Assembly (NCBI RefSeq): GCF_017792025.1
Contig: NZ_CP046956.1
Location: 3,906,001-3,970,000, forward strand
Source of the DNA: Sediminibacillus dalangtanensis
GTDB taxonomy: Bacteria > Bacillota > Bacilli > Bacillales > Amphibacillaceae
Direction of reading: 5' to 3'
DNA: 64,000 nt
The first letter of the stretch is position 1. Every line of letters begins with the position of its first letter. Position numbers and translations under genes: made by a program. Shown in pieces: positions 1 to 64,000 of this stretch. The notes beneath the pieces were generated by a model. The model was not told the origin of the DNA and did not search any database. It saw nothing but the letters and a program-made list of their open reading frames with translations.

Positions 1-117
1 CGTAATATCTCCGGATGGTGATCTGGAATCCATCGTTTTCAAAAATTGCTGAAGAAGGAAGATATCCAGGATAAGGAAACATATGATGAATAGTGTTTTA
101 ATTTGTCCCCATTGCAT
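1..117 (-). CDS. yycI: YycI (WalI), N-terminal part only
   Basis: The minus-strand frame opens with an ATG at 117 and runs off the left edge. It encodes about 39 residues starting MQWGQIKTLFIICF, a short charged start followed by one hydrophobic helix (about residues 9-25). This matches the N-terminus of YycI/WalI, the single-pass membrane protein that, with YycH, modulates the WalK kinase. It begins 3 nt after the yycH stop, as expected for the walRKHI operon. The rest of the gene lies outside the window, so only the N-terminal anchor can be judged; the call rests on that plus position. Confidence 0.8.
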   Translation of the reverse strand, partial: MQWGQIKTLFIICFLILDIFLLQQFLKTMDSRSPSGDIT

Positions 118-120
118 GGC

Positions 121-1443
121 TTATTCCTCCCCCAAACCGGACATTTCACTTAAATCCAGCTCGCTCCAGCCAGTAGTGTCCTGTTTGAACCAGGCTGGCA
201 TCAGCCGGATCGATATGCCTTCGTCGATCAACTTATAACCGAGGGCGATATCCTTAATACTGCTGCTGCCTTTGGTATCTTCCAAATAGCCGGCGATTTC
301 CTCACCACTCGGCAAATCAGGCGGTTCTCCGTAATCAAACGCTTCGCCCAATTTGAACAACGGACGGTCATATTTGTAAGGCTGGTTGCGCCAGGTTATT
401 TGAATGGTCGCCTGCTTATCATTTTGGCCGAAAACCGGATACTCGTTATAGACAAGCCGGTACGTCACTTCATTCCGCTGCACATTCATATTGTAAAGCT
501 GATACTCATCGTTGGCAGAGTTGGTCCAGCCTCTGTGGGCATTGAGAAAATTGATGGTTTGGTTGACCAGTTCCGAGCCTTCGATGGTGCGGTTTTCCGG
601 GAGAGGATTGACGTATTCCATATACTTCTCGCTTTCATACGCCCGAAGCTCCCGGATACTGTCCGAGTAAGACTTGCCGCCACCTTCCATCCGATTCGAT
701 GTCATGATGTCCCGGTCTGTAAACAAGTTGTTGAGCAGCGGTTCCAGATCGGTGATCGTTGTAAACGTATCAACGGAAAAAGTCAGATCATTTATTTCCG
801 GTTCCCCCTGCGGGATATAAATTGGTGCCCCGGCACTTTCCGCATACTCGATATAATCCATTTTTCCGTCCATATCGGTATATGAGTCCAGCACATCGGC
901 AGCACCGGCGTTCTGTGCCTCTGCGTGCATACTCATCCTTGCTTCCGTATTGTAAAATACCAATTCGACGGTACCGCTGTTGTTTTCGTTCAGATAAATC
1001 CGGTCGAATGAACCCCGTTGTACTTGATTGATGGTGTTCTCTTCCATAGAAAACAAGTCTCTTATCGCTCCAGCCGGCACCTCCAAAGGAAATATCAGCT
1101 GAGCGGTGTACTCATCACTGTCAGGCAATTCCTGATCGGTCTGGATACCTTGGTCAAAGCCGGCAAGCAACCATTCTTGCATCTCCTGGTAAAATGCTTC
1201 CTGGTCGTTTCGGTTTTCAAAAGAAGAGAAAGTGCCATTTGTTTGAAAAATGATTTTCGACGGTTCTATGATGCTCTTTTTGGTTTCCTCCTGGCCGGCC
1301 TCCAGTGGTTCATCGGTATAATTGCTTTCCACGTTTTCTGTCTCATCGTAGTTCGGCTTGTAATTCCAAATCCCCAAAGTCAGCAGCAAGCTGGCTGCAA
1401 TCAACGCCGACAAGCCCAATGTTTTTATCATTTCGAGCCTCAT
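121..1443 (-). CDS. yycH: YycH (WalH), regulator of the WalK sensor kinase
   Basis: This is a 440-residue protein with a single N-terminal membrane helix (about residues 8-26) and a large extracytoplasmic part, the layout and length of the YycH family. In B. subtilis YycH and YycI bind WalK in the membrane and modulate its activity towards WalR; that role is family knowledge. The start ATG overlaps the walK stop by 4 nt (ATGA), indicating translational coupling. It is the third gene of a walR-walK-yycH-yycI operon. No truncation is visible. Confidence 0.9.
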   Translation of the reverse strand: MRLEMIKTLGLSALIAASLLLTLGIWNYKPNYDETENVESNYTDEPLEAGQEETKKSIIEPSKIIFQTNGTFSSFENRNDQEAFYQEMQEWLLAGFDQGIQTDQELPDSDEYTAQLIFPLEVPAGAIRDLFSMEENTINQVQRGSFDRIYLNENNSGTVELVFYNTEARMSMHAEAQNAGAADVLDSYTDMDGKMDYIEYAESAGAPIYIPQGEPEINDLTFSVDTFTTITDLEPLLNNLFTDRDIMTSNRMEGGGKSYSDSIRELRAYESEKYMEYVNPLPENRTIEGSELVNQTINFLNAHRGWTNSANDEYQLYNMNVQRNEVTYRLVYNEYPVFGQNDKQATIQITWRNQPYKYDRPLFKLGEAFDYGEPPDLPSGEEIAGYLEDTKGSSSIKDIALGYKLIDEGISIRLMPAWFKQDTTGWSELDLSEMSGLGEE

Positions 1444-3269
1444 CGTTTGTCACCTCCGCTTCTTTTGATAAGCGGCAATGTAAAATGGACGGTCGTCCCC
1501 TTACCTTCTTTACTTTCTGCCCATATGTGGCCGTGATGGGCTTCAATGATTTCTTTGGCGATTGCCAGGCCGAGTCCTGTCCCGCCCAGGTTCCGGGAGC
1601 GGGCCTTGTCAGCCCGGTAGAACCGGTCGAAGATTTTGTCCACCTTTTCCTGGGCAATCCCCATGCCCTGGTCGGTGATCGACACCTTCAGTCTGTTGCG
1701 GTTATTGACCACCCGGAAGGTGATCCGGCCGCCATCCGGCGAATACTTAATCGCATTGGAGATGATATTATCGACTACCTGGGTCAGTTTGTCTTTATCC
1801 ATCCACACAAAAAATTCTTTGTTTGGAAGCTTCCGGTCGAGAATGATTTCTTCGGCTTTATTCATTTCAAAACGGTCGATGATATGGTGGAAAAACGTGA
1901 TGAAATCGACCCGTTCCATGTAAAGATCGGTTGCCTTGTTATCCATTTTGGAAAGCTGCAGCAAGTCATTGACCAGCCGGATCATCCGGTCTGTTTCGTT
2001 TTGCGTCACATCGAGAAACTTCGGAGCAATTTCTTTGTCCTCCCAAGCACCATCCGTCAGTGCTTCCAGGTAGCTCCGCATCGTCGTCAACGGTGTCCGC
2101 AGCTCGTGTGAGACATTGGAGACAAACTCTCTTCTTTCCTGCTCGACTTTTTCCTGTTCTGTTACATCACTGATGACGGTAATAAAGCCGCCAAAATTCC
2201 CCTCTTCATCCTGTATCACCGAGAAATTCGCCTTGATTAAAAAGAATTCTTCGTCATCACTGAAGTCGATGGTGACCGATCCAGTGTCAGCCTGCATGTC
2301 ATCATCGATTTCGTCTTCTAAATGCAGCACCTCGATCAACGGCTGGCCCTTCACTTCTTCAAAATCTTTGCGAATCAGCTGGAGAGCCGGTTCGTTCATC
2401 AAGGATACTTTTCCTTCTTTGTCCGTCGCAATGACTCCGTCCGACATGTTGGACAAGACGGAGCTCAACTTACGGCGTTCTCCCTCGGTTGTGTTATGTG
2501 CCTGCTTCAATTTGTCATTCATATCATTGAAGGTCATTGCCAGCTGACCGATTTCATCGGTGCCATAGACGTTGACCGTTTGGGAAAAATCTCCGGTAGA
2601 CATGATTTTGGCCTGTTTCCGCATTTCGGTGATCGGTTTGGTAATGGTGCGCGCGACCAAAATCCCCAAAACAATGGAAATGGCGATGGCAATTACGGTC
2701 CCTTTGGCAAAAATATCATTGATGTTGCCCATTTGGTCGTAAACATCTTCCATCGAGGCTTCCAAATATAGAATCCCGTCCGGGTCCTCCTCGCCTCCTA
2801 TCGGCAACACGCGTACTTTCATCCGGTTGTTGGTCTCTGGATCGCGCATGGTAGTGTTTTCTTCCACACCGAAAATCAGTGCCCGGGTGATTCGCGGATC
2901 TCCTGTTTTACGGCTGCCGATAATATTGCTGTCAATTTCATTTTTAGCTCCGATTACCCGATACTGCCTGTCCAATACTTGAAGGGTAGAAAAAACACTG
3001 CTGTCGACCCGGTCGAGAATGTTCTGAACATCCTCCTGCAAGGTCGGACCTTCTTCGTCCTCGCTTCGTTCTTTCTGGAAAGCCTGTTCCAAATAATAAC
3101 TTAACCCTTCAATCCGTTCTTCGACCGTATCGTTCAAATTCTTTTTTAAATTTTCTTCCAGCCGGATGGCAAAATAGGATCCAATCACTTGAATTGCCAA
3201 TAACAGCAGCAAAATATAGATAAGGACAATTTTAAATCGGATCGACTGGAAAAAACCGACTTTCTTCAT
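1440..3269 (-). CDS. walK: Sensor histidine kinase WalK (YycG)
   Basis: The 609-residue kinase of the essential WalKR system controls cell-wall hydrolase expression. Two membrane helices (about 13-33 and 188-206) bracket an extracytoplasmic sensor domain. They are followed by a HAMP domain (about 207-258), a PAS domain (about 262-370), a HisKA domain with phospho-acceptor His388 in the motif SNVSHELRTPL, and a HATPase_c domain with the G-box GGTGLGLAIAKEI near residue 565. Domain order and length match WalK of Bacillaceae. It starts 6 nt after the walR stop and overlaps yycH. Confidence 0.97.
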   Translation of the reverse strand: MKKVGFFQSIRFKIVLIYILLLLLAIQVIGSYFAIRLEENLKKNLNDTVEERIEGLSYYLEQAFQKERSEDEEGPTLQEDVQNILDRVDSSVFSTLQVLDRQYRVIGAKNEIDSNIIGSRKTGDPRITRALIFGVEENTTMRDPETNNRMKVRVLPIGGEEDPDGILYLEASMEDVYDQMGNINDIFAKGTVIAIAISIVLGILVARTITKPITEMRKQAKIMSTGDFSQTVNVYGTDEIGQLAMTFNDMNDKLKQAHNTTEGERRKLSSVLSNMSDGVIATDKEGKVSLMNEPALQLIRKDFEEVKGQPLIEVLHLEDEIDDDMQADTGSVTIDFSDDEEFFLIKANFSVIQDEEGNFGGFITVISDVTEQEKVEQERREFVSNVSHELRTPLTTMRSYLEALTDGAWEDKEIAPKFLDVTQNETDRMIRLVNDLLQLSKMDNKATDLYMERVDFITFFHHIIDRFEMNKAEEIILDRKLPNKEFFVWMDKDKLTQVVDNIISNAIKYSPDGGRITFRVVNNRNRLKVSITDQGMGIAQEKVDKIFDRFYRADKARSRNLGGTGLGLAIAKEIIEAHHGHIWAESKEGKGTTVHFTLPLIKRSGGDKR

Positions 3270-3275
3270 AAAGCA

Positions 3276-3980
3276 TTACTCCTGTTCAGGGTTACGCAAG
3301 TAATAGCCGACACCTCTTCTGGTCACAATCCAAACCGGCGTGCTCGGGTTGTCTTCGATTTTTTCCCGTAGACGACGCACCGTCACATCGACCGTGCGGA
3401 CATCCCCGTAATAATCATAACCCCATACCGTTTCCAGCAAATGTTCCCGGGTCATCACCTGGCCGATATGCCTGGCCAAATAGTGAAGCAGTTCAAATTC
3501 CCTGTGGGTCAATTCCACTTGGTCGCCGTTCCGGGTCACGGTATAAGCATCCGGATGGATCACCAGGCTGCCAATCACGATATCTTTATTAGCCCGGCTG
3601 TTATCTTCCGGCACCACTTGTTGTCTGCGCAAGTTCGCTTTGACTCTGGCAATCACTTCCCGGTTGCTGAAGGGTTTGGTTACATAGTCGTCCGCTCCCA
3701 GCTCGAGACCGAGTACTTTGTCAATTTCCGCATCCTTGGCGGTAATCATGATAATCGGCATCGTATGGTTCTTGCGGACTTCTCGGCATACTTCATTGCC
3801 ATCCTTGTTCGGAAGCATAATATCAAGCAACAATAAGTCCGGTTTTTCTTTATTGGTCAGTTCGATTGCTTCGTCCCCATCGTAGGCACATACGACCTGA
3901 TAACCTTCTTTTTCTAAGTTGAACTTCAATATATCTGCAATCGGTTTTTCGTCGTCTACCACTAGTATCTTTTGACTCAT
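3276..3980 (-). CDS. walR: Response regulator WalR (YycF)
   Basis: This 234-residue OmpR/PhoB-type regulator has a receiver domain (1-120) with acidic pocket D9/D10, phospho-acceptor Asp53 (LLLLDIMLP) and conserved Lys103 (DDYVTKPF). A winged-helix DNA-binding domain occupies about 135-232. Phosphorylated WalR binds a direct repeat TGTWAH-N5-TGTWAH upstream of autolysin genes in related Bacilli. It is the first gene of the walRKHI operon and is separated from the upstream peptidase gene by a terminator. Confidence 0.97.
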
Positions 3981-4094
3981 GACGCCACATCCTTTTCTCG
4001 TTCTTTGATAGGTTTATTTTAACGTACTTTGCGTTGTCTGTCCTTTTTCCCGATAAAAGCAGGACAATTTACCAGGCCACCTTCTATCCTGTAC

Positions 4095-4126
4095 AAAAGC
4101 CCTTGTCATCATTTTGACAAGGGCTG
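4095..4126 (-). terminator. Rho-independent terminator after the M23 peptidase gene
   Basis: Read on the minus strand, a 14-bp GC-containing stem (GCCCTTGTCA paired with TGACAAGGGC and flanks) with a 7-nt loop is followed by TTTTG. It lies between the M23 peptidase stop and the walR start, so it ends the peptidase transcript. Confidence 0.8.
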
Positions 4127-4161
4127 CATTGTTTTGGTAAGTGGTGAATTATACTATTCTA

Positions 4162-5589
4162 TTAAAAAAGATTTGCCGGGTTCTGTAGTGCCCCGTTCTT
4201 ATATACTTCGAAATGTAAATGGACCCCGGTTGAATCACCAGTCGAACCCATTACTCCTATTTTACTACCTTTCGCTACGGTTTGTCCAGTTTTCACCCGG
4301 ATTGAAGCCAGGTGCGCATACACTGTACGGTAGCCGTTTTGATGGTCGATGACAACTTTGTTTCCATAGCCGCCGCTGTTAAAGCCTGCCGAAACGACTA
4401 CCCCATTATCAGCCGCCAGAATGGAACGGTTGCTGACACCGGCAATATCAATTCCTTTATGGTGCTTTCCCCAGCGTTGGCCCATTTGACTGGTAATCGT
4501 GCCGCCGACTGCTGGCCATTGCAGCGATCCGCTTCCATGAGAGGTTTCCACTTTGGTACCTTTCACGACGATTTCGTCGGTTGGTTCCTTTGTCGTTGTT
4601 TCTTCCAACATTTTCTGCTCGGAAACTTGTCCATTCACTTTTTTCACTGCATAGCGAACTTGTTTGCTGCCTTCTTCGCCTTCTTGTTCGACTTCCGTCT
4701 CGCCTTTATAAAGCGAGTCGGATTCTTTCACTTCTTTTTCATAAGGAATCGCTTCTTCCTTCTCTGTCTCTTCAGAAACAATTACCTGCAAGTAGGGCTC
4801 CCGCTTGGCAACATGGATTTCCTGGTCGATTTGCAGCACAGATTCTTCCGTTAAATCAGGATTCAAATCGAGCAGTTCGTCGATGTCCATACCGTATTTT
4901 CCGGCGATTTCCCCAAGCACTTCCCCTTCCTTTACAGAATGGACGGAATCTTTTAGCGTCCCTTTTTCCAACTGTTCCAGCCCTTGTTTTTCTGACAGCA
5001 TATCATCGGGTTCTGCTTTTGCTTCCGATACCTTTACATCCTTGGACAGTTCTACTTCCGTAACGATCGTCTTGCCATCATCCGTGGGAACTTCGGATTC
5101 ACCGTCCGCTAGCTTTTCCAGCACTTCTGCATCGACAAACTTCTCCTTATAAGAGGAAAGGACCTGCTTTGCTGCTTGTTCGCTTTTGAAAAATCCAAGC
5201 TTTTCATCGCCGATCACCAATTGATAGGCATCGATGTTGATGGTGAGTTCGTCCTCCAAGGTTTTGGCCACCTGTTTTTCTTCTGTCACAGGCTCAAACA
5301 CCTTCTCGGGAATGAAAGAAATATCTTCGCCAGTGGTCAATGAATAGCCTTTGTATTCAGCCTCATGCTCCGCCAGCACCTTATCGACTACTTCATCCAC
5401 CGTTTGCTTATCTGCTACCGTTCCGACACTTTCACCGTCCATGTAAACGTGATAAACGGTGTCTAAATCGTCCTCCGCTGCCTGCACCACTTGAAAAGAC
5501 AGAGCAAATCCTGCCAGGGCGGCAGCTGCTGTGGTGAACCATTTATTGCGACGTCGTTTCGTTTCTTTATGTAAAGCTTGTATCTTCAT
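4162..5589 (-). CDS. Secreted M23 peptidoglycan endopeptidase with LysM and G5-like domains
   Basis: This 475-residue exported protein has an N-terminal basic stretch and hydrophobic helix (about 18-38, ending VVQAAED) that form a signal peptide. The middle holds a LysM peptidoglycan-binding domain (about 215-262) and a G5-like domain (about 265-345). The C-terminal M23 metallopeptidase domain (about 350-475) has the zinc motifs HHKGIDIAG and VHLHFEVY. It should cleave peptide cross-bridges in the wall. It sits directly upstream of walR, the wall-hydrolase regulator, and has a near-match WalR site in its upstream region, so WalR control is plausible but unproven. Confidence 0.9.
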   Translation of the reverse strand: MKIQALHKETKRRRNKWFTTAAAALAGFALSFQVVQAAEDDLDTVYHVYMDGESVGTVADKQTVDEVVDKVLAEHEAEYKGYSLTTGEDISFIPEKVFEPVTEEKQVAKTLEDELTINIDAYQLVIGDEKLGFFKSEQAAKQVLSSYKEKFVDAEVLEKLADGESEVPTDDGKTIVTEVELSKDVKVSEAKAEPDDMLSEKQGLEQLEKGTLKDSVHSVKEGEVLGEIAGKYGMDIDELLDLNPDLTEESVLQIDQEIHVAKREPYLQVIVSEETEKEEAIPYEKEVKESDSLYKGETEVEQEGEEGSKQVRYAVKKVNGQVSEQKMLEETTTKEPTDEIVVKGTKVETSHGSGSLQWPAVGGTITSQMGQRWGKHHKGIDIAGVSNRSILAADNGVVVSAGFNSGGYGNKVVIDHQNGYRTVYAHLASIRVKTGQTVAKGSKIGVMGSTGDSTGVHLHFEVYKNGALQNPANLF

Positions 5590-5982
5590 TTGCAGGGTCC
5601 TCCTAAACGCGTTTCCTGATTCCGAATCTATTTTTCACTCTCTTAATCTACCATAGGAGCAAATGGGAAGATACCGTTTCAGCGGGATGTAACGAAACTG
5701 TATAAAAGCTGGTAATTTCAGCCTGCGTCGGAGTGTTTTAGTGGAATTTCGTGTAAAAAGTTACTTTTATCCTGCGCTAATTAGGTGATTTTTGGTACTT
5801 TTTTTGCGGTTTTATTACAAATGTGGAAAACATATCGGCAATTTATGGCACCATTGGTTTGATTTTTCATTGATTGGGGAATAAGAATGGTTATTTTGCA
5901 TAAATCCGATCAACCTATCTATCACCAATCCCCCCTAGAAAGTGAAGTATGTTAGCGATCATCTCCTCGTTATGTTAAAAGC
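5590..5982. other. Intergenic region with a possible WalR box, no gene seen
   Basis: About 390 nt separate the M23 peptidase start from the purA terminator. At 5688-5704 the plus strand reads TGTAAC, five bases, TGTATA, one mismatch from the WalR consensus TGTWAH-N5-TGTWAH. The rest is AT-rich, and I found no ORF with a ribosome-binding site. Confidence 0.4.
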
Positions 5983-6017
5983 AAAAAAATCACCAGCGCT
6001 TTTTCACGCTGATGATT
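5983..6017 (-). terminator. purA terminator
   Basis: On the minus strand a stem ATCATCAGCG/CGCTGGTGAT with a short A-rich loop is followed by an uninterrupted run of seven T. It lies about 55 nt after the purA stop codon. Confidence 0.85.
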
Positions 6018-6069
6018 TAATAAAGGGAGACTCTCAGAGAAGTCCCGTTCATTTTGTATTGATGAACCG

Positions 6070-7435
<1,366 letters not shown>

Positions 7436-7439
7436 TGAA

Positions 7440-7482
7440 AAATACGAACATTATAAACGAAAACACCATTTTCGTTCGTAAA
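7440..7482 (-). promoter_or_regulatory. PurR operator (paired PurBoxes)
   Basis: Two oppositely oriented CGAAC-containing boxes flank a short AT-rich spacer just upstream of the purA -35 element: AATACGAACATTA at 7441-7453 and the inverse TTCGTTCGTAA at 7471-7481. Paired, inverted PurBoxes of this type bind the PurR repressor of Bacilli, which is released by PRPP. The match is by eye to the known box core. Confidence 0.7.
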
Positions 7483-7485
7483 AAT

Positions 7486-7527
7486 GGGGTCAGTCCCCTT
7501 CATTCATCTAAAACGGGGACTGACCCC
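7486..7527. repeat. Perfect 13-bp inverted repeat
   Basis: GGGGTCAGTCCCC at 7486-7498 and its exact complement GGGGACTGACCCC at 7515-7527 form a hairpin with a 16-nt loop, with T-rich DNA on both outer sides. It could act as a bidirectional terminator between the purA control region and the block on its right. Similar hairpins are common in Bacillaceae intergenic DNA, as I recall. Confidence 0.7.
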
Positions 7528-7534
7528 TTGCTTT

Positions 7535-7590
7535 TTCGAGGAGGTTGAAGTGTTTCCCGCGGAAAGCGAGTGTCTTTTGCCACAGCGGTG
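7535..7590 (-). repeat. Partial copy of palindromic repeat family R1
   Basis: The stretch contains CCCGCGGAAAGCGAGTG followed by a CCACAGCG end, the same end module found at 14200-14235, 25021-25066 and 42868-42905. Only one end of the element is recognisable here. Confidence 0.6.
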
Positions 7591-7868
7591 GGGTAATAGT
7601 CCTTAGCAGACCAAATTGCAACCCTAATCGCATAATGCCAACAGCTGTTGTCAATGTGTTACTTCCTATGTGAATTTGAGCGTTATTTGCGATGCTGTTT
7701 TTTAAAACCAAAAGGATTTTTTTATTTTATGTTAAAATAACAAAAATGGAAATATTGTGAAGGAACGTACTTAAACTATATGGAAATAGAATTGAAGAAG
7801 AGCAGCTAACCCCAAAGTGTTACAATTTAAGTATCCTGATTAGTCAAATAGAAAGTAGGTTGATATAT

Positions 7869-8342
7869 ATGAGTAATGATTCAATTATTCAAATGTGGGA
7901 GGACTATCGAAAAATTAATCCAGATGCACCAAAGGATTATGAGGCATGGGCATTTGGTGATTAAAAAGAAATGGCTAATGAGCTTTCAAATTTAGTTTTA
8001 GAAGGAATAAAAACAGCAACAGCATCAAACTATACGTTATATGAATTGGAAAACGAGACATTACCGTTTGTTGGTCTTCATAATATTATTCTCGACGGGG
8101 ATGGAGAAGCTGTTGGAATAGTAGAAACTACATCAGTAAAGGTTGTTCCGTTTGATGAAGTTACCGCAGAACACGCATATTTGGAAGGTGAAGGTGACCG
8201 CACATTAAGGTATTGGCGTGACGTTCACGAAACCTTCTTTAAAAAAGAGTTTAAGAATATAAATCAAGAGTTCAATTACAAAATCCCTGTTGTTTGTGAA
8301 AGGTTTAAGCTAATTTATAAGAAAAGTGCGTTGTCCCTATAA
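7869..8342 (+). pseudogene. ASCH-domain protein, interrupted by an in-frame stop codon
   Basis: The frame starts with an ATG at 7869 (weak AGTAGG site upstream) and encodes MSNDSIIQMWEDYRKINPDA and AWAFGD. It meets TAA at 7962-7964, then continues in the same frame as KEMANELSNLVLEGIKTATAS to 8342. The joined 157-residue product reads as a complete ASCH (PUA-like, RNA-binding) protein; relatives I recall have Ser at the stop position, a one-base TCA to TAA change. The ATG at 7971 has no convincing ribosome-binding site, so a truncated product is unlikely. The gene is on the opposite strand to its neighbours and is more AT-rich than they are. Its cellular role is unknown. Confidence 0.75.
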
Positions 8343-8347
8343 ATTTT

Positions 8348-8382
8348 TTCTTCAACTATCGGGGGCGTTAGGTCAACAAGAA
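8348..8382 (+). repeat. attC-like imperfect palindrome (site A)
   Basis: Starting about 9 nt after the ASCH stop codon, TTCAACTATCGGGGGC is followed by GTTAGGTCAACAAG, two arms that pair imperfectly. It aligns in the same orientation with three sites at 33.5-35.0 kb (consensus TTCAACTAACGGGTGC then GTTAGTTGAAGAA). Confidence 0.6.
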
Positions 8383-8392
8383 AATATAAAAT

Positions 8393-8428
8393 AAAACGCT
8401 TGGAAATTAAAGATCCCAAGCGTTTTTG
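8393..8428 (+). terminator. Terminator after the ASCH pseudogene
   Basis: AAAACGCTTGG pairs with CCAAGCGTTTT, followed by TTTGTTT. The hairpin can act on both strands and so may also end the dnaB-side minus-strand transcript. Confidence 0.75.
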
Positions 8429-8552
8429 TTTGCTATTAGTATTGTTACTTACGGTGCTAAACATAGTGCGTTTAGTGTATCGATTTAACCTGTTAATTTA
8501 GATTTTCTCCATAGTATTGGAAAACTACTTAAGATTCGTCTCTTTTCCGTTC

Positions 8553-9929
8553 TTAGCCGCCGGCTGCGCCGACTGGCGGTATGTCGCTTTCCTGGTAACG
8601 ATGGTCTAGGTCAACGAATTTGTTATACTCTTTCACAAACGCGAGCTCTACGGTTCCCACGGGGCCGTTACGCTGCTTGGCCAGGATGATTTCAATGATG
8701 TTTTGTTTTTCCGATTCCTGATCATAATAGTCATCACGATATAGGAATCCGACAATATCAGCATCCTGCTCGATACTTCCAGATTCCCGCAGGTCGGACA
8801 TCATCGGTCGCTTATCCTGGCGGGATTCTACGCCACGGGAAAGCTGGGACAAGGCAATCAGCGGTACGTTCAATTCCCGTGCCAATCCTTTTAAGGAACG
8901 GGAAATTTCCGATACTTCCTGTTGTCTGTTTTCCTTAGAATTGGCGTTTCCTTGGATCAGCTGCAGGTAATCGATCAGAATCATGCCGAGACCGTGTTCC
9001 TGCTTCAACCTTCTGCATTTACTGCGGATTTCACTGACACGGATACCAGGTGTATCATCGATATAGATACCGGCATTGGACAGGCTGCCCATTGCCATGG
9101 TCAGTTTGCTCCAATCCTCTGTCTCCATCTTTCCCGTCCTGAGTCGTTGGGCATCGATGTTTCCTTCTGCGCAAAGCATACGAGAAACCAGTTGATCCGC
9201 CCCCATCTCCAAACTAAAAATGGCGACATTCTCGCTTGCATGAATGGCGACGTTTTGGGCAATGTTCAAAGCGAATGCCGTTTTACCCACCGAAGGACGT
9301 GCTGCGATGATGATTAAATCATTCCGCTGAAATCCTGAAGTGATCTGGTCCAAATCCCGGTACCCGGTAGGTATTCCGGTAACAGATCCATCATTCTGCT
9401 GAAGCTGTTCAATATTGTCATAGACATCAATAAGAACATCCTTGATATTTTTAAAGGCACCTGAATTGTTTCGCTGGGAAACTTCCAAAATGCTCTTTTC
9501 CGCGTCATTCAAGACGTCGGCGACTTCGTCTTCCTTGGAAAAACTATCGGTGACAATGTCTGTCGCAGTCCGGATCAGTCTCCGTAATAGTGCCTTTTCT
9601 TCTACGATTCTACTATAATACTCGATATTAGCGGCAGTAGGTACAGAGTTTGCTAGATCACTTAAATACGAGACCCCGCCTACCTCATCCAAAATTTTCG
9701 CGTTGGACAAAGCCGTCGTGACCGTGACCAAATCAATTGGTTCTCCTTTATCAGACAGATTCGTCATCACTCCGAATATTCGCTGGTGACCCGCACGGTA
9801 AAAGTCATCCGGGAGCAATATTTCCGCAGCCCTTGATAACGCCTCAGGCTCTAAAAAAACCGCCCCAAGAACGGCTTGTTCAGCTTCGATATTGTGCGGC
9901 GGCGTCCGATCGGTCCATTGTTCATTCAT
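8553..9929 (-). CDS. dnaB: Replicative DNA helicase DnaB (DnaC in B. subtilis)
   Basis: This 458-residue hexameric 5'-3' helicase unwinds the fork and recruits primase. An N-terminal all-helical domain (about 8-110) is followed by a RecA-type motor domain. The motor domain carries Walker A ARPSVGKTAFALN (about residues 210-222), Walker B MILIDYLQLI, and the conserved QLSRGVESR and RDKRP-like segments. Length and order fit the family. In this lineage it follows rplI, gdpP and yybS; the 116-nt gap to rplI contains a GC-rich hairpin near 9968-9993. Confidence 0.96.
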   Translation of the reverse strand: MNEQWTDRTPPHNIEAEQAVLGAVFLEPEALSRAAEILLPDDFYRAGHQRIFGVMTNLSDKGEPIDLVTVTTALSNAKILDEVGGVSYLSDLANSVPTAANIEYYSRIVEEKALLRRLIRTATDIVTDSFSKEDEVADVLNDAEKSILEVSQRNNSGAFKNIKDVLIDVYDNIEQLQQNDGSVTGIPTGYRDLDQITSGFQRNDLIIIAARPSVGKTAFALNIAQNVAIHASENVAIFSLEMGADQLVSRMLCAEGNIDAQRLRTGKMETEDWSKLTMAMGSLSNAGIYIDDTPGIRVSEIRSKCRRLKQEHGLGMILIDYLQLIQGNANSKENRQQEVSEISRSLKGLARELNVPLIALSQLSRGVESRQDKRPMMSDLRESGSIEQDADIVGFLYRDDYYDQESEKQNIIEIILAKQRNGPVGTVELAFVKEYNKFVDLDHRYQESDIPPVGAAGG

Positions 9930-10045
9930 ACAGCATCTTTTCCTCCTTTAAATGGAAAAGGAAGCGAGCTGCCGCCTTACCCGGCAGACAGCCCCTTCTT
10001 TGATGACTACCCATGGTGTAGTTGATTCGATGCGGCATCCGATTT

Positions 10046-10492
10046 TCAGGCTTCTTTTACGTGTACTTTAACGGTTCCGGATACTTCCGGATGCACTTTT
10101 ACCGGTACGTTGGTATAGCCAAGTGCCCGAATCGGTTCATCCAGTTCAATTTTACGCTTATCTATTTTGATTTGATGGCTTTTTTTCAGTTCTTCCGCAA
10201 TCTGTTTACTGGTGATCGAGCCGAATAGACGACCACCTTCTCCTGATTTTGCCGTCAATTCAACGGTCAGATTCTCCAACTTTTCTTTCAGCTGTTTTGC
10301 TTCTTCTACTTCATTTTGCTCTTTTTGTTTCTCTTTGTTCTTTTTCGCTTCCAAGGCTTTCATATTACCTGAAGTCGCTTCGACAGCTAGATTATTTTTC
10401 AAAAGATAGTTGCGGGCATATCCATCCGAAACATTCTTGACTTCGCCTTCTTTTCCTTTTCCTTTTACATCTTTCAAGAAAATTACTTTCAT
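10046..10492 (-). CDS. rplI: 50S ribosomal protein L9
   Basis: The 148-residue L9 protein binds 23S rRNA and stabilises the L1 stalk region. The start [21 protein letters not shown] motif (here [21 protein letters not shown]), the long connecting helix rich in Glu and Lys (about 42-75) and the C-terminal domain are all visible. Its ATG overlaps the gdpP stop codon by 4 nt, so translation is coupled to gdpP. Confidence 0.97.
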
Positions 10493-12462
10493 TCTTCAGC
10501 TCCCCCTTCAAAATATTCATCTATAATTGCTTTCAGCTGTTCTGTTGCATCCTCTACAGAGGAATCATCCAGCTGGGTAGCAGCGTTGGTGAGATGGCCA
10601 CCGCCATCCATTCTTTCCATGATCACCTGGACATTGACATCGCCAAGCGATCTGGCACTGATGCCGATCCGTTTATCTTCCCGTTCGGAAATGACGAACG
10701 AGGCGACAATTCCGCTCATCGTCAGTAACGTATCAGCAGCCTGGGCAATTACGACCGGCCCGTAGGTTTCACCCGGATCTCCTGTCGAAATGGCTATGCC
10801 ATCGCGATATATTCGCGTATGTTCAATTAAACGACTGCGCTTGACGTAAATATCCAGGTCTTCTTTCATAAACTTCTGGACCAATACGGTGTCAGCTCCC
10901 TTTGATCGCAAGTAGGAAGCAGCATCAAATGTACGGGATCCCGTCCTCAAGGTAAAGCTTTTCGTATCGACAATGATGCCTGCCAGCAACGCCGTGGATT
11001 CCAACATACTCAGCTTCAGATTTTTCGGCTGGTATTCCAGTAATTCCGTCACCAGCTCTGCGGTAGAGGAAGCATATGGCTCCATATAGACGAGCGTCGG
11101 ATGATTGATAAATTCCTCCGCCCGGCGATGGTGATCGATAACGACCACATGCTCCGTTTTACTGAGCAGTTTTTCTTCCGCCACCATTGATGGTTTGTGC
11201 GTATCGACGATGACAAGCAGTGTATTTTTCGTCACCGTATCCAACGCCGTATCCGGATCCATGAAATAGGACCGGAGTTCTTCGTTTCCGTTGATTTCCT
11301 CGACCATCCGTTGGACGCCCGTACTGACATCCTCTGGGTCCATAACGATGCGGCCTTCCACATCACTTGCCTGGGCAATTTTCAGAATACCGATCGCTGC
11401 CCCGATCGAGTCCATATCCGGCGCTTTGTGTCCCATAATCAGTACTTTGTCACTTTCCCGTACGAGTTCGGTCATCGCATGGGAAATCACCCGCGCACGG
11501 ACTCTGGTCCGTTTCTCCATCGGGTTGGTTTTTCCGCCGTAAAAGCGAACCTTCCCATTTTCATCTTTAATCGTAACCTGGTCTCCGCCGCGTCCAAGGG
11601 CCAAATCAAGACTCGACTGAGCCAGCTCACCAAGTGCCGGTAAGGACACACCGCCGAGCCCGACGCCGATACTCAACGTCAGCGGAACGTTCTTATCGGA
11701 GATCAATTCCCGTACCTCATCCAGTATTTCAAACTTGTTTTTTTCCAGCTGGTTGAGAATCTGCTGATTCATTACAGCCAGGAAACGTTCTTGCGAAATT
11801 CTTTTTAAATAGATGCCGTAATCATTCGACCATTCGTTTAAAATCGAAGTTACTTTTGAGTTGATTTGGCTTTTGGCCGTATCATCCATTGCCTGTGTGA
11901 TTTCTTCGTAATTATCCAGAAAGATAATACCCAGGACGGTTTGTTCATTATGGTAAAGGTTTTGAATTTCGGTCTGTCGCGTACGGTCAAAAAAGTACAG
12001 CAGCCGCTCTTCTTTTTTGATCATTACCTGAAACTTGTAGTCCTCCATCGACAACCAGATTTCGTTGTTGTCTTCTTTTACTTTTAACACGAGGTCATCA
12101 GAAAGTTCATTCAGCGACTTCCCGACTAGGGAGTCTTCCTCCTTCAGCCTGTTCATGTAAGGGTTGGTCCACTCGATGGTGAAATCTTCACTATATAGCA
12201 CAATACCGATCGGCATCTCGAGAAGGGCTTCTTCCCCTACCTTCTTGACTCGGTAGGAAAGCGTCGAGATATATTCTTCTGTTTCGTTGATCAACAGCTG
12301 TTCCTGCCTGTAACTGTAGTACAGCGAAGCAGCCAGGAATACTGTCATAATCAAGCCGAGCATCCATTGGTAATACCAAAGCATCCCCAAAAAAACCAGG
12401 GACAAAATGTATATGAACCATAAATGACTGCCTATTGTCGGCTTTTTAAATAATTCTGGCAT
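10489..12462 (-). CDS. gdpP: Cyclic-di-AMP phosphodiesterase GdpP (YybT)
   Basis: GdpP hydrolyses the second messenger c-di-AMP to pApA, linking to potassium, osmotic and wall homeostasis. The 657-residue protein has two N-terminal membrane helices (about 12-50), a PAS-like domain (about 75-160) and a degenerate GGDEF domain (about 170-300). The C-terminal DHH/DHHA1 phosphodiesterase has [15 protein letters not shown] and [12 protein letters not shown] metal motifs. It ends in a GGGHLTNAA motif typical of DHHA1. It lies between yybS and rplI, the usual Bacilli arrangement. Confidence 0.95.
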
Positions 12463-12492
12463 GAAATTCAGCTCCTAAACCCTTTTCTGAGC

Positions 12493-13443
12493 TTATTTTT
12501 TATCAAAATTGATCCGGTCTCTTAACGAGAATCCTAAATCAATTATACCTAAGATTCGCAGAAGATACAGTCCTATAAAAGGAAAAAGAACGGTTAAGAC
12601 GATAACAATAATTGGCACCGCCACCGACATTCCCTTCTGGTTAACGTAAAAGAAAACAAAGGACAGTCCCTGCAAAGCGACCAGCAGTCCGGCAAGGTTG
12701 GTGACATTGACAGCTCCTATATGCCAGATACTGTCCGGGTCACCGCTCACCCATGTGACGACCAGGGCGGCAAAATAGATCCACACCAGGCCGACTGGCA
12801 GCCGAAACTGCCTGAATGGCGGAAAACGCAGCGTTGTTTTATCCTTATCCAGCCATCCGATTACTCTATAGCCGATCCACTGACTGATTAATCCTAGTAC
12901 TAGCGCCATCACCACTAAAATCACCGGCAGCAAATTGACAATTTGACGCATTTGCTCAAGCAATGTATCGACATTTTCCTGGTTGAAAGTCATGCCTAAA
13001 TCTTTCAGCATTTCCTGACTTTGGGCAATTGAATCATTGATGGCCTGGTTCATTTCCTGGACGATATTGATTTGGAATAAACCTTGTACCGCTAAAAAAG
13101 TCAGCAAGAGACCGATCACAAATCCGACGGTTCCCCTTGCCCATGTTTCATAAGCTGTAAGCCGCTGATGGATTGCAATCCCGGTCATCAATCCTCCGAT
13201 TCCTGTCAGTAGGACAAGCGGAAGCGAATAGTGGGTTAAAAACAAAGACGAGGCTAGTGCGAGAAGTACAAATAAACCCGCAGCCCGTTTGCCCCCAAAT
13301 CTTGCCGCAAATACGATGACGGGAACGGGGAGTATAAACAAGGTCAAAATTTCGATGATTGGAATGAACAGTGTAAGAAACATTAACAGTAAATAAAGGA
13401 CAGCTGTGATAGCTCCCTCTATTATGACGTTTTGCGATGTCAT
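12493..13443 (-). CDS. yybS: YybS family membrane protein (DUF2232)
   Basis: This 316-residue polytopic membrane protein has about eight hydrophobic helices; a charged loop near 140-165 separates the two halves. The start ATG at 13443 (MTSQNVIIEGA) has an AGAGGTG site 5 nt upstream and is preferred to a longer in-frame extension. The family is conserved next to gdpP, rplI and dnaB in Bacilli, and its function is not established. It resembles small-solute transporters in topology only. Confidence 0.85.
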   Translation of the reverse strand: MTSQNVIIEGAITAVLYLLLMFLTLFIPIIEILTLFILPVPVIVFAARFGGKRAAGLFVLLALASSLFLTHYSLPLVLLTGIGGLMTGIAIHQRLTAYETWARGTVGFVIGLLLTFLAVQGLFQINIVQEMNQAINDSIAQSQEMLKDLGMTFNQENVDTLLEQMRQIVNLLPVILVVMALVLGLISQWIGYRVIGWLDKDKTTLRFPPFRQFRLPVGLVWIYFAALVVTWVSGDPDSIWHIGAVNVTNLAGLLVALQGLSFVFFYVNQKGMSVAVPIIVIVLTVLFPFIGLYLLRILGIIDLGFSLRDRINFDKK

Positions 13444-13534
13444 GGTGGCACCTCTAATCCTAATTCGGTTATTCTTCCATGATAACACGGATGTACAGGA
13501 GCATTGAATTCAGCTTCTGCTCACCTTTTGTAAG

Positions 13535-13563
13535 AAAAAGCACAGCTCAAGCGCTGTGCTTTT
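13535..13563. terminator. Bidirectional hairpin terminator upstream of yybS
   Basis: AAAAAGCACAGC pairs with GCTGTGCTTTT across a 6-nt loop, giving a T tract on both strands. It isolates the yybS operon from the accessory block on its right. Confidence 0.75.
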
Positions 13564-13869
13564 CTGTCTTATCAGGAACGGACTCCTTTTCCGCTTTTGG
13601 ACCGGAAAACCCGTTTAGCTCATTATTCTACTAACTGATTATAAACGAAAAAAGGGTGTTTTTACAAATTAAACTACCTCTTCGCCATGTCTGATAACAA
13701 GTGGCGCTTACTTTTTTCTTTTTCCAACTACTAGTTTACTTCCGGCAATATTCGCTGTAAGCTGTTTTTAATAAAAGCTGTTTTCTTAAAGGATTGTTTT
13801 ACTTGAAGCATAAGAACTGCGACATAACTTTTGCGTGACCTTCTGCCATCCCATTCACAATGAGTGCTT

Positions 13870-14121
13870 ACCCAGCGCTGTGGGAAAATACTCGCTTTCC
13901 GTGGGGAACGCTTCAGCCAGAGTGCTGCATGAATCGGCCTCTTCGTTCCCTTTGGTCGAGGAAGCCCGCTGCGGAGCTTAACAGGGACGCAGACCCAACC
14001 GAGCGGGTCTTCAGACTGTTCCTTTCCAACAGGACATGGAGAATCTTCCTTGAATTTTCACCGCACGAAGAAAATGTGGGCTTCATTTTTGAGGATCTCG
14101 CATTTTCCCACAGCTTGAAAT
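13870..14121 (+). repeat. Palindromic repeat family R1, divergent long copy
   Basis: It begins CAGCGCTGTGGGAAAATAC, then CTCGCTTTCCGTGGGGAACG, and ends with GGATCTCGCATTTTCCCACAGC, so the two ends are complementary. Internal blocks (GGGTCTTCAGACTGTTCCTTTCC-like, GCTTCAGCC) match the copy at 24933-25066 in reverse complement. A 264-nt reading frame inside has no ribosome-binding site and is not a gene. Confidence 0.7.
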
Positions 14122-14385
14122 AGCTTTCTTTTCAGGTGAGAAGAAGGTACAAATCAATACTAAAAGTCATTTAAATCAAAATACCAAAAACCTCACCATG
14201 CCCGCGGAAAGCGAAGTGTTCTGCCGCAGCGAGGCTATGTACCCGACGAATATCAGAGTGTGAGAACTCGTCATAAAGTAGAATTTTTACTATGTCGGAC
14301 TTACCACCAAAAGAATGAAAACCTGAAACACAACGAAGCCTGTGTAAAGAGGCTTAATAAAATATTACAGGGGGATGAACGGACG
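14122..14385. other. Non-coding stretch with a partial R1 repeat
   Basis: This stretch includes a short R1 end fragment at about 14200-14235 (CCCGCGGAAAGCGAAGTG then CTGCCGCAGCG). No gene is seen. An upstream in-frame extension of the HAD gene to 14260 is open but looks non-coding and unlike HAD family N-termini. Confidence 0.5.
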
Positions 14386-15174
14386 TTGAAAGCGATTATG
14401 TTTGATTTGGACGATACTCTGCTTTGGGATAAAAGAAGTGTGGAGGAAGCATTTAAAGCAACCTGTCTCACCGCCGCAAAAAAATATGGAATCGATCCCG
14501 ATCTTCTGGAGGAGAAAGTGCGCGAGCAGGCACGCGAACTTTATGCAGGCTATGAAACCTATTCCTTTACTAAAGCCATCGGTATCAACCCATTTGAAGG
14601 GCTATGGGGCGAGTTTACCGAGGATGAAGACAACTTCCGGAAGATGAATGAACTGATGCCGACATACCGGAAACAAGCATGGACAAAAGGGCTGAAAGCA
14701 GTCGGAATCGACGATCCCTGGTTAGGTGCTCAATTGGCCGAGCAGTTCCCGCAGGAAAGAAAAAAATACCCCTTTACGTACGAAGAAACATTTCGAGTTC
14801 TTGATCAATTAAAGGGAAAGTACCGGTTATTGCTGCTGACCAATGGCTCACCCGATTTACAACAGTCCAAACTGGATTTGACGCCGGAAATCGCCCCGTA
14901 TTTTGACCATATCGTCATTTCTGGCCAATTTGGCAGCGGGAAACCCAATCCGGCAATTTTTGAGCATGCGCTGAAGCTACTCTCACTGGATAAAGACGAA
15001 GTCATCATGGTAGGCGATAATCTATGGACCGACATTCTCGGAGCTTCCCGTGCCGGAATTAAATCAGTTTGGATCAACCGGCTTGGGAAAGAGACCGATG
15101 AGGTTGTACCAGACTATGAAATTTCCAGCCTGGACGAGCTCAACAATATTTTGGCCGAACACCGTATCAACTAA
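14386..15174 (+). CDS. HAD-superfamily phosphatase (YsaA-like), possible phosphoserine phosphatase
   Basis: The 262-residue HAD hydrolase starts [15 protein letters not shown], with catalytic DxD (motif I). Motif II is LLLTNGS, the motif III lysine is in [13 protein letters not shown], and motif IV is [14 protein letters not shown] helical cap lies between residues about 20 and 130. I place the start at TTG 14386 behind an AGGGGG site; ATG 14398 is the alternative. It resembles B. subtilis YsaA. It lies 2 kb from serA and the serine-T-box aminotransferase, so a role as the missing phosphoserine phosphatase is a contextual inference; HAD substrate cannot be read from sequence alone. Confidence 0.8.
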
Positions 15175-15227
15175 AAGAAACTTGAGCAAGACGAGCCTCA
15201 AGATGGCTGTTTTTGCGACAAAAAGAA

Positions 15228-15325
15228 TAGACGTAGGACCTCGAGGGGGTAGGCGCTGGAGCTGGACGTGGTTGTTGCAGCCAATAATTATCCACAGTCA
15301 GTTAAATTTATCATTTCCTATACTA
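15228..15325 (+). repeat. Dispersed repeat family R2, end fragment with DnaA-box tail
   Basis: Contains ACCTCGAGGGGGTAGGCGCT and GGAGCTGGACGTGG, then the tail CCAATAATTATCCACAGTCA and TTTATCATTTCCTATA. The same blocks occur at 21985-22080 and, in reverse complement, at 54065-54150. A perfect DnaA box TTATCCACA lies at 15288-15296. Confidence 0.75.
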
Positions 15326-15329
15326 CAAA

Positions 15330-15355
15330 GAAAACCGGGCAAACAGTGCCCGGTC
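15330..15355 (-). terminator. Terminator after the aldehyde dehydrogenase gene
   Basis: On the minus strand ACCGGGCA pairs with TGCCCGGT and is followed by TTTTCTTTG, 64 nt after the stop codon of the dehydrogenase. Confidence 0.8.
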
Positions 15356-15418
15356 CTTCATGGTTTGAAAGTTTATTTAGCAGTTATTAACCCCTGGTTA
15401 TGGGCCGTTTCCGTACCA

Positions 15419-16885
15419 TTATGATTGTTGTTGCTTAAAGAAAGGATAGAAGCGGTCTTCTTCCTGTACACTAATCCATTTCACCGTCGTAAATTTCTCA
15501 ATGGCCCAGTCACCGCCAAATCTGCCGACTCCGGAGCCTTTTTCCCCTCCAAAAGCGACATGGGCTTCTTCGTTAACAGATTGATCATTCACATGAATCA
15601 TACCTGTTTCAATTTGTTTCGCCACTTGAACCCCGTGGTGAATATCACCACTGAATACAGCACCGCTAAGACCATAAGGGGAGTCATTCGCAATGCGAAT
15701 AATATCTTGTTCATCCTTTGCTTTAATAACAGAGGATACCGGACCAAACATTTCACGTTGCGCTACTGGCATGTCATTCGTCACATCACTTATAATGGTC
15801 GGATAAAGCACATTGCCTTCTGCTTGTCCACCTATGACCACATTTGCACCTTTCGCTTTGCTGTTTTCAATCTCTGTTTGAATTCTTTGTACTTCCTTAT
15901 TATTGATTAGTGGACCAACTGCTGTCTCCGGATTAGAAGGATCTCCCGCTTTTAACTGGCTAACCTTTCCCTTAAAGGTCTGCACAAATGCATCATAGAC
16001 ACTCGCATCCACCACTATTCGGTTCAAGGACATGCAAATTTGACCCTGGTGCAAATAAGCGCCGAACGCAGCAGCTTCTGCGGCACGGTCGATATCTGCA
16101 TCGTTCAACACAAGCAACACGTTATTTCCACCTAATTCAAGAGCTACATCCTTCAAAGTCCTGCCTGCTATTTCACCAATTCGACGCCCAACTTCCGTGG
16201 AACCGGTAAAGGAAACGAGCTTTGGAATCGGATGTTCAACAATATCATCCCCGATTTCAGATCCTTTCCCTACAATCACACTAAGCACACCTTTTGGCAA
16301 ACCTGCCTGCTCAAAGATGTCGGCTAATAAAAATCCCGAAGTTATTGGTGTCGAGGAAGCAGGCTTCAACACCACACTATTACCTGTCGCAAGGGCGGGG
16401 GCAACCGACCGCATGGTCAGTACCAAAGGAAAATTCCACGGACAAATCACTGTCACTACTCCTTTAGCCGACCGGTATATTCGGTTTTCCTTTCCCGGCA
16501 CATCAGAAGGCAATATAGTGCCTGTCATTCGATAAGGAAAGGAGGCAGCTTCTTTCAACGTACCAACCGTCGCTCCCCACTCGATTTCCGCTTTTATTCT
16601 TGTGCTCCCTGATTCCTTGACTAACCAGTTGATTACATCTTCCTTGTATTCCGTAAATAACTGAGCAGCTTTTTCCATTACCTCCCGTTTTTCCCCAGGA
16701 AGTTTGTTTTCCCACTCCCTTTGGGCATCCCTTGCCGTTTCATATGCACGATTAAGGTCCTCTTTCGAAGCCCCTCTAATCTCATTGATCACATCGTCCG
16801 TGTATGGGTTTGTATTGGTAATAAAACTGTTGCTTGTACCTTCGACCCATTCACCTGCTATATACTGTTTTGTGTATTTTTCCAT
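15419..16885 (-). CDS. NAD(P)-dependent aldehyde dehydrogenase
   Basis: This 488-residue ALDH-superfamily enzyme oxidises an aldehyde to its acid. The cofactor fold motif PWNFPL is near residue 150, with FTGSTEVGRRIG near 226, catalytic Glu in LELGGNN and catalytic Cys in GQICMSLNR. It resembles the YfmT/vanillin (aromatic aldehyde) dehydrogenase branch, but the substrate is not fixed by sequence. It stands alone between two terminators, so it appears to be a single-gene transcript unrelated to the serine genes beside it. Confidence 0.88.
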   Translation of the reverse strand: MEKYTKQYIAGEWVEGTSNSFITNTNPYTDDVINEIRGASKEDLNRAYETARDAQREWENKLPGEKREVMEKAAQLFTEYKEDVINWLVKESGSTRIKAEIEWGATVGTLKEAASFPYRMTGTILPSDVPGKENRIYRSAKGVVTVICPWNFPLVLTMRSVAPALATGNSVVLKPASSTPITSGFLLADIFEQAGLPKGVLSVIVGKGSEIGDDIVEHPIPKLVSFTGSTEVGRRIGEIAGRTLKDVALELGGNNVLLVLNDADIDRAAEAAAFGAYLHQGQICMSLNRIVVDASVYDAFVQTFKGKVSQLKAGDPSNPETAVGPLINNKEVQRIQTEIENSKAKGANVVIGGQAEGNVLYPTIISDVTNDMPVAQREMFGPVSSVIKAKDEQDIIRIANDSPYGLSGAVFSGDIHHGVQVAKQIETGMIHVNDQSVNEEAHVAFGGEKGSGVGRFGGDWAIEKFTTVKWISVQEEDRFYPFFKQQQS

Positions 16886-17042
16886 GGTGATTCGCTTCCT
16901 TTCTTCTCATCGTTTGGAAACTTATTTGACAATTCCCATATTTAAACAAAATCAAGTGAATATCAAGTTATCTGCCTCCTATTATTAGCCAATTATTCAA
17001 TTTCATGTTGTTTGCTAATTTTCTCTAAATATTTTTTTAATA

Positions 17043-17076
17043 AAAGGAGCAGCCCATTCTATCTGAGCTGCTCCTT
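17043..17076 (-). terminator. serA terminator
   Basis: GGAGCAGC and GCTGCTCC pair across an internal loop, followed on the minus strand by TTTTATTAAAA, just after the serA stop. Confidence 0.75.
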
Positions 17077-17081
17077 TCTTA

Positions 17082-18668
17082 TTATAAATCGATGGCTGTT
17101 ACATCATAGATATCGGTAAGCCTCGTTAACTGATTCAATCCTTCTGTATCCAAGTGTTTGTCAATGGTAAGCATCATGATGGCATCCCCGCCGACATTGG
17201 ACCTCCCCACCTGCATGGTAGCGATATTGATATTCTGCTCTGCCAACAGGCTGCCGACTCTTCCGATTGCGCCTGGCTGGTCTTTATGATGGATGACGAC
17301 CATGTGTCCTTGCGGGATGACATCGACGCTGTAATTGTCGACCTTAACTATCCTGGCACCAAGACCGTTCAGCAATGTCCCGGACACTTGGCGGGTTCCC
17401 GACTTGGTCTTCACTTCGACCGTTAACAGATTGGTAAATCCTTTTGTCGAGGACGTTTTATGTTCATTTACAGCAATTCCCTTGCGCTCCGCAAAGTATG
17501 TTGCGTTGACATCATTGACATGGTCGCCCAAGTGTCGTTTCAATAACCCTTTCACCGTATTTCTCGTCAACGGTGCCACTTCGACTTCGGTCAAATCGCC
17601 AGAATAATAGATATGCACTTCTTCCGTCACTTCCTGTGTCAAATCGGTTAAAAATGCACCGAGCTTTTCCGACAGTTGAAAGTACGGAGCGATTTTATTC
17701 ATGATCTCTTTTGGCACCGATGGCAAATTGACCGGATTCCTGGCCAAACCTCCATTCAGAAATTGGACAACGTCGTGACTGACGTCGATTGCCACGTTCT
17801 CCTGCGCTTCCACGGTGCTGGCACCAAGATGGGGAGTAGCAATGACTTGCGGAAGCTCTAGCAGCTTGTGGTCGGTGGCCGGCTCCTCTTCAAAAACATC
17901 CAACGCAGCCCCTGCTACTTTTCCTTCCTTGATTGCTTCATATAAAGCTTCCTCGTCGATGATGCCGCCCCGCGCGCAATTGATGATTTGCACACCGGTT
18001 TTCATTTTCTGGAATGCTTCCCGATTGATCAAGTGCCTTGTTTCCTTGAGCAGCGGAGTATGAACGGTAATAAAATCGGCCGCTTGCAGCACTTCAGGTA
18101 GCGTTCCATATCCGATGCCCATTTTTTCAGCCTTTTCCTCTGTCAGAAACGGGTCATAAGCCATGATATTCATCCGCTGGCCTTTCGCTCGAGCCGCTAC
18201 CTCCGCTCCGATTCTTCCAAGCCCGACGATACCGAGTGTTTTGTTTTTCAGTTCGACGCCTACATACTTTTTGCGGTCCCACTGCTTCTGTTTTAACGAA
18301 AAATACGCCTGCGGAATATTGCGGGCCAATGCCATCAACATCGCGATGGTATGTTCCGCTGCCGAGTTGGTGTTGCCATCGGGCGCATTGACCACGATAA
18401 TGCCGTGTTCCGTTGCAGCATCCAAATCGATATTGTCGACTCCGACGCCGGCCCGGCCGATTATTTTCAGGTTTTCCGCTTTTGTGATAATTTCCCTTGT
18501 CACCTGTGTCTGGCTTCTGACCAAAAGGGCATCGTATCCACCGATTTTGTCAGCCAACGTCTCGGCGGAAAGGTCGGTGTCGACGGTCACCTCGACGTTT
18601 TCTGCCTCTCTCAATGGCTTGATACCTTCTTCACTTAATGGATCACTGATTAAAACATGAAATGCCAT
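17082..18668 (-). CDS. serA: D-3-phosphoglycerate dehydrogenase
   Basis: SerA oxidises 3-phosphoglycerate to 3-phosphohydroxypyruvate, the entry to serine synthesis. The 528-residue long form has the substrate and NAD domains (VGLGRIGAEVA near residue 145; RGGIIDEEAL; catalytic His in ATPHLGAST), an intervening ASB domain (about 320-450) and a C-terminal ACT domain (about 455-527) that in this family mediates serine feedback. The ATG at 18668 (MAFHVLISDPL) behind an AGGGGG site is chosen over a longer ORF. It lies 42 nt downstream of the aminotransferase gene, in one serine T-box operon. Confidence 0.96.
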   Translation of the reverse strand: MAFHVLISDPLSEEGIKPLREAENVEVTVDTDLSAETLADKIGGYDALLVRSQTQVTREIITKAENLKIIGRAGVGVDNIDLDAATEHGIIVVNAPDGNTNSAAEHTIAMLMALARNIPQAYFSLKQKQWDRKKYVGVELKNKTLGIVGLGRIGAEVAARAKGQRMNIMAYDPFLTEEKAEKMGIGYGTLPEVLQAADFITVHTPLLKETRHLINREAFQKMKTGVQIINCARGGIIDEEALYEAIKEGKVAGAALDVFEEEPATDHKLLELPQVIATPHLGASTVEAQENVAIDVSHDVVQFLNGGLARNPVNLPSVPKEIMNKIAPYFQLSEKLGAFLTDLTQEVTEEVHIYYSGDLTEVEVAPLTRNTVKGLLKRHLGDHVNDVNATYFAERKGIAVNEHKTSSTKGFTNLLTVEVKTKSGTRQVSGTLLNGLGARIVKVDNYSVDVIPQGHMVVIHHKDQPGAIGRVGSLLAEQNINIATMQVGRSNVGGDAIMMLTIDKHLDTEGLNQLTRLTDIYDVTAIDL

Positions 18669-18710
18669 CCTTGAACCCCCTGTTCTTTTTTGCTGCATCC
18701 ATTCGTAACA

Positions 18711-19865
18711 CTACTTGCGTTCCTCCAAGTACACCTGTTGTGCCGCCTTTGTCCCCGCACCTAATTCGATATCTTTGCCGATCTGCTGCAGACCAATTTC
18801 CATCGCGCTGACGATTTGAAGCACATCAGCCGGGGAGCAGTAGCCCATATGGCCGATTCGGAAAATCTTTCCTTGCAGATGCTGCTGTCCACCTGCCACC
18901 GAAAGATTGAAGCTCTGTTTTACAGCTTTCCGCAAATCCTCGGCCGCAAAATCCCCCGGTTTTACAGCTGTCACGGTCGGCGAAGCTGCTTCATCGCTTG
19001 TCAACAACGGAATGTCCAATGCCCGAAACGCTTCCCTGGTCATTTTCATCATCAGTCGGTGTCTGGCATAGACATTTTCCAACCCTTCCTCTTCGAAAAG
19101 GTTCAGTACCTGATCCAACCCAAATAAAAGCGAAAGTCCAGGGGTAAACGGAGTCGCATTTTTCTCCAGATTATCCCGGTATTTGCGCAAATCGAGGTAA
19201 AAGCGCGGCTGTTTGTTGGATTCGATTACCTGCCAGGCTCGTTCACTAGCCGCAATGAAAGTCAATCCTGCCGGCAGCATCATAGCTTTCTGGGAACCGG
19301 TGACCAATACATCGATTCCCCAGTCATCCATCCTGGTTTGCACTCCCCCGACACAGGAAACGCCATCGACAATCACGAGTGCATCAGACGAAGTATGAAC
19401 CGCCCTGGCTATGTCCCTTATCGGGTTGAGTACACCGGTGGATGTCTCACAATAAGTAGCAAACACCGCTTTTATTCCAGAATGAGTTTCGAGAAACTGT
19501 TTCACGTCCTCAGGATTGGCCGCGCTCCCCCACTCAACCTCCATGCGATGGGTTCTCATTTGATAGGCTTCACAAATTTTAGCAAACCGGTCTCCAAAAG
19601 CACCGGTGACCACTACCAAGACTTCATCTCCCGGTTCGACGGTGTTCACTACAGCAGTTTCCAAGCCCGACGTGCCGCTGCCGGTAATGACCATGACGTC
19701 CTGTTCCGTTCCAAACACCGGCTTCAGCCTTGGGCGGATTGTCGCGAGCAATTCCTTGGTTTCCTGTCCCCGATGTCCAATCATCGGCTGGGCCATCGCC
19801 CTCTCTACACTCGGCGGTATGGGACTCGGACCGGGGATTCTCAATAAATGCTGATCTGGTAACAT
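18711..19865 (-). CDS. Class V PLP aminotransferase, probable phosphoserine aminotransferase
   Basis: The 384-residue fold-type I enzyme belongs to the alanine/serine-glyoxylate aminotransferase group. It carries GSGTSGLETA, DGVSCVGG and the PLP-lysine motif VTGSQKAMMLPAG (Lys near residue 193). By sequence group it would be called alanine- or serine-glyoxylate/pyruvate transaminase. Its leader is a T-box reading the serine codon AGC and its partner is serA, so the likely reaction is 3-phosphohydroxypyruvate plus glutamate to phosphoserine. That assignment is inference from regulation and operon, not from a SerC signature. Confidence 0.85.
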   Translation of the reverse strand: MLPDQHLLRIPGPSPIPPSVERAMAQPMIGHRGQETKELLATIRPRLKPVFGTEQDVMVITGSGTSGLETAVVNTVEPGDEVLVVVTGAFGDRFAKICEAYQMRTHRMEVEWGSAANPEDVKQFLETHSGIKAVFATYCETSTGVLNPIRDIARAVHTSSDALVIVDGVSCVGGVQTRMDDWGIDVLVTGSQKAMMLPAGLTFIAASERAWQVIESNKQPRFYLDLRKYRDNLEKNATPFTPGLSLLFGLDQVLNLFEEEGLENVYARHRLMMKMTREAFRALDIPLLTSDEAASPTVTAVKPGDFAAEDLRKAVKQSFNLSVAGGQQHLQGKIFRIGHMGYCSPADVLQIVSAMEIGLQQIGKDIELGAGTKAAQQVYLEERK

Positions 19866-19910
19866 GCTACGTCTCCTCTCTTTTCTTCTCGTTAGCAGGA
19901 AATTTTCCCA

Positions 19911-20150
19911 TTAAAAAAACTTCCCGCCCCCTACGATTTTGGTAAGGGGCGAAAAGTTATCACTCACGCGGTACCACCCTTTTTCACTGTCTTCCAACAG
20001 TCTTCATTGGCGCCATGCGTAACGGGCATGAAGCGGGCAACCCTACTGAGATTCAGCTTGCCTATTCCGAAGTGCTATTCCATAACAGCAGCACTGGTTC
20101 CCACCAACCACCAGCTCTCTGAAGTCTGCCGATTACCGAACTTGTCTTCA
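19911..20150 (-). promoter_or_regulatory. Serine-specific T-box riboswitch
   Basis: On the minus strand the leader shows the Stem I signature AGAGAGCTGGTGG with GGGAACCAG. The specifier region GAATAGCACTTCGG has codon AGC (Ser) at complement 20074-20076. The antiterminator T-box AGGGTGGTACCGCG lies at complement 19967-19980. The terminator hairpin CGCCCCTTACC/GTAGGGGGCG with a T7 tract lies at 19911-19951. Uncharged tRNA-Ser would favour antitermination and expression of the aminotransferase and serA. Confidence 0.93.
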
Positions 20151-20185
20151 TCACCATATTTATGTAACAACTTGAATTTTTATTT

Positions 20186-20213
20186 ATCATAGCAAATTTG
20201 TCGTTATTGTCAA
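20186..20213 (-). promoter_or_regulatory. Promoter of the serine T-box operon
   Basis: On the minus strand, -35 TTGACA (20213-20208) and -10 TATGAT (20191-20186) are 16 nt apart, about 35 nt before the T-box leader begins to show conserved structure. Confidence 0.7.
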
Positions 20214-20349
20214 TATATTTCGTCAATTTAGTTTTACGGCACCTATATTCCAAGCTTTTATTGTAAACGCTTTACCCCCTGTTATTGTTGAACGCTTTCC
20301 TGAAAGATTTTCTTACAAAAAAGTTGCATAAATAACCATGTTGCTTTTT

Positions 20350-20391
20350 CAAAAAAGCACTTCAAATCGAATTATACAACTTGAAGTGCTT
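20350..20391 (-). terminator. hsp20 terminator
   Basis: On the minus strand AGCACTTCAA pairs with TTGAAGTGCT across a 15-nt loop and is followed by TTTTTTG, ten nt after the hsp20 stop. Confidence 0.8.
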
Positions 20392-20400
20392 CCATCCTGC

Positions 20401-20859
20401 CTAGTCAATGTCGATTTGGTTGCTCGTCTTGGCCTCTTTTGGTCCTCTGATGGTGAGCACGCCATTTCGGTAAGCAGCCTTTGTTCTATTTTTCTTGATT
20501 GTGTACGGCAGCTGAACAATCCGTTCGACGCCTTCAATCATCCGCTCCCTGCGGTAATAATTGTGGACATCGTTCGTTTCTTCTGTCTTCCGGTCATCGA
20601 TCACCGCTATCTTCAAACGGTCCCCCATCGGTTCGATTTTGATATTTTCCTTGCTGACTCCCGGGATTTCCGCCTCTACCACCCATTCATTCGGGGTTTC
20701 ATAAAGATCCACCGCGATTGACGTTTTTTTGAACATCGGCTGTTGGAAAAGCGAATCGATGGAGCTTAACAATCCATTATAGGGAGCATTTTTGAAATAC
20801 TCTTCCATTTGGCTGAGCGGACTGTTTTTCTTTGGCTGCCGTCGATTTTCTTCCTCCAT
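20401..20859 (-). CDS. Small heat shock protein, Hsp20/alpha-crystallin family
   Basis: The 152-residue ATP-independent holdase has a variable, Gln/Lys-rich N-terminus (1-50). An alpha-crystallin domain (about 55-145) follows, with VDLYETPNEWVVEAEIPGVSKENI and the end motif AAYRNGVLTIRGPK. The start ATG at 20859 follows a GGGGGAG site at good spacing; a seven-codon upstream extension lacks one. It is monocistronic with its own terminator. No CIRCE or other operator was recognised upstream. Confidence 0.88.
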   Translation of the reverse strand: MEEENRRQPKKNSPLSQMEEYFKNAPYNGLLSSIDSLFQQPMFKKTSIAVDLYETPNEWVVEAEIPGVSKENIKIEPMGDRLKIAVIDDRKTEETNDVHNYYRRERMIEGVERIVQLPYTIKKNRTKAAYRNGVLTIRGPKEAKTSNQIDID

Positions 20860-21029
20860 ACCAACTCCCCCTTCCAATACTGGTTTCTTTATGGATAGGA
20901 TATGGAAAAGGGCTCGTGTTGGTATGGACGAATGTCACGGGTATAACAGCCTTTGCAAACTTCCTAACGGATTATTTTTGCTGCCGAACTCTGAAGGAGA
21001 ATCCATCCTATCGCATTCTTGCTCAAGGA

Positions 21030-21561
21030 TTATTCATCCACCAAGTGCTCTTCATCAAGGTTTCCACTGAATAAAAAGGTGAGGACATCACCGTCTTCCA
21101 AAGTAATCGCCAGTTGTGTTTTAAAGGAGTCCAGGTATATTTCATTGAAATGGATTCCCGCTTTTAGTGCATTTGTATCTGCTGGTATCTTAATAAAGCC
21201 AGGATCTTTAGGATTCTTCTGTACTTCCCCGTCCTCTGTATCATCCACCGTCTTCGGTCCTTCATAGCCGCTTATCGGATATACATTTCCTTCTCCGTCT
21301 TCCAAATAGGTCGAATTTGAAGCATCCTCATTCTCTTGTATATCTGTCTCAATGATCACATCTTCGTCTGTATGGTTGCTGATTTCATAATAGAAAGTGG
21401 TCAGTTCATATTTCTGTCCTTGAAATTCTTCGACACGATCAAGTGTTACTTCTATCCCTTGTTTTTCTTTTGTCACCGAATAAGCAAACGTACCTGGAGA
21501 ATCAGAATCACAAGCGCTGAGCATGCTAACCATAAGGAGTATGAATACCATTGATTTCCGA
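21030..21561 (-). CDS. Putative lipoprotein of unknown function
   Basis: This is an exported lipoprotein of about 177 residues with a hydrophobic leader and lipobox LSAC, followed by an acidic mature part containing beta-strand-like segments (for example ELTTFYYEISNHTDEDV), reminiscent of DUF4352-type domains. The start is unclear. A perfect AGGAGGTGA site lies at 21576-21568, and the codon at normal spacing is ATT at 21561; ATG 21551 is 17 nt away and GTG 21572 lies inside the site. I recognise no specific function. It is monocistronic. Confidence 0.65.
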
Positions 21562-21835
21562 ATAAAAATCACCTCCTATTATGTTCTTATATAAAGCGAG
21601 CATGTTGTTAGCGACAAGAGCTGAACAGGTTTCAGAGTCGTTATGTTTCATTCGCCTTTTCTGATTTATCAAGATGATTCGAGGGTGCGGTGGGAGTACA
21701 TGTTTTCACGATTTTAATACTTCATTAGGGCTTTTCGTGGAGATTAACTAGTAAGGGACTCAGAAAAAAACTTTTTCTGTCTTTCCCTCCTATCTAATAT
21801 ATTTAAAGAATAACATAAAATTAACTTTCGGATTT

Positions 21836-22083
21836 TTCATGCAAGGACAAAAGCGCAAGCGCCTGTTTAAAGGAGTACAGGCTAGAGCCGCCACGTCTTG
21901 TGGCAACGCCTGCATACCCACATCGTGTGGGCCTCCGACAAGCTTAAGCCCACCCTCGGCGTGGCGCTTTTTGCCACACAGAGGGGGCTTAAGACCTCGA
22001 GGGGGTAGGCGGCTGGAGCTGAACGTGGCTGTTTCAGACAATAATTATCCACAGTCAATTAAAGTTATCATTTCCTATAAAGC
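21836..22083 (+). repeat. Dispersed repeat family R2, longest copy
   Basis: It runs from AAAAGCGCAAGCGCC to GGCGGCTGGAGCTGAACGTGG, with nested inverted repeats (GCCACGTC/TGTGGC, ACAAGCTTAAGCCC with GGGGGCTTAAGACC). The conserved tail ATAATTATCCACAGTCA and TTATCATTTCCTATA follows. A perfect DnaA box lies at 22045-22053. Copies or parts occur at 15228, 54065 and 57005. The open frames inside are not genes. Confidence 0.8.
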
Positions 22084-22115
22084 AAAAAAAGCCCTATGGA
22101 TTCCTCCATAGGACT
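22084..22115 (-). terminator. Terminator of the rpsF-ssb-rpsR operon
   Basis: GTCCTATGGA pairs with TCCATAGGGC across GGAA on the minus strand, followed by seven T, nine nt after the rpsR stop codon. Confidence 0.9.
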
Positions 22116-22123
22116 CTTTCGCA

Positions 22124-22369
<246 letters not shown>

Positions 22370-22406
22370 TTATCTTGAGATGAAAAGTATCGCACTTTCA
22401 AGCTCA

Positions 22407-22877
22407 TTAGAATGGTAAATCATCATCTGATATATCGATTGGTTCCCCATTATTGCTGAATGGGTCCTCTTCATTTTGTCTGGAAAAATCGTTGTTGTTC
22501 GATTGGTTCTGATTCTGTTGATATCCTGGTGAGCCTTGTCCTCCACCTTGGGAAGATCCTTTTGTTTCCAGGAATTGTACAGTATCGGCCACTACTTCGG
22601 TGACGAATACCCTTTTTCCATCCTGACCTTCAAAATTGCGTGTTTGTACACGTCCGTCTACACCGACCAAGCTTCCTTTACTCATAAAGTTGGCGAGGTT
22701 CTCAGCGGCACGTCTCCATACTACACAGTTGATAAAATCAGCTTCCCTGTTTCCTTGCTGGTTAGAAAAAGGTCGATTGACAGCTAATGTGAAATTAGCC
22801 ACTGCTACTCCATTTGGTGTATAGCGTAAGTCCGGATCCTTCGTCAACCTGCCGACAAGTACGACACGATTTAACAT
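22407..22877 (-). CDS. ssb: Single-stranded DNA-binding protein SsbA
   Basis: This 156-residue SSB has an N-terminal OB fold (1-105; [20 protein letters not shown]), a Gln/Asn/Gly-rich flexible linker (about 108-145) and the acidic C-terminal tip DISDDDLPF that recruits replication and repair partners. The ATG at 22877 follows AAGGAGTG; the earlier in-frame GTG sits inside that site. It is the middle gene of the S6-SSB-S18 operon. Confidence 0.97.
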
Positions 22878-22889
22878 CAGAACCACTCC

Positions 22890-23180
22890 TTATTGGTCGT
22901 CTTCGCGAACTGCAATATGACGAATAATGTCATCAGAGTATTTCGCTTGACGGTCGAATTCATTAATGGCGGTTTCATCGCCTTTAAAGTTGATTAGCAC
23001 GTAGTATCCATCGCGATAATTGTTGATTTCATAAGCAAGGCGTTTCTTGCCTTTTTCATCAACTTTATCGATTTCCGCACCGTTATCAGTAAGAATTTTG
23101 TTGAAACGCTCGATCAAAGCTGTTTGCGCTTCCTCTTCGATATCTGGGCGGACGATGTACATGATTTCATAATTTCTCAT
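22890..23180 (-). CDS. rpsF: 30S ribosomal protein S6
   Basis: The 96-residue S6 protein begins [18 protein letters not shown] and ends [11 protein letters not shown], typical of the family. The start at 23180 has the strong AAAGGAGGTG site, and the in-frame upstream extension does not look coding. It is the first gene of the rpsF-ssb-rpsR operon, with a structured leader and promoter upstream. Confidence 0.97.
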
Positions 23181-23189
23181 CCGTTTGCA

Positions 23190-23232
23190 CCTCCTTTTGG
23201 ACTTAACGGCCCCTTTTGTTGCAAAGGAGCAA
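23190..23232 (-). ncRNA. Possible S6:S18-binding leader of rpsF
   Basis: On the minus strand a stem GCTCCTTT/AAAGGGGC with a short loop is followed immediately by CGTTAAGT, which can partly pair with the upstream ACTCCTT, leaving a CCG-containing bulge just before the ribosome-binding site. S6:S18 autoregulatory leaders upstream of rpsF are known to use a CCG bulge. The match was made by eye and is uncertain. Confidence 0.4.
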
Positions 23233-23262
23233 GGAGTAATCATTAATTACTCACAATGTTGA

Positions 23263-23313
23263 ATTATACCAAAGTCCTTAGCATTGTGCAAGTACCCTAC
23301 TACAGGCTTGCAC
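23263..23313 (-). promoter_or_regulatory. rpsF promoter with an overlapping dyad
   Basis: On the minus strand -35 TTGCAC (23291-23286) and -10 TATAAT (23268-23263) are 17 nt apart. The -35 hexamer is the right arm of an inverted repeat GTGCAAG...CTTGCAC spanning 23286-23313, which could be an operator. Confidence 0.65.
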
Positions 23314-23343
23314 TACATCCCAAAGAAAGACGAATTCCCCTGC

Positions 23344-24444
23344 TTACACATTGAAACGGAAATGGATGATATCTCCGTCCTTCACCAAATAGTCTTTACC
23401 TTCCAATCGAACCTTCCCTTTTTCTTTTGCTCCATTCATGGAACCAGCTTCCATTAAGTCATCATACGAAACAGTTTCAGCCCTGATAAACCCTCTTTCA
23501 AAGTCGGTATGGATGATTCCTGCTGCCTGTGGTGCTTTGATTCCTTCTGTGAAGGTCCAGGCACGGACTTCCTGCTCACCTGCTGTGAAATAAGTAGCCA
23601 GTCCAAGCAGATTATAAGTGGCCTTGATCAGTTGATCCAAACCGGATTCTTCAATGCCCAGCTCTTCAAGGAACATTTCCTTTTCCTCGCCTTCCAGCTC
23701 GGCAATTTCAGATTCTACTTTTGCGCTGATGACAATGACTTCCGCATTTTCAGTAGCTGCAAATTCGCGGACGAGTTTCACGTTTTCATTATCGTCAGCA
23801 TCCAGCAGTTCATCTTCTCCGACATTTGCTACATAAAGAATCGGCTTACTGGTCAACAGATGCAGCCCTTTCACCAGTTTTTGCTGTTCGTCGGAAAACT
23901 CCACTGCACGCGCTGGCTTTTCTTCCTCCAGTGCATCTTTCAGCTTGCTTAATACGTCAAACTCGGCAACTGCTTCCTTGTCTTTTTGTCTTGCCATTTT
24001 TTCGACACGCTGCAAACGCTTTGTCACCGTCTCCAAATCTGCAAGAATCAGTTCCAGATTGATCGTTTCGATATCCGAAATCGGATCTACCGTTCCAGAA
24101 ACATGGGTGATGTTTTCGTCTTGGAAGCAGCGTACCACATGACAAATGGCGTCCACCTGCCGAATGTGCGACAAGAATTGGTTTCCAAGTCCTTCCCCTT
24201 TACTTGCCCCTTTAACGATGCCGGCAATATCGGTGAATTCAAAAGCCGTCGGTATCGTCTTTTTCGGCTTCACTAACTCTGTCAGTTTCGTCAACCGATA
24301 ATCGGGGACTTCTACTATACCTACGTTTGGATCTATTGTGCAAAATGGGTAATTTGCCGATTCTGCCCCTGCCTGCGTAATTGCATTAAACAACGTAGAC
24401 TTTCCTACATTGGGCAAACCGACAATTCCTGCTGTCAATGCCAT
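23344..24444 (-). CDS. ychF: Redox-responsive ATPase/GTPase YchF (Obg family)
   Basis: The 366-residue P-loop protein begins MALTAGIVGLPNVGKSTLFNAIT (G1). It has the switch motif DIAGIVKGASKGEGLGNQFL, the ATP-type NxxE specificity motif (NVGED, where NKxD is usual), a coiled-coil insert (about 130-200) and a C-terminal TGS domain (about 283-366). The start at 24444 follows AAGGAGTGG; a GTG four codons upstream lies within that site. It precedes the rpsF operon, as in B. subtilis (yyaF). Confidence 0.96.
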   Translation of the reverse strand: MALTAGIVGLPNVGKSTLFNAITQAGAESANYPFCTIDPNVGIVEVPDYRLTKLTELVKPKKTIPTAFEFTDIAGIVKGASKGEGLGNQFLSHIRQVDAICHVVRCFQDENITHVSGTVDPISDIETINLELILADLETVTKRLQRVEKMARQKDKEAVAEFDVLSKLKDALEEEKPARAVEFSDEQQKLVKGLHLLTSKPILYVANVGEDELLDADDNENVKLVREFAATENAEVIVISAKVESEIAELEGEEKEMFLEELGIEESGLDQLIKATYNLLGLATYFTAGEQEVRAWTFTEGIKAPQAAGIIHTDFERGFIRAETVSYDDLMEAGSMNGAKEKGKVRLEGKDYLVKDGDIIHFRFNV

Positions 24445-24497
24445 AAAAACTTCCACTCCTTAAGGATACCGCTCATATGAACGTTTCAGTCATACCA

Positions 24498-24526
24498 ATT
24501 ATAGATAGACTTGACCGAAATGACAA
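24498..24526 (-). promoter_or_regulatory. ychF promoter
   Basis: On the minus strand -35 TTGTCA (24526-24521) and -10 TATAAT (24503-24498) are 17 nt apart, about 55 nt upstream of the ychF start. Confidence 0.7.
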
Positions 24527-24540
24527 GTTATCAAAATGAC

Positions 24541-24572
24541 AAAACAAGGGAAATATCTCCCCTTGTTTTTCC
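24541..24572 (-). terminator. Terminator upstream of the ychF promoter
   Basis: ACAAGGGGA pairs with TCCCTTGT on the minus strand, followed by TTTTGTC. It would stop transcripts coming from the DUF951/MscS side. Confidence 0.7.
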
Positions 24573-25164
24573 AACTTAGGTACGTGATATTCAGTTTTGT
24601 CATCGTGCAGATAAGTATTTTCAGAAATCATGCTTTTTGGAAGCTCTTTTACACGTTATCACTCTATAACTGGACAGTTGATAGAAACTGCGAACTAGTT
24701 TGAAATAAGTCGCCCTAACCTCCTACCTTTGTTGAGTTGGAGTACGGTGCTGCGGAAATACCCTGCGCTTTCCGCGGGCGGCTATGAGAACTTGGCTGGA
24801 AAACGCAGTGCCAGCCGTCAAAGATAGGTGCTTTTTACCTTCCTTAGGATTTTATGTGTTCCATCTCTGTCAAAAAACATCCTCAGAAAATGGTAAGCAT
24901 ATCTCTTCTTCTATCAAGAAAATATTGATACCAAGCTGCGGAAAAATGCGAGACTCCAGTGGGAAAGGAACAGTCTGAAGACCCCGCAGCTGGTGTTTTT
25001 CCAGTAAGGATACTGAAGCGTTCCCCACGGAAAGCGAGTGTTTTTCCGCAGCGCTGGATTAGCACTCATTCTGAAAAGAATAGGAGGAAGCAGCGACAGA
25101 GTTAGTTCGCTGTTTATATTTTTATACAAACAACGACCATCGTTTATAATGTCAATTTTTGATT
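24573..25164. other. Non-coding stretch carrying R1 repeats
   Basis: About 590 nt hold a partial R1 end at 24747-24785 (GCTGCGGAAATACCCTGCGC and TTTCCGCGGGCGGC) and a full R1 element at 24933-25066. No gene with a ribosome-binding site was found. Confidence 0.6.
24933..25066 (-). repeat. Palindromic repeat family R1, complete copy
   Basis: The ends are complementary: AGCTGCGGAAAAATGCGAGA at the left and ACTCGC-type CGAGTGTTTTTCCGCAGCG at the right. Inside are AACAGTCTGAAGACCCCGCAG and GAAGCGTTCCCCACGGAAAG. It matches the divergent copy at 13870-14121 in inverse orientation. Confidence 0.75.
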
Positions 25165-25180
25165 TGTTTCACGTGAAACA
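25165..25180. promoter_or_regulatory. parS site
   Basis: TGTTTCACGTGAAACA is a perfect palindromic match to the parS consensus TGTTNCACGTGAAACA bound by ParB/Spo0J. It lies immediately after the DUF951 gene stop, 4 kb from parAB. Confidence 0.95.
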
Positions 25181-25182
25181 AA

Positions 25183-25386
25183 TTATTCTATTTCTTCCTG
25201 TCTTTCCAGTACCTTTTTCATTTTGCTATTGAACTTCTTTCGGGGAATCATTACGCTGTGGCCACAGCCTTCGCACTTAATCCGGATATCCATACCCATT
25301 CTGATGATTTTCCAGCGGTTTTCCCCACAAGGATGGGGCTTTTTCATTTGTACAACGTCATGTAATTGATAATCTTTTTCCTGCAT
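25183..25386 (-). CDS. DUF951 family small protein with zinc-ribbon-like cysteines
   Basis: This 67-residue protein reads VVQMKKPHPCGENRWKIIR and IKCEGCGHSVMIPRKKF, the DUF951 signature, with cysteines at HPCG and CEGC that could hold a metal. Its function is not known; the family is conserved next to ychF or parAB in Firmicutes. It starts 3 nt after the MscS gene stop and is probably co-transcribed with it. Confidence 0.85.
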   Translation of the reverse strand: MQEKDYQLHDVVQMKKPHPCGENRWKIIRMGMDIRIKCEGCGHSVMIPRKKFNSKMKKVLERQEEIE

Positions 25387-25389
25387 CGT

Positions 25390-26286
25390 TTACTCCCCTC
25401 TTTCTCCTTGATTTTGATTGGACGATTCCTGGTCCCGGCTGTACATAACCATCCGCGGCAATGGAATGTCGATTCCGTGTCGTTCCAGTCTCCCTTTGAT
25501 TTCTCTTCTCATCACTCTTGCAATCATCCAGTGTTCCATTGGTACCACTTCCGCAATCACCCTTATCACGACATGGGAGGTTTCCATTGTCTGTACTCCT
25601 AACAACTCCGGCACCGTAACCATTTCCGGATACTGTTTCGGAAGTTCCGGAAGCAGCTGTTCTATGATTCTTTCCGCAGTCGGAATGTCTGCTTCGTAAG
25701 GGATATTCACATCCACGACGGCGATACTGTTATGGATAGAATAGTTGGTCACTTGGTCGACGCTTCCATTAGGAACAATATGCAATTCTCCTGTCCAGCT
25801 TAAAATTTTTGTCGTTCTTAAGCCGATTTCTTCAACTGTCCCTTCTATCCCAGCGGTTTGTATATAATCGCCGACTGAAAACTGGTCCTCGAATATGATA
25901 AAAAATCCGGTAATCACGTCACGAACCAAGTTTTGCGTTCCAAACCCGATTGCCAATCCGGCGACTCCTGCACCGGCCAACAGTGCCCCGATTGGAATGG
26001 TCATCGCGTCCAGAATCATGATGAAGGCTGTGAAATAAACAACATAAGTCAACGTATTTTGCACCAGCTTTTTCAAGGTGTTTTCTCTTCGCTCGCTGAT
26101 TCGGAACGGTCCGCGCTCCCTTTTTCGGAAAATCCGGTTGATCAAAGAGGTTCCAATCCGGATGATGAGTGCAGAGATAATGAGAATCATGATGATTTGC
26201 AGGATCACATAACCCACTTGCATCCAAAATTCCGGCCCCAACAGCCTTTTCACCCATTCAGCCCACTCTTGTTGTATTTCTTCCAC
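25390..26286 (-). CDS. Small-conductance mechanosensitive channel, MscS family
   Basis: The protein opens under membrane tension to release solutes in hypo-osmotic shock. It has three N-terminal hydrophobic helices (about 20-45, 75-97, 100-125), including the glycine/alanine-rich pore helix GALLAGAGVAGLAIGFGTQNLVRD, and then the cytoplasmic beta and alpha/beta domains. I choose GTG 26286 because GGAGG lies 7 nt before it (298 residues). An ATG at 26334, overlapping the upstream gene stop by 4 nt, gives 314 residues. It corresponds in position to B. subtilis yyaE/ykuT-type genes next to ychF. Confidence 0.88.
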   Translation of the reverse strand: MEEIQQEWAEWVKRLLGPEFWMQVGYVILQIIMILIISALIIRIGTSLINRIFRKRERGPFRISERRENTLKKLVQNTLTYVVYFTAFIMILDAMTIPIGALLAGAGVAGLAIGFGTQNLVRDVITGFFIIFEDQFSVGDYIQTAGIEGTVEEIGLRTTKILSWTGELHIVPNGSVDQVTNYSIHNSIAVVDVNIPYEADIPTAERIIEQLLPELPKQYPEMVTVPELLGVQTMETSHVVIRVIAEVVPMEHWMIARVMRREIKGRLERHGIDIPLPRMVMYSRDQESSNQNQGERGE

Positions 26287-26330
26287 TTTTTGTCCTCCAA
26301 AATTGATGGTAGTAATCATTTTACCATTTT

Positions 26331-27350
26331 TCATTCGATTTTGTACCTATTAACAATTGGATAGACAATAATACACGACAATACGTAGAGATTGAGAACG
26401 CCATATAGTGGGTATAAGTATTCTATCAAGGTTGAGAAGCCTATTCTGGTCAGCGGCACCATAAGAAGGACAAGAATGGTGGCGAGCACCCAAAGCGGAT
26501 AATGCAGTTTATCTCTCACTCTGGTTACCAGACCGAGTGTCCCGGAAACGGCAGTCGTAAAGATTGCCAGCCAGAGGAGTACCGAAATAAACAAGAACAT
26601 GATGTAGGGGTAACTTTTAAGGATGGCGAACAAAGGTATTTCATAGAGTAATACTTCTTCGGATATTTGGACGAGACTGTTGTTATAAACATAAGAAATC
26701 ACCCCAAGTACAACACCGCTGCCGACACTGGCGATCCATATTTCTCCCCTGCCCTTCATTTCGTTGCCAATCGCTCCGAGTACAGCGATTAGCGGCAGAA
26801 TATTAAGGGCGGTGAATGGAAAAGCTGCTGTCCAGTTTCTTTGTTTCGATATGTCAGGTATGAAGGACAGTTGCTGATGAAAAGAAAAGATGAGCAACGT
26901 TGCTAATAGACCGGTAATCAATAATGGCAGAATGAAACTATTCAAGGATAATACGCCTTTTATATCCCAGATAAAAACGGCAATCAATGGCAAAACGATT
27001 GCTGTTATTCCCCACCAGTCCGGAAAACTGAAGGCATGCCAGGTAGCACCGCTTCCTGCCAGCATGATCACGGTGGTCGTAAACAAATAGACAATGATCA
27101 TGCCGTCATATAAGAAAGATAGTTTTTTTCCGACGATCATTTGCAGGACCGGTAAATAATGGGTCGACTGGCTTTTATAACTGATCTGCAACACAACATA
27201 ACAACTAACTGAAAAAAGGATCGTGAACAAGAGGATGGCTAGTCCACTTTCATGGCCGAAAAATTGCCAAAGCTCTCGTCCCGATGCATAACCGGCTCCG
27301 ATCATGGTGCCTACTATTAAAAACATCCATTTAAAACCTGCTTTCCACAT
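26331..27350 (-). CDS. YkvI-like membrane transporter (APC/LeuT-fold superfamily)
   Basis: This 339-residue protein has about ten hydrophobic helices. The first carries GTMIGAGYASGRELWQFF, an unwound-helix glycine signature seen in YkvI and related amino-acid-transporter-like proteins. No substrate is known. The ATG at 27350 follows AAGGTGG; a GTG seven codons earlier is the alternative. It is translationally close to, or overlapping, the MscS gene. Confidence 0.75.
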   Translation of the reverse strand: MWKAGFKWMFLIVGTMIGAGYASGRELWQFFGHESGLAILLFTILFSVSCYVVLQISYKSQSTHYLPVLQMIVGKKLSFLYDGMIIVYLFTTTVIMLAGSGATWHAFSFPDWWGITAIVLPLIAVFIWDIKGVLSLNSFILPLLITGLLATLLIFSFHQQLSFIPDISKQRNWTAAFPFTALNILPLIAVLGAIGNEMKGRGEIWIASVGSGVVLGVISYVYNNSLVQISEEVLLYEIPLFAILKSYPYIMFLFISVLLWLAIFTTAVSGTLGLVTRVRDKLHYPLWVLATILVLLMVPLTRIGFSTLIEYLYPLYGVLNLYVLSCIIVYPIVNRYKIE

Positions 27351-27483
27351 ACTGATCTGCCACCTTTTCACCCGGTCATTGTTTGCCAGGTTTTTTACTG
27401 GACCTTTATGTAACGCATTTACAGAGGTATAAAAGTATAAAAAATTCGTATACTAATACCAATATGTTTCTGGAGGAACAGCT

Positions 27484-28074
27484 ATGAATCTAAAAAAGAG
27501 AATTTCCGGCAAAAAAGAAGGACGTTTCCATTATGAAGACGTGTTATTCTCCCAGAATATGCGGCAAGGTCTTGCAGAATTACTGCCGTTTTATGCAAAG
27601 GAAATTGTTGTTGTTTGTATTGGCACGGATCGATCAACTGGAGACTCGTTGGGACCTTTGACGGGTACTTTGCTAAACGAAAAAGCAAATAAAAGATTAT
27701 CTGTGTACGGCACCCTATCAGATCCGATTCATGCCGTGAATCTGGAAGAGAAAATGGAAATGATTGAGGAACAGCATCCAGAAGCTTTTATTATCGCGAT
27801 AGATGCCTGTCTGGGACGGATTGACTCTATTGGCTCGGTAATCCTATCCCCCGGACCGTTAAAGCCGGGAGCGGCATTGAAAAAGCCCCTGCCGGATGTA
27901 GGAGATATCCACCTGACAGGAGTAGTCAATATCAGCGGTTATATGGAGTTTTTAGTTTTACAAAACACGAGGCTAAACATTGTGATGCAGATGGCAAGAA
28001 AAATAACCGAATCGCTTCACCTTTTAGATTTGGAACTGACAAAGAAACAAGCTGTGCCTTTTCGGGTTAAGTAA
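27484..28074 (+). CDS. yyaC: Spore protease-like protein YyaC (DUF1256)
   Basis: The 196-residue protein has VVCIGTDRSTGDSLGPLTGTLL and AIDACLGRIDSIGSVILSPGPLKPGAA, the DUF1256 hallmarks shared with GPR-type spore proteases and hydrogenase-maturation peptidase folds. In spore formers it is a sporulation-expressed protein of uncertain substrate. It starts at ATG 27484 behind TGGAGG. It is the only plus-strand core gene in this arm and is transcribed divergently from the YkvI gene, as in B. subtilis where yyaC lies near spo0J. Confidence 0.9.
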   Translation: MNLKKRISGKKEGRFHYEDVLFSQNMRQGLAELLPFYAKEIVVVCIGTDRSTGDSLGPLTGTLLNEKANKRLSVYGTLSDPIHAVNLEEKMEMIEEQHPEAFIIAIDACLGRIDSIGSVILSPGPLKPGAALKKPLPDVGDIHLTGVVNISGYMEFLVLQNTRLNIVMQMARKITESLHLLDLELTKKQAVPFRVK

Positions 28075-28103
28075 GAACGATACCTAACATAGGAAAAAAC
28101 AAA

Positions 28104-28140
28104 GAAACCCGTCCTTCATAACCGTGGACGGGTTTCTTCG
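28104..28140. terminator. Bidirectional terminator between yyaC and the DUF554 gene
   Basis: AAGAAACCCGTCC pairs with GGACGGGTTTCTT across an 11-nt loop. The two genes converge here and the stem gives T-rich 3' ends on both strands. Confidence 0.85.
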
Positions 28141-28207
28141 CAATTCAACTGTCATTTTTAAAAAACAATCTCACAATCGCTGCCTTGACTGCCTCGCGTG
28201 CGTCCAT

Positions 28208-28921
28208 TCATCCTGCAATCAATCCATATATGTAGTAAACAACGCCTACAGTCACCAGGGCAGGCAGCAGGTTAGCGACACGGATTTTAGTCAATTTAAG
28301 CAGGTTCAAACCGATAGCAACAATCATCAGTCCCCCTACAGCCGTCATTTCAACAATAAATCCATCGAAAAATGCTTGAGGAAACCAACTGTCAATCTGT
28401 GTTGCCAAAAGCGCGATTCCTCCTTCATAGAACAAAACAGGCAAAACAGAGAAGATCACGCCCAACCCCATCGTAGTAGTCAATACTAAAGCGACAAATC
28501 CATCGATGAATGCCTTCGTAATCAAAACACCATGGTCACCCCGTATCCCACTGTCCAATGCTCCGATGACAGACATGGCTCCGATGACAAATATCAAGGA
28601 TGCAGTGATAAAGCCCTGTGCCACGCTCGCCTTTCCTGCACCTTTTTTAGCAAGCCTCCTTTCAATCCAGTAGCCAGCATTGTTCAATTTTGTTTCAAGG
28701 TGCAGTGCTTCCCCTGCAATAGCCCCTGTAAGAAGCCCCAACAGAACCACGACAATATTTTCGGAAGTTAAAGCCATTTGCAGCCCAATCAATAGGACTG
28801 CCAGGCCAATTCCATGCATGACGGTTTCTTTATACCTTTCGGGTATTTTCGTAAAAAACAAACCAATAAGTGATCCTATGAGGATACAGATTACGTTTAC
28901 CATCGTTCCAAGCAAAACCAT
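28208..28921 (-). CDS. DUF554 family membrane protein
   Basis: This 237-residue protein has about six to seven hydrophobic helices and starts MVLLGTMVNVICILIGSLIGLFF, with LLGLLTGAIAGEAL and the conserved GDHGVLITKAFIDGFVALVLT segment. This is the DUF554 (YdfK/YqgA) family. Its function is unknown; a transport role is only suspected. It is preceded by GGAGATG. It sits between yyaC and the parB operon, with a parS site directly upstream. Confidence 0.85.
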   Translation of the reverse strand: MVLLGTMVNVICILIGSLIGLFFTKIPERYKETVMHGIGLAVLLIGLQMALTSENIVVVLLGLLTGAIAGEALHLETKLNNAGYWIERRLAKKGAGKASVAQGFITASLIFVIGAMSVIGALDSGIRGDHGVLITKAFIDGFVALVLTTTMGLGVIFSVLPVLFYEGGIALLATQIDSWFPQAFFDGFIVEMTAVGGLMIVAIGLNLLKLTKIRVANLLPALVTVGVVYYIYGLIAG

Positions 28922-28970
28922 ATGTTCATCTCCACTCTTTTCACTTGCGTTACGTTGCTTCGTTTACCTT

Positions 28971-28986
28971 TGTTTCACGTGAAACA
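28971..28986. promoter_or_regulatory. parS site
   Basis: TGTTTCACGTGAAACA is a perfect match to the parS consensus, between the DUF554 gene and parB. Confidence 0.95.
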
Positions 28987-28998
28987 GGAAAAAAATAA

Positions 28999-29036
28999 GC
29001 CCGGCCGTTAGGATACATATCCTACTGGCCCAGGCC
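28999..29036 (-). terminator. parAB terminator
   Basis: On the minus strand GCCTGGGCCAGTAGGA pairs imperfectly with TCCTAACGGCCGGGC and is followed by TTATTTTTTT, about 10 nt after the parB stop. Confidence 0.8.
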
Positions 29037-29046
29037 TTAGTGGCAG

Positions 29047-29883
29047 TTATTGAAACTTGCCAAGAATTCGATCTAAATCCTCATTCGAGAAAAATTCTAT
29101 TTCAATTTTCCCTTTTCGCTTGCCACGGTGTATGGTGACGCCGGTCCCCAAGTGGTCACGCAATTGGCTTTCCCGCTCCGAAATAAATATATCTTTCTTC
29201 GGTTTTTCTTTTTTCTTCTGGGGTGTCTTTTCGTTCAACTGGATAATCAGTTGTTCCACTTGTCGGACATTTAAGCCTTCTTTGCGGATTTTATCAACCA
29301 GTGGATTCAGTTTTTGCTTATCCTTTAAGCCGAGCAAGGCCCGTCCATGTCCCATTGTCAGCTCTCCATTGTTGATCAATGCGCTGATTTGATCTGGCAG
29401 GCTTAACAGCCGGACTAAATTCGCGATGTGAGGTCTGCTTTTCCCCAGCCTGCGAGCCAATTCTTCTTGCGTGATATTTAATTCTTTCATTAAGTTCGCA
29501 TAAGCCGAGGCCTCTTCAATCGGGGACAAATCTTCCCGCTGCAGGTTTTCCAAAAGGGCAAGCTCCATCATCTTATCATCTGTCAGATCTTTAATGATGA
29601 CAGGAATTGTTTTTAAGCCTGCTTCTTTGGCTGCCCGGAAACGTCTTTCCCCGACCACAATTTCATAGCCTTTGATGCTTTTTCTTACAATTAACGGCTG
29701 GAGAATACCATACTCAAGGATAGAATCCTTTAACTCTTCAATCGCATCTGCGTGGAATGTTTTCCTTGGCTGATATGGATTCGGCCTGCATTCTTTCACT
29801 GATATTTCCTGAACGGATTCCTCTTCCTTTGTTTCCAACTCAGGAAAAAAAGCATTAATACCTTTCCCCAACCCTCTCGCCAT
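29047..29883 (-). CDS. parB: Chromosome-partitioning protein ParB (Spo0J)
   Basis: The 278-residue CTPase clamp loads at parS and organises the origin region. The N-terminal ParB/Srx domain carries CRPNPYQPRKTF and GERRFRAAKEAG (CTP-binding GERRxRA); a central helix-turn-helix region (EELARRLGKSRPHIANLVRLL) and a C-terminal dimerisation domain follow. It overlaps parA by 29 nt. Perfect parS sites at 25165, 28971 and 31770 surround it. Confidence 0.97.
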   Translation of the reverse strand: MARGLGKGINAFFPELETKEEESVQEISVKECRPNPYQPRKTFHADAIEELKDSILEYGILQPLIVRKSIKGYEIVVGERRFRAAKEAGLKTIPVIIKDLTDDKMMELALLENLQREDLSPIEEASAYANLMKELNITQEELARRLGKSRPHIANLVRLLSLPDQISALINNGELTMGHGRALLGLKDKQKLNPLVDKIRKEGLNVRQVEQLIIQLNEKTPQKKKEKPKKDIFISERESQLRDHLGTGVTIHRGKRKGKIEIEFFSNEDLDRILGKFQ

Positions 29884-30637
29884 TAGCGATCACTTCCTTT
29901 GCTAAGTCTAGATAAACATCTGCGCCTCTAGATTTTGGATCATAAATGATAATTGGTTGTCCATGGCTGGGCGCTTCTCCAAGCCTGATATTTCTTGGAA
30001 TGATGGATTGATAAACTTTATCCTGAAAATACTTTTTGACCTCTTCAATAACCTGGATGCCCAAATTGGTTCTGGCATCAAGCATTGTCAGTAACACACC
30101 TTCAATCATCAGTTCTTTATTCAAATGCTTTTGCACAAGTCTGATGGTGTTCAACAGCTGACTTAAACCTTCCAATGCATAATACTCACACTGGACAGGA
30201 ATAAGGACTGTATCTGCGGCTGTCAGTGAGTTAATCGTCAATAATCCAAGGGATGGTGGGCAATCAATAATCACATAATCATATTCATCCTTGACACTGT
30301 CGATTGCTTTTTTCAATCTGACTTCCCTGGATATAGTCGGCACCAGCTCTATTTCAGCGCCGGCTAGTTGTATGGTTGCGGGTATGATATCTAAATTTTC
30401 TACGGTTGTAGGAACACATACTTTTTCAGCTTCTAAATCTTCCACCAGCACATTGTAGATGCACTGCTCCATATCTGCTTTGTTTATTCCTACGCCGCTC
30501 GTTGCGTTTCCTTGCGGGTCTATATCGACAAGCAGGACTTTATGGTTTAAGTATGCGAGACATGCACTAAGATTCACTGCTGATGTAGTTTTTCCTACGC
30601 CACCCTTTTGATTAGCAATGGCGATTACTTTTCCCAT
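29855..30637 (-). CDS. parA: Chromosome-partitioning ATPase ParA (Soj)
   Basis: The 260-residue deviant-Walker ATPase begins MGKVIAIANQKGGVGKTTSAVNLS (KGGVGKTT). It has DIDPQGNATSG and DYVIIDCPPSLGLLT. It partners ParB in origin segregation and, in Bacillus, modulates DnaA activity. It is the first gene of the parAB operon and lies downstream of noc. Confidence 0.97.
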   Translation of the reverse strand: MGKVIAIANQKGGVGKTTSAVNLSACLAYLNHKVLLVDIDPQGNATSGVGINKADMEQCIYNVLVEDLEAEKVCVPTTVENLDIIPATIQLAGAEIELVPTISREVRLKKAIDSVKDEYDYVIIDCPPSLGLLTINSLTAADTVLIPVQCEYYALEGLSQLLNTIRLVQKHLNKELMIEGVLLTMLDARTNLGIQVIEEVKKYFQDKVYQSIIPRNIRLGEAPSHGQPIIIYDPKSRGADVYLDLAKEVIANGERVGERY

Positions 30638-30786
30638 GGTGTCACCTACCTACTCTAAAACTTCTAACTCTTTTATTTTATCACTTATTTTACTCTATGA
30701 ATGCGAAAAAAAGATAGTTTTTTAAAATGTTAGCATTTTGTAATCATCATCCTACATTCTCGATTCAACTGTTCAGCCCTTTGCGA

Positions 30787-30802
30787 TGTTTCACATGAAA
30801 CG
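30787..30802. promoter_or_regulatory. Degenerate parS-like site
   Basis: TGTTTCACATGAAACG differs from parS at a central base and at the last base, which breaks the CACGTG core. It may be a weak or decayed site between noc and parA. Confidence 0.35.
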
Positions 30803-30810
30803 AAAGAGTG

Positions 30811-30843
30811 CTAAAAAACACCCATCTTTTTAAAAAAGATGGG
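30811..30843 (-). terminator. noc terminator
   Basis: CCCATCTTTTT pairs with AAAAAGATGGG on the minus strand, followed by TGTTTTTTAG, directly after the noc stop codon. Confidence 0.8.
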
Positions 30844-30844
30844 A

Positions 30845-31708
30845 CTAACCTTGGTTATTCTTTTTCGGGATTTTTATCGTAATTTGATAATAATTTTCAT
30901 GGTCCTCTTCATCAGTTTCTAAATCGATGCCGGTATCTGAAACCATGGTCAGCGATTGGCGAATCGTATTCATCGCTATTCGCATATCTTTGTTTACGCC
31001 TTTGAGTTTTGCCTTCTTTTGTTTCGGCTTGTCAGCAGAGAGTTTGGCAATTCGCTCTTCTGTTTGCTTGACGTTTAAATCCTTTTCCAGAATTTCAGCC
31101 AGGATTTTTTCCTGTTTCTCTGGATCTTTTAAAACGATTAAGGCACGGGCATGCCTTTCGGTAATATGTTTTTCAAGCAAAGCCTGTTGAACAGATTCAG
31201 GCAGTTTCAACAGACGCATTTTGTTGGCTACCGTCGATTGGCTTTTTCCCAAACGCTGCGCCAGCGCCTCCTGGGTAAGTCCATGCAGCTCCAATAAGCG
31301 CTGATAAGCCATCGCTTCTTCAATGACTGTCAGCTCTTCTCTTTGTAAATTTTCTATTAAAGCAACAGAGGCTGTTTCTGTATCGTTCATTTCTCTTATG
31401 ATGGCAGGAACATTATCCCATTGTAAGTATTGTACCGCCCGCCATCTTCTTTCACCCGCGATTAGCTCGTACCCTTCTTCTTCCTTGTCCAGTTTACGGA
31501 CGACAATTGGTTGAATCATCCCATGGGTATGTATCGTTTGGGCTAATTCTTCAATCTTTTCTTGAGTGAAGATGGATCTCGGCTGATAGCGGTTCGGTTC
31601 TATTTGGTTGACAGGAATCTGGATTACTTCATCCGGATGATATTCCTCTTGGACTTCTGAGTCTGATTTATCACCTAAGCCAAATATACGACTGAACGGG
31701 TGTAACAT
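30845..31708 (-). CDS. noc: Nucleoid occlusion protein Noc
   Basis: This 287-residue ParB-like protein blocks septation over the nucleoid. It has a short amphipathic N-terminus ([12 protein letters not shown]) that in Noc binds membrane. The ParB-type domain follows ([20 protein letters not shown]), then a helix-turn-helix ([21 protein letters not shown]) and a C-terminal domain. It is told apart from ParB by the N-terminus, the TERHARALI segment and its place upstream of parA. The ATG at 31708 follows AAAGGTGG; a GTG five codons earlier overlaps that site. No perfect Noc-binding palindrome was found in the window. Confidence 0.95.
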
Positions 31709-31769
31709 AGTCAGACACACCACCTTTACTAAACGGTCATTGGCTATATTGTATCTCTCCTATTTCCGA

Positions 31770-31785
31770 TGTTCCACGTGAAACA
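31770..31785. promoter_or_regulatory. parS site
   Basis: TGTTCCACGTGAAACA matches the parS consensus (N = C) exactly, 60 nt upstream of noc. Confidence 0.95.
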
Positions 31786-31803
31786 TAGAAAAATAGAAAA
31801 CAG

Positions 31804-31837
31804 AAAATGCGCTGCAGTGAGAAGCTGCTGCGCATTA
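31804..31837 (-). terminator. Hairpin upstream of noc, terminator-like
   Basis: AATGCGC-AG-CAG pairs with CTG-CAGCGCATT on the minus strand and is followed by TTCTGTTTTC. It would separate noc from genes upstream. Confidence 0.5.
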
Positions 31838-31971
31838 ATAGCCATTTCAGTTTCCAATTATTATTTTATCATAGATTAGAGAAGAAAAGTATCGTTCTGA
31901 ATTGTTTATTTTATAAAAATTGTCTGGTTTTCGGTAACTCCACCCTTGCTGAACTTATTACAAGATAGATA

Positions 31972-32006
31972 AGAAAACCCGGACTGTTTCCCAGCCCGGG
32001 TTTTCC
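31972..32006 (-). terminator. Terminator after the ATP-grasp gene
   Basis: GAAAACCCGG and CCCGGGTTTTC form a stem; on the minus strand it ends CCGGGTTTTCTTATC, eight nt after the stop codon. Confidence 0.75.
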
Positions 32007-32014
32007 TAATTCAT

Positions 32015-33061
32015 TTAATCCGTCTTCTGATGCAATTTTCCTTCATTTATTCTGGTAACCAAGTCATAACGGGCAAGCTCCACATCAGGAGTCGATGTCA
32101 GCCATTCAAAGTCAACCGGCTTTCCTGCTACCAATGCTATAAACGCTGCCGGGATATCGGCTCCCGCTGCGTGTGAAAAAGCATAACCTCCGCCGAACCG
32201 CGGGTTGATGTCAATAATATAATAATCCTTTCCGTCATAAAACACATCGGTGTTCAAATAACCATTATGCTTAAAGTGGTCGCCGATCTTTTTACCGATT
32301 TCCACTAAGGGCTTCTCCTGGCTGGTAATCGTGCGGTCTACATCTCCCCCACGCATGGCCAGCTGTTTTCTTGCCAGTGAAGTAAGGTATTTCCCTTCCA
32401 AATCATTGACGATGTCGAGGCTGTATTTTTCTCCTTCAATAACTTCCTGAATGATGACATTGTCTTCCGGATCCTTTTCTGTATCAAAACGAAGCGGAGA
32501 CTGCTCTATTTTATGGACTGCCAGTTGATAAGCAGATTTTAACTCTTCCATATTGTTGACGACTTCTATCCCAATGGAAGCAGAGCCATTACGTGGTTTT
32601 ACAATAAATGGAAAATCATTATCTCCGTTATTAATACACGTTTGTACCTCTTCAATGGTAAAATACGTAGCCGGCGCCTTTAAGCCGATTTTGCCTAGCA
32701 ATTCTTGATAACTCCCTTTATCCCTTACCTTTGTCACTACCTCGTAATCAGGAATAAATAACTTTACCCTTAGCTCATCAAAAGCAGCCTTGTTCTCTGC
32801 TAATTTCGGAACCTCCCAGTCATTCAAAGGAATCAGCATTTCAATTTCATCTTCCTTACAAATTTCCAGGATTTTTTCAGCATATTTATCATCAGTCTGA
32901 TGTGGAATAATATAAGAACGGTCAGCTACTTGCAGCGATGGTGCGTTATAATCCGGGTCTGCCACAATCACATTCCCCAGGATCCCTGCTTCTTTTAGTG
33001 CTTCTTGAAAAAAACCGATAAAATCTATTCTTCTCGCGCCGGATGTCAGTAAAATATTCAT
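32015..33061 (-). CDS. ATP-grasp ligase (CarB-like short form), substrate unknown
   Basis: The 348-residue protein has an N-terminal pre-ATP-grasp fold (MNILLTSGARRIDFIGFF), as in carbamoyl-phosphate-synthase-like proteins. The ATP-grasp core shows PFIVKPRNGSASIGIEVV, IIQEVIEGEKYSLDIV and DINPRFGGGYAFSHAAG (metal and ATP ligands N and R). Such enzymes join an acid to an amine through an acyl-phosphate and often act in cell-surface polysaccharide, peptide or amino-acid modification. No partner gene adjoins it, so the substrate is open. It is a single gene between noc and rsmG, where B. subtilis has none. Confidence 0.8.
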   Translation of the reverse strand: MNILLTSGARRIDFIGFFQEALKEAGILGNVIVADPDYNAPSLQVADRSYIIPHQTDDKYAEKILEICKEDEIEMLIPLNDWEVPKLAENKAAFDELRVKLFIPDYEVVTKVRDKGSYQELLGKIGLKAPATYFTIEEVQTCINNGDNDFPFIVKPRNGSASIGIEVVNNMEELKSAYQLAVHKIEQSPLRFDTEKDPEDNVIIQEVIEGEKYSLDIVNDLEGKYLTSLARKQLAMRGGDVDRTITSQEKPLVEIGKKIGDHFKHNGYLNTDVFYDGKDYYIIDINPRFGGGYAFSHAAGADIPAAFIALVAGKPVDFEWLTSTPDVELARYDLVTRINEGKLHQKTD

Positions 33062-33486
33062 ATTTGCTCCTCCAAGTCGCTCTATTTTTCTGCTTTCAGT
33101 GAGTAGTTCTTATATGCCCCGATCAGTCGCTGGACAAACCTATGTAACGAAATAGTTAACAAATTGTATTACTTTTGATTTGAACCGTTTTCAAATAAAT
33201 TTGAATCCCTTATTATGGAAGACAATACACTATATAATGTTTGGACAGTCTTCCTGCAATATTGATGATTGCAAACTTACTTTTAGCGTAGTTTAAAGAT
33301 GGAGTTTTCACATTTGTTACCGCTTAATAGGATAATACAGTTTTTGCTCGATAATGCGACAAACGGTTAGACACTCGAAATTCACTTTATAGGTTTATGC
33401 TGAAAAGGTTCGTGTGGATCAATCTATATAGTGTTTATGTAGCATAACGATCACAATGATGTGTAATTTTTCATGTGGATATCTCT
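33062..33486. other. AT-rich non-coding stretch left of the cassette-like island
   Basis: No ORF with a ribosome-binding site was seen. It contains scattered TATAAT-like sequences (for example near 33232) but no clear promoter pair. It may be a decayed remnant; I see nothing specific in it. Confidence 0.4.
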
Positions 33487-33518
33487 TACTCAAGTAACGG
33501 GCAGTATTGTTGAAGAAG
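33487..33518 (+). repeat. attC-like imperfect palindrome (site B)
   Basis: CTCAAGTAACGGGCAG is followed by TATTGTTGAAGAAG. It aligns with sites A, C and D in the same orientation and lies about 30 nt before the hydrolase start. Confidence 0.55.
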
Positions 33519-33548
33519 CAAATAACGATATGAGGGGATAAATAAAAA

Positions 33549-34382
33549 TTGAAAAGGTACATAATTAATGACGGAGAAATCAATGTACACGTAACAGAAT
33601 GGGGCAGTAAAAATAAACCTGTAATTTTTTGCTTACACGGATTAGGAAGTACAAGCCTAAGTTTTATTGAAATCGCAGAAGAACTAAAGAATGATTATAG
33701 AATTTTTAGTATAGATGCTCCTGGTCACGGTAAAACAGACGTGTTTCATCGTGTAGAAAGTTATGAAATGCCGGCATTAGCAAAATGGTTGGATAATATT
33801 ATCGGAATTCTAAAAATTAAAAAGTTTTATTTTTTATCCCATTCTTGGGGAAGTTTTGTTTCTTTATTCTATATACTTAATTATTCTGAGAAAGTGTTGG
33901 GGACAATTCTAATTGACGGTGGCTACCAGACCAAAAGAAGAAATTCTACTTCAATACAAGAAGAGATTGAGTATTACGAAAAGGATTTTGAAGAGTATGT
34001 AGAGACTTGGGAAAAGTTTTTGGATGTGGCTGTCTTTGGTGACTCCATAAGAACACCACTATTAATGACTGCGGCGAAGGATTTAGCCCTTGTTAAGGAT
34101 GGAAGGTATTATTGGCACGCAAGGGGAAAAACGGCTGGTAACATTATTAGAGGTATGCACAAAGATGAAACGGAGGATATTTATGAAAACCTCCCTAATA
34201 ACTTAAATATCTTATTACTCCGTGCAACCCTTCCTAAGTCACAAGATGCGTATAGGGATTTAACTTCAGGCATATTAGAACAAAAAACAGGAGCAACTGT
34301 AAAGTTAGTTCCTAATGTTTCTCATATGTTACATTGGGATAATCCAGAAGTTGTAATAAAAGAAATAAAAGAAAGATGGTAG
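33549..34382 (+). CDS. Alpha/beta-fold hydrolase
   Basis: The 277-residue alpha/beta hydrolase has the oxyanion segment LHGLGSTSLSF, IDAPGHGKTD and the nucleophile elbow SHSWGS (Ser near residue 97, with Ser in place of the first Gly). The C-terminal catalytic His is in NVSHMLHWDNPE. The substrate is unknown. It starts at TTG 33549 with GAGGGGA about 10 nt upstream. Codon use is clearly more AT-rich than in the flanking core genes, and the gene is on the opposite strand, which suggests transfer. It is flanked by palindromic sites B and C. Confidence 0.82.
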   Translation: MKRYIINDGEINVHVTEWGSKNKPVIFCLHGLGSTSLSFIEIAEELKNDYRIFSIDAPGHGKTDVFHRVESYEMPALAKWLDNIIGILKIKKFYFLSHSWGSFVSLFYILNYSEKVLGTILIDGGYQTKRRNSTSIQEEIEYYEKDFEEYVETWEKFLDVAVFGDSIRTPLLMTAAKDLALVKDGRYYWHARGKTAGNIIRGMHKDETEDIYENLPNNLNILLLRATLPKSQDAYRDLTSGILEQKTGATVKLVPNVSHMLHWDNPEVVIKEIKERW

Positions 34383-34388
34383 TTGGGT

Positions 34389-34422
34389 TATTCAACTAAC
34401 GGGTGCTTATCTGTGACAAGGA
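34389..34422 (+). repeat. attC-like imperfect palindrome (site C)
   Basis: TTCAACTAACGGGTGC followed by TTATCTGTGACAAGG begins about eight nt after the hydrolase stop. The left half is the consensus; the right half is degenerate. Confidence 0.55.
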
Positions 34423-34608
34423 GAACAAGACCCTTTTGCGTTAAAGAGGCAGATTTGTTCAATAAGAAATCACAAAAGGAATGAGCTTTTACTGTGAAAT
34501 AGGATTAGACGTATCTTAACGGCTAATAGAAACAATAATGCAAAAATTTGAGATGAAGCACATTAGTATTATTACTGGACATAAATAAAAAATATATGGA
34601 GGTATAGT

Positions 34609-34893
34609 ATGTGGGTAATATTAGGCATTATTGCTATAGTAGCAACTTTTATAAATCTTTATATGTATAAAGCAGGAAAGGATTATAAGCTTGCTATGGC
34701 GATGGGATTATCATTTACAGCATTAACAATTTGTGCAGATTACAGTTATCTAACTCGATGGGTAAAAGTGGAAGATTGGGCGGCTTTATCGGATGTAATA
34801 CCTGGTATGGCTAGGGCATTATGGTTTTTGACAATTGTTTCTATCTTACTAAATATAGCACCTATACTTTTAGAACTAAAAAGCAAGAAATAA
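34609..34893 (+). CDS. Small membrane protein of unknown function
   Basis: This 94-residue protein has three hydrophobic segments (about 2-20, 28-46 and 68-88), separated by a short loop with YLTRWVKVEDW, and a basic C-terminus (ELKSKK). It starts at ATG 34609 behind GGAGG at good spacing. I do not recognise the family. It is AT-rich, on the plus strand, and lies between sites C and D, so it looks like the second member of the small accessory array. Confidence 0.7.
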   Translation: MWVILGIIAIVATFINLYMYKAGKDYKLAMAMGLSFTALTICADYSYLTRWVKVEDWAALSDVIPGMARALWFLTIVSILLNIAPILLELKSKK

Positions 34894-34937
34894 TTACTTA
34901 TTGTCACTTCATTTATATCATATGCAATTATTGTGTA

Positions 34938-34977
34938 GGTCTTGATGTATAACTAACGTGTGCGTTAGTTGAAGACC
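34938..34977 (+). repeat. attC-like palindrome with bulge (site D)
   Basis: Left arm GGTCTT-GATGTAT-AACTAACG and right arm CGTTAGTT-GAAGACC are perfectly complementary except that the left arm carries GATGTAT where pairing needs a single C. The result is a long hairpin with extrahelical bases. It lies 45 nt after the small membrane protein gene. Confidence 0.7.
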
Positions 34978-35184
34978 AATTTATTTATCGGAGCCAAAAT
35001 AAGCGTTATTTTATTCATTTTAATAGACGATCACAACATTTCTCACTGTTACTTTTAGTTTAGATATATGCCACGTTCATCATTCTACTATTTAGCTAAA
35101 GACGCTTACAGGATAGCATTCGTCCAAATAAAAAAGCAGCAGGCATTGAAGCAGAAAAAGGCACTATTACATTGCTTTATAAAC

Positions 35185-35218
35185 AAAAAAACTGTCCGCA
35201 GCAAGCGGACAGTTTTTT
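35185..35218. terminator. rsmG operon terminator
   Basis: AAAAAACTGTCCGC pairs with GCGGACAGTTTTTT across AGCAA; the stem abuts the rsmG stop codon and gives T tracts on both strands. Confidence 0.9.
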
Positions 35219-35934
35219 CAAGAAATAGGGGTTCTGTTCGGAACCCCTGGTTTTCTCGGGTATTTGTTCGGCGTTTTTCTTTTCTTTTTGATAATAGCGA
35301 TATTACGTTCACCATTTTCACCAGGTAATGCAAACGTATGGGTATCAATTGGTTCCCCGCCAAGCACCGTGATGGCCGTTCCCGCATCCGACATTTCCTC
35401 AGTTAATTGGGGACCCTTCATGGCGAGGAACGTTCCGCCTGTTTTGCAAAGCGGCAGGCACAATTCTGCCAATACCGACATGCGGGCCACTGCCCTGGCC
35501 GTAACGACATCATACTTGCCGCGAAACTTATCGTTTTTCCCGAAGGTTTCCGCCCGGTCATGATAAAATGCAACATCGCTTACATCGAGTTGATCTGCCA
35601 GATGGTTCAAAAAGGTAATCCGCTTTTTCAACGAGTCGACGATGGTCACTTTCAATTCCGGGAAACATATTTTTAACGGCAGGCTTGGAAAACCTGCGCC
35701 TGCCCCAACGTCACAAACGTGGAGCGGACCAGTAAAGTCATGGTAAAAAGCAGCGGAAATCGAATCAAAAAAGTGCTTCGCATAAACCTCTTCCCGGTCA
35801 GTAATAGCAGTCAGATTCATTTTTTCATTCCATTCCACTAACGTTTGAAAATACGTGTCAAACTGATCGATTTGACGATTGCTTAACGTTATTCCATGTT
35901 TTTTTAATTCTGTTAGAAAGGTTTCCTGATTCAT
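35218..35934 (-). CDS. rsmG: 16S rRNA (guanine527-N7)-methyltransferase RsmG (GidB)
   Basis: The 238-residue SAM-dependent enzyme modifies G527 of 16S rRNA. It contains [19 protein letters not shown], the SAM motif [17 protein letters not shown] and [15 protein letters not shown]. Length and N-terminus fit the family. It is last in the mnmE-mnmG-rsmG order, 26 nt after mnmG. Confidence 0.96.
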
Positions 35935-35960
35935 CGATAAATCCTTTCTGTTCCTATATT

Positions 35961-37850
35961 TTATTGATTTGCCACACGGGAAACATTTCCTTGCTCGATA
36001 TAGACAAGCAAGATGGAAACGTCTGCTGGATTGACTCCGGAAATCCGGGATGCCTGGCCGACAGACAAGGGTTTGACGCGCTTCAGTTTTTCCCTGGCTT
36101 CCGTCGCGATACCGCTGACTGCATCGTAATCTATATCTTCCGGTATTTTCTTGTTTTCCATTTTTCTCATCCGCTCAACTTGTTGATTGGATTTTTCAAT
36201 ATAACCTTGATACTTCGTTTGAATTTCGACTTGTTCTTTTACATCAGCCGGAAGTTCTTTATCTGCAGGCGTGACTTTCTCCAACAGTTCGTACTTCATT
36301 TCCGGACGCTTCAACAGATCAGCAGCCTTGACCGCCTCTTTTAGGGCTGTACCGCCCGCTTCCTCGATTATTGCCTGTATCTCTGCTTCCGGTTTTAAGA
36401 TAACTTTGGACAATCGTTTTCTTTCCTGTTCGATCAATTGCTTTTTCTCTGTGAACCGGTCATAGCGTTCCTGCTTGATGGTTCCCAGCTTATAGCCGAT
36501 TTCAGTCAATCGCATATCAGCGTTATCATGGCGCAGCAACAGTCGATATTCAGCCCGGGAAGTCAACAGTCGGTATGGCTCGTTTGTGCCTTTTGTCACC
36601 AAGTCATCGATCATGACACCGATATAAGCCTGTGAACGGTCGAGAATCAAGGACTCGATATCAAGCGCTTTTGCTGCCGCATTGATACCAGCCATAATTC
36701 CCTGGCCGGAAGCTTCCTCATAACCAGACGTACCATTGATTTGGCCGGCGGTGAACAATCCTGGGATGGACTTCAGTTCCAGGGTCGGCCACAACTGAGT
36801 TGGCACGACTGCATCATACTCAATTGCATAACCGGCCCGCATAATTTCCGCATTTTCCAAACCGGGAATGGTTTGCAGCATTTCTTTTTGCACATACTCT
36901 GGAAGGGAAGTGGAAAGCCCTTGGACGTACACTTCTTCGGTGTTTCTTCCTTCCGGCTCCAGGAAAATCTGATGGCGCGGCTTATCGTGGAAACGCACGA
37001 CTTTGTCTTCAATGGACGGACAGTAACGTGGTCCTGTGCCTTTGATCATTCCCGAATACATGGCCGACAGACTTAAATTATCATCGATCACTTTATGAGT
37101 GAATTCATTTGTATAAGTGAGCCAGCATGGGATTTGATCGGTAATCACTTCCGTCGTTTCGTATGAAAAACTCTGCGGGTTTTCATCCCCTGGCTGAATT
37201 TCCGTTTTCGAGTAATCGATCGAATGGCTGTTCACCCGTGGAGGAGTACCGGTTTTGAATCGTACCAGCTCGATCCCGAGTTCTTCTAAGTGCTCAGACA
37301 ACGATACCGAAGCACGTTGGTTATTCGGTCCGCTTTCATAGGATAAATCTCCGATAATCACTCTTCCGCGCATAAACGTACCTGTCGTGATCACGACGGA
37401 CTTCGCATAATACGCTGCTTTGGTTTCAGTGATAACCCCTTTGCATTCGCCGCCTTCGACGATCACTTTTTCGACCATTCCCTGTCTCATTGTAAGGTTT
37501 GCTTCATTTTCCAACATCTGTTTCATTTCCTGGATATACAGCGGTTTATCCGCTTGAGCACGGAGCGCACGTACAGCCGGTCCTTTTCCAGTATTCAACA
37601 TACGCATTTGAATGTACGTCTTATCAATAACCTGACCCATTACACCACCCAAAGCATCGACTTCCCTCACTACTACGCCCTTAGCAGGACCGCCGACCGA
37701 AGGATTGCAGGGCATAAAAGCGACCATGTCCAGATTCATCGAAAGCATCAACGTCTTTGCTCCGCGTCTCGCCGAAGCTATTGCAGCTTCACAACCCGCA
37801 TGGCCTGCCCCTACAACGATTACATCATAATGTCCAGCATCATATGTCAT
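35961..37850 (-). CDS. mnmG: tRNA uridine-5-carboxymethylaminomethyl modification enzyme MnmG (GidA)
   Basis: The 629-residue FAD protein works with MnmE to make cmnm5U34 in tRNAs. It has the Rossmann motif [14 protein letters not shown] (about 10-23), [18 protein letters not shown], the [11 protein letters not shown] region and the C-terminal MnmE-binding helical domain (about 545-629, ending [20 protein letters not shown]). It starts at ATG 37850 with a ribosome-binding site, 49 nt after mnmE. Confidence 0.97.
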
Positions 37851-37899
37851 TTGCTGTCTCTCCTTTATAAAAAGCTGTTCGTTCCAGCTATCCTTTTCA

Positions 37900-39276
<1,377 letters not shown>

Positions 39277-39310
39277 TCGTTTCACCTCCAATAATGCCAA
39301 AATGTATCTA

Positions 39311-39338
39311 TATATAGTATCCATTAAAATTTCATCAA
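39311..39338 (-). promoter_or_regulatory. Putative mnmE promoter
   Basis: On the minus strand -35 TTGATG (39338-39333) and -10 TATATA (39316-39311) are 16 nt apart, about 35 nt before the mnmE start. Confidence 0.5.
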
Positions 39339-39404
39339 CAAGTAGTGACCATTGATTATACAGTCACTAACTTATTAGCATATCATAATTCGGGTTATTT
39401 GAAA

Positions 39405-39526
39405 ATATCCACAAGTAGTTTTTGTCATTTTGGTTATCCACATGTGTATAAGTTTAACTTATTCGCATCTGTTTTTTCTATCCACAGCAAGTGCCGAAAG
39501 CTTATTTTAACACTTTCTGTGGATAA
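39405..39526. promoter_or_regulatory. DnaA-box cluster between mnmE and jag
   Basis: Two perfect boxes occur, TTATCCACA at 39434-39442 (plus) and TGTGGATAA at 39518-39526 (minus). Two one-mismatch boxes also occur, ATATCCACA at 39405-39413 and CTATCCACA at 39478-39486. All lie in AT-rich DNA within 122 bp, about 3.6 kb from the oriC cluster. Confidence 0.7.
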
Positions 39527-39860
39527 TACCTAGAAGAACAACTAATTTTTTGCAGGAAAACATTCAAAGGATAGATTGGATTGCTATCGTATCCATTTAC
39601 CACCCGGAAATGCTTCTTGGAGAACGTACTAGTTGAATGGAAAAAGGGAAGAATGGGGCATCGATCAACGGAGAGAACAAGCTTAGAAACCTCCCCAATC
39701 CATGGAGGGTCACTGTCTCACGGGATTTCAATCGAAGGCCCTCACAGGTTTACCACCATCCCGCTAATAACCTTGAATCTGCAGCAATGGATTGGCAAAA
39801 GACTTCGAGGCGGTCTGCGCAGGAATCACTAGAAAGACGTAAAAACCTTTTTCTTACCTA
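39527..39860. other. Non-coding stretch between the DnaA boxes and the jag terminator
   Basis: Open frames here lack ribosome-binding sites and protein-like composition. I see no gene or recognised repeat. Confidence 0.4.
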
Positions 39861-39903
39861 GTAAAAAAGTCCGACTGTCATTTAATCGACAGCCGGACTT
39901 TTA
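39861..39903 (-). terminator. jag terminator
   Basis: AAAAGTCCGGCTGTC pairs with GACAGTCGGACTTTTTT across an 8-nt loop on the minus strand, ending in a T tract right after the jag stop codon. Confidence 0.9.
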
Positions 39904-40527
39904 TTAAGAATAGGATGGTTTGATGACTACGTGCCGGTTAGGTTCCACGCCGGCGGAAGTAGTGATTACCTTTTTATGTTGCTGTAATGCTGTATGAATG
40001 ATTTTTCTTTCATAAGAAGGCATCGGTTCCAGTGTGACTTCTTTATGGGTGTTAACGGCTTTGTCTGCCATTCTTTTAGCGAGATTGATCAGCGTTTCTT
40101 TTCGTCGGCCGCGATACCCTTCTGCATCCACTACTACGGTATAACGTCTTTCTGCGTAACGATTTAGTACGAGTTGGACCAAATATTGCAATGCGTTCAA
40201 CGTTTGTCCACGTTTCCCGATTAGTATGGCAATTTTATCGCCGGAAAGATCGAAGGTTACTTGTTTGTCAGTGACAATCGTTTCGACATCCACCGTTGCC
40301 CCTAATGCTGCGATAATCTCCTTTAAATAGGCTTCCGTTTTTTGTATCGGGTTTTGTGCCACGGATACTTTGACAATTGCCGGTTTAGAACCGAAAATTC
40401 CCAGGATTCCTTTTTTGCCTTCATCAATAATATTCAGGTCAACTTGGTCCCTTGAGGTGTTTAACTGCTTCAATGCTGATTGGACCGCATCTTCAACTGT
40501 TTGTCCAGTAGCAGTTACTTGTCTCAC
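39904..40527 (-). CDS. jag: RNA-binding protein KhpB (Jag/EloR, SpoIIIJ-associated)
   Basis: The 207-residue protein has a Jag-N domain (1-50: RQVTATGQTVEDAVQSALKQL), a KH domain (about 75-140; GxxG loop IGKRGQTLNALQYLVQ) and a C-terminal R3H domain (about 145-205; ERKIIHTALQQH). KhpB binds RNA with KhpA and affects elongation and cell length in relatives. It starts with GTG, whose G is also the last base of the yidC stop TAG, so the two are tightly coupled. Confidence 0.95.
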   Translation of the reverse strand: MRQVTATGQTVEDAVQSALKQLNTSRDQVDLNIIDEGKKGILGIFGSKPAIVKVSVAQNPIQKTEAYLKEIIAALGATVDVETIVTDKQVTFDLSGDKIAILIGKRGQTLNALQYLVQLVLNRYAERRYTVVVDAEGYRGRRKETLINLAKRMADKAVNTHKEVTLEPMPSYERKIIHTALQQHKKVITTSAGVEPNRHVVIKPSYS

Positions 40528-41309
40528 TATTTCGTTCCTCCTGTTTGAGCATCCTTATCCTTCATCATCGGCTTTCTGATGAAAACTGTCTGGGCTACCA
40601 TGAAGATGTTACCGACTACCCAGTACAAAGCCAGTGCCGACGGGAAGAAAATAGCTACGACACCAATCATGATCGGCATCATGTAAAGCATCATCGTCAT
40701 TTGCGGCATCATCGCATTTTGACTTGTATTCGTACCTGACATCATCAGTTTTTGCTGCAGGAAGGTCGCTCCGGCAGCCACGATCGGCAGGATATAGAAA
40801 GGATCCGGTTCGCCTAACTGAAACCAGAGAAAGCTATGCTCTTTGATTTCCGCAGTTCTCATGATCGCCTGGTAGAAGGCAATCAAGATCGGCATTTGCA
40901 CGATTAACGGCAAACAGCCTGCAAGCGGATTGACGCCGTTTTTCTGAAACAATTCCATTGTCTCCTGCTGGAGCTTCTGCTGTGTATTGGCATCTTTCGA
41001 ACTATATTTTTCCCGTACTTTTTGCAATTCCGGCTGAATATCCTGCATCGCTTTCGAGCTTTTCAGCTGCTTGATATTCAACGGCAGTAAAACCAATCGG
41101 ATTAAGATGGTAACTAGAACGATCGAAAGACCGTAATTTTCATTAAACATATTCGCTACATAGGTGATTAGCTGAGACAAAGGCCATACAAACCAGTTAT
41201 TCCAAAAGCCATCGCTTTCTGCTGTGATATCCTGGTTAACCTGTGTACACCCGGAAAGCAAGCCTAGTACTAGTGTCAAGGCCATTAGCAATAAGACCTT
41301 TTTACGCAA
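40527..41309 (-). CDS. yidC: Membrane protein insertase YidC (SpoIIIJ)
   Basis: This 260-residue YidC/Oxa1 insertase is made as a lipoprotein (leader [21 protein letters not shown], lipobox LLSGC). Five membrane helices follow, including the hydrophilic-groove Arg in [16 protein letters not shown] (about residue 72) and [19 protein letters not shown]. It inserts membrane proteins alone or with SecYEG; the SpoIIIJ form is needed for sporulation in B. subtilis. It is encoded between rnpA and jag, as is standard. Confidence 0.96.
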
Positions 41310-41405
41310 TATACTTCCTCCTTACTTCTCTATCATCATCGATGTTAGTTATCTAATAGTATTCTATCATGTATCTTACAGGTCTTCTATATAAAATAGA
41401 GCAAC

Positions 41406-41747
41406 CTACCTGACAAGCAGCCTTGACTTAGACAAAACATGCGTCAGGCTCTTTTTAACCTGGTGAAAATCCATGTCCTTCGCAGGCTTGCGGGCGATGA
41501 CAATAATATCGTATGAAACCGCCACCTGCTCGTCCAACTCGAGAATGGCCTGCCTCAGATAGCGCTTTATCCGATTGCGAACCACTGCATTACCGATTTT
41601 CTTGCTTACGGATAAACCAACGCGGTAATGCTCCTGTCCTGGTTTGGCAAGATAATAAATAACCAGCTGCCGGTTGGCAAATGATTTTCCTTTTTTAAAT
41701 ACAAGTTGAAATTCTTCGTTTTTCTTCAAACGGTACGCTTTTTTCAT
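41406..41747 (-). CDS. rnpA: Ribonuclease P protein component
   Basis: The 113-residue basic protein assists the RNase P RNA in tRNA 5' maturation. It begins [26 protein letters not shown] and has the RNR signature [15 protein letters not shown]. It lies downstream of rpmH and upstream of yidC. The gap to rpmH is about 310 nt, with no gene and no clear terminator apart from the rpmH one. Confidence 0.96.
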
Positions 41748-42031
41748 GTAAAATCTCCTCCAACTGAAGGTAGCACTGGGCAGACTTCAGAGGATCAGTG
41801 AAATAATCGGTGATCTGCAGGCAAAGAAAAACCGCCGCCTTATTAGGGAAAAGCAGCCGATCCTGCCTTCTATCGTTTCCGGAATGACGGCAGAAAAAAC
41901 GTGCTCTACAGCATTATCCAGAAAAAGGGCCATGTTTATGTAAAGTTAAAATACATCAGAAACAGGTGGTAAAGCCTTTTTTCTGTCTATACTGTAGATA
42001 AAGCATTCGAATTTTTCTGCCTAAAGTGGAA
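41748..42031. other. Spacer between rnpA and the rpmH terminator
   Basis: About 285 nt with no ORF of coding character. Several short complementary GC-rich blocks (for example GGCAGGATCGGCTGC near 41865 and CTGCAGATCACCGAT near 41810, read on the minus strand) suggest a structured leader for rnpA, but I cannot assign a known motif. Confidence 0.35.
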
Positions 42032-42057
42032 AAAAGACCACTGAAAATCTCAGTGGC
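42032..42057 (-). terminator. rpmH terminator
   Basis: GGCCACTG pairs with CAGTGGTC across a 7-nt loop on the minus strand and is followed by six T, touching the rpmH stop codon. Confidence 0.85.
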
Positions 42058-42192
<135 letters not shown>

Positions 42193-42249
42193 CTATAACA
42201 CACCTCCCTGAGGATGAAAAAAATTCTTCTAATCAAGACAGTCCCATTC

Positions 42250-42279
42250 ATTATACGGAATAGAGGTTTCATCTGTCAA
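42250..42279 (-). promoter_or_regulatory. rpmH promoter
   Basis: On the minus strand perfect -35 TTGACA (42279-42274) and perfect -10 TATAAT (42255-42250) are 18 nt apart, about 60 nt before the rpmH start. Confidence 0.8.
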
Positions 42280-42423
42280 CTTGTTTCAGACAATCCGCCC
42301 TCCCAACCTTTTCCAGGATCCCCTGCCTTCCTCTGGTGGTTTGACCATCTACACATTTAACATAAACTGCGCAGTAACTGGAATGGCAAGTTCCATTGTT
42401 TATTCAAAAAAAGCGTCAAGCAA

Positions 42424-42545
42424 CACTTCGGTAGCATCCTTCGCTTTCCGCGGGCAGGGCTTCAGCTAACTTGGTAAAGAAAAACCCTTTACCAAGTGGA
42501 TCTTCAGCTCGCGCTTTTCCCGTTGGAGTCTGCGCATGCTACCTG
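42424..42545. repeat. Palindromic repeat family R1 variant
   Basis: The ends CGGTAGCATCCTTCGC and GCGCATGCTACC are roughly complementary. Inside are GCTTTCCGCGGGCAGGGCTTCAGC, an arm TTGGTAAAG/CTTTACCAA, and CTTCAGCTCGCGC with CCCGTTGGAGTC, the R1 module order. It lies in the rpmH-dnaA spacer. Confidence 0.65.
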
Positions 42546-42787
42546 CGCTAAGAAGCATGCAGATTAGCGTAAGCGCAGAAACCTTTTCCCTCGAGTTCCA
42601 ACAAGACATCTTAGGAAGCATGTAGTTCTCTTTATAAAAATAGTTGAGGGTTCCGTCTTTTCTCGGTTCTCTTGGACTTTCTTTTTGTTTTCCTAGCTAT
42701 GTCTTTTGATAAGACATTTCTTGTAATACCAAGTGAATCAAGAAAAAAACGTCTAATACACTCGTTTATAAACAGGAAACTGTTCTA

Positions 42788-42905
42788 GCTGTGGAAATAC
42801 CCGAAGACTCCTGCGGGAGGAAAGGCCTCGGCGAGATCCCGCAGAGCTTTAGCTCGAGGAAGCTCACCAGCCGCCCGCGGAAAGCGCAGGGTATTTCCGC
42901 AGCGC
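42788..42905. repeat. Palindromic repeat family R1, complete copy
   Basis: The ends GCTGTGGAAATACCC and GGGTATTTCCGCAGC are complementary. Internal CTCCTGCGGGAGG, GATCCCGCAGAG and CGAGGAAGCTC blocks form further stems, and GCCGCCCGCGGAAAGCGCAG closes the element. The partial copy at 24747-24785 shares its end. Confidence 0.8.
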
Positions 42906-43136
42906 CGTAATCCAACTCAATAAAATAAATGTAAGTAGTTAGGAAGATGAATTCAAACTATGTCGCAGTTTATATCCACACCAAAGGATACACTCACATT
43001 ATAAAAACTCAAACGCCTTCGGTTCGGTCATCGCTTTACCACTGTTATATTACAAACTGTTATGACACAGCTATTTCCGACCAACTGCCTTCCTCTATCT
43101 CCCTATCCCGATTCCACTTTTGACAGTTATCCACAT

Positions 43137-43467
43137 AGCTTGTACACTCTTTTTTCATGAACAAATATTTTTCCACATCGGTTATCGACAAATTAATCAC
43201 AAAATATAGTGCTGTGGATAGTTTTTGTCTACAACCTGTAGTTTTTGTGGATAACTGTCGAAAAACCATTGCGCCATCCCGATTTATTTGGTATTATATT
43301 TGTGTTTTAACAGTTGAAAACTAACCAGCTGAAATATTTTTATCCACAGATTGTGGATAGTGTGTGGACATTTACACACATGCTTGTTTTTAAAGTTATC
43401 AACAACGTTGTGGAGTACTTCGATAATCGGATCTATCCCCTGTAACGACCGTATCTTTTTATCCACA
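43137..43467. other. oriC, DnaA-box cluster upstream of dnaA
   Basis: Four perfect boxes occur: TTATCCACA at 43137-43145, 43340-43348 and 43459-43467, and TGTGGATAA at 43246-43254. One-mismatch boxes lie at 43179, 43192, 43213, 43352 and 43396, in AT-rich DNA. The last perfect box is about 10 nt before a TATAAT at 43478-43483 (probable dnaA -10), which fits DnaA autoregulation. This is the incAB-type half of a Bacillus bipartite origin. Confidence 0.9.
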
Positions 43468-43579
43468 TTTACTTCGTTATAATTCTCATACCTTTCGATC
43501 TTTCTCCCGATAATCGATTCAAGAAAGATTGCGAGAGGTTTTTTATTTCTCTTAACTTAATGAAAGGGGTGACGACGGG

Positions 43580-44935
43580 TTGGAGAACATCCAAGAGTTA
43601 TGGACAAACACGCTGAAATCCATCGAACAAAAAATTAGCAAACCCAGCTATGATACATGGTTGAAAAATACCAAAGCAGACCAATTGGACGATGATACAT
43701 TAGTCATTTCGGCTCCAAACGAGTTCGCTCGGGACTGGCTGGAAAGCCGTTATACCAATTTGATTTCCGATGCTTTATTTGAAGTTACCGGTGCCGAATT
43801 AAAAACCAAGTTCATCATTCCTGAAACAGTTCACGAGCCGGACGACGTCAAACCGCCTGTTAAAAAGGTTCCTGATATCAAAAACAACGATAATGATGGG
43901 GAATCACCAAAATCAATGCTAAATTCGAAGTACACATTCGATACATTTGTAATCGGATCTGGAAACCGGTTCGCCCATGCTGCTTCCCTTGCTGTGGCAG
44001 AAGCCCCGGCCAAGGCATACAACCCGTTGTTTATATACGGCGGTGTTGGATTAGGAAAAACCCACTTGATGCATGCGATCGGCCATTATGTATTGGACCA
44101 TAATCCAGCTGCCAAAGTGGTCTATTTGTCTTCTGAAAAATTCACGAACGAATTTATCAATTCCATTCGTGACAATAAGGCAGTGAACTTCCGGAACAAG
44201 TACCGTAACGTCGATGTGCTACTAATCGATGATATTCAGTTTCTTGCCGGAAAAGAACAAACCCAGGAAGAGTTTTTCCATACCTTTAATACCTTGCATG
44301 AAGAAAGCAAGCAAATTGTGATTTCCAGCGACCGTCCGCCGAAAGAAATTCCGACATTGGAGGACCGTCTTCGTTCCCGGTTTGAGTGGGGATTGATTAC
44401 AGACATCACCCCGCCGGACCTGGAAACCAGAATTGCCATTTTGCGCAAAAAAGCCAAAGCGGAAGGTTTAGATATTCCGAACGAAGTCATGCTTTATATC
44501 GCCAACCAAATTGACACCAATATCCGTGAACTGGAAGGTGCACTAATCAGAGTGGTTGCCTATTCTTCTTTGATCAACCAGGATATCGATGCTTCATTAG
44601 CTGCTGAAGCCCTGAAAGACATCATTCCGAGCTCCAAGCCAAAGGTAATTACTATTGACGGCATTCAGGAAATTGTCGGGGAACGTTATAACGTAAAACT
44701 GGAGGATTTTGCGGCAAAAAAGCGGACAAAATCTATTGCTTTTCCCAGACAAATTGCGATGTATTTAACAAGGGAATTGACTGACTACTCTTTGCCTAAA
44801 ATCGGGGAGGAATTTGGAGGACGAGATCACACAACGGTTATCCATGCCCATGAAAAAATTTCAAAAATGATCAGCCAGGATAACCAATTGCAAAAAGAAA
44901 TCGAGGAAATAAAAGAACAGCTTAAATCTCTATAA
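43580..44935 (+). CDS. dnaA: Chromosomal replication initiator DnaA
   Basis: The 451-residue AAA+ initiator comprises N-terminal domain I (1-85), a short acidic linker (about 90-115), an ATPase domain with Walker [15 protein letters not shown] and Walker [15 protein letters not shown], and C-terminal domain IV with the DnaA signature [15 protein letters not shown]. It starts at TTG 43580 (MENIQELW) behind AAAGGGGTGA; the rare TTG start may limit translation. It lies between the two DnaA-box clusters. Confidence 0.98.
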
Positions 44936-44983
44936 AACAGCACTTTTTTCTTCTTAATTTTAATAATGGGAGCTGTCCTTCTG

Positions 44984-45150
44984 TTTTCCACATGTGAATA
45001 ACGTGAATAACCATACAAACTTACTAACAGTCTATCCACAACCGGATAGGCTTCGTTTCCGGAGAAGATTTCGAGTTATCCACATAATCACATGCCCTAT
45101 TACTATTACTACGATTTTTTTATTAATAAAATATATATAATATACTTCCC
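44984..45150. other. oriC, dnaA-dnaN spacer with unwinding region
   Basis: It contains DnaA boxes TTTTCCACA at 44984 (one mismatch), CTATCCACA at 45032 (one mismatch) and perfect TTATCCACA at 45076-45084. After a short GC-containing spacer comes CCTATTACTATTACTACGAT (45096-45115), a run of DnaA-trio-like triplets. An A/T-only stretch to about 45145 follows. This is the layout of the B. subtilis incC/DUE. Confidence 0.85.
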
Positions 45151-45165
45151 CTAGGAGGATTATTG

Positions 45166-46308
45166 ATGAAATTTGTAATTCAGCGTGATGAATTGATGAA
45201 TAGTGTACAACATGTCATGAAAGCTGTATCTTCCAGAACGACCATTCCAATATTGACGGGGATCAAAGTCGAAGCAGGAGAAGAAGGCATTAAATTGACG
45301 GGAAGTGATTCTGATATATCAATCGAATCCTTCATTCCACGAGAAGAAGACGGAATTGTTTACGTAGAGCAAATAGAACAAGGCAGTGTTGTATTGCAGG
45401 CTAAGTATTTTCCCGATATTGTCCGTAAACTTCCGGAGAAAACAGTGGAGATCGAAGCAGATGAACATTTGAAAGTCACTATCCGTTCTGGAGGATCAGA
45501 ATTCCACTTGAACGGACAGGATGCGCAAGAATATCCACAGCTGCCCCAGCTTCATACAGAAGACAGCTTTGAGTTACCCACAGATTTATTGAAAAATCTG
45601 ATCAAACAAACCGTTTTCGCAGTATCGACTGTGGAAACGCGTCCGATTCTGACTGGCGTGAATATGAAGGTGGAAGAAGGTCACTTAAACTTTATCGCTA
45701 CAGATAGTCATCGCCTGGCATCGAGAAGAATTCCATTGGATGAAGCTAATTCCCAAGTTCGATTTTCAAGTGTCGTCATCCCCGGTAAAAGTTTGATTGA
45801 ATTGAACAAAATACTGGAAGGCAGCGAGGACTCGATTCAAATCAGTGTAACGGAAAATCAGGTATTATTCCGGACAAGGCATTTGTATTTCCTTTCCCGT
45901 CTGTTGGACGGAAACTATCCAGAAACGTCCCGGCTGATTCCAGAGCAAAGCAAAACAATTGTCCACAGTGCCACAAAAGAGCTGCTTCAATCGATCGACC
46001 GTGCTTCTCTTTTGGCGAAAGAAAGCAAAAACAATGTGGTTCGGCTGATGACAAAAGAAAACAATCAAGTCGAAATAAGCAGTAACTCCCCTGAGGTAGG
46101 AAATGTGACAGAGGATGTTGCCGCCCAATCTATCGACGGGGAAGAGTTAAAAATCTCCTTTAGTGCCAAATATATGATGGATGCATTAAAAGCAATCGAC
46201 AATGATCAGGTAAGAATTGAATTTACCGGTGCTATGCGGCCCTTCATTATCCGACCGATCGAAGATGATCAAATTCTGCAATTGATTTTGCCTGTAAGAA
46301 CATACTAA
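45166..46308 (+). CDS. dnaN: DNA polymerase III beta sliding clamp
   Basis: The 380-residue clamp has three repeated domains and starts MKFVIQRDELMNSVQHVMKAVSSRTTIPILTG. It includes TDSHRLASRRI and the C-terminal MRPFIIRP and LILPVRTY that line the partner-binding pocket. ATG 45166 follows AGGAGG; a TTG directly before it is a less likely start. A terminator follows. Confidence 0.98.
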   Translation: MKFVIQRDELMNSVQHVMKAVSSRTTIPILTGIKVEAGEEGIKLTGSDSDISIESFIPREEDGIVYVEQIEQGSVVLQAKYFPDIVRKLPEKTVEIEADEHLKVTIRSGGSEFHLNGQDAQEYPQLPQLHTEDSFELPTDLLKNLIKQTVFAVSTVETRPILTGVNMKVEEGHLNFIATDSHRLASRRIPLDEANSQVRFSSVVIPGKSLIELNKILEGSEDSIQISVTENQVLFRTRHLYFLSRLLDGNYPETSRLIPEQSKTIVHSATKELLQSIDRASLLAKESKNNVVRLMTKENNQVEISSNSPEVGNVTEDVAAQSIDGEELKISFSAKYMMDALKAIDNDQVRIEFTGAMRPFIIRPIEDDQILQLILPVRTY

Positions 46309-46328
46309 CTTTAGAAAAACACATTTTT

Positions 46329-46368
46329 TAAACTCTTGCCGGAGTATTCTGGCAAGAGTTTTCCCTTT
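46329..46368 (+). terminator. dnaN terminator
   Basis: AAACTCTTGCC pairs with GGCAAGAGTTT across an 11-nt loop, followed by TCCCTTTTA, about 25 nt after the dnaN stop. Confidence 0.75.
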
Positions 46369-46505
46369 TATAATTGATTTTTGGCAGGATATTCTCTGCA
46401 ATGAGAAGGAAAACTAACGGATACCGCACTAGCTTTTGGATGGCGCTTTTCATATTCCGAAATGTTTAGTAAAATAAAAAGAAGGCATAAAAGTCAGGTG
46501 ATAAC

Positions 46506-46727
46506 ATGAACGAAGAAATTGAAATCAATACAGCGTATATTCAACTAGGTCAGTTTTTGAAACTGGCCAATATTTTGGAAACCGGCGGTATGGTAAAATT
46601 GTTCCTAGCCGATTATCAAGTTTTGGTGAACGGTGAGCCGGAAAATCGCAGGGGAAGAAAATTATATCCCGGCGATTTGGTTGAAATAGAGGAAGTTGGT
46701 TCTTTTACTGTGGCTAAGCAAAAGTGA
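46506..46727 (+). CDS. rlbA: S4-domain RNA-binding protein RlbA (YaaA)
   Basis: This 73-residue protein is made almost wholly of an S4-like RNA-binding domain (IQLGQFLKLANILETGGMVKLFLADYQVLVNGEPENRRGRKLYPGD). In Bacilli it is always between dnaN and recF and is linked to ribosome assembly. It starts at ATG 46506 behind TCAGGTG. Confidence 0.93.
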   Translation: MNEEIEINTAYIQLGQFLKLANILETGGMVKLFLADYQVLVNGEPENRRGRKLYPGDLVEIEEVGSFTVAKQK

Positions 46728-46767
46728 CGGTTTTTCCTCATGAACCAGGAGAAGAAAGGGAATTCGG

Positions 46768-47880
46768 ATGCATATTAACCAACTAGCCCTTAAGAATTAC
46801 CGGAATTATGAGCAAATGCAATTAACCTTTGATGATAAAATCAACGTCATAATCGGCGAAAACGCCCAGGGCAAAACGAACTTGATGGAGGCTATCTATG
46901 TATTGGCCTTCGCGAAATCGCATCGGACGCCGAGAGACAAAGAACTTGTCCAATGGGAGAAAGAATATGCTAAAATAGAGGGGAGTGTCACAAAAAGAAA
47001 CAGAAGCTTCCCCCTGGAAATCATCATCTCTTCCAAAGGCAAGAAAGCCAAGCTGAATCATCTTGAGCAGCGGCGCTTGAGTGACTATATCGGAGCGATG
47101 AATGTGGTCATGTTCGCACCGGAAGACTTGAACCTTGTGAAAGGCAGTCCACAGGTCCGCAGGCGCTTTATCGATATGGAAATCGGACAAATTCAGCCCA
47201 CCTATATCTATCACTTAGTTCAATACCAAAAAATCGTTAAACAACGCAATCATTTGTTAAAAAGTTTACAAAGAAAGCAGCAGACCGACAGAACGATGCT
47301 GCAAGTGTTGACAGAGCAGCTGATTGAGCATGCAGCCTTTATCATAGAAAAACGATTTACCTTCCTGGAACTGTTAAGGAAATGGGCCGATCCCATCCAC
47401 CAGGGAATCAGTCGCGGGATTGAACGACTCGAAATTAACTACCAGGGCACGATTGAGGTATCAGAAGACAGTAATAGGGAAAAAATAACAAGTATGTACC
47501 AGCAGCGTTTTGTGGAAGTGGAAGACAAAGAAATTGAACGAGGGACAACGCTTGTTGGACCTCACCGCGACGACCTGCTGTTTCTTGTCAATGGCAAAGA
47601 TGTGCAAACATACGGCTCACAGGGACAGCAGCGCACCACTGCTCTTTCATTGAAACTGGCTGAAATAGAGCTGATTTACAATGAAGTCGGTGAATATCCT
47701 ATCCTGCTGCTTGATGATGTACTTAGTGAACTGGATGATTACCGTCAATCTCACTTGCTGAACACGATACAGGGAAAAGTACAAACTTTTGTATCGACCA
47801 CCAGTGTGGACGGCATTAAACACGAAACATTGGAAAAGGCAGAACTATTCCACATTGAAAATGGAAAACTCGTCACGTAG
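46768..47880 (+). CDS. recF: DNA replication and repair protein RecF
   Basis: The 370-residue SMC-like ATPase loads RecA at gaps. It has the N-terminus [12 protein letters not shown], Walker [16 protein letters not shown], the signature [18 protein letters not shown] and Walker [15 protein letters not shown]. It is preceded by AGGAGAAAGG and starts 41 nt after rlbA. Confidence 0.97.
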
Positions 47881-47895
47881 AAATGGGGGAAAACG

Positions 47896-48180
47896 TTGTT
47901 TATTCATATTGGAGATGATAATGTCATTCGTTCGGAGGAGGTGGTCGCTATTATTGACCACCAGATTGTTGCTTCCTCAACGATTAATGAGCAAATGCTT
48001 TTCAATCAGCGCAAAAACAAAAACGTGCTGGACCCCTCGGAAGAAGGGACGAAATCAATTGTTATCACAACAAATCATATTTATTATAGTCCCTTATCCG
48101 TGCTTACTTTGAAAAAGCGGGCGAGCATGATTTCAACGATTAGTAAATTAGAAGACTACTCGGAGTCTTTTGAAGAATAG
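47896..48180 (+). CDS. remB: RemB (YaaB), extracellular-matrix regulator-like DUF370 protein
   Basis: The 94-residue protein reads MFIHIGDDNVIRSEEVVAIIDHQ and ends with NHIYYSPLSVLTLKKRA, typical of RemB. RemA/RemB of B. subtilis affect biofilm matrix genes; RemB's own DNA binding is less clear. It starts at TTG 47896 behind GGGGGA, 15 nt after recF and 33 nt before gyrB, in the usual recF-remB-gyrB row. Confidence 0.9.
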   Translation: MFIHIGDDNVIRSEEVVAIIDHQIVASSTINEQMLFNQRKNKNVLDPSEEGTKSIVITTNHIYYSPLSVLTLKKRASMISTISKLEDYSESFEE

Positions 48181-48212
48181 AAACCAAAGGATCAAACCCT
48201 TGAGAAGTGTAG

Positions 48213-50138
<1,926 letters not shown>

Positions 50139-50268
50139 TGTAAGAGTTTTTCAGGAAACGAGATAGAGTAACATATGCAGAGACGGATATACATGGAATC
50201 CTGTACCCCAACAATTTTGGATTTCCATAGCCCAGTCTCTCTTCCTCATTTTGATAGGAGGTAATCCC

Positions 50269-52812
50269 ATGGTGGACCAACAACGTCCGCAAGTTCAAGA
50301 AGTAAATATTAGCCAGGAGATGAGAACCTCATTTTTGGATTATGCTATGAGTGTTATTGTCTCACGAGCCCTACCCGATGTCCGGGACGGTTTGAAACCA
50401 GTACACAGACGTATACTATATGCGATGAATGACTTAGGCATGCATGCTGATAAAGCATACAAAAAGTCGGCAAGAATCGTCGGTGAAGTTATCGGTAAGT
50501 ACCATCCACATGGTGACTCTGCTGTATACGAAGCGATGGTCAGAATGGCACAGGATTTCAGTTACCGGTACATGCTCGTTGACGGGCACGGCAACTTCGG
50601 ATCCGTCGATGGCGACTCCGCAGCTGCCATGCGTTACACGGAAGCAAGAATGTCAAAAATATCGATGGAACTGCTTCGGGATATCAACAAGGATACCATT
50701 GACTATAACGATAACTATGATGGATCTGAAAGAGAGCCGGCCGTCTTTCCAGCCCGTTTTCCTAATCTGCTTGTCAACGGTGCTTCGGGAATTGCAGTCG
50801 GGATGGCAACGAATATTCCTCCCCATCATCTAGGTGAAACGATCGATGCAGTACTGGCTGTCAGTCAGGATCCCGACATTACGATCGAAGAACTGATGGA
50901 AAACCATATATATGGTCCGGACTTTCCAACTGCCGGCCAAATTTTAGGCCGAAGCGGAATCAGAAAAGCGTTTGAAACCGGTAAGGGATCGATTACCATC
51001 CGGGCAAAAGCGACGATTGAAGAACATGCAAATGGCAAGTCCGATATTATTGTGACGGAGCTCCCATATCAGGTGAACAAAGCCAAACTAGTCGAAAAAA
51101 TTGCTGATTTAGTACGGGACAAGCGGTTGGAAGGCATTACCGACTTGCGTGACGAATCCGACCGGACGGGCATGAGAGTTGTTATCGAACTGCGCAGAGA
51201 CGCCAATCCAAACGTCATTTTAAACAACCTTTATAAACAAACGGCGCTGCAAACTTCATTCGGCATCAACATGCTGGCGTTGGTGGATGGCCATCCGAAA
51301 GTTTTGAACTTAAAACAAACCCTCCAGCATTACCTTGAGCATCAAAAAGTAGTAATCAAACGCCGGACGGCATATGAACTGAAAAAGGCCGAAGCGAGAG
51401 CGCACATTTTGGAAGGTTTGCGGATAGCACTTGATCATCTTGATGAAGTTATTACCCTGATTCGCCAATCTAAAACGACTGATATTGCCAGAGAAGGTTT
51501 GATGAATCAGTTCGAACTTTCCGAAAAACAGGCACAAGCAATCTTGGATATGAGACTTCAGCGTTTAACCGGTCTGGAAAGAGAAAAAATCGAAGAAGAA
51601 TACCAGGAACTGGTCAAGCTGATTGAAGAGCTGCGGGCTATCCTGGCTGATGATGAGAAAGTACTGGAAATCATCCGGGAAGAGCTCACGGAAATTAAAG
51701 AGCGCTTCAGTGATGAAAGAAGGACCGAGATTGTTATAGGCGGAACGGATTTCATCGAGGATGAGGATTTAATTCCAGAAGAAAATATTGTCATCACTTT
51801 GACGCACCAAGGCTATGTCAAACGGCTGCCATCTTCCACCTACCGTGCACAAAAACGCGGAGGACGAGGCATCCAGGGCATGGGGACAAACGATGATGAC
51901 TTCGTGGAGCATTTAGTTTCTGCTTCCACCCATAGCCGTATTCTCTTTTTCACGAACAAAGGGAAGGTTTACCGTTCCAAAGGCTATGAAGTCCCTGAAT
52001 TTGGACGAACTGCCAAAGGAATACCGATCATCAACCTTTTGGAAATCGAGAAAGATGAATGGGTCAATGCGGTTATTACGGTGGATGAGTTCAATGATGA
52101 TCATTACTTGTTCTTTACAACGAAACAAGGAATATCGAAACGGACCCAGCTGTCCCAGTTCGCCAATATCCGCAAAGGCGGATTGATCGCACTCAATTTA
52201 CGCGAGGACGACGAACTGATCTCTGTGCGACTGACGGATGGGACGAAGCATATTATGATCGGAACACAAAATGGATACTTGATTCGTTTTCCGGAAGATC
52301 AAATCCGTTCAATGGGTCGTACTGCTTCGGGAGTAAAAGGAATCTCCTTAAGAGGGGATGATAAGGTAGTCTCAATGGAAATCATCGAAGATGGCCTGCA
52401 TGTCATGAATGTTACCAGCAAGGGGTATGGAAAGCGGACTCCTGCAGCTGAGTACCGGATAACCAATCGTGGAGGAAAAGGAATATTCACGTCCAATCTC
52501 ACCGATAAAACCGGCAAGATTGTAGCAGTTAAAGCGGTGACAGGTGAGGAAGATATCATGATTATCACCGAAGCAGGTGTATTGATCAGGATGCCGGTCG
52601 AAGGAATTTCGATTACGGGACGTAATACACAAGGTGTCCGCTTAATCAGAGTACAGGATGGCGAAGAAGTGGCAACAGTGGCCCGAATCGAAACAGAGGA
52701 AGAAATCGAGGAAGAATTACCGCCAGAAGTCGTCAATGAAAACGAGCAAGTTCCGGTCGAACCCGGAGAAATAGAAGAGGTTCTCGAAGAAGAAGCGGAA
52801 GAAGACGAATAA
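50269..52812 (+). CDS. gyrA: DNA gyrase subunit A
   Basis: This 847-residue breakage-reunion subunit has the catalytic Tyr in [12 protein letters not shown] (near residue 122), the quinolone-pocket [12 protein letters not shown], the coiled-coil tower (about 340-490) and a C-terminal beta-pinwheel with the GyrA box QKRGGRG. It ends in a very acidic tail rich in Glu. ATG 50269 follows TAGGAGG. The usual Ser and Glu of the quinolone region appear as Ser and Glu (GDSAVYE), the susceptible-type residues by family knowledge. Confidence 0.98.
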
Positions 52813-52833
52813 CGCAAAATAAATTCCAGGTGG

Positions 52834-52871
52834 AAACGGGCTGACTGATACAAACAGATCAGCCCGTTCTA
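52834..52871 (+). terminator. gyrA hairpin, possible terminator
   Basis: AACGGGCTGA pairs with TCAGCCCGTT across a 15-nt loop. The T tract after it is poor (CTACC), so termination may be partial. Confidence 0.5.
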
Positions 52872-52924
52872 CCAAATTAAGAAGTTTATTACATACGGAT
52901 AAAGGGATAAAGGGGTGGAAAAAG

Positions 52925-54010
52925 GTGAAGGTGCATCCGTCTCAGTTAATTCCAGGCTGTGTGGTTGTCAAAGATCTCATCGGAAAAACCGGACGCCCGA
53001 TCATGCATGGAAAAACTGTTTTAACTGATGATTTGATCGATATTTTACATCGTTTTCTTGTCGATGAAGTGGAAGTGTTTTCCCGCTTGGAAGACGGAAA
53101 ACCATACATTCCCGGCCAAAAAGTGGTCGAGGAAGAACCGGCTGAAGAAAAAAACGTTCCTTCTGACCTGCCTTTTACCGAATTTTATATGGGGACGGTC
53201 CAGCAATACAAACGGATGTTTACTGACTGGAGGAACGGCAAAACTCTGCAGATCAACCAAGTCAGAAAGCTTATCGTTCCTCTACTGGAAAGAGTCGATG
53301 AAATCGGTTTGAAGCTTTATAATTTGCACAAGCTTTCAACTGCGAAGGACTATCTTTACCATCATGCTGTCATGGTCGGATTGCTGTCTGCTTTCTTGGC
53401 AAAGAAAAGCAACTACAAGCATGAATGGATTCAAGTAGGTATAGCGGGCTTTTTAGCCGACTGCGGCATGGCGAAAATCGATGATCGTATCCTTTTTAAA
53501 GCAGGGCCGCTTAATGCGGCTGAATACGAAGAAATCAAAAAGCATCCGGTTTATTCCTACCGCTTTGTAGAGCCGGTTCCTTCCCTTTCGCAAGGAACGA
53601 AATTGGCCATATTGCAGCATCAAGAAAGGCTGGACGGCAGTGGGTACCCACTAGGAGTGGCAGGCGAAAAAATCCATCCATATGCCCGGTTTATCGCCAT
53701 CAGTGATATTTACCATGCAATGACCGCTGAACGTGTTTACCAGAAACCACAGTCCCCGTTCAAGGTTATTGAAGAAATGGTGTATGAACAATTTGGTAAA
53801 CTGGACCATCCTCTTGTGGAGAACTTTGTCAGCAGTTTGACGAACTTCGGAACGGGCACCAAGGTGATTTTGTCCAATAAGCAACAGGCAGAAATCGTAT
53901 TTATCGAAGCAAAACATCCGACAAGGCCAATGGTCAGGCTCCAGTCCGGCCAGCAGGTCATCTCCTTGAAGGATGACCGGTCGCTCTACATAGAAGAAAT
54001 CCTGACCTGA
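52925..54010 (+). CDS. HD-GYP-like domain protein with incomplete active site
   Basis: The 361-residue protein has an N-terminal region typical of HD-GYP regulators (about 1-75) and an HD-GYP domain (about 135-300). GYP is intact (ERLDGSGYP, 234-242), as are the first conserved His region (YHHAV, 146-147) and HP at 207-208. The HD pair is Ala178-Asp179 (LADCGMAKID) and the HH pair is His232-Gln233, so two metal ligands are lost and the Lys of HDxGK is Met182. Catalysis of c-di-GMP hydrolysis is therefore doubtful; a binding or scaffold role is possible. It starts at GTG 52925 after GGGGTGG. Confidence 0.8.
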   Translation: MKVHPSQLIPGCVVVKDLIGKTGRPIMHGKTVLTDDLIDILHRFLVDEVEVFSRLEDGKPYIPGQKVVEEEPAEEKNVPSDLPFTEFYMGTVQQYKRMFTDWRNGKTLQINQVRKLIVPLLERVDEIGLKLYNLHKLSTAKDYLYHHAVMVGLLSAFLAKKSNYKHEWIQVGIAGFLADCGMAKIDDRILFKAGPLNAAEYEEIKKHPVYSYRFVEPVPSLSQGTKLAILQHQERLDGSGYPLGVAGEKIHPYARFIAISDIYHAMTAERVYQKPQSPFKVIEEMVYEQFGKLDHPLVENFVSSLTNFGTGTKVILSNKQQAEIVFIEAKHPTRPMVRLQSGQQVISLKDDRSLYIEEILT

Positions 54011-54021
54011 ACTAACGCTCA

Positions 54022-54062
54022 GAGGTTTGAAGGGCTTTCCAAGCTTTTCAAACCTTTTTTCC
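54022..54062 (+). terminator. Terminator after the HD-GYP gene
   Basis: AGGTTTGAA pairs with TTCAAACCT around an inner AAGGGC...AAGCTT loop, followed by TTTTTT. Confidence 0.85.
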
Positions 54063-54064
54063 CT

Positions 54065-54242
54065 GTATAGGAAATGATAAATTTAACTGTCTGTGGATAA
54101 TTATTGGCTGAACCAGCCACGTCCAGCTCCAGCGCCTACCCCCTCGAGGTCTTAAGCCCACCCTCTGTGTGGCAAAAAGCGCCACGCCGAGGCTGTTCTT
54201 AAGCTTGTCGGGGGTGAGCAAGGCGCTTGCGCTTTTGGCCCT
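54065..54242 (-). repeat. Dispersed repeat family R2, complete copy
   Basis: In reverse orientation relative to the copy at 21836. The tail TATAGGAAATGATAAATTTA and CTGTGGATAATTATTGGCTG is followed by CCACGTCCAGCTCCAGCGCC, CCCTCGAGGTCTTAAGCCC, stem arms TGTGGCAAAAAGCGCCACG, TTAAGCTTGTCGGGGG and GGCGCTTGCGCTTTTGG. A perfect DnaA box (TGTGGATAA) lies at 54092-54100. Confidence 0.8.
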
Positions 54243-54280
54243 GCTTTGTAGATTGGAATATTAGATAAACAGTGGCTTCT

Positions 54281-55237
54281 TCAGTGTTGGTCATACAAAT
54301 ACCAGCCAATCAGAAAAGGCACTTTATCGGTAGTGATTTTTAGAAAGTGAACGATAAATGGATGGTCTTCATTTGGGAGTGAATGCAGTAAATCTCCCCA
54401 CCACTCTGTTTCATAACGACAAATCATGCTTAAATTGTAAAGAAGCAAATAATGCGCCATTATTTCATGCCATTCAGTGAATTGATCTCTGCCAGAAGGA
54501 AAGTAAATTGCTTCCTCCTCCAAGTTAAAAAAAACAGGTCCTTGGGAATGCGGCGAAACAGGCCCTGGTAAATCGACGACCAGATGATTTTTGGTCGTCT
54601 TTTGTTCGAGAAAAGGAGGAAAGAAAGCGGCCATTTTTGTTAGGAAACTCGTTTCAGTCATATGATACGTATCCAGACAAGAAAGCGGAAAGCGTAGCTG
54701 CTGTTCTGCATAATTGCCAATATTGATCAGCGGTGTGTTTCCATGATGGAACCGGATCAGCCTGCTTACTTCCGGAATATGGGCGAATAGACGTTTCATG
54801 GCAATTTTTCCCGACTTGAGAGCGTCGATATCAAATAAAACATGAGAAAAGTAAGGAAATAACCCGTTATGCTGGATTTTTACCTCGTCCTTCCAAAAAG
54901 AATACTGTTGCTTTTTTCTTTTTCTCGTTGATACACCGTGGGCAAGCAGCGTTGTATTTTCCGGGTAGTCCGGCCGTCTGGTTAGCAGACAGGCTTTTAA
55001 AAGATGAACCATACCATAAAAAAGCAGAATCGGCTTCACCATGAGAGGAGCATTCTTGCTAGTCTCATAAAACGTGCGCCCGTGTTCTAAGTAATAAAGA
55101 AAACGATAGCAGTTCTGGTAGCTTTTTGCTTCTGCCTGTTCGAGTTGAATGGTTTGATAACAACGGTATAAATAGGTTTGAGAAGTTTCTGCTGATTTCA
55201 GGTACGTAAGAAAGTCATTTACTTCTTTTTTCCACAT
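54281..55237 (-). CDS. yaaC: YaaC family protein
   Basis: The 318-residue YaaC-like protein has no recognised catalytic motif. It is rich in aromatic residues, with FLYYLEHGRTFYETSKNAPLMVKPILLFYGMVHLLKA and a C-terminal EIMAHYLLLYNLSMICRYETEWWGDLL. The family is found beside guaB in Bacilli, on the opposite strand, exactly as here. Its function is unknown. Confidence 0.88.
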   Translation of the reverse strand: MWKKEVNDFLTYLKSAETSQTYLYRCYQTIQLEQAEAKSYQNCYRFLYYLEHGRTFYETSKNAPLMVKPILLFYGMVHLLKACLLTRRPDYPENTTLLAHGVSTRKRKKQQYSFWKDEVKIQHNGLFPYFSHVLFDIDALKSGKIAMKRLFAHIPEVSRLIRFHHGNTPLINIGNYAEQQLRFPLSCLDTYHMTETSFLTKMAAFFPPFLEQKTTKNHLVVDLPGPVSPHSQGPVFFNLEEEAIYFPSGRDQFTEWHEIMAHYLLLYNLSMICRYETEWWGDLLHSLPNEDHPFIVHFLKITTDKVPFLIGWYLYDQH

Positions 55238-55455
55238 GAGAAAGACCCTTTCTGACTGCTTTAAAAAGACTGATTATTTAAACTTTTTAACTTGAAAACC
55301 CTTCCTTCTCCTTGTTTGTGCTGTTAAGATTTTCTGCTGCCGGATTTTGTTTATAAATGCTTGAAAAAGCAAAAGGGTTGTCGTATTGTAAATAACAATA
55401 AGTTTTTGCTGTACGCTTAGTTAGGATAACCAAATTTTCATAAACCATAAGATGA

Positions 55456-56946
<1,491 letters not shown>

Positions 56947-56954
56947 TCAATAGA

Positions 56955-56987
56955 AAGCTGGACCGGCAACGGTTCAGCTTTTTTTGG
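56955..56987 (+). terminator. guaB terminator
   Basis: AAGCTGGACCG pairs with CGGTTCAGCTT across GCAA, followed by seven T. Confidence 0.9.
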
Positions 56988-57004
56988 TAAAAAAATAAGA
57001 AAGT

Positions 57005-57213
57005 ATAATATTAAGTGCCTGTGAATCATTATTGGCAGGGACAGTCTCATCAAGCTCCAGCGCCTACCCCCTCGAGGTCTTCAGCCCATCCTCTGTGTGG
57101 CAAAAAGCGGCACGACAAGGCTTGTCTTAAGCTTGTCGGAGGCCCTCGCGATGTGGGTCATGCAGGCGTTGCCACAGGACGTGGCGGATTTAGCCTGAAA
57201 GGAAGCAAGAATA
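57005..57213 (-). repeat. Dispersed repeat family R2, diverged copy
   Basis: TGCCTGTGAATCATTATTGG is a decayed tail in which the DnaA box is lost. It is followed by AGCTCCAGCGCCTACCCCCT, CGAGGTCTTCAGCCC, TGTGTGGCAAAAAGCGGCAC, CTTAAGCTTGTCGGAGGCC and a right end GCAGGCGTTGCCACAGGACG that matches the 21890-21915 segment inversely. The frame across it is not a gene. Confidence 0.75.
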
Positions 57214-57245
57214 ACTTCGAAGTTTGTCGAGGAAACAAATAACAT

Positions 57246-57275
57246 TTGAATTTAAAATAATGGGTTTGCTATAAT
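57246..57275 (+). promoter_or_regulatory. Promoter of the TRAP transporter operon
   Basis: -35 TTGAAT (57246-57251) and perfect -10 TATAAT (57270-57275) are 18 nt apart, about 28 nt before the start of the binding-protein gene. Confidence 0.55.
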
Positions 57276-57302
57276 GAAGTATATTTTAAAAGGGGGAAGA
57301 GT

Positions 57303-58313
57303 ATGGAAAAGAAAAAATGGTTACTTATATTGGTTTTGACGTTTGCTTTATCCATGCTGCTAGCTGCTTGTGGCGGTGGGGAAGCCGATCCGGATTCCGG
57401 TGGCGATAGTGGGGAAGGTGACAGCGCTGACAGTGGTGAAACTCAATTTCTTAGCGTTTTGACAGGTGGAACAGAAGGTACATATTACCCGCTTGGTGGT
57501 ACTTTTGCCCAAATTATCAACGATAACCTTGATAATGCTGAGGCAAACGCACAATCAACGGGTGCTTCTGTAGAGAACATGAAGACAATGAGAGACGGAG
57601 ATGCTGAACTTGCCTTCACTCAAACCGATATTGCTGCTTACGCGGCAGAAGGTTCTGTCATGTTCGAGGGAGATCAGATTGATAATATCCAGGCAATTGG
57701 AACCCTTTATCCAGAAACGATTCAAATTGTAACAACAGCCGACTCCGGGATTGAAACCGTTGCCGACCTGGAAGGAAAAGTTGTTTCCGTTGGTGCTCCC
57801 GGATCCGGAACAAATGCAAGTGCCACCGATATTTTGGAAGTGTACGGTCTTTCCATGGATGATATCGAAGCACGCGATTTAGACTTCGGCGATTCCACTT
57901 CCGGTATTCAGGACGGCACCATTGATGCTGCATTCATCACTTCCGGCACTCCGACTGGCGCAGTCGAGAGCCTGGCTGCTACGACGGATGTCAACATCGT
58001 ACGTTTTGATGAGGAAAAGATCCAGGAATTGATCGATGCACATCCTTATTATGCAGAGGATACAATCAAGGAGGGTACTTACGACCTTGAAGAAGATGTA
58101 AAAACCGTTGCCGTACAGGCTATGCTGGTCACCTCTGCCGACTTAAGCGAAGATCTTGTTTATGATGTAACCAAAGCGATTTTTGAAAACACCGATCAAA
58201 TCAGTCATCCGAAAGGAGAATTTATCTCTGCGGATACTGCTCTTGATGGAGTAGGTATTGATTTGCATCCAGGTGCCAAAAAGTATTTTGATGAAAAAGG
58301 AATTGAACAGTAA
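57303..58313 (+). CDS. TAXI-family TRAP transporter substrate-binding lipoprotein
   Basis: The 336-residue exported lipoprotein has leader MEKKKWLLILVLTFALSMLLAAC (lipobox LLAAC), a Gly/Asp/Ser-rich acidic linker (about 25-48) and a type II periplasmic-binding fold: TGGTEGTYYPLGGTFAQIIN is the TAXI hallmark, and VVSVGAPGSGTNASATDILEVYG follows. It captures an organic acid or related solute outside the membrane for the permease encoded downstream. The exact ligand is unknown. It is the first gene of the operon. Confidence 0.93.
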   Translation: MEKKKWLLILVLTFALSMLLAACGGGEADPDSGGDSGEGDSADSGETQFLSVLTGGTEGTYYPLGGTFAQIINDNLDNAEANAQSTGASVENMKTMRDGDAELAFTQTDIAAYAAEGSVMFEGDQIDNIQAIGTLYPETIQIVTTADSGIETVADLEGKVVSVGAPGSGTNASATDILEVYGLSMDDIEARDLDFGDSTSGIQDGTIDAAFITSGTPTGAVESLAATTDVNIVRFDEEKIQELIDAHPYYAEDTIKEGTYDLEEDVKTVAVQAMLVTSADLSEDLVYDVTKAIFENTDQISHPKGEFISADTALDGVGIDLHPGAKKYFDEKGIEQ

Positions 58314-58333
58314 AACAAGACGAGAAGAGTACT

Positions 58334-58455
58334 GATGAGGATGTCCGTTCCACAGATCTGTTTTTTATTCCTGCGGCGGCAGCGCCGGCTTTTATGTCCG
58401 GTCTTGCTGCCCGCAGGTGTTAGAAAGCCGGGCTGCGTGGACTCCCTCATCTTTT
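58334..58455 (+). ncRNA. Structured intergenic element inside the TRAP operon
   Basis: Outer arms GATGAGG-AT-GTCC...CCACAG (58334-58355) and CTGCGTGGACTCCCTCATC (58433-58451) pair. An inner arm CCTGCGGCGGCAGC (58370-58383) pairs with GCTGCCCGCAGG (58406-58417), enclosing a CCGG/CCGG stem. The outer stem is followed by TTTTTATG. It reads as a branched terminator or attenuator between the binding protein and membrane genes. Confidence 0.6.
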
Positions 58456-58475
58456 TATGTTAGAAGGGATAATTT

Positions 58476-59003
58476 ATGCCACTGAAAAAAGTTTGGCTGT
58501 TCGCGGTGATTATTTTTCTGCTTGCTGTAGCAGCCGCACTATTGTTTTATCCTTATCGTTATGTACTGGCTTTGCAAGATCCATTTACCAATGAAATATT
58601 AGCCTACTTGCCTGTCAACGACACCGATCATTTTCAAATAAAGTTCACCCACTCCGTCCATCTTTCGGATGTCATCGAAGAGTATGAAATCAACCAAGAA
58701 ACGATTTATCCTTATCAATTGGTTTATGAAGACACTGCCATTGGCATGCCCTCCAATGCAGGTGAAGGGGAAACATTCGAGATGAAGGATGGAAAATACT
58801 ACATTTCCAATTTGCAGGGTTCTTTTTCGGAAATCAACCTTGCAGTCGGTCAGGTAAGGGCAAATCATATGATCATCTATCAAAATCAAAGCTATTTACT
58901 TAAAGACTATGTAGGGGCAGGTACTTCCATTACCATAACCCCCACTCATGAAAGTAACTGGCATCTTTTAAAAGGGGTGAATATTCATGAGCGCCAACAA
59001 TGA
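58476..59003 (+). CDS. DUF1850 protein of a TRAP transporter operon
   Basis: The 175-residue protein has one N-terminal membrane helix (about 7-27) and an extracytoplasmic domain with FQIKFTHSVHLSDVIEEYEI, matching DUF1850. The family is found almost only beside TAXI-TRAP permeases, so an accessory role in transport is likely, but its function is unproven. Its 3' end overlaps the permease start by 17 nt. Confidence 0.85.
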   Translation: MPLKKVWLFAVIIFLLAVAAALLFYPYRYVLALQDPFTNEILAYLPVNDTDHFQIKFTHSVHLSDVIEEYEINQETIYPYQLVYEDTAIGMPSNAGEGETFEMKDGKYYISNLQGSFSEINLAVGQVRANHMIIYQNQSYLLKDYVGAGTSITITPTHESNWHLLKGVNIHERQQ

Positions 59004-61083
59004 AACGCTTACAGAACAACAACAACAAGAATTGCTGCAACAATATGACCAGGAATCATCATACCGGTTCTTAACCGGTATGATGGCCAAGGTGGTCTTT
59101 TTCGGTCTGTTGGCCTTTTCTTTATATCAAATCTTTGCCACTACTATTTATCCTCTACCTGCGCAAATGCATCGTTCCATCCATATCGGATTCGGACTAG
59201 TGCTTATATTCCTATTGTTCCCGGCTACGAAAAAAGGGAGAACAAGCGGAAAAATCGCCTGGTACGATTACATCCTGGCCCTGCTTGGCTTTGGAGTAGG
59301 AGCTTACTGGCCATTGATGTACGAGGAGATCGTCAGAAGAGCAGGCGATATCAACCAAATGGATATGATTGTCGGAGCGATTGCCGTAATCCTTGTTTTG
59401 GAAGCAACCCGGCGTTCCGTCGGTCTTCCGATTACGATTATCGCTATAGCTTTTTTAGCTTATGCCTACTGGGGACGGCAAATGCCCGGGTTTCTCATCC
59501 ACCGCGGTGTCAACTTAGATAATCTGGTTCAATCGATGTTTTTCACAACAGAAGGCATTCTTGGCACACCGATCGCTGTTTCTTCCACATTTATTTTCCT
59601 GTTCCTGTTATTTGGTTCCTTTCTGGTAAAAACGGGTGTCGGCCAATATTTCAATGATCTGGCCGTATCCCTGGCTGGAAAAAGGACCGGCGGACCTGCC
59701 AAGGTTGCGATTTTTTCCAGTGCCTTACAAGGTACCATCAGTGGAAGTTCGGTAGCTAATGTGGTGACCTCGGGTTCCTTTACCATTCCCATGATGAAAC
59801 GACTTGGTTATCGAAAAGAGTTCGCTGGCGGTGTGGAAGCAGCGGCTTCTACCGGCGGTCAGCTGATGCCCCCAATCATGGGTGCTGCTGCCTTTTTGAT
59901 GATTGAATTTATTGGAATAGATTACTGGACGATTGCAAAAGCTGCCGCTATCCCGGCCTTGCTCTATTTTACTGGTGTTTGGATTATGACGCATTTTGAA
60001 GCGAAGCGGACTGGACTGAAAGGTTTATCTGATGAAGAAATCCCTGATCGTAAGGAAGTGCTGAAGAAAATTTATCTTCTGCTTCCCATTGTGGCGATTG
60101 TCTTTTTCTTAAGCAGTGGGTTAAGTGTCATGCGCGCAGCCATTTATGGAATTTTGACGACAATTTTGGTCGGTGTACTGCGCGAAGACCGCTTCCGTAA
60201 AATTTATCCGATCGTTTTCGGAGCTGTTTTCGTGCTATATCTGGCATATGGTTTCATCACTGCCGGACCGTCTGTTGTCCAAAGTCTGATAGTCGCTGCT
60301 ATCGCCACCATCATCGTCAGCTATTTCTTTGACGGTAATTTTAAAGAATCAGTGGATGCGTTGGTTGACGGAGCGAGAACGGCATTAGCTGTAGTGGCGG
60401 CAACAGCAGCTGCCGGTATTATTGTCGGTGTCGTAACCAAGACTGGCTTAGGACTGAAGCTTGCCAACAGTCTTGTTTCCTTGGCCAATGAACAAATTTT
60501 GCTGACCCTTTTCTTCACGATGATTGCGGCAATCATTCTGGGGATGGGATCGCCTACTACTGCCAACTATGTCATCACTTCTACGATCGCTGCACCTGCG
60601 ATTATTTTGTTAGGGGTTGCAGATTTGCCGGCTCACCTGTTTGTTTTTTACTTCGGGATCGTAGCGGACATTACGCCACCCGTGGCACTGGCAGCCTTTG
60701 CCGCGGCGGGGATTGCTTCAGGAGAACCGATACGGACGGGACTCAACGCCGCCAAAATTGCGATTGCTGCCTTCATCATCCCCTATATGTTTGTCTTGCA
60801 GCCGGAGCTGTTGATGATCGATACAAACATCCTGGAGCTTATTTGGATTCTGTTTACTGCTGTGGCAGGAATGATTGCCATAGGTGCCGGATTGATCGGA
60901 TACTGGTACCGGAAAGTTTATTGGCCTGAGCGCTTGTTTGCTGTAGCAGGCGGGCTGACATTGATTTATCCGGGCACCTATTCTGATGTCATCGGTTTGT
61001 CTGCTTTTGCTATCCTGCTGGCTTTGCAATTCTTCATGAAGCGAAACGAGGTCGGTGTACCGGAAACAAAAGCAAGAGCTTAG
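58987..61083 (+). CDS. TRAP transporter fused permease (4TM/12TM)
   Basis: The 698-residue membrane protein fuses the small DctQ-like and large DctM-like subunits. There are about 17-18 hydrophobic helices. Conserved blocks include SGSSVANVVTSGSFTIPMMKRLGY, AAASTGGQLMPPIMGAAAFLM, GMGSPTTANYVITS and DITPPVALAAFAAAGIA. It uses an ion gradient to import the solute bound by the TAXI lipoprotein. The ATG at 58987 follows AAAGGGGTGA. A terminator closes the operon. Confidence 0.95.
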   Translation: MSANNETLTEQQQQELLQQYDQESSYRFLTGMMAKVVFFGLLAFSLYQIFATTIYPLPAQMHRSIHIGFGLVLIFLLFPATKKGRTSGKIAWYDYILALLGFGVGAYWPLMYEEIVRRAGDINQMDMIVGAIAVILVLEATRRSVGLPITIIAIAFLAYAYWGRQMPGFLIHRGVNLDNLVQSMFFTTEGILGTPIAVSSTFIFLFLLFGSFLVKTGVGQYFNDLAVSLAGKRTGGPAKVAIFSSALQGTISGSSVANVVTSGSFTIPMMKRLGYRKEFAGGVEAAASTGGQLMPPIMGAAAFLMIEFIGIDYWTIAKAAAIPALLYFTGVWIMTHFEAKRTGLKGLSDEEIPDRKEVLKKIYLLLPIVAIVFFLSSGLSVMRAAIYGILTTILVGVLREDRFRKIYPIVFGAVFVLYLAYGFITAGPSVVQSLIVAAIATIIVSYFFDGNFKESVDALVDGARTALAVVAATAAAGIIVGVVTKTGLGLKLANSLVSLANEQILLTLFFTMIAAIILGMGSPTTANYVITSTIAAPAIILLGVADLPAHLFVFYFGIVADITPPVALAAFAAAGIASGEPIRTGLNAAKIAIAAFIIPYMFVLQPELLMIDTNILELIWILFTAVAGMIAIGAGLIGYWYRKVYWPERLFAVAGGLTLIYPGTYSDVIGLSAFAILLALQFFMKRNEVGVPETKARA

Positions 61084-61087
61084 AGCA

Positions 61088-61124
61088 GAAAACTGTCCCG
61101 TATAAAAGCGGGGCAGTTTTTTAT
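61088..61124 (+). terminator. TRAP operon terminator
   Basis: AAAACTGTCCCG pairs with CGGGGCAGTTTT across an 8-nt loop, followed by TTATTG. Confidence 0.85.
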
Positions 61125-61493
61125 TGCCCGGGGAATTATTCCATTTTGGTAGATGGCTGCTCCATTGATTCATGAACATTAAGGGAGCAGCAGGGACGTG
61201 GGAATAGCACTTCATCCGAGCGATAAAGACTGAATGAAGTGGAAGAAACGGTTAAAAAGCACTTCATCCGACGCAAGAATTCCAATAACGGTAGGCCAAA
61301 TAAATGAAAAAATATTTGGATTTCCCTCCTATGTTCTTTATTCCGTTCCAGAGCCTGGCCCCTTTCTAGAGTTTACGATTCACTTAGGCTTTTCTTTGTT
61401 ACACTGAAATAGAAAATACTAACGGTACAATCAACGTTTTCAACAGTTGGTTTGCGGTAAAACGTATCAGTAAAACTTAGAGGAGGAGAAAAA
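61125..61493. other. Spacer before ung with a 14-bp direct repeat
   Basis: AGCACTTCATCCGA occurs at 61206-61219 and again at 61258-61271, with the near-inverse TGAATGAAGTGG between them, so either copy can pair with the middle block. No gene is seen. Confidence 0.5.
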
Positions 61494-62171
61494 ATGGCTA
61501 AACAATTACTGAAAAATGATTGGAATGAAAAGCTCCAGGAGGAATTTGAACAAGATTATTACCAGGAGCTTCGTGAATTTTTGAAGCAGGAATATGAGCA
61601 AAAAACGGTATATCCAGCTATGGATCATATTTACGAAGCACTCCATTTAACTTCTTATGCCAACACAAAAGTAGTTATCCTCGGACAAGACCCTTATCAT
61701 GGGCCGAACCAGGCCCATGGATTGAGTTTTTCTGTACAGCCGGGCGTGACACCTCCGCCTTCTTTGAAAAATATCTTCAAAGAGCTGAATGATGACATGG
61801 GCTGTCCCATCCCCGAGCATGGTTACTTGAAAAAATGGGCGGAGCAGGGAGTACTAATGCTAAACACGGTATTGACCGTACGGAAAGGACAGGCAGCTTC
61901 CCATCGGGGGAAAGGCTGGGAACATTTCACCAATAGAGTGATCGAAGTGTTGAATGAGCGGGAAAGACCCGTCGTTTTCCTCTTATGGGGACGTCATGCC
62001 CAGGAGAAACAAGCTCTACTGGATACGAATAAACACCGGGTAATCACCTCCCCCCATCCGAGCCCGTTTTCCGCAAATAAAGGATTTTTTGGCAGTAAGC
62101 CGTTTTCACGGGCCAATTCCTACTTAGAAGAATTGGGAGAAGCGCCAATAGACTGGTGCCTGCTAGAGTAG
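61494..62171 (+). CDS. ung: Uracil-DNA glycosylase (family 1)
   Basis: The 225-residue enzyme removes uracil from DNA in base-excision repair. Motif [19 protein letters not shown] carries the catalytic Asp, and the C-terminal motif [15 protein letters not shown] carries the catalytic His. It starts at ATG 61494 behind GAGGAGG. It appears monocistronic. Confidence 0.97.
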
Positions 62172-62369
62172 GAATGAACACCATCTATCAATCATGGAAG
62201 GGATAGGTAGATATCAATAGAAGTTATACAGGGTAATCAGTCATGTTAATAGGTCCATTTGCGCATCTGTTTCATCATTGCTAATAGGCTTCGGAAAAGC
62301 AGTTTCGCTTTCCTTCTACCTGTGATAGAATATGAAAGATGCATACTATTTTCGTGGAGGTAGAGAAAG

Positions 62370-63707
62370 TTGAAACATAATTTAAAAGCATCCTTTTTTC
62401 TATTAATGGCGGTGCTAATCGCATGTACTTCGCTAATAGCCAAGCCTGGAAAGGCAAATGCCGCTGAGTCGCTTGATTTGAACGCAGAGTCTGCGATTCT
62501 GGTAGATGCGGAGACGGGGAAGATTTTATATGCGAAACAGCCTGATATAAAATTACCTCCAGCTAGTATGACCAAAATGATGACAGAATATCTTGTATTG
62601 GAAGCCATCAACGAAGGTCAAATCAGCTGGGACACGACAACACAGATTAGTGATTACCCTTATGAAATTTCTGCAAGTAGTATATCTTCAGGGGTGGGCC
62701 TGACGCAAGATAAAGATTATACAGTACGAGAGCTATACGAAGCGATGGCAATCATATCCGATAACGGGACGACCATCGCACTCGCAGAATTGATTGCCGG
62801 GTCAGAAGGCGAATTTGTAAAAATGATGAATGAAAAAGCAGAGGAAATGGGATTGCCGGATTATCAGTTTGTGAATGCTACTGGTCTTTCCAACTCCGAC
62901 TTGGGTGAGAATCATCCGGAAGGTACGGAGCCTGACGCCAATGACCTGCTCTCGGCAGAGTCTGCTGCCCTGCTTGCTTACCACTTAGTGAATGACTATC
63001 CAGAAGCATTGGATGTATCGAGCAAAATGACTACGGAATTTGAAGGAAAGACGTTGGAAAACTTGAACTGGATGCTGCCTTGGGATAATGTCAACTTCAA
63101 ACAATTTGGCTTTGAAGGCGTTGATGGGTTGAAGACAGGCTGGACAGACGATGCTGGCTATTGTTTCACCGGTACAGCAGAACGTGACGGCAGAAGGCTG
63201 ATTTCTGTGGTCATGAAAACAGAAAGCAAGGAAGCCCGCTTTGAAGAAACGGCGAAATTGCTTGATTATGGATTCTCTCAATTTGAAAACAAAGAAGTTT
63301 TTCCGGAAGGATATCAGAAGGAAGACCAAACAAGCTTGCCGGTAACGAAAGGAAAGCAAGATGAGGTGGAAATCGCTTCAAGTGCAGCTATTCAAGCCCC
63401 GATAAAAAACGGGGAAGAAGATAGTTATGATGTTACCTTGAATGTTGATGAAGAAAAGCTGAATGAGGATGGCGAACTGGTCGCTCCGCTTGAAAAAGGG
63501 GAAAAAGTCGGGACCATGGAACTCACTTATAAAGGGGAAGCAGATTATGGTTATATCACCGGCGAAAAACAAGCACAAACGGTTGATGTAGTTACAACTG
63601 CTGCTGTCGAAAAGGCCAATTGGTTCTCCTTATCCATGAGTGCTGTAGGCAATTTTTTCAGTAATATTTTCTCTTCTGTATCAGATACTGTGAAGGGTTG
63701 GTTCTAA
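62370..63707 (+). CDS. dacA: D-alanyl-D-alanine carboxypeptidase DacA (PBP5)
   Basis: The 445-residue low-molecular-weight PBP trims the terminal D-Ala of muropeptides. It has a signal peptide (about 1-31, ending GKANA). SxxK is in PASMTKMM, SxN in ISDNGTT and KTG in DGLKTGWTD. A C-terminal beta domain (PBP5_C) and a terminal amphipathic anchor (AVGNFFSNIFSSVSDTVKGWF) follow. It starts at TTG 62370 behind GGAGGT. It precedes pdxS, as in B. subtilis. Confidence 0.96.
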   Translation: MKHNLKASFFLLMAVLIACTSLIAKPGKANAAESLDLNAESAILVDAETGKILYAKQPDIKLPPASMTKMMTEYLVLEAINEGQISWDTTTQISDYPYEISASSISSGVGLTQDKDYTVRELYEAMAIISDNGTTIALAELIAGSEGEFVKMMNEKAEEMGLPDYQFVNATGLSNSDLGENHPEGTEPDANDLLSAESAALLAYHLVNDYPEALDVSSKMTTEFEGKTLENLNWMLPWDNVNFKQFGFEGVDGLKTGWTDDAGYCFTGTAERDGRRLISVVMKTESKEARFEETAKLLDYGFSQFENKEVFPEGYQKEDQTSLPVTKGKQDEVEIASSAAIQAPIKNGEEDSYDVTLNVDEEKLNEDGELVAPLEKGEKVGTMELTYKGEADYGYITGEKQAQTVDVVTTAAVEKANWFSLSMSAVGNFFSNIFSSVSDTVKGWF

Positions 63708-63815
63708 TTCACGCCGATACATTCTGGTTGGGGTTTTCAGAAAAATAAGGTAAAATATTGGATAACCAATGAAAGAAGATTATAAATGAGTGATTATATA
63801 TGGGAGGAATACTGA

Positions 63816-64000
<185 letters not shown>

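Follow-up and report, generated by a model that had tools for sequence, protein, structure and literature searches.

Two genes between noc and rsmG are probably an abandoned piece of an integron-like gene-cassette system of Bacillus-like bacteria

In the dif site of Xer and the loxP site of Cre, inverted arms stand around a short asymmetric spacer. Integrons, including the chromosomal ones of Vibrio, resemble the system considered here in their one-direction arrays of small single genes with broad accessory content, in having a tyrosine recombinase on the opposite strand with a site before its gene, and in occurring in both plasmid and chromosomal forms. Passages of PMC9024848 describe integrons as rare in Firmicutes, where IntegronFinder 2.0 reported one complete integron (Limnochorda pilosa) and a few CALIN. 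Searches of open PMC text, against which, together with portions of PMC9024848 and PMC8618304, we judged novelty, listed no description of such cassettes in Bacillales. Here we analyse a 64-kb stretch of DNA (the window) and argue from sequence comparison that it very probably holds the remnant of a Bacillales gene-cassette system composed of two types of double-stranded site, L and R, and, as we propose, a Xer-like recombinase.

Scanned with a matrix of two half-site types built from the loci of other genomes, the window contains five half-sites, all on the + strand (Table 1); across 30 Markov-shuffled control windows a single site reached 12 bits or more, at 13.2 bits. Hence, the repeated same-direction sites that the initial annotation placed around two genes are real. 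All three of its sites exist, the middle one being the left half of what is in fact a composite of L and R, whereas the outer two are single half-sites; an isolated fourth member of the family is added here. R1, a covariance model of the composite trained on other genomes, matches the composite across the full model length (E 3.9e-7); being a composite model, it gives E values of only 0.15 for the single half-site at 34944 and 0.32 for that at 8347. The site before the first gene consists of a left arm CTTACTCAAGTAA, a spacer CGGGCAGT and a decayed right arm, and its AAGTAACGGGCAG core is, by eye, like the recombinase-proximal site in two loci of other genomes (L207 and L208). Of the two single half-sites beside the genes, only the one following the second gene has a right arm near GTTAGTTGAAGAA.

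Table 1. Coordinates of the cassette-related features of the window
Feature	Position	Strand	Basis
Isolated L-type site	8347..8382	+	matrix 31.2 bits
Island between the ATP-grasp gene and rsmG	33201..35173	.	BLASTN of sister loci L214-L217
Simple site 5' of first cassette	33485..33520	+	matrix 21.7 bits
Cassette gene 1, 277-aa alpha/beta hydrolase with TTG start	33549..34382	+	ORF; PF00561 77 bits, E 1.8e-21
L half, composite site 3' of gene 1, 5 bp past stop codon	34387..34422	+	matrix 26.6 bits; R1
R half, composite site 5' of gene 2	34433..34468	+	matrix 25.4 bits; same R1 match
Cassette gene 2, predicted membrane protein, hydrophobic, 94 aa	34609..34893	+	ORF
L-type simple site 3' of gene 2	34944..34979	+	matrix 29.5 bits

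The product of the first gene, read from the start as a hydrolase, belongs to the alpha/beta family, and that of the second, taken for a small membrane protein, is indeed hydrophobic and has no Pfam match at E 0.001. Among 397 Bacillales genomes, 90 encode a homologue of the second protein. Of 29 homologues fetched from outside the window, twelve are accompanied by family sites, which lie upstream of 10 and downstream of 7 (on both sides of 5) and always run in the direction of the gene; the other 17 have no family site within 1.5 kb. The isolated site follows a gene-like stretch (~7869-8340) that is interrupted by an in-frame stop and is probably a decayed cassette gene. An Rfam search of the window returned a T-box leader (19942-20163, -) and two Bacillaceae-1 RNAs (21866-21931, +; 57143-57209, -), and nothing at the cassette sites.

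The two simple sites are inverted repeats around a short spacer, CAACTAA-CGGGTGCT-TTAGTTG in L and GAACTAA-CGGGGCAGG-TTAGTTG in R, with the fuller consensus sequences CTTATTCAACTAACGGGTGCTTTAGTTGAAGAAGG (L) and CTTATTGAACTAACGGGGCAGGTTAGTTGAACAAGG (R). Counted from the consensus, the arms are about 13 bp long and the asymmetric spacer is 8 bp in L and 9 bp in R. This layout is like that of Xer/dif and Cre/loxP, with inverted arms of about 11-13 bp and an asymmetric exchange spacer of 6-9 bp; the Bacillales sites differ in being of two types, in numbering hundreds per genome and in apparently serving gene exchange, not dimer resolution. L and R are often joined as a composite, in the order L then R, and in 154 composites of fetched arrays the start-to-start distance clusters at 50-51 bp (55 composites), 58-62 bp (71) and 106 bp (13). 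These clusters lie close to helical-turn steps in the array stretches L174-L193 and L248-L267, where 44 of 584 sites also have a left arm of the form TTGTGAA-N7-ACTTAAA, its spacing always exactly 7.

The family extends across the order. A covariance-model search, as proposed in the initial annotation, finds matches in 184 of 397 Bacillales genomes, belonging to 76 of 136 genera, when the best 10 candidates per genome are scored. The window sites are real, decayed members of this order-wide family. In a phylum-wide draw, 4 of 249 genomes match: the window's own, two further Bacillales and, at E 5.6e-4, one from elsewhere in the same class. A pattern allowing one mismatch was tried on 146 genomes of the window's family and matched 33 times, in 20 of them; two of these matches (L049 and L050) resemble pieces of a coding gene, and the reversed control pattern had none among the matches listed. 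In the GTDB set, 109 stretches match a 20-letter pattern exactly, and the 80 of these that are listed are all named for Bacillus-like genera, with Paenibacillus and Brevibacillus represented once each; IMG/VR gave no exact match to a 20-letter pattern.

In related genomes the sites form long arrays. With the best 150 candidates per genome scored, R1 composites in seven genomes number at least 104 (Paenisporosarcina HGH0030), 74, 132 (Psychrobacillus OK032), 29, 65, 62 and 48. Several of the array loci analysed, as well as array-associated recombinase loci, were picked for having sites. Across 40 array stretches of four genomes, 329 inter-site intervals of 180-2500 bp have a median length of 590 bp; 322 contain an ORF of at least 45 aa, which runs along the sites' direction in 282, and the median distance from stop codon to site is 28 bp. 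The cassette-array layout first proposed for the window, with mostly one gene per interval, uniform orientation and sites soon after stops, is thus found in these relatives. Intervals are predominantly R-L (193), followed by R-R (74), L-L (38) and L-R (24). Cassette content is very mixed: the first 120 of 253 distinct proteins match 67 Pfam families, the commonest of which, DinB_2, accounts for four, and include acetyltransferases, phosphotransferases, SUKH immunity-like proteins, hydrolases, chloramphenicol acetyltransferase and many DUFs. One of the 120 matched an anti-phage model.

Short inverted repeats in many copies could also be a non-coding, MITE-like mobile element that inserts beside genes, the genes merely hitchhiking. 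Isolated copies would fit this explanation, and the window's genome has them at 8347 and at four other site-bearing places among 29 pattern-selected 3-kb loci. Such insertions are, however, expected in both orientations, whereas 641 of 649 neighbouring half-sites (109 loci of the GTDB scan) share one direction, and the segments that arrays have in common are genes between sites, not sites alone. We consider a MITE-like origin extremely unlikely.

Segments shared between arrays are bounded by sites. At 92% identity or more, 53 of 128 segment ends fall at sites against 6.9 expected with rotated sites, the largest of 300 rotations giving 15; at 97% or more, 12 of 26 do so against 1.8 expected, with a rotation maximum of 6. 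Boundaries of shared segments at the sites are therefore seen in related genomes. The remaining 75 of the 128 ends lie off sites, as did 579 of 1020 in a looser first test. Pairing is like with like at 42 of 46 site-matched boundaries (20 R, 22 L) and L with R at four. One R-to-L unit of 1051 bp is 99.5% identical between Paenisporosarcina OV554 and HGH0030, and its flanks differ.

The breakpoints lie within the sites. At right segment ends, L sites agree through column 23 and mismatch from column 24, and at left ends they mismatch through column 9 and agree from column 10. In R sites, mismatches begin at about column 14 for right ends and extend to column 15 for left ends. The switch falls between columns 9 and 24 of L and at about columns 12-20 of R overall, which therefore places exchange within the spacer or at its edge in L and R alike. 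Moreover, when the letters of an L are compared with those of the R that follows, the ten strongest associations all link L positions 20-35 to R positions 0-12, which make up the inner stretch from one spacer to the other; inside L and inside R, the ten strongest are confined to one half or to the spacer. For the R ahead of a gene and the L after that gene, no association exceeds z 5.3, and the strongest departs from this pattern.

These breakpoints bear on a second alternative, in which homologous recombination between short repeats mixes the arrays, while the sites themselves serve expression, as terminators or otherwise. Rare crossing over could be sustained by repeats of 36-96 bp, a recombinase is missing in many site-bearing genomes, and 124 of 154 composites contain a run of five T in the stretch separating L from R, against 14 of 148 control segments. 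An intrinsic terminator is a hairpin with a T run behind it. Because of these T runs the terminator explanation, which the initial annotation had named as a possible refutation, may be partly right; it leaves the flanking sites and the breakpoints unexplained. Indeed, terminators need neither an R half before genes nor a fixed array-wide direction, breakpoints are confined to the two spacers and not spread over the whole repeat, and lone cassettes on small plasmids carry both sites. As an account of the whole, mixing by homologous recombination therefore seems to us quite improbable.

The third alternative is a true integron, with attC sites folded as single strands and an IntI that has gone unrecognised. 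The L+R composites are attC-like in their two inverted core pairs, unpaired spacers and variable middle, and the arrays carry diverse small genes and an opposing recombinase with a site in front. The attC-like hairpin proposed for the window does not survive comparison across the family: in 66 composites 72.7% of cells are paired against 72.8% in shuffles, and further pairing tests gave overall z values between -1.3 and 1.7 (one of them in the wrong register). Covariation sought within L, within R, between the halves and across the cassette yielded none that follows pairing, the strongest letter associations are not complementary, and RNAalifold found no consensus structure in the 66 composites. 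Unlike integrons, in which exchange occurs at the attC R' box only and on one strand, both simple-site types are breakpoints here, in their spacers; the composites also differ from attC in lacking hairpin covariation and in having a terminator-like intersite stretch. A single-strand recombination mechanism is not supported, and we give a true integron very little credence.

A co-occurring enzyme, which the initial annotation suggested looking for, is present in the arrays of related genomes. Beside Xer-like and phage-like matches, a PF00589 search of eight genomes identified a 279-residue tyrosine recombinase inside arrays, on the opposite strand, its catalytic domain exceeding the PF00589 cut-off. 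Residues R138, K162/K165, H228/R231, H254 and Y263 are invariant or nearly so in 32 sequences, and presumably form the catalytic set R..K..HxxR..H..Y. Two tested recombinases score 224 and 222 bits with NF040815 (recomb_XerA_Arch; cut-off 220), a general XerA model in which the words 'integron integrase' in the name do not denote IntI. With the integron-integrase model TIGR02249 they reach 95.9 and 93.4 bits (cut-off 265) and with PRK15417 67.6 and 57.2 bits (cut-off 435), so that the integron membership first considered is not upheld. Among the families compared with a structure model, XerA, lambda integrase and XerD fit slightly better than IntI4, a comparison that is only supportive because the AlphaFold model is middling (pLDDT 77, pTM 0.53; last 28 residues below 50). 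The Bacillales recombinase is thus nearer XerA/XerD than IntI. The system is integron-like in its working, and we set it outside integrons because the recombinase is not IntI and no hairpin covariation was found.

The position of the recombinase relative to the sites is consistent. At ten fetched loci, 71 of 71 sites in the listed range are opposite to the recombinase strand, and in ten further stretches of 2-3 kb, a less selected set for which protein identity was the only criterion, sites occur in five and 10 of 10 are opposite. Twelve recombinase copies were compared (the ten loci, the second copy of L211 and one plasmid copy, L292), five of which (L175, L207, L208, L209 and L292) have an R-like site above 18 bits 64-72 bp upstream of the start codon, matching the attI feature of integrons, a site beside the integrase gene with the array lying on its other side; decayed look-alikes are seen by eye at L178, L181, L210 and both L211 copies. 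The plasmid copy, on pSP10-266k of Sporosarcina psychrophila (6231-14740), is 84.6% identical and has an array; an R site precedes the start codon by 70 bp, an L site lies 906 bp the other way and all nine sites are opposite. This array also carries a merR-merA unit. In HGH0030 the recombinase module is duplicated at 99.2% identity over 1273 columns, its ends being an L site and an R site. A tree groups 18 array-type rows (support 87/85) apart from a second subfamily and from rows that we labelled Xer. Members of the second subfamily (60-69% identity; L194-L206, L213) are often without sites, and at several loci a TTATTCAAC-like half arm lies about 70 bp before the start with CCAATTATTTCAAA behind; this subfamily may be a solitary mobile module. 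Four PF00589 recombinase genes stand in a row in Peribacillus deserti (G149:C1:172272-175582).

Sites and recombinase also co-occur across the order. Among the matches listed, 88 of 397 genomes carry the recombinase, whole or as a fragment, at 47% identity or more, and sites are found in 68 of these 88 against 116 of the 309 without it (odds ratio 5.7, p 4e-11, uncorrected for kinship). Full-length recombinases of at least 71% identity are accompanied by sites in 26 of 28 genomes, and those of 60-69% identity in 21 of 34. Among the matches listed, 116 of 184 site-bearing genomes, the window's included, have no recombinase match, nor do 8 of the 25 genomes that reach the listed maximum of sites.

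Together these comparisons make a native gene-cassette system of Bacillales well supported, and point strongly to the 279-residue recombinase as its acting enzyme. A cassette would usually be one promoter-to-terminator-sized gene set between L and R sites. The recombinase would bind the inverted arms, and strand exchange would take place in the spacer, for the most part between two L or two R sites; such exchange would release cassettes, which we infer to be circular, for insertion at other sites. The direction of insertion is likewise suggested and not seen, with the R-like site about 70 bp before the recombinase gene as a possible entry point. Such a system, if native and widespread, would account for much of the movement of accessory genes among soil and marine Bacillales, and its two simple double-stranded sites would offer a comparison with one folded site for the origins of integrons.

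The window itself appears to be a small, and probably abandoned, piece of this integron-like system of Bacillus-like bacteria. Its cassettes lie, as initially annotated, in the noc-rsmG core block, where an ATP-grasp gene also sits between noc and rsmG; the four sister loci align to that gene too. By BLASTN, none of the four sister species, which supply the only other genomes of the genus, has the island, and their rsmG loci have no family site. An empty site was sought at rsmG in these four genomes and no junction was resolved exactly at a site because the intergenic DNA of the sisters is otherwise unrelated; the ends of the window's island are not on its sites. R1 finds one composite in the window's genome, which has two PF00589 matches only, both grouping with the Xer rows of the tree, and no match to the array-type recombinase. 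We read the two cassettes as an old deposit in a genome now without the recombinase.

Cassettes of this kind are also present on plasmids. Two known staphylococcal resistance genes, cat and dfrK, are flanked by sites of the family. In pC194 (L289, 1077-1983), cat (1260-1907, +) lies between an L site (1077-1112, 40.3 bits) and an R site (1948-1983, 42.0 bits), both on the - strand; in 300 shuffles no site attained 10 bits. Cloning primers in the flanks of this cat gene match the L and R cores, a match on which the portions of the three source papers at hand do not comment (PMC6636781, PMC2440758, PMC4403831). In pKKS627 (L288, 2436-3951), R sites scoring 40.1 and 48.9 bits flank the dfrK locus (2517-3008), which is followed by a MazG-like gene between weaker sites (24.6 and 28.5 bits); the weakest of the seven sites, at 13.2 bits, is at chance level. 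The Klebsiella grimontii plasmid pNY3A (L291, 2378-3038) has one CDS between an R site (50.8 bits) and an L site (40.0 bits), which reflects either cross-phylum transfer or a contaminated record.

The cassette system would supply an origin for the Gram-positive resistance genes cat of pC194 and dfrK of pKKS627. The evidence leaves us evenly divided on a broader proposal, namely that this is a second, independent kind of integron, with a Xer-derived recombinase and two orthogonal double-stranded sites, spread over chromosomes and plasmids throughout Bacillales, which would have delivered cat and dfrK to staphylococci and one cassette to a Klebsiella plasmid. Phages were considered as site carriers and rejected: six records match 47 bases with a coverage of at most 60%, which we took as chance. 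A 47-base query containing one R site matched 68 plasmid records, at up to 29 places in one, and a 30-kb stretch of a Mesobacillus plasmid contains 30 sites above 12 bits, in one direction throughout.
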